Shown here in pieces: positions 1-64,000 of a stretch of DNA of 64,000 bases. The stretch covers positions 124,001 to 188,000 of the forward strand of contig JAZKBR010000002.1 in the NCBI GenBank assembly GCA_040388535.1, written 5' to 3'. The notes under the pieces were generated by a model. It was not told the DNA's origin, did no database searches, and saw only the letters and a list, made by a program, of their open reading frames with translations. The translations under genes and the position numbers were made by a program. Position 1 is the first letter of the stretch; the number at the start of each line of letters is the position of its first letter. This DNA is from Gemmatimonadota bacterium. GTDB lineage: Bacteria > Gemmatimonadota > Gemmatimonadetes > Gemmatimonadales > GWC2-71-9.

Positions 1-860
1 GTCACCCCGATCTTGCCGGGATTCTTCTTGAGCTCGTCGATCAGCCCGTTGGTGGCCTGCAGGGTTTTCCGGAGATCAACATACAACCCCGAGTCCGACG
101 CCAGCTTGCCCAGGGTTCCGTCGCCCCGCTGAATCTTCGCCAGCAGCGAGTCCATCCGGGTCGAGGTCGCAGCCAGACGGTCGGCAAGCGCCCCGGTCGA
201 GCGCATCGTGGAATCGAGCCGGGTCTGGAGCGACTTGGCGTCGAGTTGCTGCAGCGTGGTGTCGAGCCGTGCCGACGTCTGCTGCAACGACCGCATCGTG
301 CTGTTAACCTCGGCCGTGGGGCCGCCCTTCTGGTCGCTCAGGTAGCGGAGCAGCTTGTCTGTCGTGGTCAGGGTATGGCGCAAGTCGATCACCAGCCCCG
401 TGTCGAGCATCCGGTTGAGTGAAGTCAGCGTCTGCGACGCCTGGTCGGCAATCACGGCGCCCTTGTCGAAGATCCCCTTCTCGACCGTGCCGATGATCGT
501 CGCACCCTTCGCCAGCGGTTCGCCGGTCCCGGGGTCGAAGTTCACGATCACGTCGCCGAGCATCCCGACGCTGCCGATCGAGGCCTTGGCATTCTTCGCC
601 GGCACGATCTTCTCCGAGAAGATGATGCCGATGCGCACCTTGCCGACACCCTCGAAGGTGATCCCGTCGACCCGGCCAACTGGTGCACCGGAGATGCGCA
701 CCGGCGCGCCATCCTTGAGGTTGCCGATGTTGTCGAACAGCACCATGACATCGGGGCTCTTGATGCTCTTGTTGCGCAGGAACATCCCGCCACCCACGAA
801 CGCGAGCGCGCCCAGGATCACGAGCAGTCCGACGGCGGCTTCCTTCTGATATGAATTCAT
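1..860 (-). CDS. mlaD: MlaD-like MCE-domain lipid-transport protein (3' end outside window)
   Basis: This is the substrate-binding subunit of an Mla-type phospholipid transporter between inner and outer membrane. The ATG is at 860 and the frame stays open to the window edge, so about 286 codons are visible and the stop lies outside. One N-terminal transmembrane helix (about residues 8-25, GLLVILGALAFVGGGMF) is followed by an MCE domain (about 30-115). A long polar helical tail, rich in leucine and threonine with repeated Q..LD.T spacing, follows and is typical of MCE proteins that form a tunnel or needle. It starts 13 bp after the mlaF stop, as the third gene of mlaE-mlaF-mlaD. The MCE assignment rests on architecture and operon context. 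Confidence 0.88.
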   Translation of the reverse strand, partial: MNSYQKEAAVGLLVILGALAFVGGGMFLRNKSIKSPDVMVLFDNIGNLKDGAPVRISGAPVGRVDGITFEGVGKVRIGIIFSEKIVPAKNAKASIGSVGMLGDVIVNFDPGTGEPLAKGATIIGTVEKGIFDKGAVIADQASQTLTSLNRMLDTGLVIDLRHTLTTTDKLLRYLSDQKGGPTAEVNSTMRSLQQTSARLDTTLQQLDAKSLQTRLDSTMRSTGALADRLAATSTRMDSLLAKIQRGDGTLGKLASDSGLYVDLRKTLQATNGLIDELKKNPGKIGV

Positions 861-873
861 CGGTCAGTCCCGG

Positions 874-1616
874 TCAGATGGGCTCATTGTCGAAGTCGCG
901 TTCGAGGAACGCTCTGACTTCTGGTACGGTCGAATCACGGAATTCTTCCGGTGTGCCGATCGCGACGATCTTTCCCTGCGTCAGCAGCGCGATCCGGTCA
1001 GCCGTGCGGAAGGCACCCCGGACGTCGTGGGTCACCATGATCGAGGTCACACCAAGCTCGGTATCGAGCCGCTTGATCATCGTGTCGATCACATCCGAGT
1101 TCACCGGATCAAGCCCCGAGGTCGGCTCGTCATAGAGCAGGTACTTCGGCTTCCCCGCGATCGCCCGGGCGATCCCGACCCGCTTGCGCATCCCGCCCGA
1201 GAGTTCTGACGGCATCTTCCGAGCGGTTTCAGGCACCAGGTTCACGATCTTGAGGCATTCCCCCACCCGCTTCTCGACGAACTCGGTGTCGTTGAACTGT
1301 GCCGGGTCGGTCAGGCCGAGCCGGATATTCTCGTGCACGTTCATCGAGTCGAAGAGCGCGCCATTCTGGAAGACGTAGCCGATGGTCGAACGCAGCGCCG
1401 CCAGCTCCTTGCGCTTGAGCTTGGCCACATACAGCCCGTCGACAATCACTTCACCCCGGTCGGGCCGCAGCAGCCCGATGATATGCTTGAGCAGCACGCT
1501 CTTGCCGGTGCCCGACGGCCCGAGGAGCGCCAGGGTCTCGCCTTCATTGACGGTAAGCGTGACGCCGTCGAGGACGACCTGGGCGCCGAAGCGTTTGGCG
1601 ACATCGCGGAGTTCGA

Positions 1617-1620
<4 letters not shown>
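874..1620 (-). CDS. mlaF: Mla-type ABC transporter ATPase
   Basis: This cytoplasmic ATPase drives the Mla phospholipid transporter. It has 248 residues and a complete ABC fold: Walker A GPSGTGKS (34-41), Q-loop FQNGALFDSM, signature LSGGMRKRVGIARAI, Walker B YLLYDEPTSGLD, and switch histidine in MVTHD. The LSGGM signature and the GALFDSM Q-loop region are characteristic of MlaF/Ttg2A proteins. The start overlaps the mlaE stop by 4 bp (ATGA), so the two are probably translationally coupled. Gene order permease-ATPase-MCE differs from the E. coli F-E-D order. Confidence 0.93.
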
Positions 1621-2405
<785 letters not shown>

Positions 2406-2442
2406 CGGCTTGCGACTCCTCGACCGTGGATCATCACACCTC

Positions 2443-2448
2443 TATCTT
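2443..2448 (+). promoter_or_regulatory. Candidate -10 box (TATCTT) of a leaderless mutY transcript
   Basis: TATCTT lies 8 bp before the GTG at 2457, and no Shine-Dalgarno sequence is visible in between. The same hexamer precedes two other starts in this window at 5-6 bp. No convincing -35 element is seen. Confidence 0.4.
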
Positions 2449-2456
2449 GTGCTCCA

Positions 2457-3188
2457 GTGAACCTCAAGTCTATCCCTGCCATCGCCGAGCAACGCATCCG
2501 GGTCAAGCGGCGCCTGCTGACCTGGTTCCGGCGCCACGGCCGTGACCTGCCCTGGCGTCGGACGCGCGACCCCTATCAGATCCTGGTGTCTGAAGTCATG
2601 CTCCAGCAGACGCAGGTGTCGCGGGTCGAGGGATACTGGGCCCGCTTCCTCGAACGCTTTCCGACCATCCACCATCTCGCCGAGGCACCGCCGCGCCGGG
2701 TGCAGGAATCGTGGGCCGGGCTCGGCTATTACCGCCGTGCCACCAACCTCCACCTGCTTGCCCGCGAGGTGGTGACGCACCACGGCGGAGAATTGCCACG
2801 CGACGTCACGGCACTCCGGGCGCTCCCGGGGGTCGGTGCCTACACCGCAGGTGCGGTCGCCTCGTTCGCCTATGAGCTCCCCGAACCTGCTGTCGACACC
2901 AATGTCGCGCGGGTATTACGCCGGATCTTTCACCCCCGACTCCCTCCCGGCGCGAAGGGTGAGAAGCAACTCTGGGCCACCGCGAGCACCCTCGTGTCGC
3001 GGCGCGGACTCACGACCTGGACCATCAATCAGGCGCTGATGGAACTCGGCGCCCTGATCTGCACCGCCCGCGTGAAGCACTGCGACCGCTGCCCGGTGCG
3101 CGACCTCTGTCGCACCGGCGCCGTTCAGCTGCGTGGCGCGACCCGCAAGAGTGCCACGGTCCGGTCGAGGTCACGCGGCAGGACGTAG
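2457..3188 (+). CDS. mutY: A/G-specific adenine glycosylase, short form
   Basis: This DNA repair glycosylase removes adenine mispaired with 8-oxoguanine or guanine. The HhH-GPD catalytic core is complete. Glu46 (in SEVMLQQTQ) is the expected catalytic acid and Asp147 (PAVDTNVAR) stabilises the intermediate. A helix-hairpin-helix LPGVGAYTAGA is present, and the [4Fe-4S] cysteines C202-x6-C209-x2-C212-x5-C218 fit the family. From the GTG at 2457 the protein is 243 residues, so the C-terminal Nudix-like 8-oxoG recognition domain found in E. coli MutY is missing. The frame is open further upstream to 2376, but that would run into mlaE. The last 64 bp overlap the convergent aminotransferase gene. 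Confidence 0.9.
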   Translation: MNLKSIPAIAEQRIRVKRRLLTWFRRHGRDLPWRRTRDPYQILVSEVMLQQTQVSRVEGYWARFLERFPTIHHLAEAPPRRVQESWAGLGYYRRATNLHLLAREVVTHHGGELPRDVTALRALPGVGAYTAGAVASFAYELPEPAVDTNVARVLRRIFHPRLPPGAKGEKQLWATASTLVSRRGLTTWTINQALMELGALICTARVKHCDRCPVRDLCRTGAVQLRGATRKSATVRSRSRGRT

Positions 3189-4366
3189 ATGTGCGAACTC
3201 AGGCGCAGATATTCGTAGCCGTACTCTGCGATCCGTCGTGTCCGGATCCGCTCCCGCCCAAGGTACCCTTGCAGTTGTTCCGCACTGATGCCATCCATCG
3301 TGAACGACACCATCGGCGATCGCATCGCCGCCGCGCGCGGCGAGAGCAGCTTCACGCGCGGATTCTCCCGCAGCGCGTCGAAGAGATGCGTGCCGAGACG
3401 ACGAATGCGCTGCTCGATCGCCGTCGAGCCGATGGCATTTTGGAAGGCCACTGCCGCCCGCATTCCGGCGACGAGTGAGTCATTGCTGGTACCGACATGT
3501 TCGAAGCGCGCGATCAGGTCGCTGTTCCAGTCGCCCGAGCCGATCAGCGGCCAGGTGCTCTTGATGCGGTCGGGATGCACCACCAGCAGGCCAGTGCCCT
3601 TGGGCGCCAGCAACCACTTGTGCGTCGAGGTGCAGTAGTAGTCGGCATTGAGCGCCTGCAGGTTGTTCACCAGCATGCCGGGCGGATGTGCGGCGTCAAT
3701 GACACTCACAATGCCTCGCGCTCGCGCCCATCGCACCAGCTCGGCCGCAGGCTGGATCATGCCGGTCGTGAACAGGACCTGCGAGATCATCACCACCCTG
3801 GTGCGCGGCGTCACTTCGCGCTGCCACGCCGCGAGCAACTCGCCCTCGTCTTTGGGATCGAGCGGCGGCGTGAACTGACGGAAGACCACACCGCGCCGCT
3901 TCGCCAGCAGATCCCACGCGCACCGGCCACCAATGTGTTCATGCGTCGTTGCCAGCACCTCATCACCCGCGGCGAGTTCGAGGCCGTTGGCCACCACATT
4001 CATCGCTTCGGTGGTGTTGCGGACGATCGCCACACTGCCGGGCCACGCGCCGAGAAAACTCTCCAGCTCTGCGTGCACGGCCTTCACGTCGACCGCTTCC
4101 TGGCCGATCATCCGCTCGAACGCGCGCATATGATGGATGGTGGCGTCGAGCACCGGCAGCGGGCAGGCGCCGTAGGTCCCGGTGTTGAGATGGGTCCCTT
4201 CGATCACGAACTCGGCGGCAATCCGCTCCCACGCCGGCTCGTCGTCTGGCGCTGGGCCGTGCGGCAGCGCCGAGGTCGTGCGCGGCGGCAGCGTCGCGTG
4301 GGCCAGACCGGAGAAGCCCGGAAGCGCGGCGGCCAGCGCGAGCAGGTCGCGGCGCGAGATCGTCAT
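3125..4366 (-). CDS. Tat-exported class V aminotransferase (isopenicillin-N-epimerase-like)
   Basis: This is a PLP-dependent fold-type I enzyme of class V, 413 residues from the ATG at 4366. The N-terminus MTISRRDLLALAAALPGF is a twin-arginine signal, so the enzyme is probably exported folded with its cofactor. The PLP lysine is in STHKWLLAPKGTG, the cofactor-binding Asp in SVIDAAHPPG, and the R-N-T-T-E motif near residue 115 is typical of NifS/epimerase relatives. The substrate is unknown. The start overlaps the preceding gene by 4 bp. It is the last gene of the nadE operon. Its 3' end overlaps mutY by 64 bp. Confidence 0.85.
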   Translation of the reverse strand: MTISRRDLLALAAALPGFSGLAHATLPPRTTSALPHGPAPDDEPAWERIAAEFVIEGTHLNTGTYGACPLPVLDATIHHMRAFERMIGQEAVDVKAVHAELESFLGAWPGSVAIVRNTTEAMNVVANGLELAAGDEVLATTHEHIGGRCAWDLLAKRRGVVFRQFTPPLDPKDEGELLAAWQREVTPRTRVVMISQVLFTTGMIQPAAELVRWARARGIVSVIDAAHPPGMLVNNLQALNADYYCTSTHKWLLAPKGTGLLVVHPDRIKSTWPLIGSGDWNSDLIARFEHVGTSNDSLVAGMRAAVAFQNAIGSTAIEQRIRRLGTHLFDALRENPRVKLLSPRAAAMRSPMVSFTMDGISAEQLQGYLGRERIRTRRIAEYGYEYLRLSSHIYVLPRDLDRTVALLRVAPRS

Positions 4367-4821
4367 CCGGTGCGGTAGAGGGCGCCGGCGACCAGCGCGA
4401 GGAAGGAGAAGATCCCGCCGATCATCCCGGTGATCCGAAGCCGGGTGCGCGCCGCATCGAATGCGGCCGCCGTGTCGCCGAGCGGCTCGAGCCTCGAGAG
4501 GCGACCGGCCGCGGGCATGGCACCGAGCAGTGTGACCAGCGCGCCGAGCAGACCCATCCCCTGCATCATGCCGAGCCACGGCACCGACTGTCCGGAGAGG
4601 GCACCGTACATCCGCAGCGTGAGGACCACTCCGGAAGCGACCGTGAGCAGCGATCCTGGCGCCACCAGCCAGCGATAGAGCGCCGCCTGCACATCGGCCA
4701 CACCACCCCAGAGCGAGCGATCGAGCCGGTTCATCGTGATCCCGGCCATCATCACGCCGAGTCCACCGCCGAGCCACGCGACGAAGGCCAGGAAGTGCAC
4801 CAGCCGCCAGGTGCCGCTCAT
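4363..4821 (-). CDS. Four-helix membrane protein of unknown function
   Basis: This 152-residue protein has about four predicted transmembrane helices (near residues 5-27, 48-70, 85-105, 130-150) and few charged residues. WRLVHFLAFVAWLGGGL at the N-terminus resembles the first helix of CopD/DUF2269-type membrane proteins, but the similarity is only impressionistic. It is embedded in the nadE operon with 4-bp overlaps on both sides, directly ahead of the exported aminotransferase. No function is assigned. Confidence 0.75.
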   Translation of the reverse strand: MSGTWRLVHFLAFVAWLGGGLGVMMAGITMNRLDRSLWGGVADVQAALYRWLVAPGSLLTVASGVVLTLRMYGALSGQSVPWLGMMQGMGLLGALVTLLGAMPAAGRLSRLEPLGDTAAAFDAARTRLRITGMIGGIFSFLALVAGALYRTG

Positions 4822-5252
4822 CGGGCCACCGCATCGAAGCTTGCATCAATCAGCTGCCGGCCATCGACGCCACCGGTGATCTCGTGCCAGTACTCCACCC
4901 GCTCCTCGCCCGCACGCCAGCAGAGGTAGACCAGTCGGTCGTCGTGCATGGTGGGGAAGTCGACCAGGCCGGCCTCGAAGTCCTTGAAATGGCAGCCGAT
5001 CTGCGTCAACTCGTCGAGGCACGACTCGATCTCGCCGGCGAGCCGACCCGCGGCGAGACGCTGCTCGCGAGCCGAGTCGGTTTCGCCATCGGCAGTCACG
5101 TCGGCCTGGGCGAGTTCGTAGGCGGCCACGGCGGCCCGCCACCGCGGATGCAGGTCGATCAGGTCCTGCACGATCCGCCGCACCAGGGGGAGCGTCGCGT
5201 TCGCCTGGTCGACAGAGAATTGGCGGACATCAACGGTAGCAGTCTCGGTCAT
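4818..5252 (-). CDS. DUF2203 family protein
   Basis: This 144-residue soluble protein matches DUF2203. It begins with FSVDQANATLPLVRRIVQDL, contains a helical middle, and ends with the conserved block IGCHFKDFEAGLVDFPTMHDDRLVYLCWRAGEERVEYWHEITGG followed by GRQLID. The biochemical role of the family is unknown. It overlaps its neighbours by 4 bp on both sides inside the nadE operon. Confidence 0.85.
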   Translation of the reverse strand: MTETATVDVRQFSVDQANATLPLVRRIVQDLIDLHPRWRAAVAAYELAQADVTADGETDSAREQRLAAGRLAGEIESCLDELTQIGCHFKDFEAGLVDFPTMHDDRLVYLCWRAGEERVEYWHEITGGVDGRQLIDASFDAVAR

Positions 5253-6085
5253 GCACCCTCCTGCAGGTCAGCCAGTGCCTTCTGCATCGACAGGTAACCC
5301 GCTTCGGCATACTCGGGGATCTTTTCCATCGCGAAAGTAGCCGCCCGGTCGCTGATCGGGCGCAACCAGATCAACGGCGGGGCGCCCGGGTCGAGTTCCC
5401 AGTGTTCGCGCATCAGCTCGGTCGAACCAGCCATCAGCCAGCCGATCGCGGTGTCTGCCGCGGCAACAAATGGCGGAGGCACCTGCACTGGCGCCCCTTG
5501 CTCGTCGAACGCGGGGCCAACATGAATCGCAATCACGAAATCACACGCAATGCTACGGGCCTGACGCAGCGGGACCACGGCGCGCAGCCCCCCGTCATAG
5601 AACTCCCGACCGTTCACCGGCGCTGCAGCAAAATAAGGCGGCAGGGCGCAGGTAGCGACGAGTACATCGAGAATCGGCGCATCCTCGCCGCCCGTTCCGA
5701 ACGCCACTTCCCTGCCACTCTTCACTTCCGTCGCGGTGACCGTCACCGGGGTCGTCAACTCCGCAAATCGTTGCACCGGAATGATACGCCGGATCGCCTC
5801 GCGCAGAGGCCCGGTCTTGAGCAGCGCGCGGGCCCAGATCCCCTTGAAGAGCTGTAGCCGCTCCGGCGCGATCACGTCGTGCTGCTTCACCCGGGCGAAG
5901 CGATCGAGAATCGCGGCTGGCTCCTCCCCACTCGCCAGTGCGACGGCAATCACGCCCCCCATCGACGTGCCGACGAAATGCACCGGACGGATCCCTGCCT
6001 CGTAGAGCGCCCGCGCCGCGCCGAGATGCGCCGCCGCCTTCGCGCCGCCCCCGCTCAGCACCAGCACGACCCGGGGCGCGTTCAC
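5249..6085 (-). CDS. Patatin-like phospholipase (RssA-like)
   Basis: This is a Ser-Asp dyad acyl hydrolase of the patatin family, 278 residues, GTG start. The oxyanion motif GGGAKAAAH (12-20), nucleophile Ser41 in GTSMG and catalytic Asp164 in YDGGLR are all present. The single compact domain, with no nucleotide-binding or beta-barrel domain, matches the RssA/YchK size class. It probably hydrolyses phospholipid or lysophospholipid acyl chains in the cytoplasm or at the inner membrane. It overlaps the upstream thioesterase gene by 4 bp, which links lipid or acyl hydrolysis functions in this operon. Confidence 0.9.
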   Translation of the reverse strand: MNAPRVVLVLSGGGAKAAAHLGAARALYEAGIRPVHFVGTSMGGVIAVALASGEEPAAILDRFARVKQHDVIAPERLQLFKGIWARALLKTGPLREAIRRIIPVQRFAELTTPVTVTATEVKSGREVAFGTGGEDAPILDVLVATCALPPYFAAAPVNGREFYDGGLRAVVPLRQARSIACDFVIAIHVGPAFDEQGAPVQVPPPFVAAADTAIGWLMAGSTELMREHWELDPGAPPLIWLRPISDRAATFAMEKIPEYAEAGYLSMQKALADLQEGA

Positions 6086-6549
6086 TTCTTCTTGTGATGT
6101 TCGCGGTATTGCTCGGCCGCCGTGTAGCGCGCCTGCTCTTCTTCGGTCCCCGGAATCAGCCGCGGCACCTGCTTTGGCCGACCGTAGTCATCGATCGCCA
6201 CGAACACCACGTGCGCGGTGTGGGTGTTGTGTCGCTCACCGGTGCTTGGCTTCTCGGCGAACACCTCGACCGTGATGTCCATCGACGACTTGCCCACGAA
6301 GTCCACGGTCGCGCAGCAGGTCACCAGCGATCCGATTGGAATCCGTTCCCTGAAGTCCATCGTGTGAATCGAGGCAGTGACGCAGCGGCCTCCGGCGTGG
6401 CGAATCGCCGCGATGGCGGCCGCCTGGTCGACCAGCGCGAGCAGGTTCCCGCCGAAGAGGTCGCCGAGCAGGTTCGACATGTGCGGCATCACCAGCGTGG
6501 AAATCTCGCCACGCGAGTACGACATCGGACGACTTTCGGGAAGCGACAT
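6082..6549 (-). CDS. Acyl-CoA thioesterase, hotdog fold (YciA-like)
   Basis: This enzyme hydrolyses acyl-CoA thioesters. It has 155 residues from the ATG at 6549. The motif HMSNLLGDLFGGNLLALVDQAAAIAA is the hotdog helix of YciA/BFIT-type thioesterases, and TASIHTMDFRERIPIGSLV is the following conserved strand. One in-frame codon upstream is a TTG. The ATG is preferred because it forms a TGATG junction with the nadE stop. A lysine-rich tail (EHHKKK) ends the protein. It is the second gene of the nadE operon. Confidence 0.88.
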   Translation of the reverse strand: MSLPESRPMSYSRGEISTLVMPHMSNLLGDLFGGNLLALVDQAAAIAAIRHAGGRCVTASIHTMDFRERIPIGSLVTCCATVDFVGKSSMDITVEVFAEKPSTGERHNTHTAHVVFVAIDDYGRPKQVPRLIPGTEEEQARYTAAEQYREHHKKK

Positions 6550-8342
6550 CAATAGTCCACGGGCCGGAGGTAATACTCGCCAATCGCGGTCTGACTCAGC
6601 ATCGCCACACTCGGCAGCTTGCGCTTCCAGTGCGTCGTGTCGAGCCGCTTGCGGACAAGAGTGATTTCCGCCTGGGAGAAGCCGCCCGCAACAATCGCCT
6701 GCTCGGCGTGCCCCTGCAGCAGCAGATCCAGGATAGCATCGGCGTGAGCATACGAGATGCCGAAATCGGACTCGTCGGTCTGCCCCTGCACCAGGTCGGC
6801 GCTCGCCGGCTTGTCGATGATCTCGGTCGGGACATCAAGGTGACGGGCCAGTTCCCAGACCTGGGTCTTGAACAGGTCGCCGAGCGGATTCACCGGGGGC
6901 GCATCGTCGGCGTGCCAGGTGAAATAGCCGAGCAGGCGCTCGCTCTTGTTGCCGGTGCCGAGCGGGAGCGCCGCATATGCCGCACTCAGGTCGAACAGTG
7001 TGAGCATCCGCGTCCGGGCCATCACGTTGCCGAGACGGGCTGGTGTGGGTGTGGATCCGCACGCTGCGGCGTACCCGTCAACTGCCGCAGAGATCTCGAC
7101 CGTCCGCTCGGTGATGCCGAGCGATTCGACGACGAGTCGCGCGTGCGCCAGCGAATCCGGACTCGAAGTTCGGTAGGGCATCCGCACGGCGATCACATTT
7201 TCCGGTCCGAACGCCTGGGCTGCAAGTGTGGCGACGACGGCGGAGTCGACGCCTCCGGAGAGTCCGACGATCACCTTGCTGAAGCCGCGCCGACGCGAGA
7301 CCTCGTCGCGCAGGAATCCGGTCAGCCAGCGACGGGTCAGTTCCGGATCGATGGCGAGACGAGAACGCGGCGCCGGGGCCGCCAGCCGGCTCTTCGATGA
7401 GGCGGCAGGCGCAATGCTCGCTGGCACCGCCGTCTCGGGTCGACCGGTGAGCGACTGCTTCCGGGCGCGGTCAAGTTCCTCGATCATGTGCGGCAGCCGC
7501 TGTTCGAGATCGGCCAGCAACGGCGACCCCGCCCGCTCTCGCGCGATCTCCTCGAGGTCGATGGTGTGCTGCACCACCGCGTCTTCGAACAGCGGCGCCC
7601 GAACCAGCGTATCGCCACTCGGCCCGGCCATCACCGAGCCACCAGGAAAATTCTTGCCGCCCTCGAAGCCGACCAACTGGGTCAGCGTGACGTAGACGCC
7701 ATGCTCACCGGCGATGTCGCGCGCGAGTCGCTCCCAACGTGCCAGTGACCCAGGTTGCCCCGGTTGAATTTCGTCGGGGGCGATTCCGCGCGCCGGGCTC
7801 GCTGCGACCACGGCGATCAGCTGCGCTCCGTCCACGGCGGCGATCGTTCCGGTGATCGCGTGCCAGGCATCCTCGCACACGAGCATGGCCGCGCGACCGA
7901 AGCGGGTGTTGAACGCGCGAACTTCGCGCCCGGCCTCGACGAATCGCTCTTCGTCGAAGACACCGTAGGTCGGCAGGAAAATCTTGCGATGGATGTGACG
8001 AACCCCGGCGTCGTCGCCACCGAGTGCAATCCAGATCGCCGAGTTGTGGAGCCGGTCGTTCCAGCGTTCGTAGAACCCGAGGGTGATCTCCACCGGTGGT
8101 GTCCCGGCCCGCGCGTGCCGCGCAGAGAGCTCCGCAAAGAGCGCCTCGGCGGTCAGGGCGTGCTCCCGCACCCCGCCTTCGAGGAAGTAACCGGTGAGAA
8201 TCGTTTCGGGCAGGCAGATGAGGTCCGGCGGTGCCGGCGACGCGGCAAAGGTCCGGAAGAGCTCCTCGATCCGGTCGAGATTCGCGCTCGGCGACCCCTT
8301 GGTCGGCCGGAATGAACAGAGCGCCACGGTGATCGCAGACAT
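6549..8342 (-). CDS. nadE: Glutamine-dependent NAD+ synthetase
   Basis: This enzyme amidates nicotinic acid adenine dinucleotide to NAD+ using glutamine and ATP. The ATG at 8342 gives 597 residues. The N-terminal nitrilase-type glutaminase domain carries the triad Glu46, Lys120 and Cys156 (PETI, HRKIF, VCEDAW). The C-terminal ATP-pyrophosphatase domain has SGGVDS (362-367) and the later GTGNKSE motif. It is the first gene of a six-gene minus-strand operon. A TATCTT box lies 5 bp upstream of the ATG with no ribosome-binding site, suggesting a leaderless mRNA. An in-frame extension to 8435 would overlap the divergent gene. Confidence 0.95.
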   Translation of the reverse strand: MSAITVALCSFRPTKGSPSANLDRIEELFRTFAASPAPPDLICLPETILTGYFLEGGVREHALTAEALFAELSARHARAGTPPVEITLGFYERWNDRLHNSAIWIALGGDDAGVRHIHRKIFLPTYGVFDEERFVEAGREVRAFNTRFGRAAMLVCEDAWHAITGTIAAVDGAQLIAVVAASPARGIAPDEIQPGQPGSLARWERLARDIAGEHGVYVTLTQLVGFEGGKNFPGGSVMAGPSGDTLVRAPLFEDAVVQHTIDLEEIARERAGSPLLADLEQRLPHMIEELDRARKQSLTGRPETAVPASIAPAASSKSRLAAPAPRSRLAIDPELTRRWLTGFLRDEVSRRRGFSKVIVGLSGGVDSAVVATLAAQAFGPENVIAVRMPYRTSSPDSLAHARLVVESLGITERTVEISAAVDGYAAACGSTPTPARLGNVMARTRMLTLFDLSAAYAALPLGTGNKSERLLGYFTWHADDAPPVNPLGDLFKTQVWELARHLDVPTEIIDKPASADLVQGQTDESDFGISYAHADAILDLLLQGHAEQAIVAGGFSQAEITLVRKRLDTTHWKRKLPSVAMLSQTAIGEYYLRPVDY

Positions 8343-8347
8343 GCTCA

Positions 8348-8353
8348 AAGATA
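8348..8353 (-). promoter_or_regulatory. Candidate -10 box (TATCTT) of leaderless nadE transcript
   Basis: Read on the minus strand, TATCTT ends 5 bp before the nadE ATG at 8342. There is no Shine-Dalgarno sequence. No clear -35 is seen. The adjacent plus-strand TATATT (8368-8373) may serve the divergent gene at 8401. Confidence 0.4.
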
Positions 8354-8400
8354 CCCCGTGGAGGACGTATATTGCCGCGTCACCTATCGCGAGAACTCCG

Positions 8401-8862
8401 ATGTCCCTGCTCAACGCCCTCGCCGGCGCAACCAACGCCTCTCAACCCCTCCCCTGGCTCGCCACCGCCGGACAGCCGAGCGCGGAGCAATTCGCGGCGG
8501 CCCGGGAGGCCGGGGTCCAGGTCGTCATCGACCTGCGGGATCCGATGGAACAGCGCCCCTTCGATGAGCCGGCCACACTTCGTGCGCTCGGTATCGAGTA
8601 CATCAACATTCCGGTCTCGTCCGGGGCCCTGAGCACCGCGACGCTCGAAAAGATTCTGGCAGCGTTGCGTGCGCACGCAGGCACGCCCACGATCCTGCAT
8701 TGCGCCAGTGCGAACCGGGTCGGTGGCGCCCTGCTTCCCTACTTCATTCTCGACGAAGGAATGAGTGAGCAGGATGGCATCGACGCGGCGATGCGCGTCG
8801 GTCTGCGGAGCGCGGAGTTCATGGCATGGGGCAGCGACTATGCCCGGAGCAAGCAGGGATAG
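8401..8862 (+). CDS. BLH/DUF442-type tyrosine-phosphatase-like protein
   Basis: This 153-residue cytoplasmic protein has the fold pattern of beta-lactamase-hydrolase-like (DUF442) phosphatases: a strand VQVVIDLRDP followed later by the P-loop-like segment ILHCASANRVGGAL. There Cys and Arg are spaced as C-x4-R rather than the classical C-x5-R, which is common in this subfamily. The start was placed at the ATG at 8401. The frame is open upstream, but that would overlap nadE. It may dephosphorylate proteins or small molecules; the substrate is unknown. A strong terminator follows. Confidence 0.72.
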   Translation: MSLLNALAGATNASQPLPWLATAGQPSAEQFAAAREAGVQVVIDLRDPMEQRPFDEPATLRALGIEYINIPVSSGALSTATLEKILAALRAHAGTPTILHCASANRVGGALLPYFILDEGMSEQDGIDAAMRVGLRSAEFMAWGSDYARSKQG

Positions 8863-8885
8863 CCCGGTCAGCACGCTCGAAATAC

Positions 8886-8920
8886 GAAGGGCTCCGCCAA
8901 CCGGCGGAGCCCTTCGTTTC
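8886..8920. terminator. Bidirectional intrinsic terminator
   Basis: A 13-bp perfect stem GAAGGGCTCCGCC/GGCGGAGCCCTTC (8886-8898 with 8903-8915) with an AACC loop is followed by GTTTC on the plus strand. On the minus strand it is followed by GTATTT. It lies between the convergent genes ending at 8862 and 8940 and can serve both. Confidence 0.85.
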
Positions 8921-8939
8921 TGCGGATGTCGCGGTGCGA

Positions 8940-10391
8940 TCAGGGCCGGCGACGTGCCCGGTCGCCACCGCTCGACGGAGTGGCCGGCGCCGCGGGTGGC
9001 GGAGCCGACGGCCGCTCGACCCGCGGCGGTGCCGACTGCTGTGGCGGCGGCGAGGCGCGCTCGGTCCGGGCCGGCTCACGATACACCGGGCGCTCGCTCG
9101 AACTGGAACGATCGGGCCGGCTGCGATCGGCTGGCGCTTCTTCCCGGCGCGGCTCGCGGAAGATTGGCTGCGGCGCCTCGAACTGACGCCGCTCGACGGC
9201 GGGCTCGAACACGCGCGGCGTCAGGTCTGCCGACATCTCCGGCCGACGGCGGGCCCGATCCGACCCACTGCTGCCGGATCTCGGTGGCGGGGCCGAGCTG
9301 CCGGGGCGGCTCGACGGCGGCGGCGAAGACTGCGGTGGCGACTCACGCCGATCGCTGCCCGACGCCGGACGGCTGCGCGGGGCATCATCGTTACGCTGCC
9401 GCCCGCGCGTGTCGTAACTGCCTCGATCGACGCCGCCGTTGCTGCCACTGCCACCGGGCCGCGATTCCGGCCGCATCCCACGCGTCAGGTCGGGCGCGAA
9501 GAGCCCGGCGGCGTTGATGGGCTGGCGCGAACGCGCCCGCACGCCGTAAGGAGAATTCGGCGTTACCGGCCGGGGCAGGTTCACCACGGTGATGGGGCGG
9601 TACTGCCCGGGATAGTTCCAGCGGGAGCCGTAGTAGGGGTACCCGTAGTAGCCGAAATACGAATCGTACGCGTACGGGTCGTAGCCCCACGGGTTGTACG
9701 ACCAGGGATCGCCGTAGGCCGGGTAGCCGTACCAGTTGTTGTAGCGCGAGCCGAACGAAATTCCGATCGACGTCCCGCGGCCGTAGCCCCAGCCGCAGGA
9801 GAGGCAGCTCCAGTAGGGATCGTAATTCGGATCGTAGCTGCGACCACCGCCCGCCACGATCACCCGCGTTTCGTGCACGCGATAGCTGGTGACATCGTAG
9901 TCGAAGCGGCCGTTGTCGCCCATCCGCCGGACGATCGCGCCGAGGTCGGCCTCGGGGTCGCTGTCCTGATCACGAAGTCGCAATGCGTCGTAATCCCAGT
10001 GATCGTTGACGGCGTAGGGCCCGAAGGCGAGCGGCTGGCGCGAGAGCGCGGCGTAGATGATGCCGCTGCCGCCCCGGTCATCGGCGAGGAAGGTCTCGCG
10101 CTCGCCCCGGCCGCGCAGTTCGTAGCGCTTGCCGCCGCGGACAAACGGGTCGAGATCGGGATCGAGCGGGAAGAGAACCCGGATCCGACCGTCGCCGTCG
10201 ACCCGGAAGACGACCAGATAGCCGTCCTGGCTGGGCTCGACCTGGACACGCACCCGATCACCGGGGGCGTAATCGCCGCCGTTGAGGGTGATGCGAACCG
10301 TGGCTTGCGAGATGGGTTGTACGACGGGGCTGCCGGCGGTCCCAACGGGACCCGGGGCGGCAGCCAGAAGTGCGGCGAGCAGCGTCAGCAT
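8940..10391 (-). CDS. Secreted DUF4384-domain protein with Tyr/Gly-rich and Pro/Arg-rich regions
   Basis: The start was placed at the ATG at 10391, where GGAGG lies 5 bp upstream; this gives 483 residues. A signal peptide (MLTLLAALLAAAPGPVGTA) is followed by a DUF4384-like beta domain (about 25-135; RVRVQVEPSQDGYLVVFRVDGDGRIRVLFP). The middle is very rich in Tyr, Gly and Trp (about 180-265). The C-terminal third is low-complexity Pro/Ser/Arg and probably disordered. The motif DRARRRP occurs twice, near residue 370 and at the very C-terminus. The function is unknown; it is probably periplasmic or surface-associated. It converges on the terminator at 8886. Confidence 0.75.
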   Translation of the reverse strand: MLTLLAALLAAAPGPVGTAGSPVVQPISQATVRITLNGGDYAPGDRVRVQVEPSQDGYLVVFRVDGDGRIRVLFPLDPDLDPFVRGGKRYELRGRGERETFLADDRGGSGIIYAALSRQPLAFGPYAVNDHWDYDALRLRDQDSDPEADLGAIVRRMGDNGRFDYDVTSYRVHETRVIVAGGGRSYDPNYDPYWSCLSCGWGYGRGTSIGISFGSRYNNWYGYPAYGDPWSYNPWGYDPYAYDSYFGYYGYPYYGSRWNYPGQYRPITVVNLPRPVTPNSPYGVRARSRQPINAAGLFAPDLTRGMRPESRPGGSGSNGGVDRGSYDTRGRQRNDDAPRSRPASGSDRRESPPQSSPPPSSRPGSSAPPPRSGSSGSDRARRRPEMSADLTPRVFEPAVERRQFEAPQPIFREPRREEAPADRSRPDRSSSSERPVYREPARTERASPPPQQSAPPRVERPSAPPPAAPATPSSGGDRARRRP

Positions 10392-10554
10392 AAGAACCTC
10401 CACCAACGACGGACCTGGGACAGTGCTGGATGGCCGGGAGAGCTACCAGTTCCGTGCCAGACAAACGACGTTGTCCTGCAACGACTTAGCACTCATGACG
10501 ACGGCCTGGTGTCCCCAGAACCGGACACCCAACGACACGCTTTGGGACGCTTCT

Positions 10555-10974
10555 TCAGGGAAGAGAGGTGTCTCGCCCGCCATTCCACCGATGCCAGTAC
10601 ATCCGCAGCTCGGTGATCTTGGCGCCGTCAGTCTCGGCAAAGAAGGCGCCGCGCGCCTCCACCCAGTCACCGGTTTTCCTGCGCCGGAACACCAGCTTGA
10701 ACTCGGTCGAAATCCAGGGCCCTGCCAGAAATACTTCGCCGGTGGTGAAGACGGTTTCGGACTGATGGTAGGGGATGTCCGAGGCCCAGCTGCGGATCGC
10801 CTCGATCCCGGTGAGCGGCGTCGAGAACGGGGTCTCGATCAGCACGGCCCCCTCGGCAAACACCCCGAGCATCTGGTCGGTCCGCCCCCGGCTCCACCCC
10901 GTGGCAAACGCGTCGACGAGTTCGCGGGCCACGACCCGCATGACGGCGATATCAGGCATCGAATCGGTGCTCAT
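10555..10974 (-). CDS. NTF2/SnoaL-like small protein
   Basis: This protein of about 139 residues has the cone-shaped NTF2-like pattern: an initial helix pair (VARELVDAFATGWSRGRTDQMLGVFAEGAVLIETPF), then GIEAIRSWASD and four strands ending ITELRMYWHRWN. Members act as small isomerases, hydrolases or ligand-binding proteins, and no catalytic dyad can be assigned here. The ATG at 10974 is preferred; a GTG lies one codon upstream. It is a stand-alone gene, divergent from the DinB-like gene. Confidence 0.75.
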   Translation of the reverse strand: MSTDSMPDIAVMRVVARELVDAFATGWSRGRTDQMLGVFAEGAVLIETPFSTPLTGIEAIRSWASDIPYHQSETVFTTGEVFLAGPWISTEFKLVFRRRKTGDWVEARGAFFAETDGAKITELRMYWHRWNGGRDTSLP

Positions 10975-11028
10975 CACTGGAACCTACACCCGCGCGGCTA
11001 CATTCGAAGGACTCGCCCCGGAGGACGG

Positions 11029-11535
11029 ATGTCGCTGACCGACCGGCCCGCTGTGGTCGCTGCACTCGAAGCCAATCTGCGCCATATCGAACGGGTGGTC
11101 GCTCACGCCGACCCTGCAACGTCGGCCCTGCGTCCCACACCCGATGAGTGGTCGGTCCTCGAGATCCTGGAGCACCTCACCGTGGTCGAGCGCGCGGTGC
11201 ACAAGGCGATCACCACAGCGGCCGGAGAGGCACCCGGCGAGTTGCGGACCCGCCAGAAGGATGCGATGGTCGCCGGTCTCGCGAGTTACCCCGCCGCCGT
11301 CAGCGCGCCCGAAATGGTCCATCCGAAGGGCCGCTACGAGAGTCTCGCCGACGCGCTGCGCATCTTCCGCGAGCGCCGCAATACCACGCTCGACCTCGCC
11401 CGTTCGCTCGACGTGGCCTGGGATGCGCATCACTTCGCGCACCCCCTGCTTGGGCGGATCGATCTTGGGCAATGGTTCCTGATGGCCGCGACGCACGGCG
11501 AGCGTCACGCGGTGCAGATCGAGCAGCGACGCTAG
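11029..11535 (+). CDS. DinB-like (DinB_2) four-helix protein
   Basis: This 168-residue protein has the DinB/YfiT metal-binding helix bundle pattern. Three histidines are spaced as in the family (ILEHLTVVER, AHHFAHPLLGRIDLGQW, ATHGERHAVQIEQ). Members are often thiol-S-transferases or of unknown function. The start at 11029 is supported by GGAGG 5-6 bp upstream and a TACATT box further upstream. The last 4 bp overlap the convergent kinase gene. Confidence 0.82.
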   Translation: MSLTDRPAVVAALEANLRHIERVVAHADPATSALRPTPDEWSVLEILEHLTVVERAVHKAITTAAGEAPGELRTRQKDAMVAGLASYPAAVSAPEMVHPKGRYESLADALRIFRERRNTTLDLARSLDVAWDAHHFAHPLLGRIDLGQWFLMAATHGERHAVQIEQRR

Positions 11536-14420
11536 GTCCTGCTCTTGGCACCTTCGGCCGTGAGCCGCTGCAGTGCTTCCTTCGCTTCCCGCTGACGACT
11601 CACATAGTTGGAATCAGGGTGATTCCAGAGTCGCACGAATTGCCCATACGACGCCAGGGCCTCCTCGCGCTGGCCATCAGCTTCGTAGGCCTTGCCGAGA
11701 TAATACATCGTGATCGGCATCAGTTCGGGCGAGAGTTCGAAGCCGTACCGCAGCCGCTCGATTCCCTGCTTGCGCGTCGCCGGGCGCGACGAGAGCAACA
11801 AGGCATACCGGAGCTGCACCGGTGTCGTGAAGCCGGTGATCGCGAGTCCGCCGGCGACCCGCAGCCCCGAATCTGCGCGTGCCATCCCGCGGACGGTATC
11901 ACCCTGACTCACCATCCGGATACCATCCAGCGCGATGAGTGCGCCACGCAACCAGTACGGCATCGTGTCGCTCGCCGCCGCGAGGGTCTGCTGAATCAGA
12001 GTTCCCGCGCGCGCGGGCTGTCCGCGGTCGAACGCGAGCATCGCCTTGATGAAATTGACGTACATGTTGGGCGGTGCCGCGGCGAGACTGGTCTCGAGTC
12101 GCTGTAGCAGCAGGCTGTCAGCGTAGCCACCGTAGAACGGTGTCATCGAAAGCGTCGAAGCGGTCTGCATCTCGCCGGCAGCGCGCAAGGAATCCACGAT
12201 CCCCTTCGCACCTGACGGCCGCCCCACCGAGGAACTCAGCAGCGCTTCAAGGCCGACAAATTGCAACTTCAGGCCACCATTGGCTGGCGTCGAGGCAATC
12301 GCCTTCCCCAGCTTGGCGAGTGAATCACCGGTGGAGCGGGTATCGCGAATCACGGAATTCAGTGCGGCACGGGCGAGACCCGAACCCGACACCGGCCCCT
12401 GGACGATCCGCGCGAAGGCACTGCCATCGCCCGCCATGATCGCCTGCGCCGCCTCGACCTGATCGATCTCGGCCTTCGCGCCGGCAAGCTTGAAGACGGC
12501 CGCGTAGCGCCGGATCGCGGCGGTATCGCGCTGGCCCAGGGCGAGTTCCATCGGATGGATGGCAGCGGGTGTCAGCGAGGAGTCGAGCTCGAGTACGTGA
12601 TCGAACGGAGCCCGCAGCTTGGCCGGCGGCATTGGGGCGTAGCCGTTGGCGTGATACTGCGACTCCCCGAGCAGGTACCACGCATCGGCGTCATTCGGGA
12701 ACTTCTGCAGATATCCGCGCATCGAATCTGCGGCCGACGGATCGCCCTGCTGGAAGAGCGAATACGCGCCCAGGATCGTGCGGAGTCGTGGCGAGAGTGT
12801 GGTCGAGTACTTCACGGCGTTGGCCGAGGCCTTCATCGCCGCGGGCGAGAGATAGTTGCCGGTCCAGCCGAGGGTATTCGCGAGGCGATACCAGGCGAGG
12901 GCGAAGGTCGAGTCGGCGGCCACGGCAGCTTCGAACGCGATCTGCGCCGAGTCCCACTGGCCGCGCCGGTGGAACCACTCGCCCTTGAGGTAGTCACGAA
13001 TCGCTGGCATCGACGCGGAGACGATGCCGCTGGAATTCGCCGACGGCATCGGCTCCTTGGAGCGCCAGATGTCCTGCAGCACCTTGAGCGCGAGACGATC
13101 GGCCAGCACCAGAATCGAGTCGGACGGACCATCCAGCGTGGCCTGGGCGAGTGACTTCCCCTGCATATCGAAGAGTTCGGCCGTGAGCCGTGCGGTGTTG
13201 CCCGTGGCGACCACGGTGCCCGTGAGCACCGAGGCAGCTTTCACACTGCGACCGACTGCCAGCGCATCTTCGCGGGCACCATCACCGTTCTTCACCCGGC
13301 GGCGCCACTCGCGCAAGACCGTGCGCGGTTCGATGGCGTGAATCCCGCCGACTCCCTCGAAGTTGCTCGAGAGGAGATCAACCATTCCTTCGCCGAGCCC
13401 GGCAGCAGCAGCGCCGCTGGTGGAAAACGGCATCACCGCGATGGTCTCGGCACCCGAGACGACAATCGCGGCCGGCTTCGCGAAGAAGACCACCCAGAGC
13501 CCTGCTGCGACCGCGACCAGCGCCGGAAGCACGATCGCGAGTCGCTTCCAGCGACGGCTCTCGCGGGTCGCGGCAGCCGCACCGGTGCTCTCCTGGGCCA
13601 CCGCTTCCGCAAACGCCGTGATGCTGGGGAAGCGCTTCGCCGGGTCAGTATCGAGCGCACGCTGCGTGGCGAGGTCAACCTCGGGCGGCGTTTCGCGCAT
13701 CACGGCAGCGAGCCGCGGGCGCGGCCCCGTGAGCATCGAAGTAAGCATCGCCTGCATCGACGGCCCGGAGAACGCCTGCTTGCCCGTGACCATCTCGTAG
13801 AACACGCAGGCGAGGGCGTACTGATCGCTACGCGCGTCAACCTTGTCTGCCGTGGCCTGCTCTGGGCTCATGTACGCTGGCGTGCCGATCGCCATTCCGG
13901 AGCCGGTGATGTTGCCATCAGCGCGCGACGCATCGACCGCGCGCGCGATCCCGAAATCGGTAACGACCGCGTGACCACCCGACAGCATGATGTTCTCGGG
14001 CTTGACGTCGCGGTGCACGATCCCCTGCGCGTGCGCATAGGCGAGTCCGCTGGCAGCCTCGCCGACGATCACAGCAGCGCGGGCCAGCGGCACCCGACCG
14101 CTCCGCGTGAGCAGGTCACGTAGCGACTCGCCTTCGACGAACGGCATCACATAGTAGAGCAGGCCGTCGGCGGCGCCGGAGTCGTACACCGGCACGATGT
14201 GCGGGTGCTGCAGCCGTGCGGCCATCTCGATTTCGCGGAGGAAGCGTTCGGCGCCGAGAGTTGCGGAGAGTTCGGGGCGGAGGACCTTGATCGCCACCTG
14301 GCGGTGGTGCTTCAGGTCTTCCGCAAGGAAGACCGTGGCCATGCCACCTTCACCGACCTGGCGTTCGACCGCATAGGTCTCGCGCAGCGCCGTACGCAGA
14401 CGCTCGAGGATATCGGACAT
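11532..14420 (-). CDS. Membrane serine/threonine protein kinase with large extracytoplasmic sensor region
   Basis: This is a 962-residue eukaryotic-type kinase. The kinase domain spans about residues 16-275: glycine loop GEGGMATVF (23-31), Lys45 in VAIKVL, catalytic HRD with Asp138, and DFG (155-157). One transmembrane helix (about 290-312) leads to a C-terminal region of about 650 residues. That region begins with a TolB-N-like AVMPF segment and continues as TPR-like helical repeats (AWYRLANTLGWTGNY, AWYLLGESQYHANGY). It probably phosphorylates cytoplasmic targets in response to envelope signals. The 102-bp upstream gap holds a possible TTACCG-16-TAGTTT promoter on the minus strand. Confidence 0.92.
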   Translation of the reverse strand: MSDILERLRTALRETYAVERQVGEGGMATVFLAEDLKHHRQVAIKVLRPELSATLGAERFLREIEMAARLQHPHIVPVYDSGAADGLLYYVMPFVEGESLRDLLTRSGRVPLARAAVIVGEAASGLAYAHAQGIVHRDVKPENIMLSGGHAVVTDFGIARAVDASRADGNITGSGMAIGTPAYMSPEQATADKVDARSDQYALACVFYEMVTGKQAFSGPSMQAMLTSMLTGPRPRLAAVMRETPPEVDLATQRALDTDPAKRFPSITAFAEAVAQESTGAAAATRESRRWKRLAIVLPALVAVAAGLWVVFFAKPAAIVVSGAETIAVMPFSTSGAAAAGLGEGMVDLLSSNFEGVGGIHAIEPRTVLREWRRRVKNGDGAREDALAVGRSVKAASVLTGTVVATGNTARLTAELFDMQGKSLAQATLDGPSDSILVLADRLALKVLQDIWRSKEPMPSANSSGIVSASMPAIRDYLKGEWFHRRGQWDSAQIAFEAAVAADSTFALAWYRLANTLGWTGNYLSPAAMKASANAVKYSTTLSPRLRTILGAYSLFQQGDPSAADSMRGYLQKFPNDADAWYLLGESQYHANGYAPMPPAKLRAPFDHVLELDSSLTPAAIHPMELALGQRDTAAIRRYAAVFKLAGAKAEIDQVEAAQAIMAGDGSAFARIVQGPVSGSGLARAALNSVIRDTRSTGDSLAKLGKAIASTPANGGLKLQFVGLEALLSSSVGRPSGAKGIVDSLRAAGEMQTASTLSMTPFYGGYADSLLLQRLETSLAAAPPNMYVNFIKAMLAFDRGQPARAGTLIQQTLAAASDTMPYWLRGALIALDGIRMVSQGDTVRGMARADSGLRVAGGLAITGFTTPVQLRYALLLSSRPATRKQGIERLRYGFELSPELMPITMYYLGKAYEADGQREEALASYGQFVRLWNHPDSNYVSRQREAKEALQRLTAEGAKSRT

Positions 14421-14522
14421 TGCCGGGTCGGTGTCCTGAGTGGGGAGTGACTGGAAACTAAGCCATCCGGCGCCTGCGGTAAGCGGGTCGCCTTCTGAAC
14501 CGCCGGGAAACGACCCATGGGC

Positions 14523-15947
14523 CTACGGTTGTCGCCAGATCTCGAAGAAGCCGCTGCCGCTGTCGGCCACCTCCTGTCCGGCCGCCCGACCAGTGAGCCA
14601 CCACCGGCCGCGCAGCTGGAGGAACCACCGTTTGATGCTCAGCCCCCCCGACTGCGTTGCGGCGGCATCGTCGATGGCGACCCGGACCGTGACGCTATCG
14701 CTCTTCCGCGTCGCGACCAACCGCAGCGAGTCGGGAGCCAGGAGCCCTGGCACCCCGGCAATCGGGTGGCCACCGATCCGCTCGACCCGCTCGAACCGGT
14801 AGACTTGGCGCACTCCGAGCGAGTCCACCAGGGTGAAGAAGAGCGGCGCCCCGGAGGCGTCTTCTCCCGCTCGCAAGACTCCGCCGTAGAGAATTGCATG
14901 CGAAGCCCCCCGACCGCTCCCCCATTCCCAGGTCACGTCGCGCCAGACACCCCAGTTGTGATCGTGGTATGCCGGAACGTCGCGAAGCTCCCGGCAGCTT
15001 CCACCGTCGCAGAATCGGCCCGTTGCCTCGGCCACGAGCCCCGGCACGACATAGCCCGACGTCAGCTTGTCGTCGCGCAACTCGACCGGTGGGAAGTATC
15101 GCAGCGGGCGCGGAGTGAGGGTAAAGGCGAACGAGGCCGTGCCGGCACCTCCCTCGACACGATAGACACCATCGCGCTGGGTGACCGTGTGATTTCCGAT
15201 CGCGAGATCGGCGCGGGCGGTATCGAACCGCACCTGGCTTCCGGGGACGGCAGTGACGAATCGCTGGTAGTGGCCATCCGGTCGCCGGTGCGTCACGAGG
15301 AGTTGGCCGCCCCATCGCGCACCAGCCACATCTCCGCCAACCAGATAGGTGACGTACCACCACTCGTTGGCGCTGGCCGCAACATTGAAGTAGTGCCATT
15401 CGCCCCAGGTCGAGTCGTGCCCCGCGGGGAGGTGGAATCGATCGAGCTCATCATAGAGTGCCTGGGCGGTCGGAGCGCGCCAGTTGCTGTCGCGGCGGTT
15501 GTCGAGCCAGGCGCCGCGCAAGACTGTTGCCCCGGCTCCGACACTTCGTGCCGTTCCCGGCAGCTCGCCGCCCGCACGCACCGTCCAGCTGCTGTCGCGG
15601 GTCCGGACCACCAGCAGTTTCTGCTCCAGCACCGGCGATACCTCGCGCACGAGGCCTCGTTGCCGGAGCCCGCCGAGCAGTTGGCGCGTGACGAATCGAG
15701 CGCGGTCCACGCCGAAGAACATCCCGGTCATGCCGCCGGTGCGCAGGGCCTCGACGTCGACCCCTTCGGGAAGCACGGTGAGTTCGCCGCCACCAACGAG
15801 GGCAATGTCACGCGATTGTTCCAGCATCGCATCGCCAACCGAGAGCAGGACGATCATCACCGCAACGCCAAGCGCGAAGCCGAGCAGCAGGACGGCGGCT
15901 CGACCGGGGCGCACCAGGAGGTGTCGCAGCGCGAGGGTCCACTCCAT
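14523..15947 (-). CDS. AttH/CrtC-like lipocalin domain fused to a permease-type membrane anchor
   Basis: This 474-residue protein has two parts. Residues 1-60 look like the first helix and flanks of a MacB/FtsX permease (EWTLALRHLLVRPGRAAVLLLGFALGVAVMIVLLSVGDAML). Residues about 140-470 form an AttH/carotenoid-hydratase-like double beta-barrel domain carrying the signature YHDHNWG at 327-333. AttH-type proteins accompany MacB-like exporters in AttEFGH systems, usually as separate secreted proteins. Here the domain appears tethered on the outer face of the inner membrane. It overlaps the ATPase gene by 1 bp (TGATG) and ends the exporter operon. The ligand is unknown; a lipid-like cargo is plausible. 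Confidence 0.75.
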   Translation of the reverse strand: MEWTLALRHLLVRPGRAAVLLLGFALGVAVMIVLLSVGDAMLEQSRDIALVGGGELTVLPEGVDVEALRTGGMTGMFFGVDRARFVTRQLLGGLRQRGLVREVSPVLEQKLLVVRTRDSSWTVRAGGELPGTARSVGAGATVLRGAWLDNRRDSNWRAPTAQALYDELDRFHLPAGHDSTWGEWHYFNVAASANEWWYVTYLVGGDVAGARWGGQLLVTHRRPDGHYQRFVTAVPGSQVRFDTARADLAIGNHTVTQRDGVYRVEGGAGTASFAFTLTPRPLRYFPPVELRDDKLTSGYVVPGLVAEATGRFCDGGSCRELRDVPAYHDHNWGVWRDVTWEWGSGRGASHAILYGGVLRAGEDASGAPLFFTLVDSLGVRQVYRFERVERIGGHPIAGVPGLLAPDSLRLVATRKSDSVTVRVAIDDAAATQSGGLSIKRWFLQLRGRWWLTGRAAGQEVADSGSGFFEIWRQP

Positions 15948-16618
15948 CAGGTGACGATCCGTCCGTCAAGCATGCGAATGACCCGCCCTGCCTCGGCTGC
16001 GAGCTGGTCATCGTGGGTCACGACGACGAGCGTCGTGCCATCGTCGTGCAGCCGGCGAAAGAGCCCGAGAATTTCCTTGCCGGTCGCAGCGTCGAGTTCG
16101 CCGGTTGGTTCATCGGCCAGGACGATCGCGGGCCTGTTCGCGAGTGCCCGCGCAATCGCGACTCGCTGCATTTCTCCGCCCGACAGCTGGGTGGCTCGGT
16201 GGTCCATCCGTGATGCGAGGCCGACATACGCCAGCAACTCTTCGGCCCGCGCGCGGCGCTCGGCCGTGCCAACGCCTCGTTCCGCGAGCGGCAGCTCGAT
16301 GTTCTCGCGGGCACTCAAGACCGGCAGCAGATGAAATCGCTGGAAGATGAAGCCGATCCGTTCGAGCCGTAGCCGCGTGAGCCGACGATCGTCGAGTTCG
16401 CCGAGGGAAGTCCCCAGAATGCGTACCGTTCCGGCGGTGGGCGTATCGAGGCCACCGAGCAGCGTCAGCAGCGTGGACTTGCCCGATCCGGACGGGCCGA
16501 CGATCGCGACATACTCGCCCTGCTCGATCGAGAGTGTCACGCCACGCAGCGCGGCTACCTCCTGACCGTGCAACGGATAGCGCTTCTCGAGATCCTGGGC
16601 GGCCAGAACAGTCGTCAC
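15947..16618 (-). CDS. ABC transporter ATPase (LolD/MacB type)
   Basis: This is the ATPase of the exporter encoded around it, 223 residues from a GTG at 16618 that overlaps the permease stop by 4 bp. Walker A is GPSGSGKST, the signature is LSGGEMQRVAIARAL, Walker B is IVLADEPTGELD and the switch is VVVTHD. DEPTGELD and the short Q-loop FIFQRFHLLPVLSARENIELPL are typical of the MacB/LolD mechanotransmission family rather than importers. The open frame extends upstream to 16669, but those codons lie within the permease gene. Confidence 0.9.
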   Translation of the reverse strand: MTTVLAAQDLEKRYPLHGQEVAALRGVTLSIEQGEYVAIVGPSGSGKSTLLTLLGGLDTPTAGTVRILGTSLGELDDRRLTRLRLERIGFIFQRFHLLPVLSARENIELPLAERGVGTAERRARAEELLAYVGLASRMDHRATQLSGGEMQRVAIARALANRPAIVLADEPTGELDAATGKEILGLFRRLHDDGTTLVVVTHDDQLAAEAGRVIRMLDGRIVT

Positions 16619-17805
16619 GGTGCGTCGCTCCTGAGGGTGGCCGCAATCGGGGCATTCGCGGCCCGCCACGCCGGTGGAACTCCCGCGAGGAGGCCGGTCA
16701 CCAGCAGTGTGAGCGCGGCAATGGTGAGCTGCCGCGGTTCGGCGACGAAGAAGGAGATCGCGGCCGGAAGGCCGGGAAACGAGGTGAGAATGGCGTCGAG
16801 CCAGCGTGCGGTACCGAGGCCGAGGACAATCCCCAACGCGCCACCCGGTACGACCAGCAACAACCCCTGCACCACCACCTGCGAGATCACCGTCCAGCGT
16901 GAAATCCCGATCGCCCGCATCGTGGCAATTTCGCCGAGACGCTCGTTCACAGTGATCGCGAGCAGCGTCCCCACCAGCAGCACCGTCACAATGAGCGCGA
17001 TGGAGCCAAGAATGAGCGAGAGCTGCCGGAAGTACGCCAGCCGCTCACGAAACTTCGCGACCAGATCGCCAACGGTGTTGACACCAAGCTTTGGAAACTG
17101 CTGTCGGAGACGCGAGACAACCGCACCGGTGTCGACACCATCGGCGGCGCGCACCAGAATCACCGATGCGCGATCGGTGAGATGCGGGCCGCCAAGCGAC
17201 TGCACCATCGGCAACGTTAGCGCGATCGAGGGTTGATCCTTGGCGTCGTAGAGAAAGTGCACGAATCCGCCGACAGACACCTTCACGCTTCGCGCTGGCG
17301 CGGCAACCTCCGGATCGAGCCGCCCCACGAGCACGATGGTGTCACCGAGATGAGCGCCGAGCCGTCGTGCGGCGGGCTTGCCGAGCAGGACGTGGGACGT
17401 GTCTCCGAGGGAGAGGTCGCGCCCCTCTTCGAGGACATAGATCCCCTGTGCGGTCGGGTCGAGCCCATATGCCACGAGCGGGAGGAGCGTGCCGCGGTGC
17501 CGGGCAAAGAGCGATGCACCCAGCACGGGGCCCGCCTGCACCACGCCCGGCGTGGCACGGATGCCGGCAATGGTGCGGGCGGCATCGCCGAGCGTCGCTT
17601 CGGTGTCGAAGGGCAGCGTCCCCTTCGGGCTCACCCGCACCTGATAGCCACGGCTCAGCAACAGCTTCTCGAACGAACGCTCGATACCGCCACTCAACAG
17701 GACCATATCCAGGAGCAACGCCGCCGAGATCGCCACGCCGAGCAACGCCAGCCCGCTCCGAACGGGATGACGTAGCAGATCGCGAAGCGCCCAGTGCCAC
17801 CTCAT
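16615..17805 (-). CDS. FtsX/MacB-type ABC permease
   Basis: The ATG at 17805 gives 396 residues. Topology is that of a MacB-type permease: one helix (about 18-38), a periplasmic domain of about 210 residues, then three C-terminal helices that contain the FtsX domain (VNERLGEIATMRAIGISRW is the coupling-helix region). It is preceded by another permease-like gene with a 4-bp overlap and followed by the ATPase. An open extension of 39 codons upstream lies inside the neighbouring gene and is rejected. Confidence 0.88.
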   Translation of the reverse strand: MRWHWALRDLLRHPVRSGLALLGVAISAALLLDMVLLSGGIERSFEKLLLSRGYQVRVSPKGTLPFDTEATLGDAARTIAGIRATPGVVQAGPVLGASLFARHRGTLLPLVAYGLDPTAQGIYVLEEGRDLSLGDTSHVLLGKPAARRLGAHLGDTIVLVGRLDPEVAAPARSVKVSVGGFVHFLYDAKDQPSIALTLPMVQSLGGPHLTDRASVILVRAADGVDTGAVVSRLRQQFPKLGVNTVGDLVAKFRERLAYFRQLSLILGSIALIVTVLLVGTLLAITVNERLGEIATMRAIGISRWTVISQVVVQGLLLVVPGGALGIVLGLGTARWLDAILTSFPGLPAAISFFVAEPRQLTIAALTLLVTGLLAGVPPAWRAANAPIAATLRSDAP

Positions 17806-18623
17806 CCGGCGCGCCGCCAGAGCGCCAGGGGAGGAGTTCGAACCAGTCGCCATGCCGCGAGAGAGCCGGCGCCGAGCCCGAGGACGATGGAGAGCACAAC
17901 GGCGAAGAGAATCGTGCGCCATTGCAGCAACGAGAAGATCAAGGCGGTCGAGAAGGTGCGTTGGTAGTACCAGTTCACGATCGCACTTGCGATTGCGGCG
18001 ATGCCGGTCCCGAGCAATGCTCCGACGACCGCCACGACCATTGCCTCAAGCAGCAATGAACGGAAGACGGTCCGGCGCGAGATGCCGGTGAATCGCAACA
18101 CGGCGACATCGAGGCGGCGCTCTTCCACCTTGAGCACCATCAGGCAGAGCAGGAAGATCGCGCTCGCGAGAATCGAGATGATGGCGATGGCGCGGTGAAA
18201 GCGGCTGACGACGAGGAAGGTGGTCGATGACTGCGAGGCGATCTCGCTCGATCGAAAGACCTGGTAGCCGAACGCCACGCGATTGAGGCGTTCGGCTGCA
18301 CTGTCGGGATCGACCCCCGGTTCAAGTGCCACGCCAAAGCGGTCGACCCGATCGGGCTGACCGAGCAAGGCGGCGAGATCAGGAAGGTGGAGACGGACAC
18401 GATAGTCGCGACGCATGATCGTGGCAGGATCGGCGGCAGGCTCGGTGATCGCCACGACACGTGCGGCGTGCTCAGGTGCGTCTGCAGACGCCGCTACCCA
18501 GACGGTGTCGCCCACCTGCACCTTCGCATCCTCGGCAAATCGCCGCTCGACTGCGATCTCGAGCAGTTGCGCCCGCAGAGGCAGCGGTGCGCACACGAGC
18601 AGGGCGAGCAGGAAGCGATTCAC
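17802..18623 (-). CDS. Second FtsX-domain permease with signal-like N-terminus
   Basis: This 273-residue protein starts with MNRFLLALLVCAPLPLRAQ, which reads as a signal peptide or first helix. A periplasmic segment of about 110 residues follows, then three helices with an FtsX-type core (MVLKVEERRLDVAVLRFTGISRRTVFRSLLLE). The periplasmic region is shorter than in the partner permease at 16615, so the transporter is probably a heterodimer with one reduced half. It lies 39 bp after the stop of the outer-membrane barrel gene, likely in the same transcript. Confidence 0.85.
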   Translation of the reverse strand: MNRFLLALLVCAPLPLRAQLLEIAVERRFAEDAKVQVGDTVWVAASADAPEHAARVVAITEPAADPATIMRRDYRVRLHLPDLAALLGQPDRVDRFGVALEPGVDPDSAAERLNRVAFGYQVFRSSEIASQSSTTFLVVSRFHRAIAIISILASAIFLLCLMVLKVEERRLDVAVLRFTGISRRTVFRSLLLEAMVVAVVGALLGTGIAAIASAIVNWYYQRTFSTALIFSLLQWRTILFAVVLSIVLGLGAGSLAAWRLVRTPPLALWRRAG

Positions 18624-18662
18624 GGCGGGAATCTACCCCGCTTCCGTGCGCGCCAGTGCGGC

Positions 18663-19436
18663 CTATCGCCTGAAGCCAAACCCGAAGCCGAAGAAATAGC
18701 GATCGGCGGCGCCGCCGAGCCCGGCGCCGATACGCGCGTCGATCTGCGCATTATTGGAGAGCAGCAGCGCAAGCCCGCCGTTGGCATAGGCCGGCTTCGG
18801 CGCGCCCGACTCACTCATGACCGGCAGGACAGTGTACAACTCGGCGTAGCCCTTCAGGTGTGACGACAGGGCTCGGCCCAGCGACGCCGATGGCGTCACT
18901 TCGTACGCATCGCCGCTGACCCGGGTGCCCTCGACTCCGAGGGCCAGCGACCACGCCGGTGCGAGCTGCCATCCGGCCAGCAGCGCGAGGCCGGGATAGG
19001 TGCCGCTCGCCGTGGTCTTGCTGTCGCCGGTCGCGAGGGTCGTTTGTGCCAGAATCGCAAACTCGGGCCGACTCCCCCGTTGCTCGACGAGCCCGATCTT
19101 GAAACCGAGGTAGAGGTCATCGCGCCCGGTGACGCGTGCCGGCTGCCCCACCGTCGGCGCAATGCTCGTGAACGATTGCCCCGCCCGAAGCTCGATGTGG
19201 TTGCTGACGCCGAACCGGAAGAGGAATTCCGGATAGGTGCTGCTCTTGACCGCGCCGCTGTTGCGACTCGATTCCGAAAAGGTCACACCGCTCTCGAACT
19301 GCACCCGGCCTCTTGGCACCAGCGTGCTCGACTCGGTGAAATCCGGTCGGTCAGTGGAGATCGGTTCGCTGGGTGACTGCGCGGACAGAGTCGACGCTGC
19401 AAGCAGGCTCATCGCCACAACGAAACGGCCGATCAT
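18663..19436 (-). CDS. Outer-membrane beta-barrel protein (MetA-pathway/Phenol_MetA_deg-like)
   Basis: The ATG at 19436 overlaps the mntH stop by 4 bp and gives 257 residues. A signal peptide (cleavage near TLSAQS) is followed by the conserved opening [28 protein letters not shown]. Alternating strands follow, and the C-terminus ends in aromatic/Arg FGFGFGFRR. This matches the transporter family annotated as MetA-pathway of phenol degradation, a misleading historical name. Translational coupling to mntH suggests an outer-membrane route for metal or exporter cargo; that is inference. Confidence 0.8.
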
Positions 19437-20806
19437 GCGAGCCAGCTCCGCGCCGTTCCCCAAAGCAGCCAGCCATTGAGACCGGCGATCACTATTGCCA
19501 CGAGCCACGCGACCCCCGCAGTGACGGGGTGATTGGCGAACTCGCCCATCTTCCCCTTGGATGATGTGAATAGCACCAGCGGCACGACGGCAAAGGTCAG
19601 TTGCAGCGAAAGAATGACCTGGCTCAGAATCAGCAGCGCACCGACGCCCTTTTCGCCGTACATCGCCGTCACAATCACCGCCGGAATAATCGCGATCATC
19701 CGGGTGATCAGCCGTCGCAGCCACGGTGGCAGCCGGATATCGAGGAAGCCTTCCATCACGATCTGACCTGCGAGGGTTCCAGTGATAGTCGAATTTTGCC
19801 CCGACGCGAGCAGCGCCACCGCGAAGAGTGTCGAGGCCAGCGACGTTCCCAGCAGCGGGGTCAGCAACTTGTAGGCATCCCCGATGTCAGCCACGCTCTG
19901 GTGACCGGTGGTATGGAACGTTGCCGCAGAAAGGATCAGGATCGCGGCGTTGATCAGGAACGCGAAGAGCAGCGCGAAGGTGGAGTCGAGGGTGCCGTAT
20001 CGGATCGCCTGTCGCTTTGCTTCTGGCGTCGCTTCGATCTTACGCGTCTGCACCACGGCCGAGTGCAGATACAGATTGTGCGGCATCACCGTGGCGCCAA
20101 GAATGCCGAGCGCGATGTAGAGCATCGCCGGGTTGGTTATCACCTGCGCCGACGGTACCAGCCCCGCCAGAATCCCCGCCATCGAAGGCCGCGAGAGGAA
20201 CATCTCGGCGGCAAAGCAGATGCCGACCGTGGCGACGAGCGCGATGACCAGCGCCTCGAGCCAGCGAAAGCCGCGATTCTGCAGCGCCAGGATCAGCAGC
20301 ACATCGAGTGCGGTGAGCACCACGCCCCAGATGAGCGGAATGCCAAAGAGCAGGTTCAACGCGATCGCCGACCCGATCACTTCGGCCAGGTCGCACGCAG
20401 CAATCGCGATTTCGCAGAGGATCCAGAGCACAAAAGACACCGGCCGCGAATAGTGATCGCGACAGGCCTGGGCGAGGTCGCGTCCGGTCACCACGCCAAG
20501 CTTCACGGCGAGCATCTGCAGCAGGATCGCCATCAGGTTCGAGATCAGGATCACGCTGAGCAGGCGATAGCCGAAGGAGGCGCCGCCCGCGAGGTCGGTG
20601 GCCCAGTTGCCCGGATCCATGTAGCCGACCGCCACCATGTATCCCGGCCCGGCGAAGGCGAGCGCCTTGCGCCACCACGGTCCACCGATCGGTACGGATA
20701 CGCTCTGGAAGACTTCGGGCAACGAGGGCTGATGTCGCGGATAGCGCCAGCCGCCAATGCCTCCGCTGCTGGGTGGTTCGGCCGAGACCGCCGGTACCGC
20801 GCTCAT
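19433..20806 (-). CDS. mntH: NRAMP divalent metal transporter (Mn/Fe)
   Basis: This is a proton-coupled Mn2+/Fe2+ importer, 457 residues with 11 helices. The metal-site motif DPGN is in the first helix ([16 protein letters not shown]) and [15 protein letters not shown] marks helix 6 and its flank. The ATG at 20806 overlaps the mntR stop by 4 bp. A proline-rich N-terminal tail of about 45 residues precedes the first helix. Expression should follow MntR, encoded just upstream in the same transcript. Confidence 0.93.
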
Positions 20807-21498
20807 ACCGCTGTGTCCACTTCGCACTGGCGGCAACAATGGAGCTGCTGCGCGAGATCGCGCCCGACGACTCGCTGCTCGTCGCCGAGGTCAAGCGTGA
20901 TCGGTCCGGCAAATGGCTGGACCGCACGCACCGTGACTTCGGCGCCCGGCACGAGGCCGGCATCGCCCAGCCAGCGGAGCCGTTCGGCCGACCCGGAATC
21001 GACGCGCGTGATCACCACCGTTTCGCCAATGGCCACGTCGGGGAGTGGCACCGCAGCCACTTCATGCATCATCCCATCGGCCGTTGGAATCGGGTCGCCA
21101 TGCGGATCTACCCGCGGGTTGCCGAGTGCGCGCGCCATTCGATCAATCAGGTCGTCGGAGACGGCGTGTTCGAGCCGCTCGGCTTCGTCGTGTACGGTGT
21201 CCCAGGAATAGCCGAGGAGCTTTACCAGATAGGCTTCGATGAGCCGGTGGCGCCGGAGCATCCGCAGGGCCGCACGACGGCCATCGCCGGTAAGGGTCAC
21301 GCCCTTGTAGGGGAGATGCTCCAGCAGGCCTGCTTCGGCCAGCCGCTTGATCATCCCGCTCACCGACGGGGCCGCGAGGTCGAGCGCCTCGGCGATCCCG
21401 TTGGTGGTGGCGGGCTGACCGGCCTCGGAGAGGGTATAGATGGTTTTGAGGTAGTCCTCGACCGACCGGGTCAGGTCGGCGGCGGCATATTTAGTCAT
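20803..21498 (-). CDS. mntR: DtxR/MntR-family metal-dependent repressor with FeoA-like C-terminal domain
   Basis: This is a metal-sensing transcriptional regulator, 231 residues. The N-terminal winged helix ([41 protein letters not shown]) and dimerisation/metal domain ([33 protein letters not shown]) match DtxR. The C-terminal third is an SH3/FeoA-like domain as in DtxR/IdeR, ending in a Cys/His-rich [10 protein letters not shown]. It heads the mntR-mntH-barrel operon. A near-perfect dyad covers its own start codon, suggesting autorepression. Confidence 0.9.
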
Positions 21499-21504
21499 GC
21501 CTAA
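21491..21504 (-). promoter_or_regulatory. Candidate MntR/DtxR operator overlapping the mntR start codon
   Basis: On the minus strand the 14 bp TTAGGCATGACTAA form a dyad. TTAG and CTAA arms flank a self-complementary CATG core, with one mismatched pair; the core includes the ATG of mntR. The local sequence is AT-rich compared with the surroundings. A TTGACA (minus strand, 21528-21533) upstream could be the -35 element. The TTAGG.CTAA pattern resembles DtxR-family boxes. Binding by this MntR is inferred. Confidence 0.6.
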
Positions 21505-21549
21505 TATTTGTAATTGCTCGGCCGAATTGTCAATACAAGGCCAGGCTAA

Positions 21550-21792
21550 TCAACGCCGCGCCGCGGCGGCCCGCCTCGCCCGCCGACCGGCGCTCCACCG
21601 CCGGATAGCTCGATGGCCCGTCGCGCTGGCAGCCGCGAGAACTGGGACCGCGACCAGGAGGAAGACCAGTGAACGGGGGTTCCGGCTCCATCCCATCAGG
21701 CGTGTCACGACAATAGTCAGCCCGAGGACAGCCATTTCCCCGAGGAACTCCCACTTCCACTCGACTCGTTCTTCGGCATTCCGCCGGTTCAT
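21550..21792 (-). CDS. Small two-helix membrane protein
   Basis: This 80-residue protein has two hydrophobic segments (about 18-34 and 42-58) and a very basic Arg/Ala-rich tail (RRWSAGRRARRAAAARR). The start overlaps the Nudix gene stop by 4 bp, supporting it as a real translated gene at the end of that operon. No family is recognised. It could anchor to the membrane and bind nucleic acid or lipid head groups through its basic tail, but this is speculation. Confidence 0.6.
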   Translation of the reverse strand: MNRRNAEERVEWKWEFLGEMAVLGLTIVVTRLMGWSRNPRSLVFLLVAVPVLAAASATGHRAIRRWSAGRRARRAAAARR

Positions 21793-22397
21793 TGCCCCTC
21801 CCTGATTGGACTGTCAGTACCCAGCAACTGCCACCGCTGCAGCACCGGCGTCACGATCCGCTCGGTCATCCCCCAGAGAAATCCTTCCGGCAGGTGATAT
21901 CCCTCGACCTCGCGATCGGCTCCGCGGATGTTGATCGAGGCGGTCCGAAATACTCCCGGCCCGGTGAGGTAGTCGAGGGTGACCCACCCCACCTGCGCCA
22001 CCTCGTCGCTGACCTGCGGCACCATTTCGGCCTCGAGATGGAAGACAAACGGCCGCACCAGAATGGGCGGCAATACCGCCGACCGTGGTGCGAGGTCATC
22101 GAGGGTGGCGACATGCCAGGCCCGCTCGAGTTCCAGCCCGGTTTCCTCGCGAGTCTCGCGAATGGCGGTCGCAAGCAGGTCCTCGTCCTGACCGTCGCGG
22201 CGGCCGCCCGGGAGAGCGAGTTGTCCGGACCAGGGGTCGCCGACCCGATCGGCGCGTCGGATCAGGAGCAACCGGTCGGGATCGGCCACCAGGAGCAGCG
22301 CCACGGCAGCCTCGGGCCGGCTGGGGTCGTTGACGCGAATCGGATCCCGCGAAGCAACCCCGGCGATGAGCCGCTCCAGGCGGGTCAGCTCACGCAT
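21789..22397 (-). CDS. Nudix hydrolase, CoA-pyrophosphatase (NudL) type
   Basis: This 202-residue Nudix enzyme probably cleaves CoA or derivatives to phosphopantetheine and 3',5'-ADP. The motif LPGGRRDGQDEDLLATAIRETREETGL has the NudL-type D-x2-D spacing and the metal-binding REtxEE core. SGQLALPGG and an N-terminal AVALLLVADPDRLLLIRRA strand fit the subfamily. GAGGTGA lies 6 bp upstream of the ATG. It follows the alpha/beta hydrolase gene by 45 bp on the same strand. Confidence 0.85.
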   Translation of the reverse strand: MRELTRLERLIAGVASRDPIRVNDPSRPEAAVALLLVADPDRLLLIRRADRVGDPWSGQLALPGGRRDGQDEDLLATAIRETREETGLELERAWHVATLDDLAPRSAVLPPILVRPFVFHLEAEMVPQVSDEVAQVGWVTLDYLTGPGVFRTASINIRGADREVEGYHLPEGFLWGMTERIVTPVLQRWQLLGTDSPIREGQ

Positions 22398-22442
22398 CGC
22401 CGGTCACCTCGGCCGCAGCGATGAAATCAAAGCGGGCCATCC

Positions 22443-23279
22443 TCAGTCCAACGTCCGGGAGAAGAACTTCACCGTCGCGTCAAAGAGTCGTTCACTGTCG
22501 GCTGACGGGCCACCCCAGGGATGCCTGGTGCCGAACATGTGATCCGCGCCATCGAGAAAGAGTGTCTCATGGCCCGCGCCCGCGACCGCATCGAGTGCCT
22601 CGGCCTCGGCGAACGGCACCGACTGATCGGCTCGTCCGTGCACCTGGAGCCAGGGCCGGTCAAGCGTGCGAGCGGCCTCGGCGATGTCGAGTCGGTCGTG
22701 CTCGTGGAGCAGGCAATCGGCGGCAACATCGAAGCTCAAAGGCATCTGGATGCGAAGTCGCTGGTGGAGGATCTGGATCGTGCCGGCCTGTCGCCACGCC
22801 TCAAGCTCGGCGTCGGAGTGGCGACGGGCAGTGCCGATCGCGGCCCATGTGGCTACGGCGGCAATCGCTGGGGTCTCTCTGGCAAGACAGAGCACCATGC
22901 CACCGCCGCGGGAGTGACCGACAACGCCGAGTGAACTTGGTGGCGCCACACCGAGGTTGCCGGCCGCGAGGGCACGGATCACGGCACCGAGATCGTCGAG
23001 CTCTTTCGAGTAGGTGTTGTGCGCAAATCGGTCGAGGCGGGTGAATTCCCCGGCTTCGTCGACTCCGGAACCGCTGACGGAAAGAGTTACGGCAGCGAAT
23101 CCCGCTCGAGCGAGTCGCTCGGCGAGCGGTGGGAAGAAGGCGTAGTCCTTGAAGCCCTTGAAGCCGTGATGCAGCAGGACCGCTGGTTGCTTCGCGTTGC
23201 GCGATGCCGACCGCACATCGACAAGAATGTCACCGAGTGCACCAGGGAGGGTGTGATGCGAGAGTGTCGGCGTGGCCAT
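22443..23279 (-). CDS. Alpha/beta hydrolase (dienelactone-hydrolase/peptidase S9-like)
   Basis: The ATG at 23279 gives 278 residues. The nucleophile elbow is GHSRGGG, an early strand-turn motif LLHHGFKGFKDYAFF supplies the oxyanion region, and HGRADQSVPFAEAE with a late DGADHMF supplies the Asp and His. The substrate is unknown. A TATCTT box lies 6 bp before the ATG and no ribosome-binding site is visible. The 5' end overlaps the divergent peroxidase gene by 24 bp. Open sequence upstream to 23588 lies inside that gene and is rejected. Confidence 0.85.
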   Translation of the reverse strand: MATPTLSHHTLPGALGDILVDVRSASRNAKQPAVLLHHGFKGFKDYAFFPPLAERLARAGFAAVTLSVSGSGVDEAGEFTRLDRFAHNTYSKELDDLGAVIRALAAGNLGVAPPSSLGVVGHSRGGGMVLCLARETPAIAAVATWAAIGTARRHSDAELEAWRQAGTIQILHQRLRIQMPLSFDVAADCLLHEHDRLDIAEAARTLDRPWLQVHGRADQSVPFAEAEALDAVAGAGHETLFLDGADHMFGTRHPWGGPSADSERLFDATVKFFSRTLD

Positions 23280-24434
23280 GGGTGGAAGATAAGGACGCTT
23301 TCGACAGCGATCGCCTGCCTTGCGGCGGCGTGCAGCTCTCCGAGTGTTGTCGGCACCGACCCCACGGCAGATCCGCCATTCTCGTTCAGCGTCCCGGCGG
23401 GCTTCCCGACCCCGGTCGTGCCGGCCGACAACCAGATGTCGAGCGCGAAGGTGGAGCTCGGTCGCCGTCTCTTCTACGACGTCCGGTTGAGCCAGAACCG
23501 GACGCAGTCGTGTGGCTCCTGCCACAAACAGGCACTCGCCTTCACCGACGGCCGGATGACTGGTCTGGGAAGTACCGGGGAATCGCATCCGCGCAACAGC
23601 ATGAGTGTCGTGAACATGGCCTATGCGGCAGCGCTGACCTGGGCCAACCCGCAGGAGGTGCAGCTGGAACTCCAGGCGGCGGTGCCCTTATTCGGTCAGC
23701 ATCCCGTTGAACTCGGATTCACCGCACTCGACGACGCCGTGGCCATTCGGCTCGCTGCGGAGGCAGAATATCGCACCCGTTTCGGCGTCGCATTCCCGGG
23801 CCAGAGTAACAACGGCATCAATGTCGACAACATCACCCGGGCGATCGCCGCCTTCGAGCGCACACTGATTTCGGGAGGGAGCGCCTTCGACAAGGGGACG
23901 ATGTCGGCGTCGGCGATTCGCGGCGAGCAGCTCTTTCGTTCACCACAGCTGGCGTGCGCGACCTGTCACGGCGGATTCACCTTCTCGGGGGCAACGTCTC
24001 AGCCACCGCCGGGGGCACCGCCGACCGAGTTCTTCAACAACGGGCTCTACAATCTGGGCGGGACCGGTGCCTATCCCGCCGACAACACCGGCCTTGTTGC
24101 CGTGACCGGCGTTGTGCAGGATATGGGTCGATTCAAGGCGCCGACGCTTCGTAACATCGCACTTACCGCGCCCTATATGCACGACGGGAGCGTGGCGACC
24201 CTCGATGAAGTGCTCGATATCTACGCCCGGGGTGGCCGCCTGATTGCCACCGGCCCGAATGCCGGCGACGGTCGCAACAATCCGTTCAAGAGCAACCGCG
24301 TCAACGGATTCGTTCTCGGGACGCAGCAGCGCGCCGACCTGCTGGCCTTCCTCAACGCACTCACCGACAGCGACTTCGTCGGTAACACCCTCTTCAGCAA
24401 TCCGTGGCCCAAGGGGAGTGCGGCGAACCCCTAG
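23256..24434 (+). CDS. Di-haem cytochrome c peroxidase (CcpA/MauG family) lipoprotein
   Basis: This is a periplasmic peroxidase-like enzyme, 392 residues. Two c-haem motifs are present, CGSCH (86-90) and CATCH (234-238), together with the family motifs FYDVRLSQNRTQSCGSCHKQALAFTD and FKAPTLRNIALTAPYMHDGS. The N-terminus ends in a lipobox-like LAAAC, so it is probably membrane-anchored. The start at 23256 has a good AGGGAGGG 4 bp upstream even though it overlaps the divergent hydrolase by 24 bp. It either reduces peroxide or performs MauG-type oxidations. The 3' end overlaps the next gene by 4 bp, convergently. Confidence 0.92.
   Translation: MRECRRGHGWKIRTLSTAIACLAAACSSPSVVGTDPTADPPFSFSVPAGFPTPVVPADNQMSSAKVELGRRLFYDVRLSQNRTQSCGSCHKQALAFTDGRMTGLGSTGESHPRNSMSVVNMAYAAALTWANPQEVQLELQAAVPLFGQHPVELGFTALDDAVAIRLAAEAEYRTRFGVAFPGQSNNGINVDNITRAIAAFERTLISGGSAFDKGTMSASAIRGEQLFRSPQLACATCHGGFTFSGATSQPPPGAPPTEFFNNGLYNLGGTGAYPADNTGLVAVTGVVQDMGRFKAPTLRNIALTAPYMHDGSVATLDEVLDIYARGGRLIATGPNAGDGRNNPFKSNRVNGFVLGTQQRADLLAFLNALTDSDFVGNTLFSNPWPKGSAANP
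23286..23291 (-). promoter_or_regulatory. Candidate -10 box (TATCTT) for the alpha/beta hydrolase
   Basis: On the minus strand TATCTT ends 6 bp before the hydrolase ATG at 23279, within the coding region of the divergent peroxidase gene. There is no Shine-Dalgarno sequence between them. Confidence 0.4.
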
Positions 24435-25390
24435 CGCACCGCGGCTTCAAGCAGGGCGAGCTCGCCACGCGTGGCATCGAGTTCGGCTGTCACGCCGATG
24501 GGGAGTGTCCATTGATCGTCGATGTGGCCGATCGGGAAACCGGCGGCCACGGGCACCTTGAGCGGGGCGAAGTACGTGTGCAGCACCTCGTCGAGCCCGA
24601 GTGCACCACCATCGGTGCCGTTCTTCATCTCGGTGAATCGCCCCACCGCCACACCGGCCACTTTCTGCAAGGCACCAACGCCGCGCAAGTGCGCCAGCAT
24701 CCGGTCGATGCGATAGACATCCTCGCTCACATCCTCGATGAAGAGAATCGCGCCATCGAGGTCAGGAAAGTGCGGCGTGCCGATGAGCGCCTGAAGCAAC
24801 GTCAGGTTGCCGCCAATGAGAGGGCCGCGTGCTGCGCCAGGGGAAATGGAGATGATCCGCCCTTCCTTCGGCACCAGCACATCCGGCTTGGGAGCCGGAC
24901 TGCCGAGGGTGCCGGGCGCGCTGACGGTTGTCAGGACGCGGTCGAAATGCCACCGTTGGAAATTCGGCATCGGCGTGCGCGCAATTGGTCCGTGAAATGT
25001 CACGACGCTGGTTTTCTTCCAGAGTGCCAGCAGCAGGACGGTGATGTCCGAGAAGCCGATCACCGGCTTCGGGTGACGCGCAAACCCGGCGAAGTCGACC
25101 CGGTCGATAATCCGGTTCATCCCGTTGCCACCACGCAGGCACCAGACGGCATCCACGCTGCTCGAGGCGAGCGCGGCGTTGAGATCGGCAAGTCGCTCGT
25201 CGTCGGTCCCGGCGAGGTAACCGTAGGCCTTGCCTGCGTTTGGCCCCACGGTCGGTTCGAAGCCGAGGGCGCGACAGAGCTCGGCACCGCGGTCGCGGTC
25301 GTCGCGCTCCAGCAATGGCCCGGAAGGTGCGATCAAGGCAACGCGTGCACCGGGCGCGAGGCGAGGTGGCAGAATCGGCTTGGGAAGCAT
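24431..25390 (-). CDS. LD-carboxypeptidase (peptidase S66)
   Basis: This serine peptidase trims murein tetrapeptides (L,D-peptide bond) or related compounds, 319 residues. The expected S66 triad is visible: Ser in IGFSDIT, Glu in AILFIEDV and His in GFPIGHIDDQ. The N-terminal ALIAPSGP and the WCLRGGNGMNRI motif are typical. It is probably cytoplasmic and acts in cell-wall recycling; MccF-type self-immunity enzymes belong to the same family. GGAG lies 5 bp upstream of the ATG. Confidence 0.9.
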   Translation of the reverse strand: MLPKPILPPRLAPGARVALIAPSGPLLERDDRDRGAELCRALGFEPTVGPNAGKAYGYLAGTDDERLADLNAALASSSVDAVWCLRGGNGMNRIIDRVDFAGFARHPKPVIGFSDITVLLLALWKKTSVVTFHGPIARTPMPNFQRWHFDRVLTTVSAPGTLGSPAPKPDVLVPKEGRIISISPGAARGPLIGGNLTLLQALIGTPHFPDLDGAILFIEDVSEDVYRIDRMLAHLRGVGALQKVAGVAVGRFTEMKNGTDGGALGLDEVLHTYFAPLKVPVAAGFPIGHIDDQWTLPIGVTAELDATRGELALLEAAVR

Positions 25391-25407
25391 CAGAACTCCG
25401 GTTACGA

Positions 25408-25992
25408 TTGAACGACTTTTTCAGGAGACGGCGCCTGCGCTCGTCCCATCCGACTCAACTGGCGGCCGCCAAGGCCGTTCTCGATGCCCGCGAGGCGATG
25501 GTCGCCGAATGGGCTGACTGGCTCGACGATCGCGCCGGTTCCAGCGCCATTCCGCGCCCGAGCATCGAGCGGCAATATCGCCTGATCATCGACACCCTGG
25601 TCGAAATGCTGGGGCCGCTTCGTCGCGAAGCCAACCCGGTCTGGCAGCAAGCCATGGAACACTACGGCCGGACGGCCGCAGCGCGAGGGCTCGCCGCCGG
25701 CGAGGTGGTCGAGGAGCTGCAGCAGCTCCGCGTGATGCTGATCAAGTATATCGGTCCGTTCGTGGCGGCGATGCGGCCGCGTCGGGCCGTGGCCGTCTTC
25801 CTCCGCCTCAACGCGATCATCGACCGCGGTATCGCCTTCGCCGTGGTGGGTTACACCGATGCGCTGGTGGCCTCGCTGATGATGACCGACGAGCAAACCG
25901 AACACCCGCTCACCGAAGCCACCGCCGATTCGGTCGGCCGGCAGCTGAATGTCTTCGAATCGGAGCTCGGTGCCATTACGGCGCGACACTGA
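25408..25992 (+). CDS. RsbRD N-terminal-domain-like protein (stressosome/sensor type)
   Basis: This all-helical protein of about 194 residues matches the RsbRD_N/histidine-kinase-N pattern: LDAREAMVAEWADWLDD, then RQYRLIIDTLVEMLG, then AARGLAAGEVVEELQQLRVMLIKYI. No STAS or kinase domain follows, so it is the sensor module alone. The start is uncertain. The TTG at 25408 keeps the first helix and leaves 17 bp to the divergent LD-carboxypeptidase; the ATG at 25498 would cut into the domain. The 3' end overlaps the convergent secreted-protein gene by 17 bp. Confidence 0.65.
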   Translation: MNDFFRRRRLRSSHPTQLAAAKAVLDAREAMVAEWADWLDDRAGSSAIPRPSIERQYRLIIDTLVEMLGPLRREANPVWQQAMEHYGRTAAARGLAAGEVVEELQQLRVMLIKYIGPFVAAMRPRRAVAVFLRLNAIIDRGIAFAVVGYTDALVASLMMTDEQTEHPLTEATADSVGRQLNVFESELGAITARH

Positions 25993-26851
25993 TCTCACCC
26001 CCCAGCAGTTCCTGCATCGCCTTCCCCATCAGCTGTTGCATCAGCGGATTCTTCGGCGCCGCTCGCCACGTTGCAAGGATCCCGGCGCCTGCCGCGATCG
26101 CACGAGTGGCCGCCGCACGGTAGGCCGCGACATCGTTGGCGCGGACGGCGCGGTCCAGCACCGCGACCTCGGCCGCGATGGTACCACGGTGCACCTCGAG
26201 GGCGCGATGGACTGAATCGCCCGCAAGCTGCTCGAGTCGCATCCGCGGCCCCGCGGGCGCCTCCGCCAATCCGAGCGATCGCGCGAGTGACGTGAACGCC
26301 TGGGGATCGAGCCAGCCAGTCGGCGGCAACGGCAATCCGCGCGAGAGAAATGGCAATGTCGGATTGTCATGCGCGAAGACGCCGTTGGGTGAATCGACAA
26401 ACCAGACGTGGGTCATCGTGAGGCGTCTGCCTGGCAACGAGAGCAGGGGATGCTCGTGCCATTCGTCGGCGTCGCCATCGAATCCCTCGGGCGTCGGCGC
26501 AGCCTGCGTCACCTGATAGGCGTAGGCCACGCCCACAAGTTTCGCCATGCCGTTCATGCGCGAGAACATCAGGACCGGCGGGTGCGCCAGATCGAACGTC
26601 GCGTTCAGCACCAGGTCGCGCTTGATCCAGTGCTCACCCTGGAGCGGCACATCGCCGAAGCGCGCGACGTACCCTGCCGCCGCCGCTTTTGCGGGAGTGT
26701 CGAACGCGCTGGCAACCTGCCGGGCTTCTGCGACCTGGGCGGCGGCCTTGGGCGACAGCGGCCCCGACATCGCTTGATGATCGTGCGCCTGGGCCATCAG
26801 ACCCGGGACGAAAGCCACCTGAACCAACACGACCGGCCACTGAAGCTTCAT
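25976..26851 (-). CDS. Secreted protein of unknown function, His-rich motifs
   Basis: The ATG at 26851 (GAGGAG 7 bp upstream) gives 291 residues. A signal peptide with cleavage near LMAQA precedes HDHQAMSGPLS. The mature part contains GDVPLQGEHWIKRDLVLNATFDLAHPPVLMF and DEWHEHPLLSLPGRRLTMTHVWFVDSPNGVFAHDNPTLPFL. The scattered His, Asp and Glu could bind a metal. The C-terminal half is helical. No characterised family is recognised. Confidence 0.75.
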   Translation of the reverse strand: MKLQWPVVLVQVAFVPGLMAQAHDHQAMSGPLSPKAAAQVAEARQVASAFDTPAKAAAAGYVARFGDVPLQGEHWIKRDLVLNATFDLAHPPVLMFSRMNGMAKLVGVAYAYQVTQAAPTPEGFDGDADEWHEHPLLSLPGRRLTMTHVWFVDSPNGVFAHDNPTLPFLSRGLPLPPTGWLDPQAFTSLARSLGLAEAPAGPRMRLEQLAGDSVHRALEVHRGTIAAEVAVLDRAVRANDVAAYRAAATRAIAAGAGILATWRAAPKNPLMQQLMGKAMQELLGGEISVAP

Positions 26852-26968
26852 CGGGCCACTCCTCACTGGATGTCACGAAATCAGTCGGTGGAAGATACGA
26901 CGGAGATCCTGACGGCGGGTTAGCTTTCCTGCCGCTCGCCATCCCTTCCCTTCTCCGCTGAGGCCCTC

Positions 26969-27727
26969 GTGTTGCTCCCCTCGCTGCTGGCGCTTTCGCT
27001 CCTTGCTGGAGTTGGCCCGGGCGGCCCGCCGATCAAGTACAAGTTCACGTCGAAGAACGTGACCTCAGCCGATCTCTCCGCGATGGGTCAGGGCAAGCAG
27101 GATATCGCGATGAGCGTCACCGCATTCTTCGCCGTCACGATGACCGACACCACTGGCGGCCAGATCGCGCACGTGCTGATCGATTCGCTCCAGCTCGACG
27201 CTGGCCAGATGGGAGCGATGCTGCCGGACTCGATGCTGCAGACCAAGGCCGGGACGTTTTTCCATCTCTACATCGTGGACGGTCGCATCAAGGGCGGGAT
27301 GACTCCATCGCAGATGAGCATGGGCGCGGCGCAGGCCATCCCTGGAGTGCAGATGCTCTTCTCCGGCATCAAGGCGGACCGGGCCGTTGGTTCGTCGTGG
27401 GTGGATACGCTTGTCGTCGACAGCACGGCGTCGGTGGCCGGAACCGACATGCACATCGCCAACAAGACCCTGACCACATGGACGGTGACCGCGCGCGACG
27501 GTGACAACGTCGTCCTCGACGCCACCACCACGGGCACCACGACGATGAACCTGATGGGCAATGACGTGCAGGCCACCACCAGCGGCAAGCAGCATCTGGT
27601 CGCTACCAGGCAGGGACCGCCGCGGGAAGGCACCAGTGAGACCAAGGCCGAGATGGCGATGGCGATGGGCGGCACCAGCATTCCGATGACCACCACGGTC
27701 TCGGCGACCTTGACCAGGCTGCCGTAG
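26969..27727 (+). CDS. Secreted beta-rich protein of unknown function
   Basis: This 252-residue protein starts at a GTG (26969), with a signal peptide MLLPSLLALSLLAGVGPGGP. The mature chain alternates short strands and is rich in Met, Thr and Asp (for example DSLQLDAGQMGAMLPDSMLQ), with no cysteine. The pattern is that of a periplasmic beta-sandwich protein. No family is recognised. It is divergent from the secreted protein at 25976 and is followed by a strong hairpin. Confidence 0.7.
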   Translation: MLLPSLLALSLLAGVGPGGPPIKYKFTSKNVTSADLSAMGQGKQDIAMSVTAFFAVTMTDTTGGQIAHVLIDSLQLDAGQMGAMLPDSMLQTKAGTFFHLYIVDGRIKGGMTPSQMSMGAAQAIPGVQMLFSGIKADRAVGSSWVDTLVVDSTASVAGTDMHIANKTLTTWTVTARDGDNVVLDATTTGTTTMNLMGNDVQATTSGKQHLVATRQGPPREGTSETKAEMAMAMGGTSIPMTTTVSATLTRLP

Positions 27728-27775
27728 CGCCGCGCGTCACGCAGTACCTGGGCGCGCGCAATTGCGCCGTGTCAG

Positions 27776-27807
27776 ACGCCGGCATCCCGCGAGGATGCCG
27801 GCGTGTT
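27776..27807 (+). terminator. Intrinsic terminator that runs into the methylase start
   Basis: A 12-bp perfect stem ACGCCGGCATCC/GGATGCCGGCGT (27776-27787 with 27793-27804), loop CGCGA, is followed by GTT. It should end the transcript of the upstream secreted-protein gene. The GTG start of the methylase (27803) overlaps the 3' arm of the stem, so the hairpin may also affect its translation. Confidence 0.65.
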
Positions 27808-30745
27808 CACTTCCACCTCGCTATCGACAGCGCAACTGCACGCGGCCCTGATCCACCAGCTCGGTGGTGCGGCGTGCCTTGTACCGGTGCCGGCATCACA
27901 GCGCGGCGCGCACCTCGAAGTCGGAGAGCTCGCTCAGCTCCCGGTGTGGAGCACTGCCGCCACCGCCGCCACCGCGCGCGCACTCGGCCGGCTGCTTACC
28001 CGGGGTGGGCATCTGGGCCTCCTGCTCGCGCGCGATCCCGCGAGCGGCGATCACAGCATCGGCGTCACCATCGCGCCCTTCCGCCTGGTGGCGCTGGGGC
28101 CGGAGCCACTGACGGCGCTTCCCCTCCGTCGAGTTGCGCTCGGGATGCACCACGCGCGCGCCACCTCACTCGAGCAGGCGATCGCCTTTGCCGAGGCCCT
28201 CGACGTCGACGCAGCCGGTCGGCGTACCTTTTCATTGCTGCGCGGATTGCTCGATCGGGCCACGGCGCTTCTCCCCGGCCGAGTGCCTCGCGAAGAGCGC
28301 CACGCCTGGACCCTGGTGCAACTCACGCGGCTCCTCTTCCTCCGTTTCGTGGAATCGGAAGGGTGGCTCGACGGCAATCCCCGTTTCCTCGCCGACGCCA
28401 TTGATCAGTGCCTCGGCACGCGTCGTGACCCGACTCGTCACCTGCTGCATCCGCTCTTCTTCGGGACGCTGAATCGGCCCCACGCACTTCGCTCACGCTT
28501 TGCACAGCGATTCGGCGCAGTCCCCTTTCTCAACGGTGGCCTCTTCGAACCGCATCCCATCGAGCGGGCGCGCCCGATGCGCCTCCCCACAGAATTCTGG
28601 CGCGACACGTTCGCTGCGCTGGTGGATCGGGTTGAGGTCTCGCTCGATGCCGAAGCGAGCGATGGCCGAGTGACGCCAGAACTTCTCGGGCGAGTCTTCG
28701 AAGGGGTCATGGATGTCGACGAGCGAAAACAGGAAGGGGCATTCTTCACTCCGCCCCGCCTCGTCGATGGCATCGTTCGCGAGGCCCTGGGCTGTCACCT
28801 CGCATACCGCCTGCATCGCTCGGAAGCCGCGGTGCTGCGATCGCTTCACGACCCCGACACCGAACTCTCCCGCGCGCTGCTCGACGTCACGATTCTCGAT
28901 CCTGCCGTCGGCTCTGGCGCCTTCCTGGTGGGCGCGCTCGGCCTGCTTCACGGGCCGGGACCACGACATCCAGCACGGGTGCGACATCTCGTCACGCGGC
29001 GACTCTTTGGCGTCGATCGTCACCCCGACGCGGTGCGGCTCACGGAACTCCGGCTCTGGCTCGAAGTGCTCCGCGCGATGCGTGGTCGCCCGGCCCATCG
29101 CGTGCCACCGCTCCCCAATCTTGATGCGGCCGTGCGAGCGGGTGACGCGCTGCTCGATCCGCTCGCAGGGCATCCGCTGGCGCCGGGGAGTATCGCAGCG
29201 CTCGCCCGGCGACAGCGCGCCCTCGCCGCTGCGAGTGGCTCGACCAAGCGCAGCGTCCTCGCCGACCTCCGGCGCCTGGAATCCCGCGGCATCGTGGACG
29301 CCCTGATGCATCGTGAAGCGGCACTCGAGCGACGAATCACCGACCTCCTCTCTTCCGGCCGGCGCACCGATCTCTTTGGCGAGCGCGCCCGGCTGCCGCA
29401 GAGTGACGGTCGCGCCATCGCTGTGCTGCGGCAGGAGCGTGCCGAAGTGCGTCGCGAACGGCGCCGGACGGGCCGGGCACAGAGCGCCGCGCCGTTCGCA
29501 ATCGCTGCGGCATTCGGCCCCGTGCTGGCACGTCGCGGCGGCTTCGATCTGGTCGTGGGCAATCCACCCTGGGTGCGAGCCGAGCGGCTCCCCGAGCCGA
29601 TGCGCCGCGCGCTCGCCGTTCGATACCGCTGGTGGCGATCCACCGGCAGCGGGTGGCGCCACCTTCCCGACCTTTCCGTTGCGTTCCTCGAGCGGAGCTA
29701 CCAGTTGCTGGCGCAACATGGCACAGTGGCCCTCCTGGTCCCCGCCAAACTCGCCACCGCCAGCTACGCGCGGGTCTGCCGCGATGCGCTTGGGACGGTG
29801 GCCACCCTGCATCGCGTCGCCGACCTCGCCAATGATGCCCGCGCCGGCTTCGACGCTACCACCTACCCACTCGCCATTGTCGCCTCTCGGCGCGGTCCAC
29901 ACGCGAGGCATCAGGTGCATCTCGGCCTCACCCTCGACGCACCAGCCACACCGCAAGCGGAGTGGTCCCGGGCCGATGCCTGGCTCCTGGCATCGCCAGC
30001 CGTCCAGAGCCTCGCCCATCGCATGCTCGACGAGCACCCGGCGCTAAGTGATGTCGTCGCGCTGCAACTCGGGGTGAAGACTGGGGCGAACGATGCCTTT
30101 CTTGACCCGCCTGATGCGCTTGCGGCGTGGTCACTGCTGGCGCTTCGCGGGCGTGATGTGCGCGCTTTCCGCTGTCACCCGAGTGCCCGGATGCTCTGGC
30201 CGGCGGACTCGCACGGAGCACCGTGGCCGACGCTGCCACCGGAACTGCAGGAACACCTCGCTCCTCACCAGGCGATGCTGCGTCGACGGACTGATCTGCA
30301 CGATGACACCTGGTGGCGGCTCTTCCGTACCGGGGCCGCGACTGCCGCGCATCGGGTGGCGTGGGGCGATCTCGCCCGGCGACTCGAGGCCACCGTCGTC
30401 ACCGACCCGCGCGTCATTCCGATCAACAGCTGCTATGTGGCGGCACTCCCCACGGCGAGCGCCGCCGAATCCCTCACTGCCTGGCTCAATTGCAGCTGGA
30501 TCCGCGCCCTCGCGCGATTGCGCGCCGAGCCTGCAGCCGGAGGTGCCGCGCGATTTGGTGCGCGCGCGGTTGGCCGGGTACCACTGCCTCGCGCCGTTCT
30601 CGGACATCCGGTGCTCGCCGCACTGACCCACTCGGCGGCGACTCACGATGTGGCCGAGGCACTCGATGACTGCACTGCTGACCTCCTCGGACTCGACCGG
30701 AATGACCGCGCCCTCCTCGCGCCGCTGGCCGCGCATCGTCGCTGA
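27803..30745 (+). CDS. Large Eco57I/PglX-type N6-adenine DNA methyltransferase
   Basis: This is a 980-residue class I N6-adenine methylase. SAM motif I is DPAVGSGAF (from 366) and catalytic motif IV is NPPW (587-590), in the context GGFDLVVGNPPWVRAERLP. GRVFEGVMDVDERKQEGAFFTPP before motif I is the usual lead-in for Eco57I/PglX enzymes. A charged helical insert (about 470-570) separates the two motifs. The C-terminal 350 residues resemble a target-recognition region (ALSDVVALQLGVKTGANDAFL, RVIPINSCYVAALP). I see no PD-(D/E)XK, HNH or PLD nuclease in it. The start is a GTG, and later starts would cut the N-terminal domain. A helicase gene follows at once, so it probably belongs to a defence or modification module. 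Confidence 0.88.
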   Translation: MFTSTSLSTAQLHAALIHQLGGAACLVPVPASQRGAHLEVGELAQLPVWSTAATAATARALGRLLTRGGHLGLLLARDPASGDHSIGVTIAPFRLVALGPEPLTALPLRRVALGMHHARATSLEQAIAFAEALDVDAAGRRTFSLLRGLLDRATALLPGRVPREERHAWTLVQLTRLLFLRFVESEGWLDGNPRFLADAIDQCLGTRRDPTRHLLHPLFFGTLNRPHALRSRFAQRFGAVPFLNGGLFEPHPIERARPMRLPTEFWRDTFAALVDRVEVSLDAEASDGRVTPELLGRVFEGVMDVDERKQEGAFFTPPRLVDGIVREALGCHLAYRLHRSEAAVLRSLHDPDTELSRALLDVTILDPAVGSGAFLVGALGLLHGPGPRHPARVRHLVTRRLFGVDRHPDAVRLTELRLWLEVLRAMRGRPAHRVPPLPNLDAAVRAGDALLDPLAGHPLAPGSIAALARRQRALAAASGSTKRSVLADLRRLESRGIVDALMHREAALERRITDLLSSGRRTDLFGERARLPQSDGRAIAVLRQERAEVRRERRRTGRAQSAAPFAIAAAFGPVLARRGGFDLVVGNPPWVRAERLPEPMRRALAVRYRWWRSTGSGWRHLPDLSVAFLERSYQLLAQHGTVALLVPAKLATASYARVCRDALGTVATLHRVADLANDARAGFDATTYPLAIVASRRGPHARHQVHLGLTLDAPATPQAEWSRADAWLLASPAVQSLAHRMLDEHPALSDVVALQLGVKTGANDAFLDPPDALAAWSLLALRGRDVRAFRCHPSARMLWPADSHGAPWPTLPPELQEHLAPHQAMLRRRTDLHDDTWWRLFRTGAATAAHRVAWGDLARRLEATVVTDPRVIPINSCYVAALPTASAAESLTAWLNCSWIRALARLRAEPAAGGAARFGARAVGRVPLPRAVLGHPVLAALTHSAATHDVAEALDDCTADLLGLDRNDRALLAPLAAHRR

Positions 30746-32897
30746 GTCGCTGGCCGGTGTGAGCGACCCCCTCCGCACCGTGGGTCGCCGGCCAGAGAGC
30801 GCAACGCTCGCGGCGGTGCAGGCCGCAGCAGTCGCGGCGTTTGCAGTGGGGCGCGCTATCGAGCGACCGCCAGCGTTTCTTCAGCTGCATCAGGTCGACG
30901 CCTGGCGCCGGGCACACTTTGCCATGGCCCGGTTTGGTGGCGCCCTGCTCGCAGAGCCGGTCGGCAGCGGCAAGAGCTGGATTGCACTTGGTCTTGCGCA
31001 CTCCGAGCACCGACCAGCACTCGTGATCGCACCTGCCGTGTTGCTCGAACAATGGCACCAGACGTCAGCGGCAGCCGGAGTGCCCATCCAGACCTGGTCG
31101 CACGAACGGCTCAGTCGTGGTTCCCTGCCACCGGGGCAGCATTCACTTGTCGTCGTCGATGAGGCACATCGTTTCCGCGATCCGGCGATTCGCCGCGTTG
31201 CGACGCTCGCGCCGTGGCTCCTCGGCAGGCGGACGCTGCTGCTCACCGCAACACCAATCGTCAACCAGCTGCGGGATCTCGTCACGCTGCTTCGTCTCAT
31301 CGTACCCGAGGATGCCCTCCTGCTCGATGGCATTCCGAGTCTCCCTGCCATCGCACAGCTCGAGATACCACCGGTCGCGTTGCGCCGACTGGTCATCCGC
31401 AGCGCGGCCACACCACGCTACGCCGATCGCCAGCTCCACCGGATCGGCACCAGTCCACAGGAAGCGGCACGGATCGAGCGAGCGATTGCCGGGATAGACT
31501 CGCTGGTGTTGAGCCGCACCCCGGCTTTTCGTCGCCTGCTTCGGAGCGTGCTCCTCGATGCCGCCGCATCGAGCGATGCCGCACTGCACCGCGCTTGCGC
31601 GCGCTATCGCGCACTCCTGCTGCACGGCCGCGATGCCGGTGGAGTCTCGCGGGCGAGCATTCGTCAATTCGCTGGCGAGGCCCTCGAGCAGCTGGTGTTC
31701 TGGGATCTGCTCGGCACCGACCACGATGGCGAACTCGCCCTCGAGGATATCGACCGAGTCGACACCATTCGCGCAGCTCCCCCCGACGACTCCGCCTGGA
31801 TTGAAGAACTCGTGTCTGCGATACCGCCACTTCATTCTGGGGACGGGGTCCGAGGCCAAGCCGACGCCGGTGTGACCGTCTGCTTCACCCGTCATCGAGC
31901 CACGGCCCAGGCGCTACGCGAATCCCTTGGGGATGCGGTCGGCTGGGTCACGGGAAGTGACGCGGGCATCGGTCCGCATCGCCTCACGCGCGCGGTCTTG
32001 CTGGAAGCGTTTGGAACGCGCCGGCACCTTTGGCGGGCCCGGCGGGAGCCACCCCGGCTGCTCATCGCGACCGATGTCGCCGCGGAGGGGCTCGACCTGC
32101 AATCCGCCGGATGCCTCGTTCACGTGGACCTGCCGTGGACGGCGATGCGCGTGGAGCAGCGTGAGGGGCGTCTGCTCCGGATCGGGCAGCAGCACCAGCA
32201 GGTACGAGTGGTCGTCAGGGTTCCGCCTCCTGCCATGGAAGCGGCACTTGCGAGCCGCGCACGCATTCGACGCAAGCGCTCGCTCAGCGAGCGCTGGTTG
32301 GCAGCCCTCGGTCGCTCCGCGGCAACAGTGACAGCGCTTCCCGCCGTGCCCCTCGTGGCAACAGTTGCAGACGGCTCCCCCGATGCCGCGCTACTTGTCG
32401 TGGCCACAAGTCGCGGGACACACACCGGCGCGCGAATACTGGTTCGCATTGGCGATGAATCGTGGTGCGCTGACCCCGCTGCTGCCGCCGCCCTGTGGCA
32501 ACGTGCACACGCGGGCATAGGTGGGACCCTCGCAGCCATTCCTGATGATCTCGCGTTCGACTTCGCCACAGCCCTGCGCGAAGTCGTGGGTGCGCTCGCG
32601 CCCGCCCCGGGAAGCACTCCCTCCCTCACCGGCAGGATCCAGCGACTCGCGCGCACCGCGGCCGCGCGTCGCGACGCCGCGGCGCTGGCGGCGCTCGATC
32701 GGTTGCTCCGCTTCGCGATCGCTCCGCCAACGCTCGGCGGTCGAATCCTGATCGACACGCTTGCGGCGGCCCCTGATCGCGACTTGCTCCGGACCCCGGT
32801 TCCCGACCTGCCGCGGCAATCGGCCGTCGCGGCTCGCGTCGTCGCGGCGCTCCTCTTCCGTTCTTCGGCTGCGCCGCTACGTTGCCCGGATGCCTGA
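30702..32897 (+). CDS. SNF2/RapA-like superfamily 2 helicase partner of the methylase
   Basis: This SF2 ATPase has about 731 residues if it starts at the ATG at 30702, 44 bp inside the methylase gene. A GTG at 30759, 13 bp after the methylase stop, is an equally good alternative. Numbered from 30702, Walker A is GSGKS (88-92) and DEAH is 153-156. LLLTATP is motif III, and TDVAAEGLDLQSAG with QREGRLLRIGQQH are motifs V and VI. This spacing and the RIGQ ending are typical of SNF2/RapA translocases. A C-terminal region of about 240 residues, Ala/Arg-rich, has no recognised domain and no nuclease motif. The nearest functional analogy is DrmD of class 1 DISARM, which is encoded with an adenine methylase. 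Confidence 0.87.
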   Translation: MTAPSSRRWPRIVAESLAGVSDPLRTVGRRPESATLAAVQAAAVAAFAVGRAIERPPAFLQLHQVDAWRRAHFAMARFGGALLAEPVGSGKSWIALGLAHSEHRPALVIAPAVLLEQWHQTSAAAGVPIQTWSHERLSRGSLPPGQHSLVVVDEAHRFRDPAIRRVATLAPWLLGRRTLLLTATPIVNQLRDLVTLLRLIVPEDALLLDGIPSLPAIAQLEIPPVALRRLVIRSAATPRYADRQLHRIGTSPQEAARIERAIAGIDSLVLSRTPAFRRLLRSVLLDAAASSDAALHRACARYRALLLHGRDAGGVSRASIRQFAGEALEQLVFWDLLGTDHDGELALEDIDRVDTIRAAPPDDSAWIEELVSAIPPLHSGDGVRGQADAGVTVCFTRHRATAQALRESLGDAVGWVTGSDAGIGPHRLTRAVLLEAFGTRRHLWRARREPPRLLIATDVAAEGLDLQSAGCLVHVDLPWTAMRVEQREGRLLRIGQQHQQVRVVVRVPPPAMEAALASRARIRRKRSLSERWLAALGRSAATVTALPAVPLVATVADGSPDAALLVVATSRGTHTGARILVRIGDESWCADPAAAAALWQRAHAGIGGTLAAIPDDLAFDFATALREVVGALAPAPGSTPSLTGRIQRLARTAAARRDAAALAALDRLLRFAIAPPTLGGRILIDTLAAAPDRDLLRTPVPDLPRQSAVAARVVAALLFRSSAAPLRCPDA

Positions 32898-33537
32898 CAT
32901 CCAGACCGTACTCTTCGACCTCGACGGAACCCTCCTCGATTCGGTCGACCTGATCGTCGACAGCTATCACCATACGCTGGCGGCCCACTCGCTGACACCG
33001 ATGACGCGAGACGAAATTCTCGCCGGCCTGGGCACCACGCTCTACGCCGTCTTCGGGCGAATGACCGATGATCCGGCGACCATCGCAGCGTGGGTCGCGA
33101 CCTATCGCGAATACAATCTCGCCCACCACGACGCGCGCGCCCGGGCCTATCCCGGGGCGGTCGAGATGGTCCGTCGCATTGCGGCCGCGGGACACCGGCT
33201 CGGCCTGGTCACCAGCAAGAACCGCGGTGGCGCCGAACGCGGGCTCCGGCTGATGGGACTCGAGGGCGTGATGGAAGTCATCGTGGGCGCCGACGATGTC
33301 GTGAAGCCGAAGCCCGACCCCGAGCCGGTGCTGCTGGCGCTCGAGCGACTCGGCGAGTCGGCAGAGACCACGATCTTCGTGGGCGACTCGCATCACGACA
33401 TCTACTCTGGTCGCGCGGCCGGTGTACTGACGGCCGGAGTCACCTGGGGGCCGTTCGACCGCGCCCACCTCGAGTTCGCTGCACCCGACTATTACTGCGA
33501 CACCCCCGACGAACTACTGAGGTTGATTCGCGCCTAG
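32890..33537 (+). CDS. HAD-family phosphatase (phosphoglycolate phosphatase/PpaX-like)
   Basis: This 215-residue haloacid-dehalogenase phosphatase has the DxDxT motif FDLDGT (Asp10 and Asp12), a motif II serine/threonine in LVTSKNR, Lys in VVKPKPDPEP and acidic motif IV GDSHHD. The helical cap insertion (about 15-85) places it in subfamily IA. It probably dephosphorylates phosphoglycolate or pyrophosphate. It overlaps the helicase 3' end by 8 bp. A TACGTT box 6 bp before the ATG could give it an independent leaderless promoter, so membership in the methylase-helicase module is doubtful. Confidence 0.88.
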   Translation: MPDIQTVLFDLDGTLLDSVDLIVDSYHHTLAAHSLTPMTRDEILAGLGTTLYAVFGRMTDDPATIAAWVATYREYNLAHHDARARAYPGAVEMVRRIAAAGHRLGLVTSKNRGGAERGLRLMGLEGVMEVIVGADDVVKPKPDPEPVLLALERLGESAETTIFVGDSHHDIYSGRAAGVLTAGVTWGPFDRAHLEFAAPDYYCDTPDELLRLIRA

Positions 33538-33597
33538 CAGGGGGAGCCGATCCCCGCTATCGTCCGGATTCCACTCGCTCTCCCCGAGGAGAAATCC

Positions 33598-35316
33598 GTG
33601 AGTCGCCGCTACCTGATCCTGCCCGCCCTCGCGTTCATTGCCGCCTGCGCCAAACCCGCGCCACCCGACCGCAACGCCGACTGGGATGCCTTTCGCGACA
33701 AGTTCATCGAGGGCCACCTCGCCGCGAATCCGACCTTCGCAGTGTATCAGGGCCGCCACGAATTCGACGGCAAGTTCCCCGACTGGAGCGAGGCCGGCAT
33801 CACGGCAGAAATCGCCCGGCTCAGGACAGCGCGTGACACCGCACAAGCCTTCCCGACCGAGGCACTCGACTCGGTGCGTCGCTTCGAGCGCGACTACCTC
33901 GTCGCCGTTGTCGATCAGTCGCTTTTCTGGACCGAGGCTGCCGACGCGCCGCACAAGAATCCCGACTTCTACATCGGCTTCTTCATGCTCGGACCCGGCG
34001 TATCCCCCGACGTCTACCTGACTCGCCCATACGCACCGCTTCCCGACCGGATGCGGGCCTACATTGCCTGGGCCAAGGGCCTTCCGGCCGCGCTGGCGCA
34101 GGTCAAGAGCAACCTCCGCCCGCCCCTCGCACGACCGCTGATCGACATCGGCCGCACGCGCTACGGCGGACTCGCGGCCTACCTCAAGAACGACGTGCCG
34201 GGCGTGTTCACCTCCGTGACCGATACAGCGCTCCAGGGCGAGTTCCGCACAGCCAACGCCGCCGCTGCGGCGGCGTTCACTGACCTCGACAGCTGGCTTG
34301 AAGCGCAGCGGGCGACCCAGACCGAGACCTTTGCGCTCGGGCCGAAGCTCTTCGCCGAGTTGTTGCACGCCACCGAGCGCGTCGATGTGCCGCTCGACCG
34401 ACTGGTGCAGGTCGGCCGAGAGGATATGGCGCGCAATGTTGCCGCACTCAAGGAAGCATGTGCTGCATTCGCCCCCGGGAAGAGCGTCCCCGAGTGTATG
34501 GCGAAGATGAATGCCCACAAACCCAAGCTCGGCGCTGTGGCAGAGGCCACCTCCCAGCTCGACACCTTGCAGGCGTTTCTTCGGGCCAAGGACCTCGTCA
34601 CGATTCCCGGTAGCGAGATCGCGCAGGTGCACGAGTCACCCCCATACCAGCGCGCGAACTCCGCCTACATCGACATTCCCGGGCCGTTCGAGAAGGGACT
34701 GCCGTCGATCTACTACATCGCGCCGGCCGACCCGAAATGGAGCAAGGCCGAGCAGGATTCCTACATCCCCGGCGTGAAGGACCTGCTCTTCACCTCGGTT
34801 CACGAGGTGTGGCCAGGGCACTTTCTCCAGTTTCTCCACGCCAATCGGGCACCGTCTCGCATCGGACGGCTCTTCGTAGGCTATGCCTTTTCGGAAGGAT
34901 GGGCGCACTACAGCGAGGAGATGATGTGGGACGCCGGGCTCGGTGCCGGCGATCCGGAAACACACATTGGCCAGCTCTCCAACGCGCTGCTGCGCAACGC
35001 TCGCTATCTCTCCGCAATCGGCCTGCATAGCGGCACGATGACCGTCGCCGAGAGCGAGAAGCTCTTCCGCGAGGAGGCCTTCCAGGATGCCGGAACCGCG
35101 CGGCAGCAGGCGGCGCGCGGCACCTACGACCCGGCCTACCTCAACTACACCCTCGGCAAGTTGATGATCCGGAAGCTGCGCGAGGACTGGACCGCCACGC
35201 ACGGTGGCAAGAGTTCGTGGAAGGCCTTCCACGATGCCTTCCTCAATTTCGGCGGTCCACCGGTGCCGCTGGTGCGGGCCGCGATGCTCGGCGCGAACGC
35301 CGGCCCGGCGCTCTGA
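33598..35316 (+). CDS. DUF885 family lipoprotein, probable metallopeptidase
   Basis: This 572-residue exported protein starts at a GTG with GAGGAG upstream. The lipobox ALAFIAAC implies membrane anchoring. The C-terminal half carries a zinc-site-like H402-E-V-W-P-G-H408 and a downstream EGWAHYSEEMM (Glu433), the usual DUF885 arrangement. EFDGKFPDWSEAG near the N-terminus is also a family motif. It is likely a periplasmic peptidase; the substrate is unknown. A strong terminator follows. Confidence 0.85.
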   Translation: MSRRYLILPALAFIAACAKPAPPDRNADWDAFRDKFIEGHLAANPTFAVYQGRHEFDGKFPDWSEAGITAEIARLRTARDTAQAFPTEALDSVRRFERDYLVAVVDQSLFWTEAADAPHKNPDFYIGFFMLGPGVSPDVYLTRPYAPLPDRMRAYIAWAKGLPAALAQVKSNLRPPLARPLIDIGRTRYGGLAAYLKNDVPGVFTSVTDTALQGEFRTANAAAAAAFTDLDSWLEAQRATQTETFALGPKLFAELLHATERVDVPLDRLVQVGREDMARNVAALKEACAAFAPGKSVPECMAKMNAHKPKLGAVAEATSQLDTLQAFLRAKDLVTIPGSEIAQVHESPPYQRANSAYIDIPGPFEKGLPSIYYIAPADPKWSKAEQDSYIPGVKDLLFTSVHEVWPGHFLQFLHANRAPSRIGRLFVGYAFSEGWAHYSEEMMWDAGLGAGDPETHIGQLSNALLRNARYLSAIGLHSGTMTVAESEKLFREEAFQDAGTARQQAARGTYDPAYLNYTLGKLMIRKLREDWTATHGGKSSWKAFHDAFLNFGGPPVPLVRAAMLGANAGPAL

Positions 35317-35338
35317 ACTCGTCACGCAGCACGCCGGT

Positions 35339-35377
35339 AAACAAGAGGGGGTCGCCATCGGCGACCCCGTCTTGTTT
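35339..35377. terminator. Bidirectional intrinsic terminator
   Basis: A long stem AAACAAGA.GGGGTCGCC pairs with GGCGACCCC.TCTTGTTT around an ATC loop, with a single G/G mismatch. The A-rich and T-rich flanks make it work in both directions, between the convergent genes ending at 35316 and 35398. Confidence 0.9.
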
Positions 35378-35397
35378 CCATCTGCCGAAGGACGTGA

Positions 35398-37368
35398 CTA
35401 TTTCAGCGTGGCAGCTTTCCTCGGCCAGATAATCTCGAACACGTTTGATTCGCTTCCTCCTGCCACGCTCCCGCCACCCGCCACGAAAATCATCCCGCCG
35501 TAGCTGAGTGGGAATATTCCATGGCGAGGCGTCGGCAACCCGGCGCCCATGCGCCACTGGTTGCGCACGGGATCATAGATGTCGACCCGCGCGTAGGTGC
35601 CCTGTTTCGACGCGCCGGCACCGGTGAGTGTCTCGCCGCCGATCACCCAGAACTCCCCATCGAGCCAGACGGCCTTCCCGGCACCGCCGCGTCCTTGCGG
35701 CATCGGTTGCGGCGCCCCTGGCGAGCCATCGCTCACGCTCCATGTGCCGCTCTCCGGGTCGTAGATCTGCACGTCATTGAAGCCGTTGGCCACCGCATTG
35801 CTGTCACCGCTGCCGGGGCCGCGTCCGCCAAAGACATAGAAGCGACGGCCGTCGGTGCCGCCTGCCGCGTGGTTTCTCGGGCGAGGCATCGACTTGATGG
35901 TGGACCAGTTTCCCGATGCGATGTCGAGCACCGCCGCGTTGGCCGTGGTGGTCTTACCGACGATGCCGCCCGCGACGTAGATCCTGCCGTTGATGTACGC
36001 CGAACTGCTCGACCCGGCCGCGAAGGGTATCGATGGCCCGAGTCGCCAGCGATTGCGCACGGGGTCGTAGATCTGCACGCGCCCTTCGGCGTCGCGGCCG
36101 AGCCCACCGAGGAGATAGAGATTGCCATCGACAACCTCGGCAGCGTGATGATTGCCAGCGGCCGGCCGCTCCTGCACTGCACCGGACTGCCAGCGACCCG
36201 CCGCAATGTCGTAGACCGCCGTGGATCGATCGCCTTCGCCGACGAGATAGAGCCGGCCATCGATGATCCCGCCGGCGACTTCTCCGAGCGGGACCAGCAG
36301 CGAATCAGCACGTCGCCAGCGATTGCGCAGTGTGGTCCGCCAGACGATCGGATTGTCCGGGTCGGCACCGCGCGATGCGCCGAGTCCGGCATAGAGGGTG
36401 TCGCCGATGGTTGCGGCGATCCCGCCGAGGAATGGCTTTGGCGTTCTGCCAAGATGAAGCCAGCGACCGAGGGCTGGATCAAATGCAAGAATGTCGTCGA
36501 TGTTCTCGCGGCCACTCCCACGGGAACGTCCACCGACCATGAGCAGGTGACCGTCGTAGAACGTCGTCGAGGGTTCGGTGTGCGAGACCGGGAACGGCAA
36601 CGCCGGCGCACTGTCCCACTGTTGCGTCGCAGGATTGAATCGATGCACGGCATCGACGTCGATAGGCACCGGGTCGTGGCCGAGCACGCCACCAATCGCG
36701 TAAATCGCGCCCGATAGCAGTCCCCCCGAGAGGTGACCGCGCGGCAGCGGTAGCGGCGCGGCCGAGCGCCACGCTGAATCACCGATCACCAGCGTCCAGT
36801 GGTCCGGTGAATCGGTGTTCCGATCAGGGAGCCATCCCCCGAAGAAGTGCAGCGTGTCACCCACCGCCACGAGCCCACCACCGCCGCGTGCCGCGGGGAG
36901 CGGCGGGCCATTGGACCAGCTGTCATCGTTGATGGCATAGCGCCAGACCCGGGTCGTGGCCGGTCCCGGATGATTCCCCTCGAAGCCGCCGACGAACCAC
37001 GCGGTATCGCGCACCACGATCGGGGCCGTGTGGGTCAGTGGTTGGGGAATGTCCCGCTTCCGCGTCCAGACGCCATTGAGCAAATCAAGCGCCTCCACGC
37101 GTGCGGTCACCTTCTGGTCGTCGGTATAGAAGCCGCTGAAAAGAAAGAGCGACGAGCCGTGCTGCAGCCGCATCACTTCGTAGCGATTGAGATCGGTCCG
37201 AGCGACGATACTCCACCCCTCGGGGGGCTTACCGAAAAACCTGGCGCGGGCTCGTTCGAGCCGGGCGAGTGGCCAGCGGCGACCGACCACGAATCCCGCG
37301 GCGGATCCCAGCAACAGCACCACGCAGACGCCAGCAAGTATCAGGAGTCCTCGACGGATTCCCCTCAT
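35398..37368 (-). CDS. Membrane-anchored Kelch-repeat protein
   Basis: One N-terminal helix (about 8-28, LLILAGVCVVLLLGSAAGFVV) is followed by about a dozen Kelch-type repeats of 45-55 residues with the GG...W pattern (for example GGFEGNHPG, IGGVLGHDPV, VGGRSRGSG, LLGGLGRDAEG, VAGGIVGKTT, FGGRGPGSGD, IGGETLTGAG). This should form one or two beta-propellers in the periplasm, 656 residues in all. The second ATG of an ATGATG pair (37368) is taken because it is better spaced from AGGAGG. It lies 11 bp after the quinoprotein stop, so it is likely co-transcribed. The binding partner is unknown. Confidence 0.85.
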   Translation of the reverse strand: MRGIRRGLLILAGVCVVLLLGSAAGFVVGRRWPLARLERARARFFGKPPEGWSIVARTDLNRYEVMRLQHGSSLFLFSGFYTDDQKVTARVEALDLLNGVWTRKRDIPQPLTHTAPIVVRDTAWFVGGFEGNHPGPATTRVWRYAINDDSWSNGPPLPAARGGGGLVAVGDTLHFFGGWLPDRNTDSPDHWTLVIGDSAWRSAAPLPLPRGHLSGGLLSGAIYAIGGVLGHDPVPIDVDAVHRFNPATQQWDSAPALPFPVSHTEPSTTFYDGHLLMVGGRSRGSGRENIDDILAFDPALGRWLHLGRTPKPFLGGIAATIGDTLYAGLGASRGADPDNPIVWRTTLRNRWRRADSLLVPLGEVAGGIIDGRLYLVGEGDRSTAVYDIAAGRWQSGAVQERPAAGNHHAAEVVDGNLYLLGGLGRDAEGRVQIYDPVRNRWRLGPSIPFAAGSSSSAYINGRIYVAGGIVGKTTTANAAVLDIASGNWSTIKSMPRPRNHAAGGTDGRRFYVFGGRGPGSGDSNAVANGFNDVQIYDPESGTWSVSDGSPGAPQPMPQGRGGAGKAVWLDGEFWVIGGETLTGAGASKQGTYARVDIYDPVRNQWRMGAGLPTPRHGIFPLSYGGMIFVAGGGSVAGGSESNVFEIIWPRKAATLK

Positions 37369-37379
37369 CATTCCTCCTG

Positions 37380-39338
37380 CTACAGCGGAAGGGCGAACGC
37401 GCGCAAGCTCGCTTCGGCGCCATCGCCGGTAGCGACCACCACATACTGACGTCCGTCGCTCGCGCGATAGGACATCGGATTGCTGTAGCCGGGTACCCCG
37501 AGGTCGCTGCTCCAACGCACCGCCCCATCACGCTGATCGATGGCGTAGAGCACCGTTCCGCCGCCGGTGATGAAGATCAGTCCACCGCGCGTGGTCATCC
37601 CGCCGGGTGCGCCAGGCACACCAAGCGGCGGCAGATGCAGATCGCGCAGCCACGGGTGATTGCGGACTTCCGGCAGGTCGCCGAGGGTGATCTGCCACAA
37701 CCGCTCGCCGGTCGCGATCGCGTAGGCGCTGAGTGTTCCGTAGGGGGGCTTGATGACGGGCAGCGTCGCGACGTGCGAACCCAGAATGCCGTAGTCTCGC
37801 CACGGTGGCAGCTGCAGCATGATCGGCGTCTCGATCGATCGGGGCGCGGGGTCACGCACGTAGCCACGCATCGAATCAGCAGCCACCAGAGTCAGCAACG
37901 ACGGCTTGTTGGTGCCCTTGATGAAAATGATTCCGCGATCGGGGTTTGCCGTCATGCCGCCCCAGCCGGCGCCGCCGATCCAGCCAGGCACCGCGATCGT
38001 ACCGGCAAGCGATGGCGGGGTGAACATTGGTCCGAGCGTGCGGCCGGCCACCAGGGTCCGCGCCATCGCATGCACCCTCGGCGTGAAGTCGACCAGATCA
38101 CTGTCGGCGATCCCCTGCCGCGCGAACGGAATCGGGCGTGTCGGAAATGGCTGGGTCGCCGCGGTGACCTCGCCTGGGATCGAACTCGATGGTACGGCGC
38201 GCTCTTCAATCGGCCAGAGTGGCGCCCCGGTCAGTCGATTGAAGAGGTAGAGGAATCCGGTCTTCCCCGCGATCGCGACCACCGGCACCGACACTCCCTC
38301 GTGCACCAGATCGAGCAGCACCGGGGCCGCAGGCGGATCGTAGTCCCAGAGGCCGTGATGCACGAGTTGCTGACCCCACACCATCCTGCCCGTCCGCGCA
38401 TCGAGGCAGACCACGGACTGCGACCAGCGGTTGTCTCCCGGGCGATGGCCACCATAGAAGTCGTTGCTCGCAGCGCTGACCGGGAGATAGACCAGACCAC
38501 GTGCGCTGTCGAGCGACATCGGCGCCCAGACGTTGGAATGCCCGACTACCGCAGCGGCGCCAGCACCCCAGGCAGAATCCGCCGGCGCTCCGAGCGGTGG
38601 CAACGGATCCCAACGCCAGAGCCGCTTGCCACTGCGCGCGTCGAAGGCCTGCACGTCGCCCGGCGGATCCCGCGGATAGAGCAGGCCATCGCCGATCGCG
38701 CTCCCGACGATGACGATGTCGCCCCATACCAGTGGGGGCGAGGTCTGGCCGAAATGCAGCCGGTTGACGGGCCAGCGAAGATCCTTCGAGAGATCGACCG
38801 CGCCGCCATCGCCGAACTCCGGAATCGGCTTGCCAGTGTGCGCATCAAGTGCGAAGAGCCGCCAGCGCGCGTTGAGAAACACCCGTCGGGCGCCACCGCC
38901 GCGCCACAGGGCAACACCGCGATGCACGAAGCCGGAGTGCTCGTTGGCGATGAGTCCGTAACGGGTCACATCGGGGTCGAACGCCCAGAACTGCTTCCCC
39001 GTGATGGCATCGAGTGCCACGGCTCGCGAGAACGGCGTGCTCAGAAACAGCGTGTCTCCCACCATCACCGGGGTGGCCTCGAACAGTCCGGGCAGCATGT
39101 GATCGCCGGTATGACGATCGACGTGCGCATACTCGCCCGTGCGCCACTGCCAGACCGGCTGGAGCCGATGCACGTTGTCGGGAGTTATGTCGGCAGCGGG
39201 AGACCAGCGCGTCGCGGCCAGGTCGCCGCCGTAGTTCGGCCATTCAATCGAGGGGCGTCCGGCGGGACGCACGGGTGCATCGGTGGTGCAGCCCGCCACG
39301 AGGGCGAGCAGGAGCGTGCCACGCACGCGCGGGATCAC
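37380..39338 (-). CDS. PQQ-dependent quinoprotein dehydrogenase-like lipoprotein
   Basis: This is a 652-residue eight-bladed beta-propeller of the quinoprotein alcohol/glucose dehydrogenase type. It has GTG start and lipobox LLLALVAGC. Characteristic motifs are WPNYGGDLAATRWSPAADITPDNVHRLQPVWQWRTGE at the N-terminus, WDYDPPAAPVLLDL, and repeated tryptophan-docking strands such as GKRLWRWD and GERLWQITLGDLP. It would oxidise a sugar or alcohol in the periplasm with PQQ. No PQQ biosynthesis gene is visible. It overlaps the argR stop by 4 bp (GTGA), so it appears to be part of the arginine operon transcript. Confidence 0.87.
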   Translation of the reverse strand: MIPRVRGTLLLALVAGCTTDAPVRPAGRPSIEWPNYGGDLAATRWSPAADITPDNVHRLQPVWQWRTGEYAHVDRHTGDHMLPGLFEATPVMVGDTLFLSTPFSRAVALDAITGKQFWAFDPDVTRYGLIANEHSGFVHRGVALWRGGGARRVFLNARWRLFALDAHTGKPIPEFGDGGAVDLSKDLRWPVNRLHFGQTSPPLVWGDIVIVGSAIGDGLLYPRDPPGDVQAFDARSGKRLWRWDPLPPLGAPADSAWGAGAAAVVGHSNVWAPMSLDSARGLVYLPVSAASNDFYGGHRPGDNRWSQSVVCLDARTGRMVWGQQLVHHGLWDYDPPAAPVLLDLVHEGVSVPVVAIAGKTGFLYLFNRLTGAPLWPIEERAVPSSSIPGEVTAATQPFPTRPIPFARQGIADSDLVDFTPRVHAMARTLVAGRTLGPMFTPPSLAGTIAVPGWIGGAGWGGMTANPDRGIIFIKGTNKPSLLTLVAADSMRGYVRDPAPRSIETPIMLQLPPWRDYGILGSHVATLPVIKPPYGTLSAYAIATGERLWQITLGDLPEVRNHPWLRDLHLPPLGVPGAPGGMTTRGGLIFITGGGTVLYAIDQRDGAVRWSSDLGVPGYSNPMSYRASDGRQYVVVATGDGAEASLRAFALPL

Positions 39339-39799
39339 TCAGCGCGCTCCTTCCCCATGATCGTGCGGAGCCGTCGCAGAATCTTGGCCTGCGCGCTGGC
39401 GTGATGCACCGCAATGAAGATCGTGTCGTCACCCGCAATAGTGCCGACGATCTCCGGCCACGCCAGCAGGTCGAGGGCACTACCAACTCGCTGCGCCTCG
39501 CCCGGGGGCGTGTGCAGCACCAGCAATGCCTCGCCGGCCGCCTCCACCGCGAGCAACGACTCCGCGAGGCGTCGCTCGTTGGGATCGGCGATCTCCTTCA
39601 GTCGGGCCGAGGCGGGACGCTGGTAGATGCCGTCGGACTTCACCAGCCCGAGAGCGGAAATGTCGCGCGATACCGAACTCTGGGTGACGTCCCACCCTTC
39701 CTGGGCAAGCGCATCGGCCACCTCGTCCTGGGTGCGCATCGGTCGCGTCGCCACGAGTTCGAGAATCTTGAGGTGACGCTTGCGGCGCTCGAGGCTCAT
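39335..39799 (-). CDS. argR: Arginine repressor
   Basis: This is a hexameric arginine-responsive regulator, 154 residues. The N-terminal winged helix (RHLKILELVATRPMRTQDEVADALAQEGWDVTQSSVSRDISALGLVKSDG) has the SSVSRDI recognition helix. The C-terminal oligomerisation/arginine-binding domain has the GTIAGDDTIFIAV motif with the expected DD pair. The start overlaps the argH stop by 4 bp. Being encoded within the operon it should control, it gives negative feedback. Confidence 0.93.
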   Translation of the reverse strand: MSLERRKRHLKILELVATRPMRTQDEVADALAQEGWDVTQSSVSRDISALGLVKSDGIYQRPASARLKEIADPNERRLAESLLAVEAAGEALLVLHTPPGEAQRVGSALDLLAWPEIVGTIAGDDTIFIAVHHASAQAKILRRLRTIMGKERAE

Positions 39800-41175
39800 C
39801 GCGGCCTCGCCACGGTGAGGCGAGTGAGCGCGCGCGCAAAGCTCGCACGTCGCATCGCATTCCACCGAGCGGCGGCGCGAATCCGCTGCCGCAATCCGGC
39901 GAGCGGGAGGTTGCCTATTCCGCCGGTACTCCGGCTTCGCGCGGCAATCAGGTCGGCCGTACTCAGTGCCGGCATCGGCACCCCACTCTTCACCTGCGCG
40001 GCCACCTCGCGATAGGCCCGCCGGAACGGCATTCCGGCGCGAACCCGTCGCATCACCTCATCGGTGGCGAGGACGTCCCCCGCCAGCGCGGCGCGCCCGG
40101 CGGCCGCATCGACGCCAAGGCGCGGCATTGCCGTCGTCAGCATCGCCAGCATCTCACGCATTCGGTCGATGCCGCGAAAGAGCGGCGCCTTGAGAAACTG
40201 GAAATCCCGGTGATATCCACCAGCGAGTCGCCCCTTGAGCGCGAGGACGGTCGCCAGGTCACCCTCGATGGCGGCGCCCCGCGCGCGGCTGAGCTCGAAG
40301 AGGTCCGGGTTCCGCTTCTGCGGCATGATGCTCGACCCCGTGGAGAGTTCGTGTGGCAGCGTGATCCAGCCGAATTCATCGGCCGAGAAGAGAATCACGT
40401 CCGCCGACAGCTTGGCGCAGTGGTGGGCCGCCTCGGTGCACCAGAAGAGCACCGCCGCTTCGAGCGTGCCGCGTCCGCCCTGCACCGAGGTCACCACCTG
40501 ATCCAGTCCGGCGAAGCCGAGTGCCTTCGCCGCCGCCTCACGCGCGAGCGGAAGCGGCACGCCATACCCCGCCGCGCTCCCCAGCGGCGACCGATCGAGC
40601 CGATTCCAGAATCCGTGCACTCCTTCCGCCGCGTCAAGCAGACCCTCGGCGTAGCCAGCAGCCCAGATGCCGGCCGACGAGGGCATCGCGATGCGCTGGT
40701 GCGTGTACCCGGGCCAGAGTACGCGCTTGTGGAGTGCGGCGAAGGCGAGGAGCGCATCGGCGAGCTCGAGCATCCGCGCGTGCAGTGTGAGCACTTCGTC
40801 CTTGAGACAGAGCCGCAGATCGGTGACGACCTGGTCGTTGCGGGAACGCCCGGCGTGCAGTCGCTCGCCGACATCGCCGAAGCGCTTGGTCAGCCAGAAC
40901 TCCACCGCCGAATGTCCGTCCTCGTGCGCGGGAGTGATCCGCAACTCACCAGCGTCCACTGCCTTGAGGGCGGCGAGCAGTGACCGCCGCATGCCGGCGC
41001 GTTCTTTCGCCGAAATGATCTTCCCCTTGGCGAGTGCCTCGAGGTGCCCGAGCGAGCCGAGCACGTCCCAGCGCAGGAGTCGGCTGTCGACTTCCCGGTC
41101 GTCCGCCACCGTGTAGGCGAGCATCTGGGCATCGGGAGCGGCGCCGGGTGACCAGAGTGTCTCGGAGCGCTTCAC
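39796..41175 (-). CDS. argH: Argininosuccinate lyase
   Basis: This is the last step of arginine synthesis: cleavage of argininosuccinate to arginine and fumarate. It has 459 residues, the normal size. The fumarase-superfamily signature GSSIMPQKRNPD is present, with the catalytic-serine loop, and HAGRSRNDQV matches the family conserved region 1. It overlaps argR and the deacylase gene by 4 bp each. Confidence 0.96.
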   Translation of the reverse strand: MKRSETLWSPGAAPDAQMLAYTVADDREVDSRLLRWDVLGSLGHLEALAKGKIISAKERAGMRRSLLAALKAVDAGELRITPAHEDGHSAVEFWLTKRFGDVGERLHAGRSRNDQVVTDLRLCLKDEVLTLHARMLELADALLAFAALHKRVLWPGYTHQRIAMPSSAGIWAAGYAEGLLDAAEGVHGFWNRLDRSPLGSAAGYGVPLPLAREAAAKALGFAGLDQVVTSVQGGRGTLEAAVLFWCTEAAHHCAKLSADVILFSADEFGWITLPHELSTGSSIMPQKRNPDLFELSRARGAAIEGDLATVLALKGRLAGGYHRDFQFLKAPLFRGIDRMREMLAMLTTAMPRLGVDAAAGRAALAGDVLATDEVMRRVRAGMPFRRAYREVAAQVKSGVPMPALSTADLIAARSRSTGGIGNLPLAGLRQRIRAAARWNAMRRASFARALTRLTVARPR

Positions 41176-42245
41176 GCCAGGTAGGCCTCCGCCACCCGCG
41201 CGTAGAACGCGCGGGCCGCTGTGACTTCGGAAATGTTCACCGACTCATCGGGTGTGTGCGATCGTTGCGAGGTGCCTGGTCCGACCTTGATCGCATCGAG
41301 GTGGCGCAGGAAGCACCAGTCGGAGCAAGTGGGCGAACCGTAAGTGCCCGCTGCGGGCGCCGCCTGGCGTGCGGCCGTGAGCAGGCGGGAATCCGCCGGC
41401 GTCTCGCACGGCACCAGTCGCTTCGACGTAACGATCACTTCGCACGCGAGCCGCTCGGTGAGGGCCTGCTCGAGTTCGTCGTGCGTCCACGCCGGGGTCG
41501 AGCGCACATCCAGGATCGCCCGTGCCACGGGCGGCGTGACATTCCGGGAGACACCGGCTTCCAGCATCGTCGGAGTCACGGTCGTGACCCCGAGCAGCGG
41601 ATGGACCCGCTCCGCGACGATGTCATCGAGTTTTACGAGTTCGCGCGCCAGTACCGTGATGGCATTGGTGAAGCCGGAACTCGCCGCATACCCCGCGTGC
41701 CGCTGATCGCCCTTGGTGACCAGATCGACCATCATCAGGCCGCGCTGGGCGATCGCGAGGTTCAGGTTGGTCGGCTCGCCAACCAGCGCCGCGTCGAGCC
41801 GGCCCGCGCGTTGCACGGCCTGCGGCATCGTGGCGTTCCTGGTCTCCTCACCGTAGGCGAAGATGGCCAGGGCACGTCCCTTGAGCGTGCTGCCGCTCGC
41901 GGCAAGGTCGGCGAGCGCAAATAGCATCGCGCTGACCGATGCTTTCGCATCACCCGAGCCGCGACCATAGAGGAGATCGCCCTCGATGACGGGCGTGAAT
42001 GGATCGCGCGTCCACCCTTCGCCGGGCGGCACGACATCGAGGTGCGAGGCCAGTGCGAGCGTCGGACCGGCGTGCTCGTCGCCGACCGAGACTCGCACCG
42101 ACGTTTCGTCGCGCACGACGTCGAGGCCGAGCCGGCGCGCGGCCAGCTCGACCAGCTCCGCTGCCGGCGCCTCGTTCCCGCTGATGGACGGGACGGCGAC
42201 CAGCTCGCGGAGGAAGTCGATTTCAGTCGGCGAGGTCAACGCCAA
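41172..42245 (-). CDS. argE: M20 zinc deacylase of the arginine operon (N-acylcitrulline/N-acylornithine)
   Basis: This M20-family enzyme has about 357 residues. Metal ligands fit the family: ASHLDVVPP (His/Asp), GRGSGDAKAS (bridging Asp), YGEETRN (catalytic Glu-Glu) and a late Ser-His region. In a pathway with an acyl-ornithine carbamoyltransferase the natural substrate should be N-acetyl- or N-succinyl-citrulline rather than acetylornithine, as in Xanthomonas. LysK-like specificity is an alternative. The start is unsure: TTG at 42245 (23-bp overlap with argB) or TTG at 42239. Confidence 0.87.
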   Translation of the reverse strand: MALTSPTEIDFLRELVAVPSISGNEAPAAELVELAARRLGLDVVRDETSVRVSVGDEHAGPTLALASHLDVVPPGEGWTRDPFTPVIEGDLLYGRGSGDAKASVSAMLFALADLAASGSTLKGRALAIFAYGEETRNATMPQAVQRAGRLDAALVGEPTNLNLAIAQRGLMMVDLVTKGDQRHAGYAASSGFTNAITVLARELVKLDDIVAERVHPLLGVTTVTPTMLEAGVSRNVTPPVARAILDVRSTPAWTHDELEQALTERLACEVIVTSKRLVPCETPADSRLLTAARQAAPAAGTYGSPTCSDWCFLRHLDAIKVGPGTSQRSHTPDESVNISEVTAARAFYARVAEAYLA

Positions 42246-43158
42246 GGTAGGTCGCCTTCTCCTTCCGGCCCACGATCATGGTCCCGAAGCCGGCACCGGT
42301 GAACACTTCGTACAACAGCGAGTCGGGGACGCGGCCGTCGATGATATGGGTGCGCTCCACGCCACCAGTCGCCGCCCGGATACAGGCCTCAACCTTCGGC
42401 TTCATCCCGCCCACCAGCGCACCGCTGGCCATCAGCTCCGCGAGATCGTCCGGATCGGCGAACGTCACCAGCGTGCTGGGGTCATTCCGATTCCGCAGGA
42501 CGCCCGGGGCGCCCGTGAGGAAGATCAGCTTCTGCGCCTTGAGTGCGATCGCGAGTGACTCCGCAACGGTGTCGGCATTGACGTTGTAGACGTTGCCCTC
42601 GTTGTCGCCCGCGAGCGAAGAGACCACCGGCACGAAGCGGGCATCCATCAGCGTGGTGAGCACCCGTGGGTCAACCTTGTCGATATCGCCGACGTGGCCA
42701 TAGTCCACCACGCGCGACTCGCCGGCATCATCCACGACGCGGATCGGCAACCGACGGTGTGCCGTGAGCAGGTCGCCATCGACACCGGAGACACCGGTCG
42801 CCTGCACGCCATGCCGGCGCAGCGCCGAGACCAGGTCGGTGTTGAGCAAGCCGCGGTACACCATCTTGGCGACTTCGAGCGCCCCATCATCGGTGACCCG
42901 CCGCCCCGCCACCATCTGCGGCTCCTGCCCGAGCCGCCGCGCGACCGCACTCGCCTGCGGCCCCCCGCCATGCACGACCACGATCCGGATCGAGAGCGAC
43001 GACAGGAGCGCCAGCTGCCCGGCCACCATGTCGAGATTGTGCGCGTCCGACAGGACGTCGCCACCGAGCTTCACAACAAAGACGTGATCACGGTACGCTC
43101 GCACATAGCGGAGCGCTCCCTTGAGTCCGGCGATGCCCTTTGTGGTATCGATTGCCAT
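42223..43158 (-). CDS. argB: Acetylglutamate kinase
   Basis: This enzyme phosphorylates N-acyl-glutamate, the second step of arginine synthesis. The 311 residues carry the amino-acid-kinase fold: VVKLGGDVLSD at the N-terminus, VVVHGGGPQASAVARRLG for substrate binding, and NVNADTVAESLAIALKAQKLIFLTGAPGVLR. The C-terminus is MKPKVEACIRAATGGVERTHIIDGR. It lies after a 137-bp gap holding the heptamer repeat array, the only sizeable gap inside the operon. Confidence 0.95.
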   Translation of the reverse strand: MAIDTTKGIAGLKGALRYVRAYRDHVFVVKLGGDVLSDAHNLDMVAGQLALLSSLSIRIVVVHGGGPQASAVARRLGQEPQMVAGRRVTDDGALEVAKMVYRGLLNTDLVSALRRHGVQATGVSGVDGDLLTAHRRLPIRVVDDAGESRVVDYGHVGDIDKVDPRVLTTLMDARFVPVVSSLAGDNEGNVYNVNADTVAESLAIALKAQKLIFLTGAPGVLRNRNDPSTLVTFADPDDLAELMASGALVGGMKPKVEACIRAATGGVERTHIIDGRVPDSLLYEVFTGAGFGTMIVGRKEKATYLGVDLAD

Positions 43159-43201
43159 CTATCTCCCCGCCTCAGTCAAAATTGCTGTCAAAAGGATCAT
43201 G

Positions 43202-43300
43202 GATGATGGATGACAGATAGTGCACCGCGTGCGCGGTTGTCATCTGTCATCTGTCATCTGTCATCTGTCATCTGTCATCTGTCATCTGTCATCCATCATC
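43202..43300 (-). repeat. Heptamer array (8 x TGTCATC) inside an inverted repeat, argF-argB gap
   Basis: Eight tandem copies of TGTCATC (43238-43293; GATGACA in the mRNA sense) are flanked by a perfect 17-bp inverted repeat, GATGATGGATGACAGAT at 43202-43218 and its complement at 43284-43300. The right arm contains the argF stop codon (43296-43298). The transcript could fold into a stem-loop between argF and argB. The tandem units make length change by slippage likely. Confidence 0.95.
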
Positions 43301-44309
43301 TCGTATCGCCGATCAACTCCAGAAGCAACGCCCTCTGCGCATGCAGCCGGTTCTCCGCCTGATCGATCACCACGCTGTTCGGGCCGTCGAGCACCTCGCC
43401 ATCGATCTCGACGTTGCGGCGGACCGGCAGGCAGTGCAGCGCGATGCCACGCTCGTGTGCCGTGGTACGTATCCGTGCCTGCGTGAGCCGCCAGTCGCGC
43501 TTGCCGTCGCGGAGGGCGCGCTCTTCCTCGGGCTTGCCGAAGTGCAGCAGTGATCCCCAGGCCTTGGTATAGACCGCGTGCGCCCCATCGATGGCCCCGT
43601 CCACGTCGTCCGTCACCCGCAGTGTGCCACCGCGCGCCGACGCGAGCATGTCGATCGCGAGGTAATCCTCGGGATCCAGATCGAACCCCGCCGGACGTGC
43701 GACCGTGATTTCCATGCCGAGATGTGCCGCGGCGAGCGCCGCACTGGCAGGCACTGCCGTCGGCAACGCCTTCGGATGCCAGGCCCACATCAGCACGAAC
43801 CGCTTGCCCTGGGTTTCACCAAGATGCTCGCGCATCGTGAGCGCATCGGCGAGTCCCTGGCAGGGATGCCGTCGCGCCGACTCGAGATTGATCACCGGCT
43901 TCTCGCAGTATTTCGCGAAGGTCCGGAGCGTGTGATCCTGTCGTTCGACCTGCCAGTCCGTCCCCTTGGGGAAGGAGCGCACAGCGAGCGCATCAGCGTA
44001 GCGGCCGAGCACCCGCGCTGCCTCGATGATGTGCTCGACCGACGTCCCGTCCATCACCGTGTCCAGCTCGGTCTCCAGCGCCCAGCTCCCCTTCCCCGGC
44101 TCGAGCGCGAGGGCGTGGCCGCCGTGCAGAAACATCGCCGTCTCCATCGACGAGCGTGTACGCAGCGATGGATCGAGGAATACCATCGCCAGCACCTTCT
44201 TCGCGAGCCCACCATCGATCTCGCCCCGCTTGCAGCGCACCGCCAGTGCGAGCAGCTGGTCGATCAGCTCCGGCGACCACTCCTCCATGGCGAGGAAGTC
44301 CCGCTTCAT
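43296..44309 (-). CDS. argF': N-acetyl/N-succinyl-ornithine carbamoyltransferase
   Basis: This 337-residue transcarbamylase resembles Xanthomonas N-acetylornithine carbamoyltransferase rather than classical OTCase. It has FLDPSLRTRSS (carbamoyl phosphate), LEPGKGSWALE, DTVMDGTSVEHIIEAARVLGRY, HPCQGLADAL, YTKAWGSLLHFG and HCLPVRRNVEIDGEVLD. By an ungapped comparison from memory, the residue matching Xanthomonas Glu92 is Val91 here. That site distinguishes acetyl- from succinyl-ornithine enzymes, so the substrate may be succinylornithine. It overlaps argD by 4 bp, and its stop lies in the heptamer/inverted-repeat element. Confidence 0.9.
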   Translation of the reverse strand: MKRDFLAMEEWSPELIDQLLALAVRCKRGEIDGGLAKKVLAMVFLDPSLRTRSSMETAMFLHGGHALALEPGKGSWALETELDTVMDGTSVEHIIEAARVLGRYADALAVRSFPKGTDWQVERQDHTLRTFAKYCEKPVINLESARRHPCQGLADALTMREHLGETQGKRFVLMWAWHPKALPTAVPASAALAAAHLGMEITVARPAGFDLDPEDYLAIDMLASARGGTLRVTDDVDGAIDGAHAVYTKAWGSLLHFGKPEEERALRDGKRDWRLTQARIRTTAHERGIALHCLPVRRNVEIDGEVLDGPNSVVIDQAENRLHAQRALLLELIGDTR

Positions 44310-45463
44310 CCGGCGAGCACCTCGCGCAGTCCGTTGAGCAGCAGTTCCGCCTCGTCCCGCGAAAAGACCAGCGGCGGCAGGAGCCGCAGCGTCATCGGGT
44401 CGGTGGAAGTCCCGGTGAGGATGCGTTTCGGCCACAACGCCTGCTGGACCTGCGCGGCCGGAATATCCAGTTCGAGGCCAAGCAGGAAACCATGTCCGTG
44501 CACCCTCAGCACATGGGGCATCGTGGCCGCCGCGGCCTGGATCTGTTCGCTCACCTGGCGGACGTTCTCGAGCAGCCCCTCGCGCTCCAGCACGCCGATA
44601 TTCGCGAGCGCTGCAGCACACACGACCGGACCACCACCGAAGGTCGAGCCGAGATCGCCAACCTTGATGTCATCAACCAGGGAAGGAACTGCGAGCACCG
44701 CACCGATCGGCAGTCCACCCGCAAGTCCCTTCGCCATCGAAAGCGCATCCGGCACCACGCCGAAGAATTCGGCCGCCGTGAAGGTCCCGAGGCGCCCGAC
44801 GCCGCACTGCACTTCATCGAAGAGGAGCTTCGCGCCGAACTTGTCGCAGAGCGCCCGCACTGCCTGGAGGTATTCCGCGGTGGCCGAACGCGCACCCTGG
44901 AAGCCCTGCACCGGCTCGAGCAGCACTGCCGCAATGCTGTCATCCATCACCGCTTCGAGCGCGGCAATGTCGTTGAACGGCACCCGGATCGAGAGCGGCA
45001 CGCCGGCGCGCTTCGCGCCAGCTTCGTACTTGGCGCCGTCGGTGCACGCGAGCGTGGCGGCCGTCCGGCCGTGCCAGCCGCCGAGCATCGAGATCACCTG
45101 CATCCGGCCAGTCTTCCGCCGGGCGAGACCGAGCAGGTTCTCATTCGCCTCGGCGCCCGAGTTGCAGAAAAACACCTTGCCGAGCGGGTCCGGGGCGAGG
45201 AGCGCCAGCTTCTCGGCGAGATCTTCACGGCCGGCGTGGGGCACGGCTGTGGAATAGAACAGAAGCTTCGCCGCCTGCTCGGCAATCGCTGCGACGACGT
45301 CGGGATGGGAATGCCCCGAACTCGCCACCGCGTGGCCACCATAGGCGTCGAGCCATTCGTTGCCTGCTTCATCGACCAGCCACGAGCCGTAGCCGGAGGC
45401 CGCCCGGAGCGGGAAGGTGCCGTACACCGGCAACAGCGTCGGCGATTCAGTCGCAGTCAGCAT
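44306..45463 (-). CDS. argD: Acetylornithine aminotransferase
   Basis: This is a class III PLP aminotransferase, 385 residues. It converts N-acyl-glutamate semialdehyde to N-acyl-ornithine. It has the family motifs VFFCNSGAEANENLLGLAR, LLEPVQGFQG, LLFDEVQCGVGRLG (PLP Asp) and MAKGLAGGLPIGAV (PLP Lys). The ATG overlaps argC by 7 bp. The N-terminus is slightly short compared with typical members but includes the substrate-binding segment. Confidence 0.93.
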   Translation of the reverse strand: MLTATESPTLLPVYGTFPLRAASGYGSWLVDEAGNEWLDAYGGHAVASSGHSHPDVVAAIAEQAAKLLFYSTAVPHAGREDLAEKLALLAPDPLGKVFFCNSGAEANENLLGLARRKTGRMQVISMLGGWHGRTAATLACTDGAKYEAGAKRAGVPLSIRVPFNDIAALEAVMDDSIAAVLLEPVQGFQGARSATAEYLQAVRALCDKFGAKLLFDEVQCGVGRLGTFTAAEFFGVVPDALSMAKGLAGGLPIGAVLAVPSLVDDIKVGDLGSTFGGGPVVCAAALANIGVLEREGLLENVRQVSEQIQAAAATMPHVLRVHGHGFLLGLELDIPAAQVQQALWPKRILTGTSTDPMTLRLLPPLVFSRDEAELLLNGLREVLAG

Positions 45464-46476
45464 GGAAACGGTCCTGGTGCGAGCAGCCCGGCACGTTCAT
45501 CGATGCCGAGCGCGAGGTTCATCGCCTGCACGGCCTGTCCGCCGGCGCCCTTGATCAGATTGTCGATCACGCACATCACCTGCACTTCACGGCCATCAGG
45601 TGACGCAACCGCATGGATCTGCGCGAGGTTGGTCCCCACGACGTGAGTCAACTCCGGCGGCGTGTCAGTCACGCGCACGAACGGTCGCCCCGCGAATCGC
45701 GCCGCAGCTTTGTGATGGGTGACCGGTTCCGCGAGATGCGCGTGCAACGTGACGTGAATCCCTCGCACGAACGGCCCCGAATGCGTCATCAATCGCGCCC
45801 GTGCGAGCGGATCGTTGCGCCAGCTCCGCCACTGCTCGAGCACTTCGCCTTCGTGGCGATGGCCCATCGGCTGGTAGGCGAACAAGTTGTGTGCTCGCGC
45901 CGGGTGATGCGTCGTGGGCCGCGGTGTCACGCCCGCGCCACTCGAGCCGGTCACGGCGAAGATGGCTGGTGGCGCGGCCAGGGGCAGGTCGGCAATCGCA
46001 TAGAGGGCGAGCTGCGCTGCCGTCGCGAAACAGCCCGGCGCGGCGATCGCCCGCGCCCCGAGGAGTTCCTTGCCCAGCACGTCGGCGAGGCCGTACCGGA
46101 AGCGATGCACCAGCGCCGGTGCCGGATGCGCGCCGTAGTACTGCTCGTGCAGGCGGCCATCCTGAATCCGGAAATCGGCGGAGATATCCACGATCATCCC
46201 CGGCCCGGCATCGACGATCTCGCCCATCAGTCGCGATGACTCGCCGTGCTCGAGTGCCAGGAAGACCACATCCTTCCCCTTGGCGACATCACCCGGCGCG
46301 TGGGCCGCAAAGCGGGCATCCGTGAGCATTGCCAACGCGGGATGCAAATCCGCGATCGGCTTGCCCGCTTGGGAGCGCGACGTCGTCACGACCTCGGTGA
46401 TGTCAGGATGCTGCAGCACCAGCCGCAGCAACTCGCCACCGGCGTAACCGGCACCGCCCAGCACGGCGACCTTCAC
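45457..46476 (-). CDS. argC: N-acetyl-gamma-glutamyl-phosphate reductase
   Basis: This is an NADPH-dependent reductase, 339 residues from the GTG at 46476 (GTGA overlap with the upstream gene). VAVLGGAGYAGGELLRLVLQHP is the nucleotide-binding motif, active-site Cys is in APGCFATAAQLAL, and GSSGAGVTPRPTTHHPARAHNLFAYQPMGHRHEGEV is the conserved substrate region with its His. Size and motifs are normal. Confidence 0.95.
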   Translation of the reverse strand: MKVAVLGGAGYAGGELLRLVLQHPDITEVVTTSRSQAGKPIADLHPALAMLTDARFAAHAPGDVAKGKDVVFLALEHGESSRLMGEIVDAGPGMIVDISADFRIQDGRLHEQYYGAHPAPALVHRFRYGLADVLGKELLGARAIAAPGCFATAAQLALYAIADLPLAAPPAIFAVTGSSGAGVTPRPTTHHPARAHNLFAYQPMGHRHEGEVLEQWRSWRNDPLARARLMTHSGPFVRGIHVTLHAHLAEPVTHHKAAARFAGRPFVRVTDTPPELTHVVGTNLAQIHAVASPDGREVQVMCVIDNLIKGAGGQAVQAMNLALGIDERAGLLAPGPFPC

Positions 46477-47561
46477 GACGTCACTCCGTGCGCCGCGCGC
46501 CACACCTCGAGCGACTCCAGCACGCGCGCCACCAGCCCCGGCGCATCGCGCCGCGAGTTGTGCGCCGGGAGTCCGAGCGACGCCGTGATGTAATCGCTGC
46601 CAACGTGATTGTCCGTCGCGGGGCCAGTGATCACCGTGATCGGCAGACCGAAGTCGTCGCGCATCAGCTCGCGCGCGCCCCAGCACCCGACCGGATCAGG
46701 CGCCGCCATCACATAGGCTGCGCCGATCGACATCAGGTCCTTGGCCCGCAGGATGTCCTGGACACCGTACTCGCCGAGAATGCCGTCGCCGAGTTCAGCG
46801 ACAATCACATCGGGCCGTGGGCCGCGCGGATCGGAGAGACGGTTGAAGAGCCCGCGCGCCACTGGCACCGTCATCCCGGCATGCGTGCTGGCGGCACCCG
46901 CGTCGTTGAAGGTGAGCGCCGCGATGGCACCTGCATCCAGCATCGACAGCGCGTCGCGCATCAGCGAGACACCCGTGAGCTTGGTGGCGGCCACTCGCAA
47001 CCCGCTCCGCGCGAGGCCCCGCACCAGCTCGGTGGCTGCCACCGTCTTGCCGGAGTTCATGCAGGTCCCGGCCACATACACCACCGGCACATCGCAGGTG
47101 AGCGTCTCGGCCGGCGGCACTGCGCGATCGCGGATATGCGCCGGGCGTCCGATCCGGTCACCCAGTTCCGGAAATGCCAGCACAGCCCCGAGCACCTCGG
47201 CCTGGAACGGCGGGCCGATGTCGGGGTTCGCCGACGTGCACTTGCCGAGAATGCCGCCGAGGTTCAGCACCTCGATGATATCGCCGACGGCGATCGTCTT
47301 GGGCACCTCGCCTGCATACCCGCGGAGCGCCCGCCGCACGCCAAGCGTCCCGGCGAGCACATCGCCAGCACGAAGCGCGACCATCCGACCCGAGAGATCC
47401 TCAACCTGATTGTAGGTGCTCTTGTCCGTCAGCAGGCGCACCGCCAGCACGTACCCTTCGGCGGCAACAATCTGGTCGCCGACAATCACCTCGGTGCTGA
47501 GCGCCGCGTTCTTGGTCGAGGAAGCAATCCGGTCGAGCCGGACCCGAGTCGTCACTACCAT
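46473..47561 (-). CDS. P-loop protein of unknown function in the arginine operon (DUF1611/BioD-like)
   Basis: This 362-residue protein lies between argG and argC. The N-terminal 140 residues look beta-rich (SGRMVALRAGDVLAGTLGVRRALRGYAGEVPKTIAVGDIIEVLNLGG). The C-terminal part is a P-loop NTPase-like domain: Walker A YVAGTCMNSGKTVAATEL, then VAATKLTGVS and DVIVAELGDGILGEYGV (Walker B-like). The fold resembles BioD, MobB and DUF1611 proteins; some DUF1611 relatives are reported as D-glutamate N-acetyltransferases. Its position, with no argA or argJ seen, makes an N-acyl-glutamate supply or regulatory role possible. This is a hypothesis only. It is 1 bp from argG. Confidence 0.75.
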   Translation of the reverse strand: MVVTTRVRLDRIASSTKNAALSTEVIVGDQIVAAEGYVLAVRLLTDKSTYNQVEDLSGRMVALRAGDVLAGTLGVRRALRGYAGEVPKTIAVGDIIEVLNLGGILGKCTSANPDIGPPFQAEVLGAVLAFPELGDRIGRPAHIRDRAVPPAETLTCDVPVVYVAGTCMNSGKTVAATELVRGLARSGLRVAATKLTGVSLMRDALSMLDAGAIAALTFNDAGAASTHAGMTVPVARGLFNRLSDPRGPRPDVIVAELGDGILGEYGVQDILRAKDLMSIGAAYVMAAPDPVGCWGARELMRDDFGLPITVITGPATDNHVGSDYITASLGLPAHNSRRDAPGLVARVLESLEVWRAAHGVTS

Positions 47562-47562
47562 C

Positions 47563-48765
47563 TCACTCCGCTCCAGTCGCGCGCGCTTCGGCGCGCATCG
47601 CGAGCAACTCGGGGATCGCGCCCACCCGCGCAAAGGCCTTGGCTTCGTCGCCGGTCCAGAGACGGTTCTCCTCGCCATATGTGGCGACGGCACGATCCAT
47701 CATCGAATACGGCGAGCGTGCGCCCGTCACCAGGAACCGCCCCGGCGCGAACCGGACCCGGGTCTCACCGGACACCTTCCGCTGAGAAGACGTCACCATG
47801 GCTTCGATGTCCCGCAGAGTCGGGTCGAAATAGTGACCCTCGTGCAACCGATCGCCATAGAAGCGACCAAGTTGATCTTTCCAGAACGTCTGCCACTTGG
47901 TGAGCACCAGCTTTTCGAGTTCGCGGTGCGCGGCGATCAGGATCAACGCACTACCGGCCTCGAAGCCGATGCGCCCCTTGATGCCGAGCGCCGTCTCGCC
48001 CACGTGAATGCCGTGGCCGATCCCGAACTGCGCGGCGCGTTCGGTCAGTGCATCGACGATCTCGTGGCCCGCCATCGCCACACCGTCAAGCGACATCGGC
48101 ACGCCCTCGTGCCACTCGATCACGTGATCCGCAGGCGCTGGTGCGTCGGCGGGCGGATCGAGCAGTTCAGCCGGCGGCGCGGCCCAGGTGTCGTGCGTCC
48201 AGCCACCGCCCCAGGTGGTACCCCAAAGCCCCCGATTGATCGAGAAGGCGCCCGATTTCGGCGGCACCGGAAGGCCACGCGCCTCGAGGTAGGCGATCGA
48301 CTGCTCGCGCGAGAGTGACTCCTCGCGGATTGGCGTGACGATGTCGAACTCGGGCGCGAGGACACGCAGGGCAATGTCGAAGCGGATCTGGTCGTTGCCA
48401 GCTCCGGTGGAGCCGTGGGCCACGGCACCCGCCTTGATCTCACGAGCCACGTCGATCACCGAGATCGCCTGCTGCGTCCGCTCGGCCGCGACCGACAATG
48501 GGTAGACCTCGCCGCGCAGGACGTTGGCCTGGATCAGGACCTTGACGAAGCGATCGAACACCAGCGCCCGGGCATCAACCTCGTGGTGCTCCACCGCGCC
48601 CACGGCGATTGCCTGGGCCCGGATCGCGGCGCACTGCTCCGGCGTGGTACCACCGGTATTCACGAAGACGGTATGCACCACGTAGCCCCGCTCGGTGAGC
48701 CGGGGAACGCAGTAGGAGGTGTCGAGGCCGCCGGAGAAGGCGAGCGCCAGAATGGGATTTTGCAT
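47563..48765 (-). CDS. argG: Argininosuccinate synthase
   Basis: This enzyme condenses citrulline and aspartate with ATP, 400 residues. The PP-loop ATP motif AFSGGLDTS is at 9-17. HGSTGAGNDQIRF is the citrulline/aspartate-binding region, and SPYSMMDRAVATYGEENRLW ends the synthase domain. It is the first gene of the operon, and its start codon lies inside the triple TGCATA element. Confidence 0.95.
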   Translation of the reverse strand: MQNPILALAFSGGLDTSYCVPRLTERGYVVHTVFVNTGGTTPEQCAAIRAQAIAVGAVEHHEVDARALVFDRFVKVLIQANVLRGEVYPLSVAAERTQQAISVIDVAREIKAGAVAHGSTGAGNDQIRFDIALRVLAPEFDIVTPIREESLSREQSIAYLEARGLPVPPKSGAFSINRGLWGTTWGGGWTHDTWAAPPAELLDPPADAPAPADHVIEWHEGVPMSLDGVAMAGHEIVDALTERAAQFGIGHGIHVGETALGIKGRIGFEAGSALILIAAHRELEKLVLTKWQTFWKDQLGRFYGDRLHEGHYFDPTLRDIEAMVTSSQRKVSGETRVRFAPGRFLVTGARSPYSMMDRAVATYGEENRLWTGDEAKAFARVGAIPELLAMRAEARATGAE

Positions 48766-48781
48766 AGTGCATAACTATGCA
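48761..48781 (-). promoter_or_regulatory. Candidate ArgR operator and leaderless promoter of the arginine operon
   Basis: Three TGCATA half-sites occur in 21 bp. A perfect palindrome TGCATAACTATGCA (48768-48781) has 6-bp arms, and a further TGCATA at 48761-48766 in the same orientation overlaps the ATG of argG (48763-48765). On the minus strand CATAGT can serve as a -10 box 8 bp before the ATG, with TTGCGG 17 bp further upstream as -35. ArgR binding here would cover both promoter and start. Confidence 0.65.
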
Positions 48782-48782
48782 G

Positions 48783-49937
48783 TCAGGCGGGGCCGTCCGC
48801 AAGGGGCCGCCGCTCGCGAACACCCGCCTCCCACATCTCCACCACCCTGCCCCCCATTTCCGCCCAGCCGCCGAGCGTCAGCCCGCCGGTCCCCCACCGT
48901 CGCCACAGCTGGATTGGTGCCCGCATCTGCCACGAATTCGCGGCCCAGAGTCCGGTCGAGAGGCGGAGGAAGCTCACCTCTCCGCCCGCCCGCTGGCGCG
49001 GCACCCAGCCGGGCAGCCCCACGTAGCGGAAGACGAGCCGTCGAAGGGCCAAAGTCGTCCGATCGAGCACGAGCGCCCCCTCAACGTCGACCCGCCCCTT
49101 CGCGAGCGACTTCGGGGTGTAGCGCACCACCAGCGAGTCGCCACCGGCGCGCTGGTCGAGGGCAAAGCAATGCTGCGCCCGGAACCACGGCGAGAAGAGC
49201 ACCGAGGCATCCGGACCGTAATAGATCGGGCCGCTGTCCCTGGAATAGCCCTGCGACGGGGGCCGCCCGCCAGTGTCGCGGACGAAGCCGCCGGTGCGCA
49301 GCAGCTCGAGATCCGTGCTCGCGATTGGCCACGACGCGCGCGCCTGACTGCGACCGAAGCCTCGCAAGGTGTCGGCGCTCCCCAGCAGCGCCCGCGACTG
49401 CCAGGCCTCGGTGACGAATTCGAGTCGGTGCGACGCGATCGACGCCTCCACCAGCTGCAGTGCCGTCTCGGCCTCGCCGACCAGCCGCGTCACGATCGGA
49501 TCGCCGACCGGATCCGGGAAACACTTCTCGCCCTTCCCTCGCACCACCAGCGTAGGCAACTGGAACGGGCGGCGGATCATCACGACATCGACAACCTGAT
49601 CGCCCATGAGCGTGAGCGTGAAGGAGCGCGCCGGCGACGGGTCGTATCCGATCGCCGCAACGCGCAATCGCCAGCGACCCGCACTCGGCGCCGGGATCGA
49701 GTAGGCACCGCTCGGTGACGTCACCACCCGCAACCGCGCAACACCGGTGCTGTCTTCGAGCGTCACCAGTGCGCCAGCGAGAGGAGCGCCACTCTCCCTC
49801 GATGAGACCTTGCCATGCACGACGATCGGCGGATCACTCGCCGCAACCTGCGCCCGCAAAACGCCCGGCACGGCACTCATCACGAGTGCAGCGCCGAGCG
49901 CGAAATGGACCGCACGAGCCTTGCCAGAAAGCGCCAT
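48783..49937 (-). CDS. Secreted protein with carboxypeptidase-regulatory-like beta-sandwich
   Basis: The ATG at 49937 gives 384 residues. A signal peptide (cleavage near VLRAQ) is followed by a CarboxypepD_reg-like domain (about 42-120; VHGKVSSRESGAPLAGALVTLEDSTGVARLRVVTSPSGAYSIPAPSAGRWRLRVAAIGY). The C-terminal 260 residues are beta-rich with no recognised motif. This is the N-terminal plug-like arrangement often seen in outer-membrane proteins, but there is no TonB-dependent barrel. It is probably periplasmic or outer-membrane associated. Function unknown. Confidence 0.75.
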   Translation of the reverse strand: MALSGKARAVHFALGAALVMSAVPGVLRAQVAASDPPIVVHGKVSSRESGAPLAGALVTLEDSTGVARLRVVTSPSGAYSIPAPSAGRWRLRVAAIGYDPSPARSFTLTLMGDQVVDVVMIRRPFQLPTLVVRGKGEKCFPDPVGDPIVTRLVGEAETALQLVEASIASHRLEFVTEAWQSRALLGSADTLRGFGRSQARASWPIASTDLELLRTGGFVRDTGGRPPSQGYSRDSGPIYYGPDASVLFSPWFRAQHCFALDQRAGGDSLVVRYTPKSLAKGRVDVEGALVLDRTTLALRRLVFRYVGLPGWVPRQRAGGEVSFLRLSTGLWAANSWQMRAPIQLWRRWGTGGLTLGGWAEMGGRVVEMWEAGVRERRPLADGPA

Positions 49938-50037
49938 GGTGGACTCCGCTGGGGGGACGGAAGGCCTGCGGGTTGAGCATAACCGCGAATCGGCCAGCGC
50001 GACACCGTTGCGCGCTGGCCGACCGGCGGTGCCCCGC

Positions 50038-50895
50038 TTACTTCTGGCCGGGTGCCGCCGTATCCGTGCTGGTGAGGAACTTGATCGCCGCCAGCGCCCG
50101 CTGACGGAAATGTTCGCGCATCTCCGGCGTCGAAAAGCTGCCCTGCGCCGCAATGCGGCACGACTCCTGATCGACCTCGCAGATGCTCGCAAAGGTCGAG
50201 GGCGGCGGCGTCGCAATCAGGACGCCATTGCCCGATGAACCGCCATAGGTCGATTCGGCGAAGTGGACCACCATCGTGGTGTTGTCGCGCTGGTAGACCC
50301 AACTCTCTACCGACGGTGCCGCCGAGAGCACCCTGGCATCCGGCACGCCCTGTCGCATGAAGATCACGCCGCGGTCATCCAGCTCACCCTGGGTCGGGAT
50401 GTAGTCACGGAGCGATGAACGGCGAACATCGGCAAGACTCGCCCGAGTGATCGGCGTCTTCCCCCGTCGCGGATGAATCCGGTACTCCTGCACGGCGACA
50501 TCGAGCCGACGGACATGCTCCGCGAATCGGCCCCCCTCGGCCAGCTCGTCCCGGGTATCGCGGTCGCTCCAGAAGGCACGCACCAGGGCAGGTCGCTCCG
50601 CAGGTGCCGCCTTGTCCCACAACGTCAGCTCGGCGCGGGTTGCGACCCATGCGAGGTCGCGGCGGTAGAGCGCCCAATCGGTGGCGCCATCGGCAGCGCG
50701 AACGCCAGCCACGTAGCTCGCCATCGCAGCCGCAGGCTCACCCTGCCTCGCAAGGGCTCGAGCCCGGGCAAACAGGATGGCGGCGGAATCGGAGCGTGGA
50801 GAGACAATGGCTGGAACTGGAGCAACAGCAGTGAGCGGACGGACAGGGGTGGGCGCAAGCACGGCCAGTAGGCTGAGCGCCGCAGCGACTGACAT
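50038..50895 (-). CDS. GWxTD-domain-like exported protein
   Basis: The ATG at 50895 (GGAG upstream) gives 285 residues. An N-terminal hydrophobic segment of about 25 residues is followed by helical, TPR-like sequence (ILFARARALARQGEPAAAMASYVAGVRAA). The C-terminal domain reads LDDRGVIFMRQGVPDARVL then ESWVYQRDNTTMVVHF, the pattern of GWxTD domains. The domain role is unknown; such proteins are usually secreted. It may be co-transcribed with the gene at 48783 (100 bp apart). Confidence 0.7.
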   Translation of the reverse strand: MSVAAALSLLAVLAPTPVRPLTAVAPVPAIVSPRSDSAAILFARARALARQGEPAAAMASYVAGVRAADGATDWALYRRDLAWVATRAELTLWDKAAPAERPALVRAFWSDRDTRDELAEGGRFAEHVRRLDVAVQEYRIHPRRGKTPITRASLADVRRSSLRDYIPTQGELDDRGVIFMRQGVPDARVLSAAPSVESWVYQRDNTTMVVHFAESTYGGSSGNGVLIATPPPSTFASICEVDQESCRIAAQGSFSTPEMREHFRQRALAAIKFLTSTDTAAPGQK

Positions 50896-50974
50896 AGGGA
50901 CTACTCCTTTTGGGGTTGGCACTACGACGAACACCCCAAACGGAGCCCACACACCCGGCTCTCCCTTCCCCCTT

Positions 50975-51037
50975 CTCTAGCCTCTAGTCTCTAGTCTCTA
51001 GTCTCTAGTCTCTAGTCTCTAGTCTCTAGTCTCTACT
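50975..51037 (-). repeat. Heptamer array (9 x CTCTAGT-like) at a stop codon
   Basis: Seven perfect CTCTAGT units (50982-51030) are flanked by one CTCTAGC and one CTCTACT. In the mRNA sense of the minus-strand gene ending at 51033 the unit is ACTAGAG. The stop codon of that gene (51033-51035) lies within the last unit. Confidence 0.95.
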
Positions 51038-51731
51038 TCTTCGACTGCAGGCTCAGCCCGTACTGGAAGTGCAGGGCGTAGTTCATCGTGGTGGCATTGC
51101 CGTCCGCGACGTCGACATTGAGGTACCCCACCGTGGCCTTCACCGAAAGCGAGCCATAAGTAAACGGCAGGAGCTTCAACCGCCTCGCGAGGTTTGCCGA
51201 GACGACCCCACCGTCCAGCTCGTATTTCGACCCAAAGATCCCGTCGGCCCGCCCATAGGTCTTCCCGCGGACTGTCGTAATAGGCACGGCGAGAATAGGC
51301 CCAGCTCCCACGCCATACTCCCAACCGCGACTCCGCCAGAGCCGCTCCACCATCAGGTGATTGACGCCATTGGTAATCCGGAAGGCGGTCACCTCGGGCT
51401 CCGGGAGGTTGTCGAGGTAGAGCTTGTGGTGCATGTACTCGAAGGCCCAGGCGTGGCTGCCTGACCACTTCGAGACCCGCCCGGAGTAGTACCAGGTCGG
51501 GCGCCAGGGGCGGGTCGACCAGTTCGGTGTGAGCTTGATGTCGGGCTGACCATCCTGATGAATGGTGAGCGGGGCGCGCGCGTTATAGGCGTCTCCGAAC
51601 CAGGCCTCAAGGCGCCACTGGGCCTGCGCCGGTGCCGGCGTCACGCCGAGCGCCGCCAGGACCAGCGACAGCACACTCGCCAGCCGTCGAATCGCACCCA
51701 GCGGGTTACCAACCTTTCTGAGAGACGGCAT
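51033..51731 (-). CDS. Exported beta-barrel-like protein of unknown function
   Basis: This 232-residue protein has an N-terminal signal (cleavage near APAQAQ) and alternating strands with aromatic residues (AWFGDAYNARAPLTIHQ, WRPTWYYSGRVSKWSGSHAWAFEYMHHKLYL, YGVGAGPILAVPITTVRG, MNYALHFQYGLSLQSKK). This is consistent with a small outer-membrane barrel or lipid-A-modifying type fold. No family is certain. It is divergent from the OmpA-family gene. Confidence 0.7.
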   Translation of the reverse strand: MPSLRKVGNPLGAIRRLASVLSLVLAALGVTPAPAQAQWRLEAWFGDAYNARAPLTIHQDGQPDIKLTPNWSTRPWRPTWYYSGRVSKWSGSHAWAFEYMHHKLYLDNLPEPEVTAFRITNGVNHLMVERLWRSRGWEYGVGAGPILAVPITTVRGKTYGRADGIFGSKYELDGGVVSANLARRLKLLPFTYGSLSVKATVGYLNVDVADGNATTMNYALHFQYGLSLQSKK

Positions 51732-51821
51732 TCGGGTCCTGTGGCTGAGAGACGGCGGAAGAAGGTAACGGCATGGGGAGCCCCGCCGTTAAGTAATGCA
51801 ACCTGCCGCTGATCCCGGTAT

Positions 51822-51900
51822 ACGCCAGAGCGGCAGAATTCCCCAACGACCCCGCAGGCCGGATTGTTCCGGAGTGTGTCACAAGCGGCCGCTCTGGCGT
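51822..51900. repeat. 13-bp inverted repeat in a divergent promoter region
   Basis: ACGCCAGAGCGGC (51822-51834) and its exact complement GCCGCTCTGGCGT (51888-51900) are 53 bp apart. They lie in the 289-bp region between the divergent genes at 51731 and 52021. The region 51732-52020 otherwise shows a TTGACT at 51954-51959 and no clear gene. The repeat could be a paired operator or RNA hairpin. Confidence 0.7.
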
Positions 51901-52020
51901 CAACCTTGCGCAGGGATATCCCGGATGTTTCCGTTCTACACCGTTGTGCAGGCTTGACTTACGGTCTTTTGATGGGGTTGGAATCAGCCTCGGAAGGAAC
52001 CGCACACAAGGAGGAGAAGT

Positions 52021-53259
52021 ATGCGTCACGCTGGGTTGGTGCTCGCGGCCTCGATTCTCGCCGTTGCCCCGTTGGCAGCGCAGGAGAAGGGGACCTTTGA
52101 AATCGGCGGCTTTGGCCGCTATACCAAGTTCACAGAAGCCTACGACCTCCGGAAGCCGGACGACAACCGTTTCGGCGGCGGCGCCCGCCTCGGACTCTTC
52201 GTCGCCAACAACTGGGCGATCGAGGTTGATGGCTCGCTGAATCCGACCGACCTCGCCGGCAATCAGGCCAAGGTGCCTGCCACGGCTGGCCTCCGGTCGC
52301 TCCCGCTCCAGTACATCCCTTTCCATCTCCAGGCTGTCTACAACGCCCCGCTCACTTCGGGGATTTCGTGGATGCTGGGCGCTGGCCCGGGCTACACCAA
52401 GCTCCGCAAGGGCATCGACGCAGGTGACGTCTCTGTCGGCGCCATGACCGGCCTCCGGCTCAAGCTCGCCAAGTGGCTGAATATCCGCGCCGAAGGAACG
52501 CTGGACTACCTCCCGAGCGGGTATGGCGACAATGCCAACACCTATCTCGGTGCCCAGCTCGGCGCCTCGCTGTTGTTCGGCGGTGGCTGCGATCACTCGA
52601 AGGACATGATCGGCATCAACCCGAGCAGCGCCACGCTGACCCCTGGCCAGACGCAGCAGTTCACTGCGACGTCGACCTACTGCGGCAAGGCTGATGACGT
52701 GATGTACAGCACCAGCGGCCCGGGTACCATCGACGCCATGACGGGTCTCTACACCTCGGCCGGCGATGGCTGCGCGACCGTGACGGCCACCAGCAAGAAG
52801 GGCAAGCTGACCTCGACGGGTAATGTCTGCACGCGTACGCCGACGCCCCCGCCGCCGCCGGCGCCGGTCCAGCAGGCTCCGCCGCCGCCGCCGGCGCCGG
52901 TCACCCCTGCGAAGCCGATGTACACCTTCGAGCTCGCGTCGGTGAATTTCCGATTCGACCACTCCGACCTGACCAAGGGCGGGATGGACACCCTGAACAC
53001 TGTCGCCACCACCCTCAAGAGCCATCCTGAGGTCAATGTCGACGTGGTCGGACATACCGACTGGGTCGGAACCAACGCCTACAACATGAAGCTGTCGCAG
53101 GCGCGTGCCGAGACCGTCAAGAAGTACCTCATCGCCCAGGGCGTTGCCGCCGACCGGATCATGGTCAAGTGGCGTGGCGAGGAAGAGCCGACGGCAACCA
53201 ACGACACCGCCGAAGGCCGTGCCAAGAACCGTCGTGCCGAGATCAAGCAGAACAACTGA
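52021..53259 (+). CDS. OmpA-family outer-membrane protein with beta-barrel and peptidoglycan-binding domain
   Basis: This 412-residue protein has a signal peptide (cleavage near PLAAQE) and an eight-strand-like barrel (about 20-195, with GAMTGLRLKLAKWLNIRAEGTLDYLPSG). A small Ig-like Big_2 domain follows (about 200-270; GINPSSATLTPGQTQQFTATSTYCGKADDVMYSTSGPG), then a Pro-rich linker (PTPPPPPAPVQQAPPPPPAP) and an OmpA C-terminal domain (about 310-410). NFRFDHSDLTKGGMDTL, GHTDWVGTNAYNMKLSQARAETV and GRAKNRRAEI are the peptidoglycan-binding motifs. AGGAGGAG precedes the ATG, suggesting high expression. A strong terminator follows. Confidence 0.93.
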   Translation: MRHAGLVLAASILAVAPLAAQEKGTFEIGGFGRYTKFTEAYDLRKPDDNRFGGGARLGLFVANNWAIEVDGSLNPTDLAGNQAKVPATAGLRSLPLQYIPFHLQAVYNAPLTSGISWMLGAGPGYTKLRKGIDAGDVSVGAMTGLRLKLAKWLNIRAEGTLDYLPSGYGDNANTYLGAQLGASLLFGGGCDHSKDMIGINPSSATLTPGQTQQFTATSTYCGKADDVMYSTSGPGTIDAMTGLYTSAGDGCATVTATSKKGKLTSTGNVCTRTPTPPPPPAPVQQAPPPPPAPVTPAKPMYTFELASVNFRFDHSDLTKGGMDTLNTVATTLKSHPEVNVDVVGHTDWVGTNAYNMKLSQARAETVKKYLIAQGVAADRIMVKWRGEEEPTATNDTAEGRAKNRRAEIKQNN

Positions 53260-53281
53260 TCTCGCCCGACCAGTAACGAAG

Positions 53282-53317
53282 AAGGCCGCCGGAGCGATTG
53301 CTCCGGCGGCCTTTTTC
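53282..53317 (+). terminator. Intrinsic terminator of the OmpA-family gene
   Basis: A 14-bp perfect stem AAGGCCGCCGGAGC/GCTCCGGCGGCCTT (53282-53295 with 53300-53313) with loop GATT is followed by TTT. It lies between convergent genes and may also serve the gene ending at 53330. Confidence 0.92.
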
Positions 53318-53329
53318 GTAGCGATCTCG

Positions 53330-54349
53330 CTAGATGATCGTGCTCGAAGTCACCACCGGATGCAGGTATTCGCGTCGATACATCGCGAGCAGTTCGAAGA
53401 AGTAGCTCAACGCGAGCGGTCCGATCAGCAGTCCGATGATGCCGAGATAACTCACGCCGGCGACGGCGCCGACCAGCGTGATCAGCGGATGGGTCTGGGC
53501 ATACCGATTGGCCACGTACGGCCGGATGAAATTGTCGACGTTACCGACGGCAATCAGCCCCCACACGATCATTCCTATTCCCCATCCCGATTCATTGTGG
53601 GTGAACAGGTACACGGCGGCAGGGGCCCATACCATTCCACTGCCGACAACCGGCAGAATCGAGAGCAGTATCGTGACCGATCCCCAGAACATCGCATTCG
53701 GAATCCCCGTCACGAAGAACGCCAGGGCGACCATCAGGCCCTGCACCACCGCAGCGAGTCCGGTGCCGATGAGCGTCGACTTGGTCACCGCACCGAAGCG
53801 ATCCTTGAGGATCTCGACATTCGCATCCGAGAATGGGATCGCCGGTCGCAGGCCGTCCCACGCTCCCTTCGGATCGAGCAGGATGTAGTAGAGTCCGAAG
53901 AAGGTGAAGAGGAGATTCAGCGTCAGCCGCGTCGCGGTACCGAGCAGCGAGATGGCACTGCCACCTACCAGCGAGAGCGCCTGCGCCCCCGCGGCCTTGA
54001 TCTGCGGCCCGATGTTGAAGGTGCCGATGCGCAAGGTATCAAGTCGCTGCAGCAGCGGCGAAGAGAGCACCGACTTGACTGCGTCCTGCGCCTGACCCAC
54101 CAGCAGCGACACCATGTAGGCCGTCGGCAGGACGATCCCGACAATGGCGACCACGATCACAATCGCGGCGGCAATCGGTCGACTGCGCAGTCGACTCGAG
54201 AGCCACTCGTGCATCGGTGCGAAAACGACATAGAGGACTGGAGCGCCCAGCAGCCCCGAGGCATACGGAAAGAGCGCAAAGACAATGACCACGCCGAGGA
54301 TGGCGACCAGCCAGGAAGCGCGCTCACGATTGGTATCGAAGAATGGCAT
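53330..54349 (-). CDS. AI-2E/PerM family permease
   Basis: This 339-residue polytopic protein of the AI-2E transporter (TqsA/PerM) family has about eight helices. Conserved pieces are APVLYVVFAPMHEWLSSRLRSRPIAAAIVIVVAIVGIVLPTAY, IGTGLAAVVQGLMVALAFFVTGIPNAMFWGSVTILLSILPVVGSGMVWAPAAVYL, and the VDNFIRPYVANRYAQTHPLITLVGAVAG block. The transported substrate is unknown; the autoinducer role holds only for a few members. The ATG at 54349 has a TAGCCT box 5 bp upstream and no Shine-Dalgarno sequence. An extension to 54814 would overlap the divergent permease and is rejected. Confidence 0.88.
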   Translation of the reverse strand: MPFFDTNRERASWLVAILGVVIVFALFPYASGLLGAPVLYVVFAPMHEWLSSRLRSRPIAAAIVIVVAIVGIVLPTAYMVSLLVGQAQDAVKSVLSSPLLQRLDTLRIGTFNIGPQIKAAGAQALSLVGGSAISLLGTATRLTLNLLFTFFGLYYILLDPKGAWDGLRPAIPFSDANVEILKDRFGAVTKSTLIGTGLAAVVQGLMVALAFFVTGIPNAMFWGSVTILLSILPVVGSGMVWAPAAVYLFTHNESGWGIGMIVWGLIAVGNVDNFIRPYVANRYAQTHPLITLVGAVAGVSYLGIIGLLIGPLALSYFFELLAMYRREYLHPVVTSSTII

Positions 54350-54446
54350 CGCCAAGGCTACCCCCGCCCGGCTGCCGTCGCCATTACCCAAAGGTGGCGG
54401 TCGTTCCGGAATGAAACTTCCCTGGCTTTGCGCCGTCATCTCCGGG

Positions 54447-55679
54447 ATGACTGCCAACTCGATTCTGATCGGCTGCCGTGCGTTGGCAGCGAATCCCCTG
54501 CGGACCGTCCTCTCGACCCTCGGCGTCATCATGGGAACCGGCGCGCTGGTGGCAGTCCTCTCGGTGGGAGACGGCGTCGAGGCGTTTGCTCGCCGGCAGC
54601 TCGCCGAAACCACTGACCTGCAACTTCTCTCGGTGGTGCCTCGCACCACTCGCTCAGTCGATGGCGTCTCGTTCCCCCGACCTGACACACTGCGATTCAC
54701 GCCGGCCGATCTCGCCGACCTCACGCGCGCGCTGGGCCCCGAAGCCAGCGCAGTCCTTCGCTGGAGCGGAGCAGCCATCGTTACCGGATTGCCGAATGAT
54801 TCCTTGCGGGCCACGCAGGTCGTCGCTCAGGGCGCCGGAGCACCGATCGTGGAGGCGACCGCACTCGCCGCAGGCCGCTGGTTCAATGAGGCTGAAGCGA
54901 ACGGCGATTCGGCCATCGCCATCATTTCGCCCGCGCTCGCCGGGCGACTCACCGGCTCCACCGACTATACCAGGGCGCTGGGACAGCGTGTGACCGTGCA
55001 GGGCACCACACTCCAGGTCATTGGCGTGACCACCACGCCTGCCACACCGGAAATGATCACCCGGGTGCCGTTCGGGACCTTCCCGCGCACCGTGCTCCCC
55101 GTTGCGACCGCGCGCCCGCCGATGCTGCTGGTGCAGGCGCAACGGATCGAAGTCATGCCGGCGATGATCGCGAAGACAACAGCGTGGACCGCCGCGCGCT
55201 GGCCCGGAGGCAAGGATCGTGTCGACGTGCAGAGTCGCACGGAGCGGATCAATCAGGCCCGGCAGAGTATGCTGATCTTCAAGTTGCTGATGGGGTCGAT
55301 CACCGGAATCTCCCTGCTCGTGGGAGGTATCGGCATCATGAACGTGATGCTCGCGTCGGTGCTCGAGCGGACGCGCGAAATCGGTGTACGTCGCGCCACT
55401 GGCGCCAGGCGTCGTGACATCCTGACCCAGTTCCTCGCGGAGTCGGTCGCGGTCACCGGTGCGGGCAGTGCCCTCGGTGTCCTCCTCGGCGCCGGGGTCG
55501 CCATCGCCACCACTGCCGTGATGCGTGCGAAGACCCAGGCGCCAGTGCACGCGGCGCTGTCGGCGAGTACGCTGCTCATCGCAGCGCTCTCCGCCATCAT
55601 CATCGGGATGTCATTCGGATTGTATCCTGCGACCCGCGCCGCACGCCTCTCGCCCATCGATGCGATCCGGACGGAGTAG
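54447..55679 (+). CDS. MacB-type ABC permease without adjacent ATPase
   Basis: This 410-residue permease has one N-terminal helix (LRTVLSTLGVIMGTGALVAVL), a MacB-type periplasmic core (about 45-265) and three C-terminal FtsX helices (ISLLVGGIGIMNVMLASVLERTREIGVRRATGARRRDILTQFLAES). The start may instead be the ATG at 54411. No ATPase adjoins it. It could share the ATPase at 56588, which is on the same strand past the opposing tesA. A purine-rich repeat starts directly after its stop. Confidence 0.87.
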   Translation: MTANSILIGCRALAANPLRTVLSTLGVIMGTGALVAVLSVGDGVEAFARRQLAETTDLQLLSVVPRTTRSVDGVSFPRPDTLRFTPADLADLTRALGPEASAVLRWSGAAIVTGLPNDSLRATQVVAQGAGAPIVEATALAAGRWFNEAEANGDSAIAIISPALAGRLTGSTDYTRALGQRVTVQGTTLQVIGVTTTPATPEMITRVPFGTFPRTVLPVATARPPMLLVQAQRIEVMPAMIAKTTAWTAARWPGGKDRVDVQSRTERINQARQSMLIFKLLMGSITGISLLVGGIGIMNVMLASVLERTREIGVRRATGARRRDILTQFLAESVAVTGAGSALGVLLGAGVAIATTAVMRAKTQAPVHAALSASTLLIAALSAIIIGMSFGLYPATRAARLSPIDAIRTE

Positions 55680-55728
55680 GAGAAGGGGAAGGGGAAGGGG
55701 AAGGGGTAAGGGAGAAGGGAGAAGGGGC
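55680..55728 (+). repeat. Purine-rich tandem repeat directly after a stop codon
   Basis: Four AAGGGG hexamers are followed by two AAGGGAG heptamers and AAGGGG. The array begins at the base after the TAG of the MacB-type permease (55677-55679). It is roughly complementary to the pyrimidine array at 55781-55857. Confidence 0.9.
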
Positions 55729-55734
55729 CAGTTT

Positions 55735-55755
55735 GTCACCCTGAGCGAAGCGAGG
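55735..55755. repeat. REP-like element (GTCACCCTGAGCGAAGCGAG)
   Basis: The sequence GTCACCCTGAGCGAAGCGAG resembles a short dispersed motif that I recall from genomes of Gemmatimonadota, Chloroflexota and related phyla, commonly in intergenic regions. It lies between the two purine/pyrimidine arrays. Only one copy was noticed in the window. Confidence 0.5.
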
Positions 55756-55780
55756 GGGCGGAGCTCCGGCTCCCTCCCCC

Positions 55781-55857
55781 TTCTCGCTTCCCCCTTCCCC
55801 CTTCCCCCTTCCCCCTTCCCCCCTTCCCGCTTCCCCCTTCTCCTTCTCCCTTCTCGC
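55781..55857 (-). repeat. Pyrimidine heptamer array (TTCCCCC-like, about 11 units) at the tesA stop
   Basis: Heptads begin with TTCTCGC (55781-55787), continue as TTCCCCC with one 8-bp unit and minor variants, and end with TTCTCGC (55851-55857). In the mRNA sense of tesA the unit is GGGGGAA. The last base of the array is the first base of the stop codon complement (55857-55859). Confidence 0.92.
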
Positions 55858-56552
55858 TACTTGGAGATCGAATCCAGTATTGGCTTCAACGTCTTCCAGA
55901 CATTACTCGCCACGATCCGCGCACCGCGCGGCGTCGGATGAATGCCATCGGCCTGATTGAGTGTGTCGATCCCGGCGACACCGTTCAGCAGGAACGGCAG
56001 ATAGTGGGCGCCGTACTCGCTGGCCACCTTTGGAAAGAGCGCGCGAAAGTCATCGCCGTACTGTCGGCCAAGGTTCGGCATTGCCTCCATTCCCGCCACG
56101 ACGAGCGCGGGCCGCGGTGTCGCAGTCGAGGCCTTGGCGAGGATACCTGCGAGGTTCGAGCGCAACGAGTCGATCGGCTGCCCTCGCAGTCCATCATTGG
56201 CGCCAGTTTCGATCACCAGCACTGCCGTCGGACCCTGGCCCAGCAGCCAGTCGATGCGCCGCAACGCACCTGCCGATGTCTCGCCACTCACGCCGGCGTT
56301 GACGACACGAAAAGGGAGGCCGGCAGAGTCAATCTTGAGCTGGACCTGTGCCGGGTAGGCGTCAGCGGGATCGAGTCCGAGGCCGGCAGTGAGTGATGTC
56401 CCGACAAAGAGCACCGTCCGGCGCGGATCGGCCGGGGCGGGGATATCCTTCGCCGGAGGCGCTGGCGCCGGGCGATCGGCCGCACCACTGCACGCTGCCA
56501 GCAGGGAACCAATCCACCAGGTCCACCGGTATCCGTTTCGTGCCCAACGCAT
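55857..56552 (-). CDS. tesA: TesA/arylesterase-like SGNH hydrolase lipoprotein
   Basis: This 231-residue SGNH hydrolase is related to acyl-CoA thioesterase I/lysophospholipase L1. Block I is LFVGTSLTAGLGLDPADAYP (GTSLT replacing GDSLT), the Gly of block II is in NAGVSGETSAGALRR, block III is ETGANDGLRG and block V is QADGIHPTPRGARI (Asp and His). A lipobox-like SLLAAC near the N-terminus suggests a periplasmic lipoprotein. It is divergent from ybbA-ybbP, the same arrangement as in E. coli. Its stop codon abuts the heptamer array. Confidence 0.92.
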   Translation of the reverse strand: MRWARNGYRWTWWIGSLLAACSGAADRPAPAPPAKDIPAPADPRRTVLFVGTSLTAGLGLDPADAYPAQVQLKIDSAGLPFRVVNAGVSGETSAGALRRIDWLLGQGPTAVLVIETGANDGLRGQPIDSLRSNLAGILAKASTATPRPALVVAGMEAMPNLGRQYGDDFRALFPKVASEYGAHYLPFLLNGVAGIDTLNQADGIHPTPRGARIVASNVWKTLKPILDSISK

Positions 56553-56587
56553 TCGTATCCTCGCTTGCTTCTGCTTCGGAGTCCGCC

Positions 56588-57259
56588 ATGCTGTCGGTTG
56601 AAGCCCTGAGTCACGCCTATCTCTCGGGCGGCCGTCAGCTGACCGTGCTCAAGGATATCACCTTTCGCCTCGAGCCCGGTGGCTTCCTCGCGATCGTCGG
56701 TCCATCGGGAAGCGGCAAGACCACGCTCCTCGGCCTCCTCGCTGGCCTCGATCGTCCATCGCACGGTCGCGTGGTTCTCGATGGCGTCGACCTCGGTTCG
56801 CTCGACGAGGATTCGCGTGCCCGCCTCCGCCGCGAAAAGGTCGGCTTCATCTTCCAGTCGTTCCAGCTCATCCCGACCCTCACCGCACGCGAGAATGTGC
56901 AGGTGCCACTCGAGCTCGCCGGTGCCGACGATGCCGCATCCCGCGCCGAGGCCCTCCTGGCGCGCGTTGGCCTGGCCGAGCGCGGACACCACTACCCGGC
57001 ACAGCTCTCCGGCGGCGAACAGCAGCGGGTGGCAGTCGCGCGCGCTTTCAGCACGCGACCCAAGCTCCTCTTTGCCGATGAGCCCACGGGCAACCTCGAT
57101 GCCGCGAATGGCGCGACCGTGGTTGAGCTGATGACCGCACTCAATGAGGAGTTCGGGACGACGCTCGTGCTGGTCACCCACGACCTCGAGCTCGCCGCGC
57201 TGGCCCGGCGCACCATTCGGCTTGCCGACGGCGTCGTCGTCTCGGATAGCGCACAGTGA
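56588..57259 (+). CDS. ybbA: ABC transporter ATPase (YbbA/LolD type)
   Basis: This 223-residue ATPase has Walker A GPSGSGKTT, Q-loop FIFQSFQLIPTLTARENVQVPLELAG, signature LSGGEQQRVAVARAF, Walker B LLFADEPTGNLD and switch VLVTHD. The DEPTGNLDAANG motif and the adjacent large two-module permease identify it as YbbA-type. It overlaps the permease gene by 4 bp (GTGA) and is divergent from tesA by 35 bp. A TATCCT box about 27 bp upstream may be its -10. Confidence 0.92.
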   Translation: MLSVEALSHAYLSGGRQLTVLKDITFRLEPGGFLAIVGPSGSGKTTLLGLLAGLDRPSHGRVVLDGVDLGSLDEDSRARLRREKVGFIFQSFQLIPTLTARENVQVPLELAGADDAASRAEALLARVGLAERGHHYPAQLSGGEQQRVAVARAFSTRPKLLFADEPTGNLDAANGATVVELMTALNEEFGTTLVLVTHDLELAALARRTIRLADGVVVSDSAQ

Positions 57260-59883
57260 CCAGCACCGCGTTCGTGCTCCGCATGGCGTGGCGCGAAGCG
57301 CGTGCAGCGCGCCGCCGATTGATGCTGCTGACTGCCTCGGTGATGGCGGGCGTCGGGGCGCTGGTGGCTGTGAACTCGTTCACCGAAAACCTGAAGACCT
57401 CGGTGAGCGAACAGGCCCAGTCGCTTCTGGGCGCCGATCTCTCGCTCGGCGGCCGCAAGGCGGTGGCAGAGGTCGCGCCAGCGAAGAAGCTCCTCGATTC
57501 GCTGACGAAGGCCGGTGGCCCCGCGCTGCACACCGCCAACTCCACCTCGTTTGCGGCGATGGCGTTCGTTACCGCTGGAGGCGCGCGACTAGTGCAAGTG
57601 CGCACGGTCGATCCGGGGTGGCCATTCTACGGCACCATCGAGACCGCACCAGCGGGGATCTGGACTTCCCTGCAGCAGGGGGGCGCCATCGTTGATCCGT
57701 CACTCCTGCAGGCGATCGGCGCCAAGGTCGGTGACACCATCGGTCTCGGCGATGCGCGGTTCAAGATTCTTGGCACGGTCGTCAATGTCCCCGGCGATGT
57801 CGGGCTGCAGATGGCCTTCGGCGCGCGCGTCTTCATTCCCCATTCGGCGCTGGCCTCGACCAAGCTCCTCGGCTTTGGCGCCCGCGCCGACTACACCACC
57901 TACATCAAGCTCCCGCCTGCCATTGATGCACAGGTCGTCGCGAAGGCAGCCCGACCCGCGTTGCGCGCCGACCGAATGCGGGTGCGCACCGTCGCCGACG
58001 ATCGCGACAATCTCACCGATGGTCTCACGCGGCTCGGCAACTATCTCGGCCTGGTCGCGCTTGCCGCGCTGCTGCTCGGCGGACTCGGCGTCGCCAGCGC
58101 GGTACATGTCTTCATCCGGCAGAAGCTCGACACCATCGCGATGCTCCGCTGCCTGGGTGCCACATCGTGGCAAGTCTTCGCGATCCACCTGCTGCAGGCG
58201 CTGGCGATGGGACTGCTTGGTTCCGTTCTCGGCGCCCTCGTCGGCGTTGGACTGCAGCAGGTGATGCCGCTGGTGCTCAAGGATTTCCTCCCGGTCGATG
58301 TCCACGTCCTTCCTTCGGCCCGCGCCATCCTGATCGGCATCGGGCTCGGCGTCTGGACTGCCGGCGTCTTCTCGCTGCTGCCGTTGCTCGGCATTCGCGA
58401 GATCTCGCCGCTGGCAACCTTGCGGCGTGACGTGGTGCCACCGCGGGCCCGGCGTGACATCCTCCGCCTCACCGCCATCGCGGCGCTCGTGGTGAGTGTC
58501 GTGGGCCTCGCGGCAGTGCAGGTCGGATCTCTCAAGCAGGGGACCTGGTTTGCGGCCGCGATCGGTGTGGCATTGCTGGTGCTCTGGCTCGCATCGCTCG
58601 GGTTGATTGCTGCTGCCCGGCGCTGGACACCAGCGCGCTGGCCCTACCTCTGGCGGCAAGGGCTCGCCAATCTGCATCGCCCCGCGAACCAGACTGTTAC
58701 CGTCGTGCTCGCGCTCGGCTTCGGCGCGTTCCTGCTCACGACGCTGTTCACCGCACAGCACAATCTCCTGCGCGACCTGCGCATCGATGACGTGGGCGGT
58801 GGTCGTCCCAATCTCTTTCTGTTCGACATCCAGAACGACCAGAAGGCCGTCGTCGATTCGGCAGTGCGTGCCATCGGCAAGACGACGCCGTCGGCGTTCA
58901 CGCCGATTGTCCCGATGCGCCTCGCCTCGGTGAAGGGGCGGCCCGTGAAGGAGATCCTCGCGCGTGCCGACACCCTGCACGACGACACCACCGCGACAAC
59001 CCGTCGGCCGCGAGGTGCCCGCGGCCCGGGCGGCGAAGGCTCGCTCTGGGCCTATCGGCGCGAGTATCGCTCGACCTACCGCGCCACGCTCGGCGCGTCG
59101 GAGAAGCTCACCAAGGGCGCGTGGTTCGGCAGCGGACCGTGGGGGAGTGGTCGCAGCGCCAAGGATCCAGTGCCGATCTCGGTCGAAACGTCTCTTGCCG
59201 GCGAATTGTCGATCGCGGTGGGTGATGTGGTGACGTGGGACCTGCAAGGCGTGCTGGTCTACAGCAAGGTGACGTCGTTGCGCGAGGTGAACTGGGCGCG
59301 CTTCGAGCCGAATTTCTTCGTCGTCTTTGCCCCGGGTGCCCTCGAGAAGGCACCGCAGTCGTGGGTCACGCTCGCCCGCATCACCGATGCTGCGACGCGC
59401 GGGCAGGTGCAGCGCCGCCTCGCCGAGCGCGCTGCCAACGTCACCACGGTGGACCTCGGCGACATTCAGCGTGCCCTCGAGACGGTGGTCGACCGGATTG
59501 TGCTGGCCATCCGCTTCATGGCGCTCTTCTCGCTCGTGACCGGCACCATCGTCCTGATCGGCGCCATCGCGACGTCGCGCTGGCAGCGCATTCGCGAAGG
59601 GACCCTGCTGCGAACCATCGGCGCCACGCGGCCTCAGGTTCTCCAGATCCTCAGCGTGGAGTACGCGGCCCTCGGCCTCGGAGCGGCGCTGGTCGCCACC
59701 GTCCTGGCGGCCGGTGCGGGGTGGGCGCTCTCGAAGTTCGTTTTCGAGGCAAGTTTCTCGATTCCGTGGCTTTCGATGACGCTGCTGGCCGCGGGCCTCG
59801 TCGCGCTGACCACCGCCGTCGGGCTCTGGAACTCGCTCGATGTCCTGAATCGCCCGCCACTTGAGGTTCTCCGCGCCGAATAG
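57256..59883 (+). CDS. ybbP: Large ABC permease with two FtsX modules (YbbP-like)
   Basis: This 875-residue permease has a GTG start. It has one N-terminal helix (about 23-42), a periplasmic domain, three helices with a first FtsX module (VASAVHVFIRQKLDTIAMLRCLGATSWQVFAIHLLQ), and then two further helices. A second periplasmic domain (about 495-725) and a second FtsX module (IATSRWQRIREGTLLRTIGATRPQVLQILSVEY) complete the ten-helix YbbP architecture. YbbAP systems are linked to envelope lipid or hydrophobic-substrate extrusion. Neighbouring tesA supports that link. Confidence 0.9.
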   Translation: MTSTAFVLRMAWREARAARRRLMLLTASVMAGVGALVAVNSFTENLKTSVSEQAQSLLGADLSLGGRKAVAEVAPAKKLLDSLTKAGGPALHTANSTSFAAMAFVTAGGARLVQVRTVDPGWPFYGTIETAPAGIWTSLQQGGAIVDPSLLQAIGAKVGDTIGLGDARFKILGTVVNVPGDVGLQMAFGARVFIPHSALASTKLLGFGARADYTTYIKLPPAIDAQVVAKAARPALRADRMRVRTVADDRDNLTDGLTRLGNYLGLVALAALLLGGLGVASAVHVFIRQKLDTIAMLRCLGATSWQVFAIHLLQALAMGLLGSVLGALVGVGLQQVMPLVLKDFLPVDVHVLPSARAILIGIGLGVWTAGVFSLLPLLGIREISPLATLRRDVVPPRARRDILRLTAIAALVVSVVGLAAVQVGSLKQGTWFAAAIGVALLVLWLASLGLIAAARRWTPARWPYLWRQGLANLHRPANQTVTVVLALGFGAFLLTTLFTAQHNLLRDLRIDDVGGGRPNLFLFDIQNDQKAVVDSAVRAIGKTTPSAFTPIVPMRLASVKGRPVKEILARADTLHDDTTATTRRPRGARGPGGEGSLWAYRREYRSTYRATLGASEKLTKGAWFGSGPWGSGRSAKDPVPISVETSLAGELSIAVGDVVTWDLQGVLVYSKVTSLREVNWARFEPNFFVVFAPGALEKAPQSWVTLARITDAATRGQVQRRLAERAANVTTVDLGDIQRALETVVDRIVLAIRFMALFSLVTGTIVLIGAIATSRWQRIREGTLLRTIGATRPQVLQILSVEYAALGLGAALVATVLAAGAGWALSKFVFEASFSIPWLSMTLLAAGLVALTTAVGLWNSLDVLNRPPLEVLRAE

Positions 59884-59893
59884 CCCGACCTGC

Positions 59894-59922
59894 TTACTGC
59901 TCTCCCCCGGTGCTTCTATATT
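59894..59922 (+). promoter_or_regulatory. Sigma-70-like promoter of fabI
   Basis: TTACTG (59894-59899), a 17-bp spacer and TATATT (59917-59922) lie 30 bp upstream of the fabI ATG. This predicts a short leader of about 23 bases. It is the best-spaced promoter seen in the window. Confidence 0.65.
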
Positions 59923-59952
59923 CGGGGCACTCACCAGTGGAGAGTTCAGCGG

Positions 59953-60861
59953 ATGCTCGGGATCGATCTGTCGGGGAAGCGTGCCTTCATTGCCGGAGTC
60001 GCCGATGATGGCGGATTCGGATTTGCCATCGCCAAGGCCTTCGCCGAAGCGGGCGCATCCGTCTGTGTGGGCACCTGGCCACCGGCGATGGGGATCTTCG
60101 AGAACCTGATCGAGCGCGGCAAGATGGCGGGGTCGATGACGCTCTCGAACGGCCAGTCGATGGCGTTCGAGCGGATCTATCCGCTCGATGCGGCCTACGA
60201 CACGCTCGATGATGTGCCGGCAGAAATCCGCGAGAACAAGCGCTATCGCGAGCGCGGCGATTTCACGATCGCCGGCGTCGTCGCCTCCCTCAAGGCCGAC
60301 TTCGGCGATTCGCCACTCGACATTGTGGTGCACTCGCTTGCAAACGGCCCCGAGGTCAAGAAGCAGCTGCTCGACACCTCGCGTCGCGGCTATCTCGATG
60401 CGATTGGCGTCTCGGCCTACAGCAACGTCGCACTCATCCGGGAACTCTCACCGCTAATGCGCCGGGGTGGCTCCTTCCTCTCACTCACGTACATGGCCGG
60501 TGAGCGCGTGATCCCGGGTTACGGTGGCGGGATGTCCACGGCGAAGGCCGCGCTCGAGTCCGACACGCGAACCCTCGCCTACGAAGCCGGCCGGCGTCAC
60601 GGCGTGCGGGTGAACACCATCTCGGCGGGCCCCTACGCGTCGCGCGCCGCATCCGCGATCGGCTTCATCGACACGATGATCCGCTACTGCAAGACCAATT
60701 CGCCGCTCACCCGCGATTTCGAGGCAATGGATGTCGGCAATGCCGCGGCATTCCTCGCTTCGCCGCTGGCGGCCGGCATTACCGGCACCACGATGTACGT
60801 CGACAACGGCTACCACGCGATGGGGATGGCGGTGGCTCCGCCGGAGCCCCCCGCAACATGA
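59953..60861 (+). CDS. fabI: Enoyl-ACP reductase, plant/chlamydial type
   Basis: This enzyme reduces trans-2-enoyl-ACP with NADH in fatty-acid elongation. It has 302 residues against about 262 for E. coli FabI. The N-terminal GVADDGGFGFAIAKAFAEAGA binding motif, an insertion after VGTWPP (residues 40-85) and the active-site tyrosine/lysine spaced as YGGGMSTAK (seven residues between) match plastid and chlamydial enzymes. E. coli FabI has Y-x6-K. ANGPEVKKQLLDTSRRGYLDA is another plant-like segment. It overlaps the DUF423 gene by 4 bp. Confidence 0.94.
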   Translation: MLGIDLSGKRAFIAGVADDGGFGFAIAKAFAEAGASVCVGTWPPAMGIFENLIERGKMAGSMTLSNGQSMAFERIYPLDAAYDTLDDVPAEIRENKRYRERGDFTIAGVVASLKADFGDSPLDIVVHSLANGPEVKKQLLDTSRRGYLDAIGVSAYSNVALIRELSPLMRRGGSFLSLTYMAGERVIPGYGGGMSTAKAALESDTRTLAYEAGRRHGVRVNTISAGPYASRAASAIGFIDTMIRYCKTNSPLTRDFEAMDVGNAAAFLASPLAAGITGTTMYVDNGYHAMGMAVAPPEPPAT

Positions 60862-61232
60862 CGCCTCGCACCGCAGCTACGATTGCTGCCCTCTCAGCCG
60901 CCATCGCAGTGGCGCTCGGCGCATTCGGCGCGCACGCCTTGAAGGATCGTCTCGATGCTCGCGACCTCGCGACCTTCGAGACGGCGGTACGCTACCAGAT
61001 GTATCACGCCTTTGCGCTCTTCGCAGCGGCGTGGGTCCTCGCGCGCGGGGGCAGTGGCGCCGGCAATGCTGCGTGGGCCTTTCTGGCAGGGAGCATCATT
61101 TTCTGTGGCTCGCTCTACCTGCTCGTCGGCACCGGACAGCGGTGGCTCGGCGCAGTCACTCCGCTCGGCGGCCTGGCGTTCATCCTCGGCTGGCTGCTGC
61201 TGGCGCAGGCCGCGTGGAAGACGGAAATGTGA
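60858..61232 (+). CDS. DUF423 family membrane protein (YgdD-like)
   Basis: This 124-residue protein has four transmembrane helices. The typical DUF423 opening AALSAAIAVALGAFGAHALKDRLDARDLATFETAVRYQMYHAFALF and the closing GQRWLGAVTPLGGLAFILGWLLLA are both present. The function is unknown. It lies within a small operon after fabI and overlaps the next gene by 4 bp. Confidence 0.92.
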   Translation: MTPRTAATIAALSAAIAVALGAFGAHALKDRLDARDLATFETAVRYQMYHAFALFAAAWVLARGGSGAGNAAWAFLAGSIIFCGSLYLLVGTGQRWLGAVTPLGGLAFILGWLLLAQAAWKTEM

Positions 61233-61822
61233 CGAACTATCCCGGGCTCCTGGCTAAGCTGGACGCCTGGTTTCGCGACGGCGTTGCGGCGGCCGGGTCC
61301 GGTGTAGTGCCCTGCACCACCGGATGCACCGCCTGTTGCCATGGCCCCTTCGATATCTCGCCTGCCGATGCCGCGCTCGTTGCCGAGGGCGTGCGCCAGC
61401 TCACGCCGGATGCGCAGCTACAGTTGCGTGCGCGAGCTGAAGCGCAACTGCAGCGCTACCGCGATGTGCTCCCCGAATGGCAGAGCCCGTGGGATGTGAC
61501 CGCACTCGGTGAGGAGAAGTTCGACGTCCTTTCCGAAGCGCTCGCCGAGTTGCCCTGCCCCGCCCTCGATGACGCCGGTGGCTGCGGCATCTATGCGCAC
61601 CGCCCCGCGACCTGCCGCCTCATGGGCCTCTCGCTGGTCACGCCCGAGGGCGACGTGCTGGAGAACGCCTGCCCGATCCAGGCCGACTTCCCCGACTACG
61701 AGTCGCTCGCCCCAACGCCATTCGACCTCCTCCGCTTCGAGTATGAAGCAGAGGAGGTCGATGAGGTCGTGACGGCAGCAGGGTGGACCGTGACCACCAT
61801 CGCGGCGGCCATTCTGCGCTGA
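61229..61822 (+). CDS. YkgJ-like cysteine-cluster protein
   Basis: The GTG at 61229 overlaps the DUF423 stop, giving 197 residues. Cysteines occur as PCTTGCTACCHGPFDIS near residue 30 and LPCPALDDAGGCGIYAHRPATCRLMG near 110-135, the YkgJ/Fe-S-cluster-type arrangement for binding zinc or an iron-sulfur cluster. The remaining sequence is helical. The enzymatic role of this family is not established. Confidence 0.85.
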   Translation: MTNYPGLLAKLDAWFRDGVAAAGSGVVPCTTGCTACCHGPFDISPADAALVAEGVRQLTPDAQLQLRARAEAQLQRYRDVLPEWQSPWDVTALGEEKFDVLSEALAELPCPALDDAGGCGIYAHRPATCRLMGLSLVTPEGDVLENACPIQADFPDYESLAPTPFDLLRFEYEAEEVDEVVTAAGWTVTTIAAAILR

Positions 61823-62671
61823 TCAGCCCTTCTTGCGACGACGCTTTGCGGCAGCCATGCCGATCAGGCCGGTCGCGAGCAGGGACATCGTTGCCGGCTC
61901 CGGCGCCACGTTGTCTTCGCCACCCTGACCACCCGCGTTGCCATCGGGCTCGCCGGCGCAGGCCCAGGTCACGTTTCCTTCAACCTTCGACGTGATCCCC
62001 GACTGATCCGAGTAGCAGAGGTAACCGGTCGACCAGCCATTCGGGCCCGCCTGCTCATGGAACTGCAGGTTGATGAGCGCGGCATCGAGGGTCGTCAGTG
62101 CAGAGCCAACATACCAGTCGAACGCCGCGTAGCCGCCGCCCGTGATTGAGGTCCAAGGCGTGGTAATCCCGCCCGGGCAGCTGGTTTCCAGGTCGCTGCA
62201 GAACGACGCGCCCTGACCATTGGTACGGAAGCCGTCACCCGTGTTCGGGCCCGGAATGTTCGAGGCCGGATTCCAGTTGATCTGCGTCGCTCCAAAGAGT
62301 GCATCCCAGCCATTGCCGGCACTGGTCCCACGGGTGCCGGTGGCACCCGGCACGCCGCCGAGGGCGATGGCATTGGTGGTCGAGCTGGCGTAGGTCCCGT
62401 CAACGCCGGCGCGGTTCCAGTAGCGGAGCTGCATCCAGCCGTTATCGAAGAGGAAGAGCGACGCAGAAGCGCAGGTCGAGAAGAATGAACCGCCCGAGCC
62501 CGAAGTCGAGCAGACATTGGTCCAGGTCAGATTCGACACCACACCGGCGTTCAGGTTGAACGCGGGATTCGCAGGCGGCGGTGGCGGATTGTCGTGCGGC
62601 TTTGCCGACGCGATCGCCGGAGTGGCGGCGATGAGGGCAGCGAAAAGCAGCGAACGAACAGGACTGGACAT
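61823..62671 (-). CDS. PEP-CTERM-sorted exported protein
   Basis: This 282-residue exported protein has a signal peptide (cleavage near IASAKP) and a Pro-rich stretch (HDNPPPPPANP). A Gly/Thr/Asn-rich beta domain follows, with cysteine pairs (NVCSTSGSG, FFSTCA, SFCSDLETSCPGG, YLCYS, WACAG). The C-terminus VAPEPATMSLLATGLIGMAAAKRRRKKG is a PEP-CTERM signal: PEP motif, hydrophobic helix, basic tail. It would be processed by exosortase and is probably linked to exopolysaccharide or biofilm. No exosortase gene is in the window. It converges on the YkgJ-like gene with no gap. Confidence 0.9.
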   Translation of the reverse strand: MSSPVRSLLFAALIAATPAIASAKPHDNPPPPPANPAFNLNAGVVSNLTWTNVCSTSGSGGSFFSTCASASLFLFDNGWMQLRYWNRAGVDGTYASSTTNAIALGGVPGATGTRGTSAGNGWDALFGATQINWNPASNIPGPNTGDGFRTNGQGASFCSDLETSCPGGITTPWTSITGGGYAAFDWYVGSALTTLDAALINLQFHEQAGPNGWSTGYLCYSDQSGITSKVEGNVTWACAGEPDGNAGGQGGEDNVAPEPATMSLLATGLIGMAAAKRRRKKG

Positions 62672-62701
62672 GCAATGGCTCCGTGGACGCGGTCAGCTAT
62701 C

Positions 62702-62724
62702 AGTTGCCCCCTGATAGGGCAACT
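62702..62724. promoter_or_regulatory. Inverted repeat upstream of the PEP-CTERM gene
   Basis: AGTTGCCC (62702-62709) and GGGCAACT (62717-62724) form a perfect 8-bp dyad with a 7-bp spacer, 31 bp upstream of the PEP-CTERM start. This is a possible operator. The rest of 62672-62966 is non-coding, AT-richer near 62755-62895, and carries the hairpin and heptamer array of the oxidase genes. Confidence 0.45.
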
Positions 62725-62897
62725 ACCGGGCCGCGACACGGCGAGGCGTCAACCCCATATAAGTCATTGCAATACAATTACTTACGTCATATCTGTTGCG
62801 AGGTGTCTACAAATTGCACGGTGAGCCAATACCTCACCGGGCAGCCATTCCACAAGAAACGTTGCACCACCGCAACACAAATCCCCATAACGCCGAA

Positions 62898-62919
62898 GGG
62901 CCCCGGAATCCCGGAGCCC
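62898..62919 (-). terminator. Imperfect hairpin downstream of the oxidase genes
   Basis: GGGC.CCGG pairs with CCGG.GCCC around an AATC loop, with one mismatch, 48 bp after the subunit IV stop on the minus strand. The following sequence has only a weak T tract, so termination is likely but not certain. Confidence 0.5.
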
Positions 62920-62921
62920 CT

Positions 62922-62963
62922 CATCCATCATCCATCATCCATCACCCATCACCCATCACCCAA
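62922..62963 (-). repeat. Heptamer array (CATCCAT/CACCCAT, 6 units) after the oxidase gene
   Basis: Three CATCCAT, two CACCCAT and one CACCCAA unit run in tandem and end 3 bp from the subunit IV stop codon (62967-62969). In the mRNA sense the units read ATGGATG and ATGGGTG. Confidence 0.93.
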
Positions 62964-62966
62964 AGG

Positions 62967-63335
62967 TTACCACTTCACGCCGCCAATCCACCACAACGTC
63001 CGGTTGTACGTGAACAACGCGATCAGCGCGAGGATCACCACCGAGGCAATCACCAGGGAGAAGCCGAAGACCCAGCTCAGCACCTTCATGTCGAACTTCA
63101 GGTGCATGTAGAACATCGCGACGAGCCAGAACTTGAACGCCGAGAGGATCAGGAGGAGCTGGACGAAGTACGGTCCGAGGCTTGATGCCAGTCCCGGCAT
63201 CGACTCCTTGAGGTGGCCGAAACAGGCCTCGTACAGCAGCACTTCGAGCGCGGTGAGCGCAAAGAGCACCACGGCGATCTGGATGTACTTGCTCGCACTC
63301 GTGTGCGTGTGCTCCTCGACAGCATGGGCGGCCAT
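62967..63335 (-). CDS. Cytochrome c oxidase subunit IV (prokaryotic caa3/COX4 type)
   Basis: This 122-residue protein has three helices (about 18-36, 55-77, 85-108). LLLILSAFKFWLVAMFYMHLKFD is the hallmark COX4-pro segment, with FKFxLVxxFYMHLKFD. It is an accessory subunit of an aa3/caa3 oxidase in the inner membrane. It begins 3 bp after the subunit III stop, so the two are co-transcribed. Confidence 0.92.
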   Translation of the reverse strand: MAAHAVEEHTHTSASKYIQIAVVLFALTALEVLLYEACFGHLKESMPGLASSLGPYFVQLLLILSAFKFWLVAMFYMHLKFDMKVLSWVFGFSLVIASVVILALIALFTYNRTLWWIGGVKW

Positions 63336-63338
63336 TGG

Positions 63339-63995
63339 TCAGCTCCCCAGGGACATCAGGTAAACGACGGGGAAGATGATGATCCACACCACGTCGACGA
63401 AGTGCCAGTACAGCGCGGCGAGTTCGAGATTGAGCGCCTTCTCCTTCGGCACGTTTCCCTTGATCGCATCCTTGAGCACCGTGGCGAGCCAGAGGGTACC
63501 GATGGCGACGTGGGTGCCGTGGAACCCGGTGAGCGTGTAGAAGCTCGCCGAGAAGAGGTTGGTGGTGTATCCCATCCCCTCGTGATAGAAGTGCGAGAAC
63601 TCGTAGACCTGCATCCCGATGAAGAAGCAGCCCGCGAGCACCGTGAGCGAGAGCCAGGTGATCAGCTTCTTGCGGTTCCCTTCCTGCGCCCCGTTCAGCG
63701 CCATGACGACGAAGAAGGAGGAGAAGAGCAGGACGGCAGTGCCGAAGGTCACCAGCGGCACCGAGAAGATGTCCTTCGGTCCGGGGCCCTTGAGGCTCTG
63801 GCCGCGGTACACCAGGAAGGTCGAGATCAGTGACGCGAAGAAGAGACATTCCGAACCGATGAAGGTCCAGATCGCCAGCTTCCGGTTGTCGATCGGCATC
63901 GAGGAGTGGTGCTCCTCGTGCTCGGGTGCGTCGTGGTGGTCGATTACGGCGGTCGTCATCGTGGCCGCTGCCTCAGTGTTGTGGGGCGTGGGCAT
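63339..63995 (-). CDS. ctaE: Cytochrome c oxidase subunit III
   Basis: This 218-residue heme-copper oxidase subunit III has five helices after a His-rich N-terminal tail (DHHDAPEHEEHHSS). Conserved parts are KLAIWTFIGSECLFFASLISTFLVYRG, GMGYTTNLFSASFYTLTGFHGTHVAIGTLWL and LYWHFVDVVWIIIFPVVYL. The ATG at 63995 forms a TGATG with a possible stop codon of an upstream gene outside the window, probably subunit I, which supports that start. The ATG at 63959 is an alternative. Confidence 0.94.
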   Translation of the reverse strand: MPTPHNTEAAATMTTAVIDHHDAPEHEEHHSSMPIDNRKLAIWTFIGSECLFFASLISTFLVYRGQSLKGPGPKDIFSVPLVTFGTAVLLFSSFFVVMALNGAQEGNRKKLITWLSLTVLAGCFFIGMQVYEFSHFYHEGMGYTTNLFSASFYTLTGFHGTHVAIGTLWLATVLKDAIKGNVPKEKALNLELAALYWHFVDVVWIIIFPVVYLMSLGS

Positions 63996-64000
63996 CAGGT

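Follow-up and report, generated by a model that had tools for sequence, protein, structure and literature searches.

Methylase and motor genes of the locus

The window analysed, a stretch of 64,000 nucleotides from a Gemmatimonadota bacterium (contig JAZKBR010000002.1), carries on its forward strand two adjoining genes, which we identified as encoding an N6-adenine DNA methyltransferase and an SNF2-type motor. The methylase ORF (27803-30745) specifies 980 aa, with the AdoMet-binding motif I, DPAVGSGAF, at residue 366 (28898-28924) and the catalytic motif IV, NPPW, at residue 587 (29561-29572). Pfam matches to Eco57I (3.7e-16), N6_Mtase and, weakly, MmeI_hel, together with an AlphaFold2 model and the orthologues, characterize the product as an Eco57I/MmeI-like enzyme. 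Its residues 1-126 (27803-28180) form an alpha/beta domain that is poorly conserved, as judged from the alignment consensus and the model, and residues 745-935 (30035-30607) form the target-recognition region. The longest ORF for the helicase (30648-32897, 749 aa) matched SNF2-rel_dom (3.7e-11) and Helicase_C, and contains GSGKS (part of the Walker A motif VGSGKS, 30960-30977), DEAH (31158-31169), LTATP and QREGRLLRIGQ (overlapping helicase motif VI, EQREGRLLR, 32154-32180).

The two ORFs, with these coordinates and motifs, had been named in the initial annotation and were recovered here unchanged. It had also placed the helicase right after the methylase; the adjacency holds, but the genes probably overlap. 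Specifically, homology of the helicase with its relatives begins in the alignment at a WP motif, residue 27 of the longest ORF, and because the conserved N-terminus lies there, the most likely start is the ATG at 30702, inside the end of the methylase gene, which would give a motor of 731 aa (30702-32897) and, therefore, an overlap of about 44 nt. From this start, the segment 30702-30854 would encode a short linker, in a position that in relatives is occupied by a PLD nuclease or a dead PLD domain of about 200 residues, as indicated by the spacing and a PLD profile. Both ORFs can be taken as coding far beyond chance, since almost every genome of the order encodes homologues of the two proteins.

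Structural models and conservation of motifs

The AlphaFold2 model of the methylase (pLDDT 87) had CamA as its closest fold (Z 28.9, rmsd 3.8 over 502 residues), followed by BrxX (Z 26.6) and MmeI (Z 25.5). The model of the motor (pLDDT 73) matched SNF2 remodellers over residues 71-557, with Z up to 18.8 and an rmsd of 3.4, and ZorD was also among its structural matches (Z 16.2). Catalytic motifs were retained in the alignments. Motif I, with minor changes at most, and NPPW were kept in 77 of 77 Gemmatimonadales methylase rows, whereas the Walker A motif (G-x-G-K) and motif VI (QR-x-GR-x-x-R) of the motor were kept in all 71 near-full-length helicases, and DEAH or DESH in 74 of 75 (DEAH 61, DESH 13, DEIH 1). 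NPPW was also present in 14 of 14 near relatives, whereas the nuclease-armed pairs described below have NPPY in 51 of 55 cases; NPPW is a signature of the clade.

The unassigned C-terminus of the helicase had been proposed as the most likely place for a new effector domain. Our comparisons make such a domain unlikely. The C-terminal segment of about 200 residues (32298-32894) is conserved less than any other part of the helicase, with a mean pairwise identity of 19-22% versus 41-44% in the motor lobes, and is hardly where a conserved effector domain would be expected; the tail is also modelled largely at low confidence, with pLDDT below 50 for residues 557-582 and 603-658. The Foldseek/VIA match list for the helicase was filled by the motor and says little about the tail. 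At the other end of the pair, an alpha-beta-beta-beta-alpha-beta order was predicted by the model for residues 1-126 of the methylase, and the alignment contained no conserved D...(D/E)xK of a type IIG/IIL, MmeI-like nuclease in these residues across the order.

Distribution and arrangement in Gemmatimonadales

In 61 related genomes drawn from the genus, family and order, both genes were present in 56 and neither in four, with the methylase alone in a single genome that is 69% complete; the motor was thus found in 56 of 61 and the methylase in 57 of 61, and co-occurrence of the genes rests on this sample and on the fetched loci. As a control, type I HsdR, which is typical of mobile restriction genes, was detected in no more than 14 of these 61 genomes. 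Among Gemmatimonadales genomes at least 90% complete, 104 of 115 contained a full-type methylase, one weak match being left out. Orthologues thus occur in more than half of the related species and a linked nuclease was not found, the pattern of a lineage-specific (orphan-type) methylase. Most of the genomes are metagenome-assembled, and several single-contig genomes (G029, G043, G058 and G152) carry the pair. The 11 genomes of the 115 that have no methylase are mostly small (median 2.6 versus 3.6 Mb; Mann-Whitney p 0.0008). The pair is therefore not essential, and its loss in smaller genomes is as expected for a useful but dispensable core function under genome reduction. Searches of plasmids and phages returned weak matches only, to the motor lobes, which agrees with a pair that is not mobile in its present form. 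The pair is a core, vertically inherited locus of Gemmatimonadales, an order of bacteria living in soil and water, and not a mobile defence cassette.

Some single loci deserve mention. Locus L260, in a 7.5-Mb genome (G107), encodes a methylase that looks intact; no motor was detected in the 19.5 kb examined at this locus. In addition, an IMG/VR contig filed as viral (L196) carries a related nuclease-less pair close to that of Acidobacteriota L129; the contig could be of cellular origin, or the pair may have a mobile form.

In some 75 loci of Gemmatimonadales, with a few genomes represented twice, the methylase gene precedes a motor gene of like orientation, and 159-247 nt separate the methylase stop from helicase motif I. 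Few loci depart from this pattern. L088 (G051), in which the two genes share a strand but lie about 12 kb apart, is the only one seen with a wide separation, and in L086 the gap is about 1.2 kb. Two neighbours recur in families f1, f2 and f3, but not in every locus. A gene for a Nudix hydrolase (Pfam NUDIX; 21789-22397, reverse strand, in the window) lies upstream and on the opposite strand in all 34 loci where it was found, and a gene for a HAD phosphatase (32881-33537, forward strand) usually lies directly behind the helicase on the same strand, in these three families and in some f9 loci. These counts are BLAST-based; single-linkage clustering had mixed true genes with shadow ORFs. The HAD phosphatase, nearest to PpaX (213 bits to PRK13288 against a cut-off of 218), could belong to the operon as its third gene. 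Pfam also identified an LD-carboxypeptidase, a di-haem cytochrome c peroxidase, a DUF885 protein, a Kelch protein and a PQQ dehydrogenase among the flanking proteins and gave no match for the rest. A conserved upstream protein (25240-25992), likewise without any Pfam match, is present in families f1 and f3 but not in f2.

The absence of recognizable partners beside the pair, noted at the outset from the sequence alone, was borne out: nine flanking proteins had no PADLOC match, so that no nuclease, DrmA, DrmB, DrmC, PglZ or other gene recognized by PADLOC adjoins the pair, and no conserved nuclease was found among the flanking genes. In the related genomes, the pair is likewise conserved without further defence genes. 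In the methylase tree, a quick LG+G4 tree that is unrooted, f1, f2 and f3 each formed one clade with support of 99-100, and a fully supported branch parted the nuclease-less rows from the nuclease-armed rows.

Nuclease-armed relatives and probable loss of the PLD domain

Outside Gemmatimonadota, the same methylase family mostly adjoins an SNF2 motor of about 1050-1120 residues, and profiles built from Gemmatimonadales found both partners, side by side, in most of the distant loci. These longer motors begin with a PLD nuclease domain, as seen in the four scanned with Pfam and in the alignment; a profile built from them matched 63 distant partner motors, in which HxK...GSSN...E-x-N is plain in the alignment. 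The profile gave no match in the window, in any Gemmatimonadales motor or in the motors of the closest outside relatives (Myxococcota L123, L124 and L126; Acidobacteriota L129). Elsewhere in the genome of the window no PLD relative was found, and only three of the 61 related genomes have a weak one. Nuclease-bearing kin, a possibility raised in the initial annotation, are thus absent near the pair in Gemmatimonadales but do exist among its wider relatives, with the PLD fused to the N-terminus of the motor.

Two families of the same class, f4 and f9, are intermediates, with 675-1013 nt between the methylase stop and motif I. In the sister family f4, the extra segment of about 200 residues is a PLD domain (hhalign probability 98.2%, E 3.9e-14), sometimes in a separate ORF, and it is dead, the residues of HxK, GSSN and E-x-N all being replaced. 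The extra domain of f9 is too diverged to be identified on its own by profile comparison. In L249, a dead PLD-like domain is encoded by a small ORF of its own (5613-6305), located between those of the methylase and the motor; such a domain can therefore persist as a distinct protein without the catalytic residues. In the unrooted methylase tree, the branch order of the families with complete deletion and those with a dead PLD was moderately supported only. Because that tree is unrooted, the direction of loss is deduced from the dead PLD domains and from how widely the armed form occurs, and the simplest history is inactivation of the nuclease followed by its deletion, perhaps more than once.

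Conservation of the target-recognition region

Recognition domains of restriction systems generally diversify more quickly than the catalytic cores. We compared the identity of the recognition region with that of the catalytic core over all sequence pairs. In Gemmatimonadales, the former follows the latter, being 0.38 at a core identity of 0.42, 0.45 at 0.49 and 0.66 at 0.70, whereas in the nuclease-armed pairs it is 0.24 at 0.39, 0.30 at 0.49 and 0.37 at 0.70 (six pairs only), the contrast being one between a single order and a control group that spans many phyla. These values suggest that, like the sites of Dam, CcrM and CamA, the target site has stayed unchanged within the order; they give this good support, though not proof.

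Comparison with described systems

The best PADLOC models were DrmMI for the methylase (92 bits) and DrmD for the motor (72 bits). Like the pair, class 1 DISARM joins an adenine methylase (DrmMI) to an SNF2-like helicase (DrmD). However, scores against the NCBIfam equivalogs of DISARM and BREX proteins fell far below cut-off: DrmD gave 82 and 67 bits against cut-offs of 610 and 950, and the PglX models 28-36 bits against 400-900. In addition, DrmA, DrmB and DrmC are absent from the nine flanking proteins, and PglZ and BrxC were unmatched in the flanks. Assignment to DISARM or to BREX was accordingly rejected.

The nearest described system is the Type-2 BREX-related (BR) system, which consists of an HKD nuclease-Swi2/Snf2 helicase, an N6-methylase, DUF499 and DUF3780 and has been proposed to be RM-like (PMC12839542). 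The pair shares with it the N6-methylase and the Swi2-Snf2 helicase, but not the HKD nuclease or the DUF499 ATPase. This assignment, too, was rejected: DUF499 (PF04465) is absent from the whole genome of the window, and the motor has no PLD. Among the flanking proteins scanned with Pfam, no DUF3780 was found. Of 15 other genomes that carry such pairs, 12 lack DUF499 as well, and therefore even the nuclease-armed two-gene pairs are mostly not BR systems.

These armed pairs (L163, L176, L141, L185 and about 60 more), in which a PLD-SNF2 protein ('HKD+Snf2', PADLOC C3a139) accompanies a methylase labelled type IIG, have the same methylase and motor families and the same two-gene core. They differ from the Gemmatimonadales pair in having an active-looking N-terminal PLD, mostly the motor gene first, NPPY, a diversified recognition domain and a patchy distribution. 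Armed pairs of this kind occur, for instance, in Tolypothrix (L160) and Methanoculleus (L176). In the cyanobacterial armed pair L141, an AAA ATPase resembling AriA/OLD/GajA (10843-12672) is encoded between the methylase and the PLD-SNF2 motor. CglI/NgoAVII and SauUSI (PMC4267653, PMC7913695) resemble the armed relatives in coupling a PLD nuclease to an SF2 motor, and are unlike the pair in that the nuclease is present and the specificity comes from another methylase or is of the SRA type. In the open-licence literature, we found neither a description of the nuclease-less form, nor a methylome of the phylum, nor a study of a Gemmatimonas SNF2 protein, nor a methylome, expression or phenotype for the locus.

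A further comparison is with the orphan methylases CamA, CcrM and Dam, which, like the methylase of the pair, are lineage-wide, vertically inherited and without a cognate nuclease. CamA, the best fold match, is a core, sporulation-linked orphan methylase of C. difficile. To our knowledge, CamA, CcrM and Dam act without a dedicated motor; in the pair, however, an SNF2 motor has been kept and co-inherited.

Possible origin and function of the pair

The data are best explained, with a probability that we put at about 0.6, by a domesticated restriction-modification pair, free of its nuclease, which maintains a lineage-wide mark and has a housekeeping role. The ancestor would have been one of the two-gene modules, an N6-adenine methylase with an SNF2 motor bearing an N-terminal PLD nuclease, that occur patchily among bacteria and archaea. 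In Gemmatimonadota, the PLD would have lost its catalytic residues and then been deleted, while the motifs of methylase and motor and their tight linkage were kept. As for the cellular function, we infer that the methylase adds m6A to a single conserved site in all of the order. The motor, which probably either binds the methylase or is drawn to its sites, would travel along duplex DNA, read unmethylated or hemimethylated sites and clear or remodel bound proteins. The outcome would be a housekeeping epigenetic or chromosome-maintenance function in place of DNA cleavage. Between the alternatives first offered for the locus, a remnant or epigenetic system is thus favoured by its core, vertical character and a minimal restriction system is disfavoured, although exclusion without a nuclease stays a rival.

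A bolder proposal, which we make only tentatively, is that a restriction system has turned into a bacterial chromatin-type remodeller, in which a lineage-wide adenine mark is read by a dedicated SNF2 motor serving chromosome replication, repair or transcription across an entire bacterial order. Restriction systems are already known to have given rise to orphan methylases, but in the present pair an ATP-driven motor appears to have been domesticated along with the methylase, and the steps from active nuclease to dead nuclease to no nuclease are still visible in related lineages. It thus becomes testable what the translocating half of a restriction system does for its host once it is unable to cut. 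On the domestication reading, there would also be an epigenetic mark common to the order, in a group for which hardly any epigenetic data exist and of which cultured members are available.

The main rival is an exclusion of the kind proposed for BREX, which acts without a dedicated cut: the methylase would mark self DNA, and the SNF2 motor alone would block replication or transcription of unmethylated invading DNA. A methylase fold closest to CamA and to BREX BrxX/PglX, intact motor motifs, restriction-like wider relatives and the structural match to ZorD are all compatible with it. Near-universal vertical inheritance and a conserved recognition domain are, however, the opposite of what patchy, diversifying defence genes display, as the HsdR control illustrates, and no PADLOC defence genes were found nearby. 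Furthermore, 57% of orphan methylases but only 9% of RM methylases are conserved at the genus level (Blow et al. 2016, PMC4752239), and because the methylase of the pair is conserved at the level of the order, domestication fits better than exclusion, to which we would give roughly one chance in four.

A working restriction system, with its nuclease encoded elsewhere or hidden in an unrecognized domain of the helicase C-terminus or methylase N-terminus, is improbable. Unlinked restriction genes are known (PMC4752239), and the predicted order of secondary structure at the methylase N-terminus would be compatible with a degenerate PD-(D/E)XK fold, but that domain has no conserved acidic or lysine residues, the helicase tail is the most variable part of its protein, the flanking genes include no conserved nuclease, and PLD relatives are absent from the genome of the window and from 58 of the 61 related ones. 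It is very unlikely that the pair is an incomplete DISARM, BREX or BREX-related (DUF499) system; DrmMI and DrmD are its best PADLOC models, but the distance from the NCBIfam cut-offs (DrmD 82 versus 610, PglX 36 versus 400), the lack of partner genes in the flanks and the lack of DUF499 in the genome argue against membership. Least credible of all is a decaying remnant without present function, as the lost nuclease, the variable C-terminal tail and the absence of the pair from reduced genomes might suggest, for all catalytic motifs are kept in 71-77 divergent rows and the open frames are rarely interrupted despite divergence down to about 30% identity.
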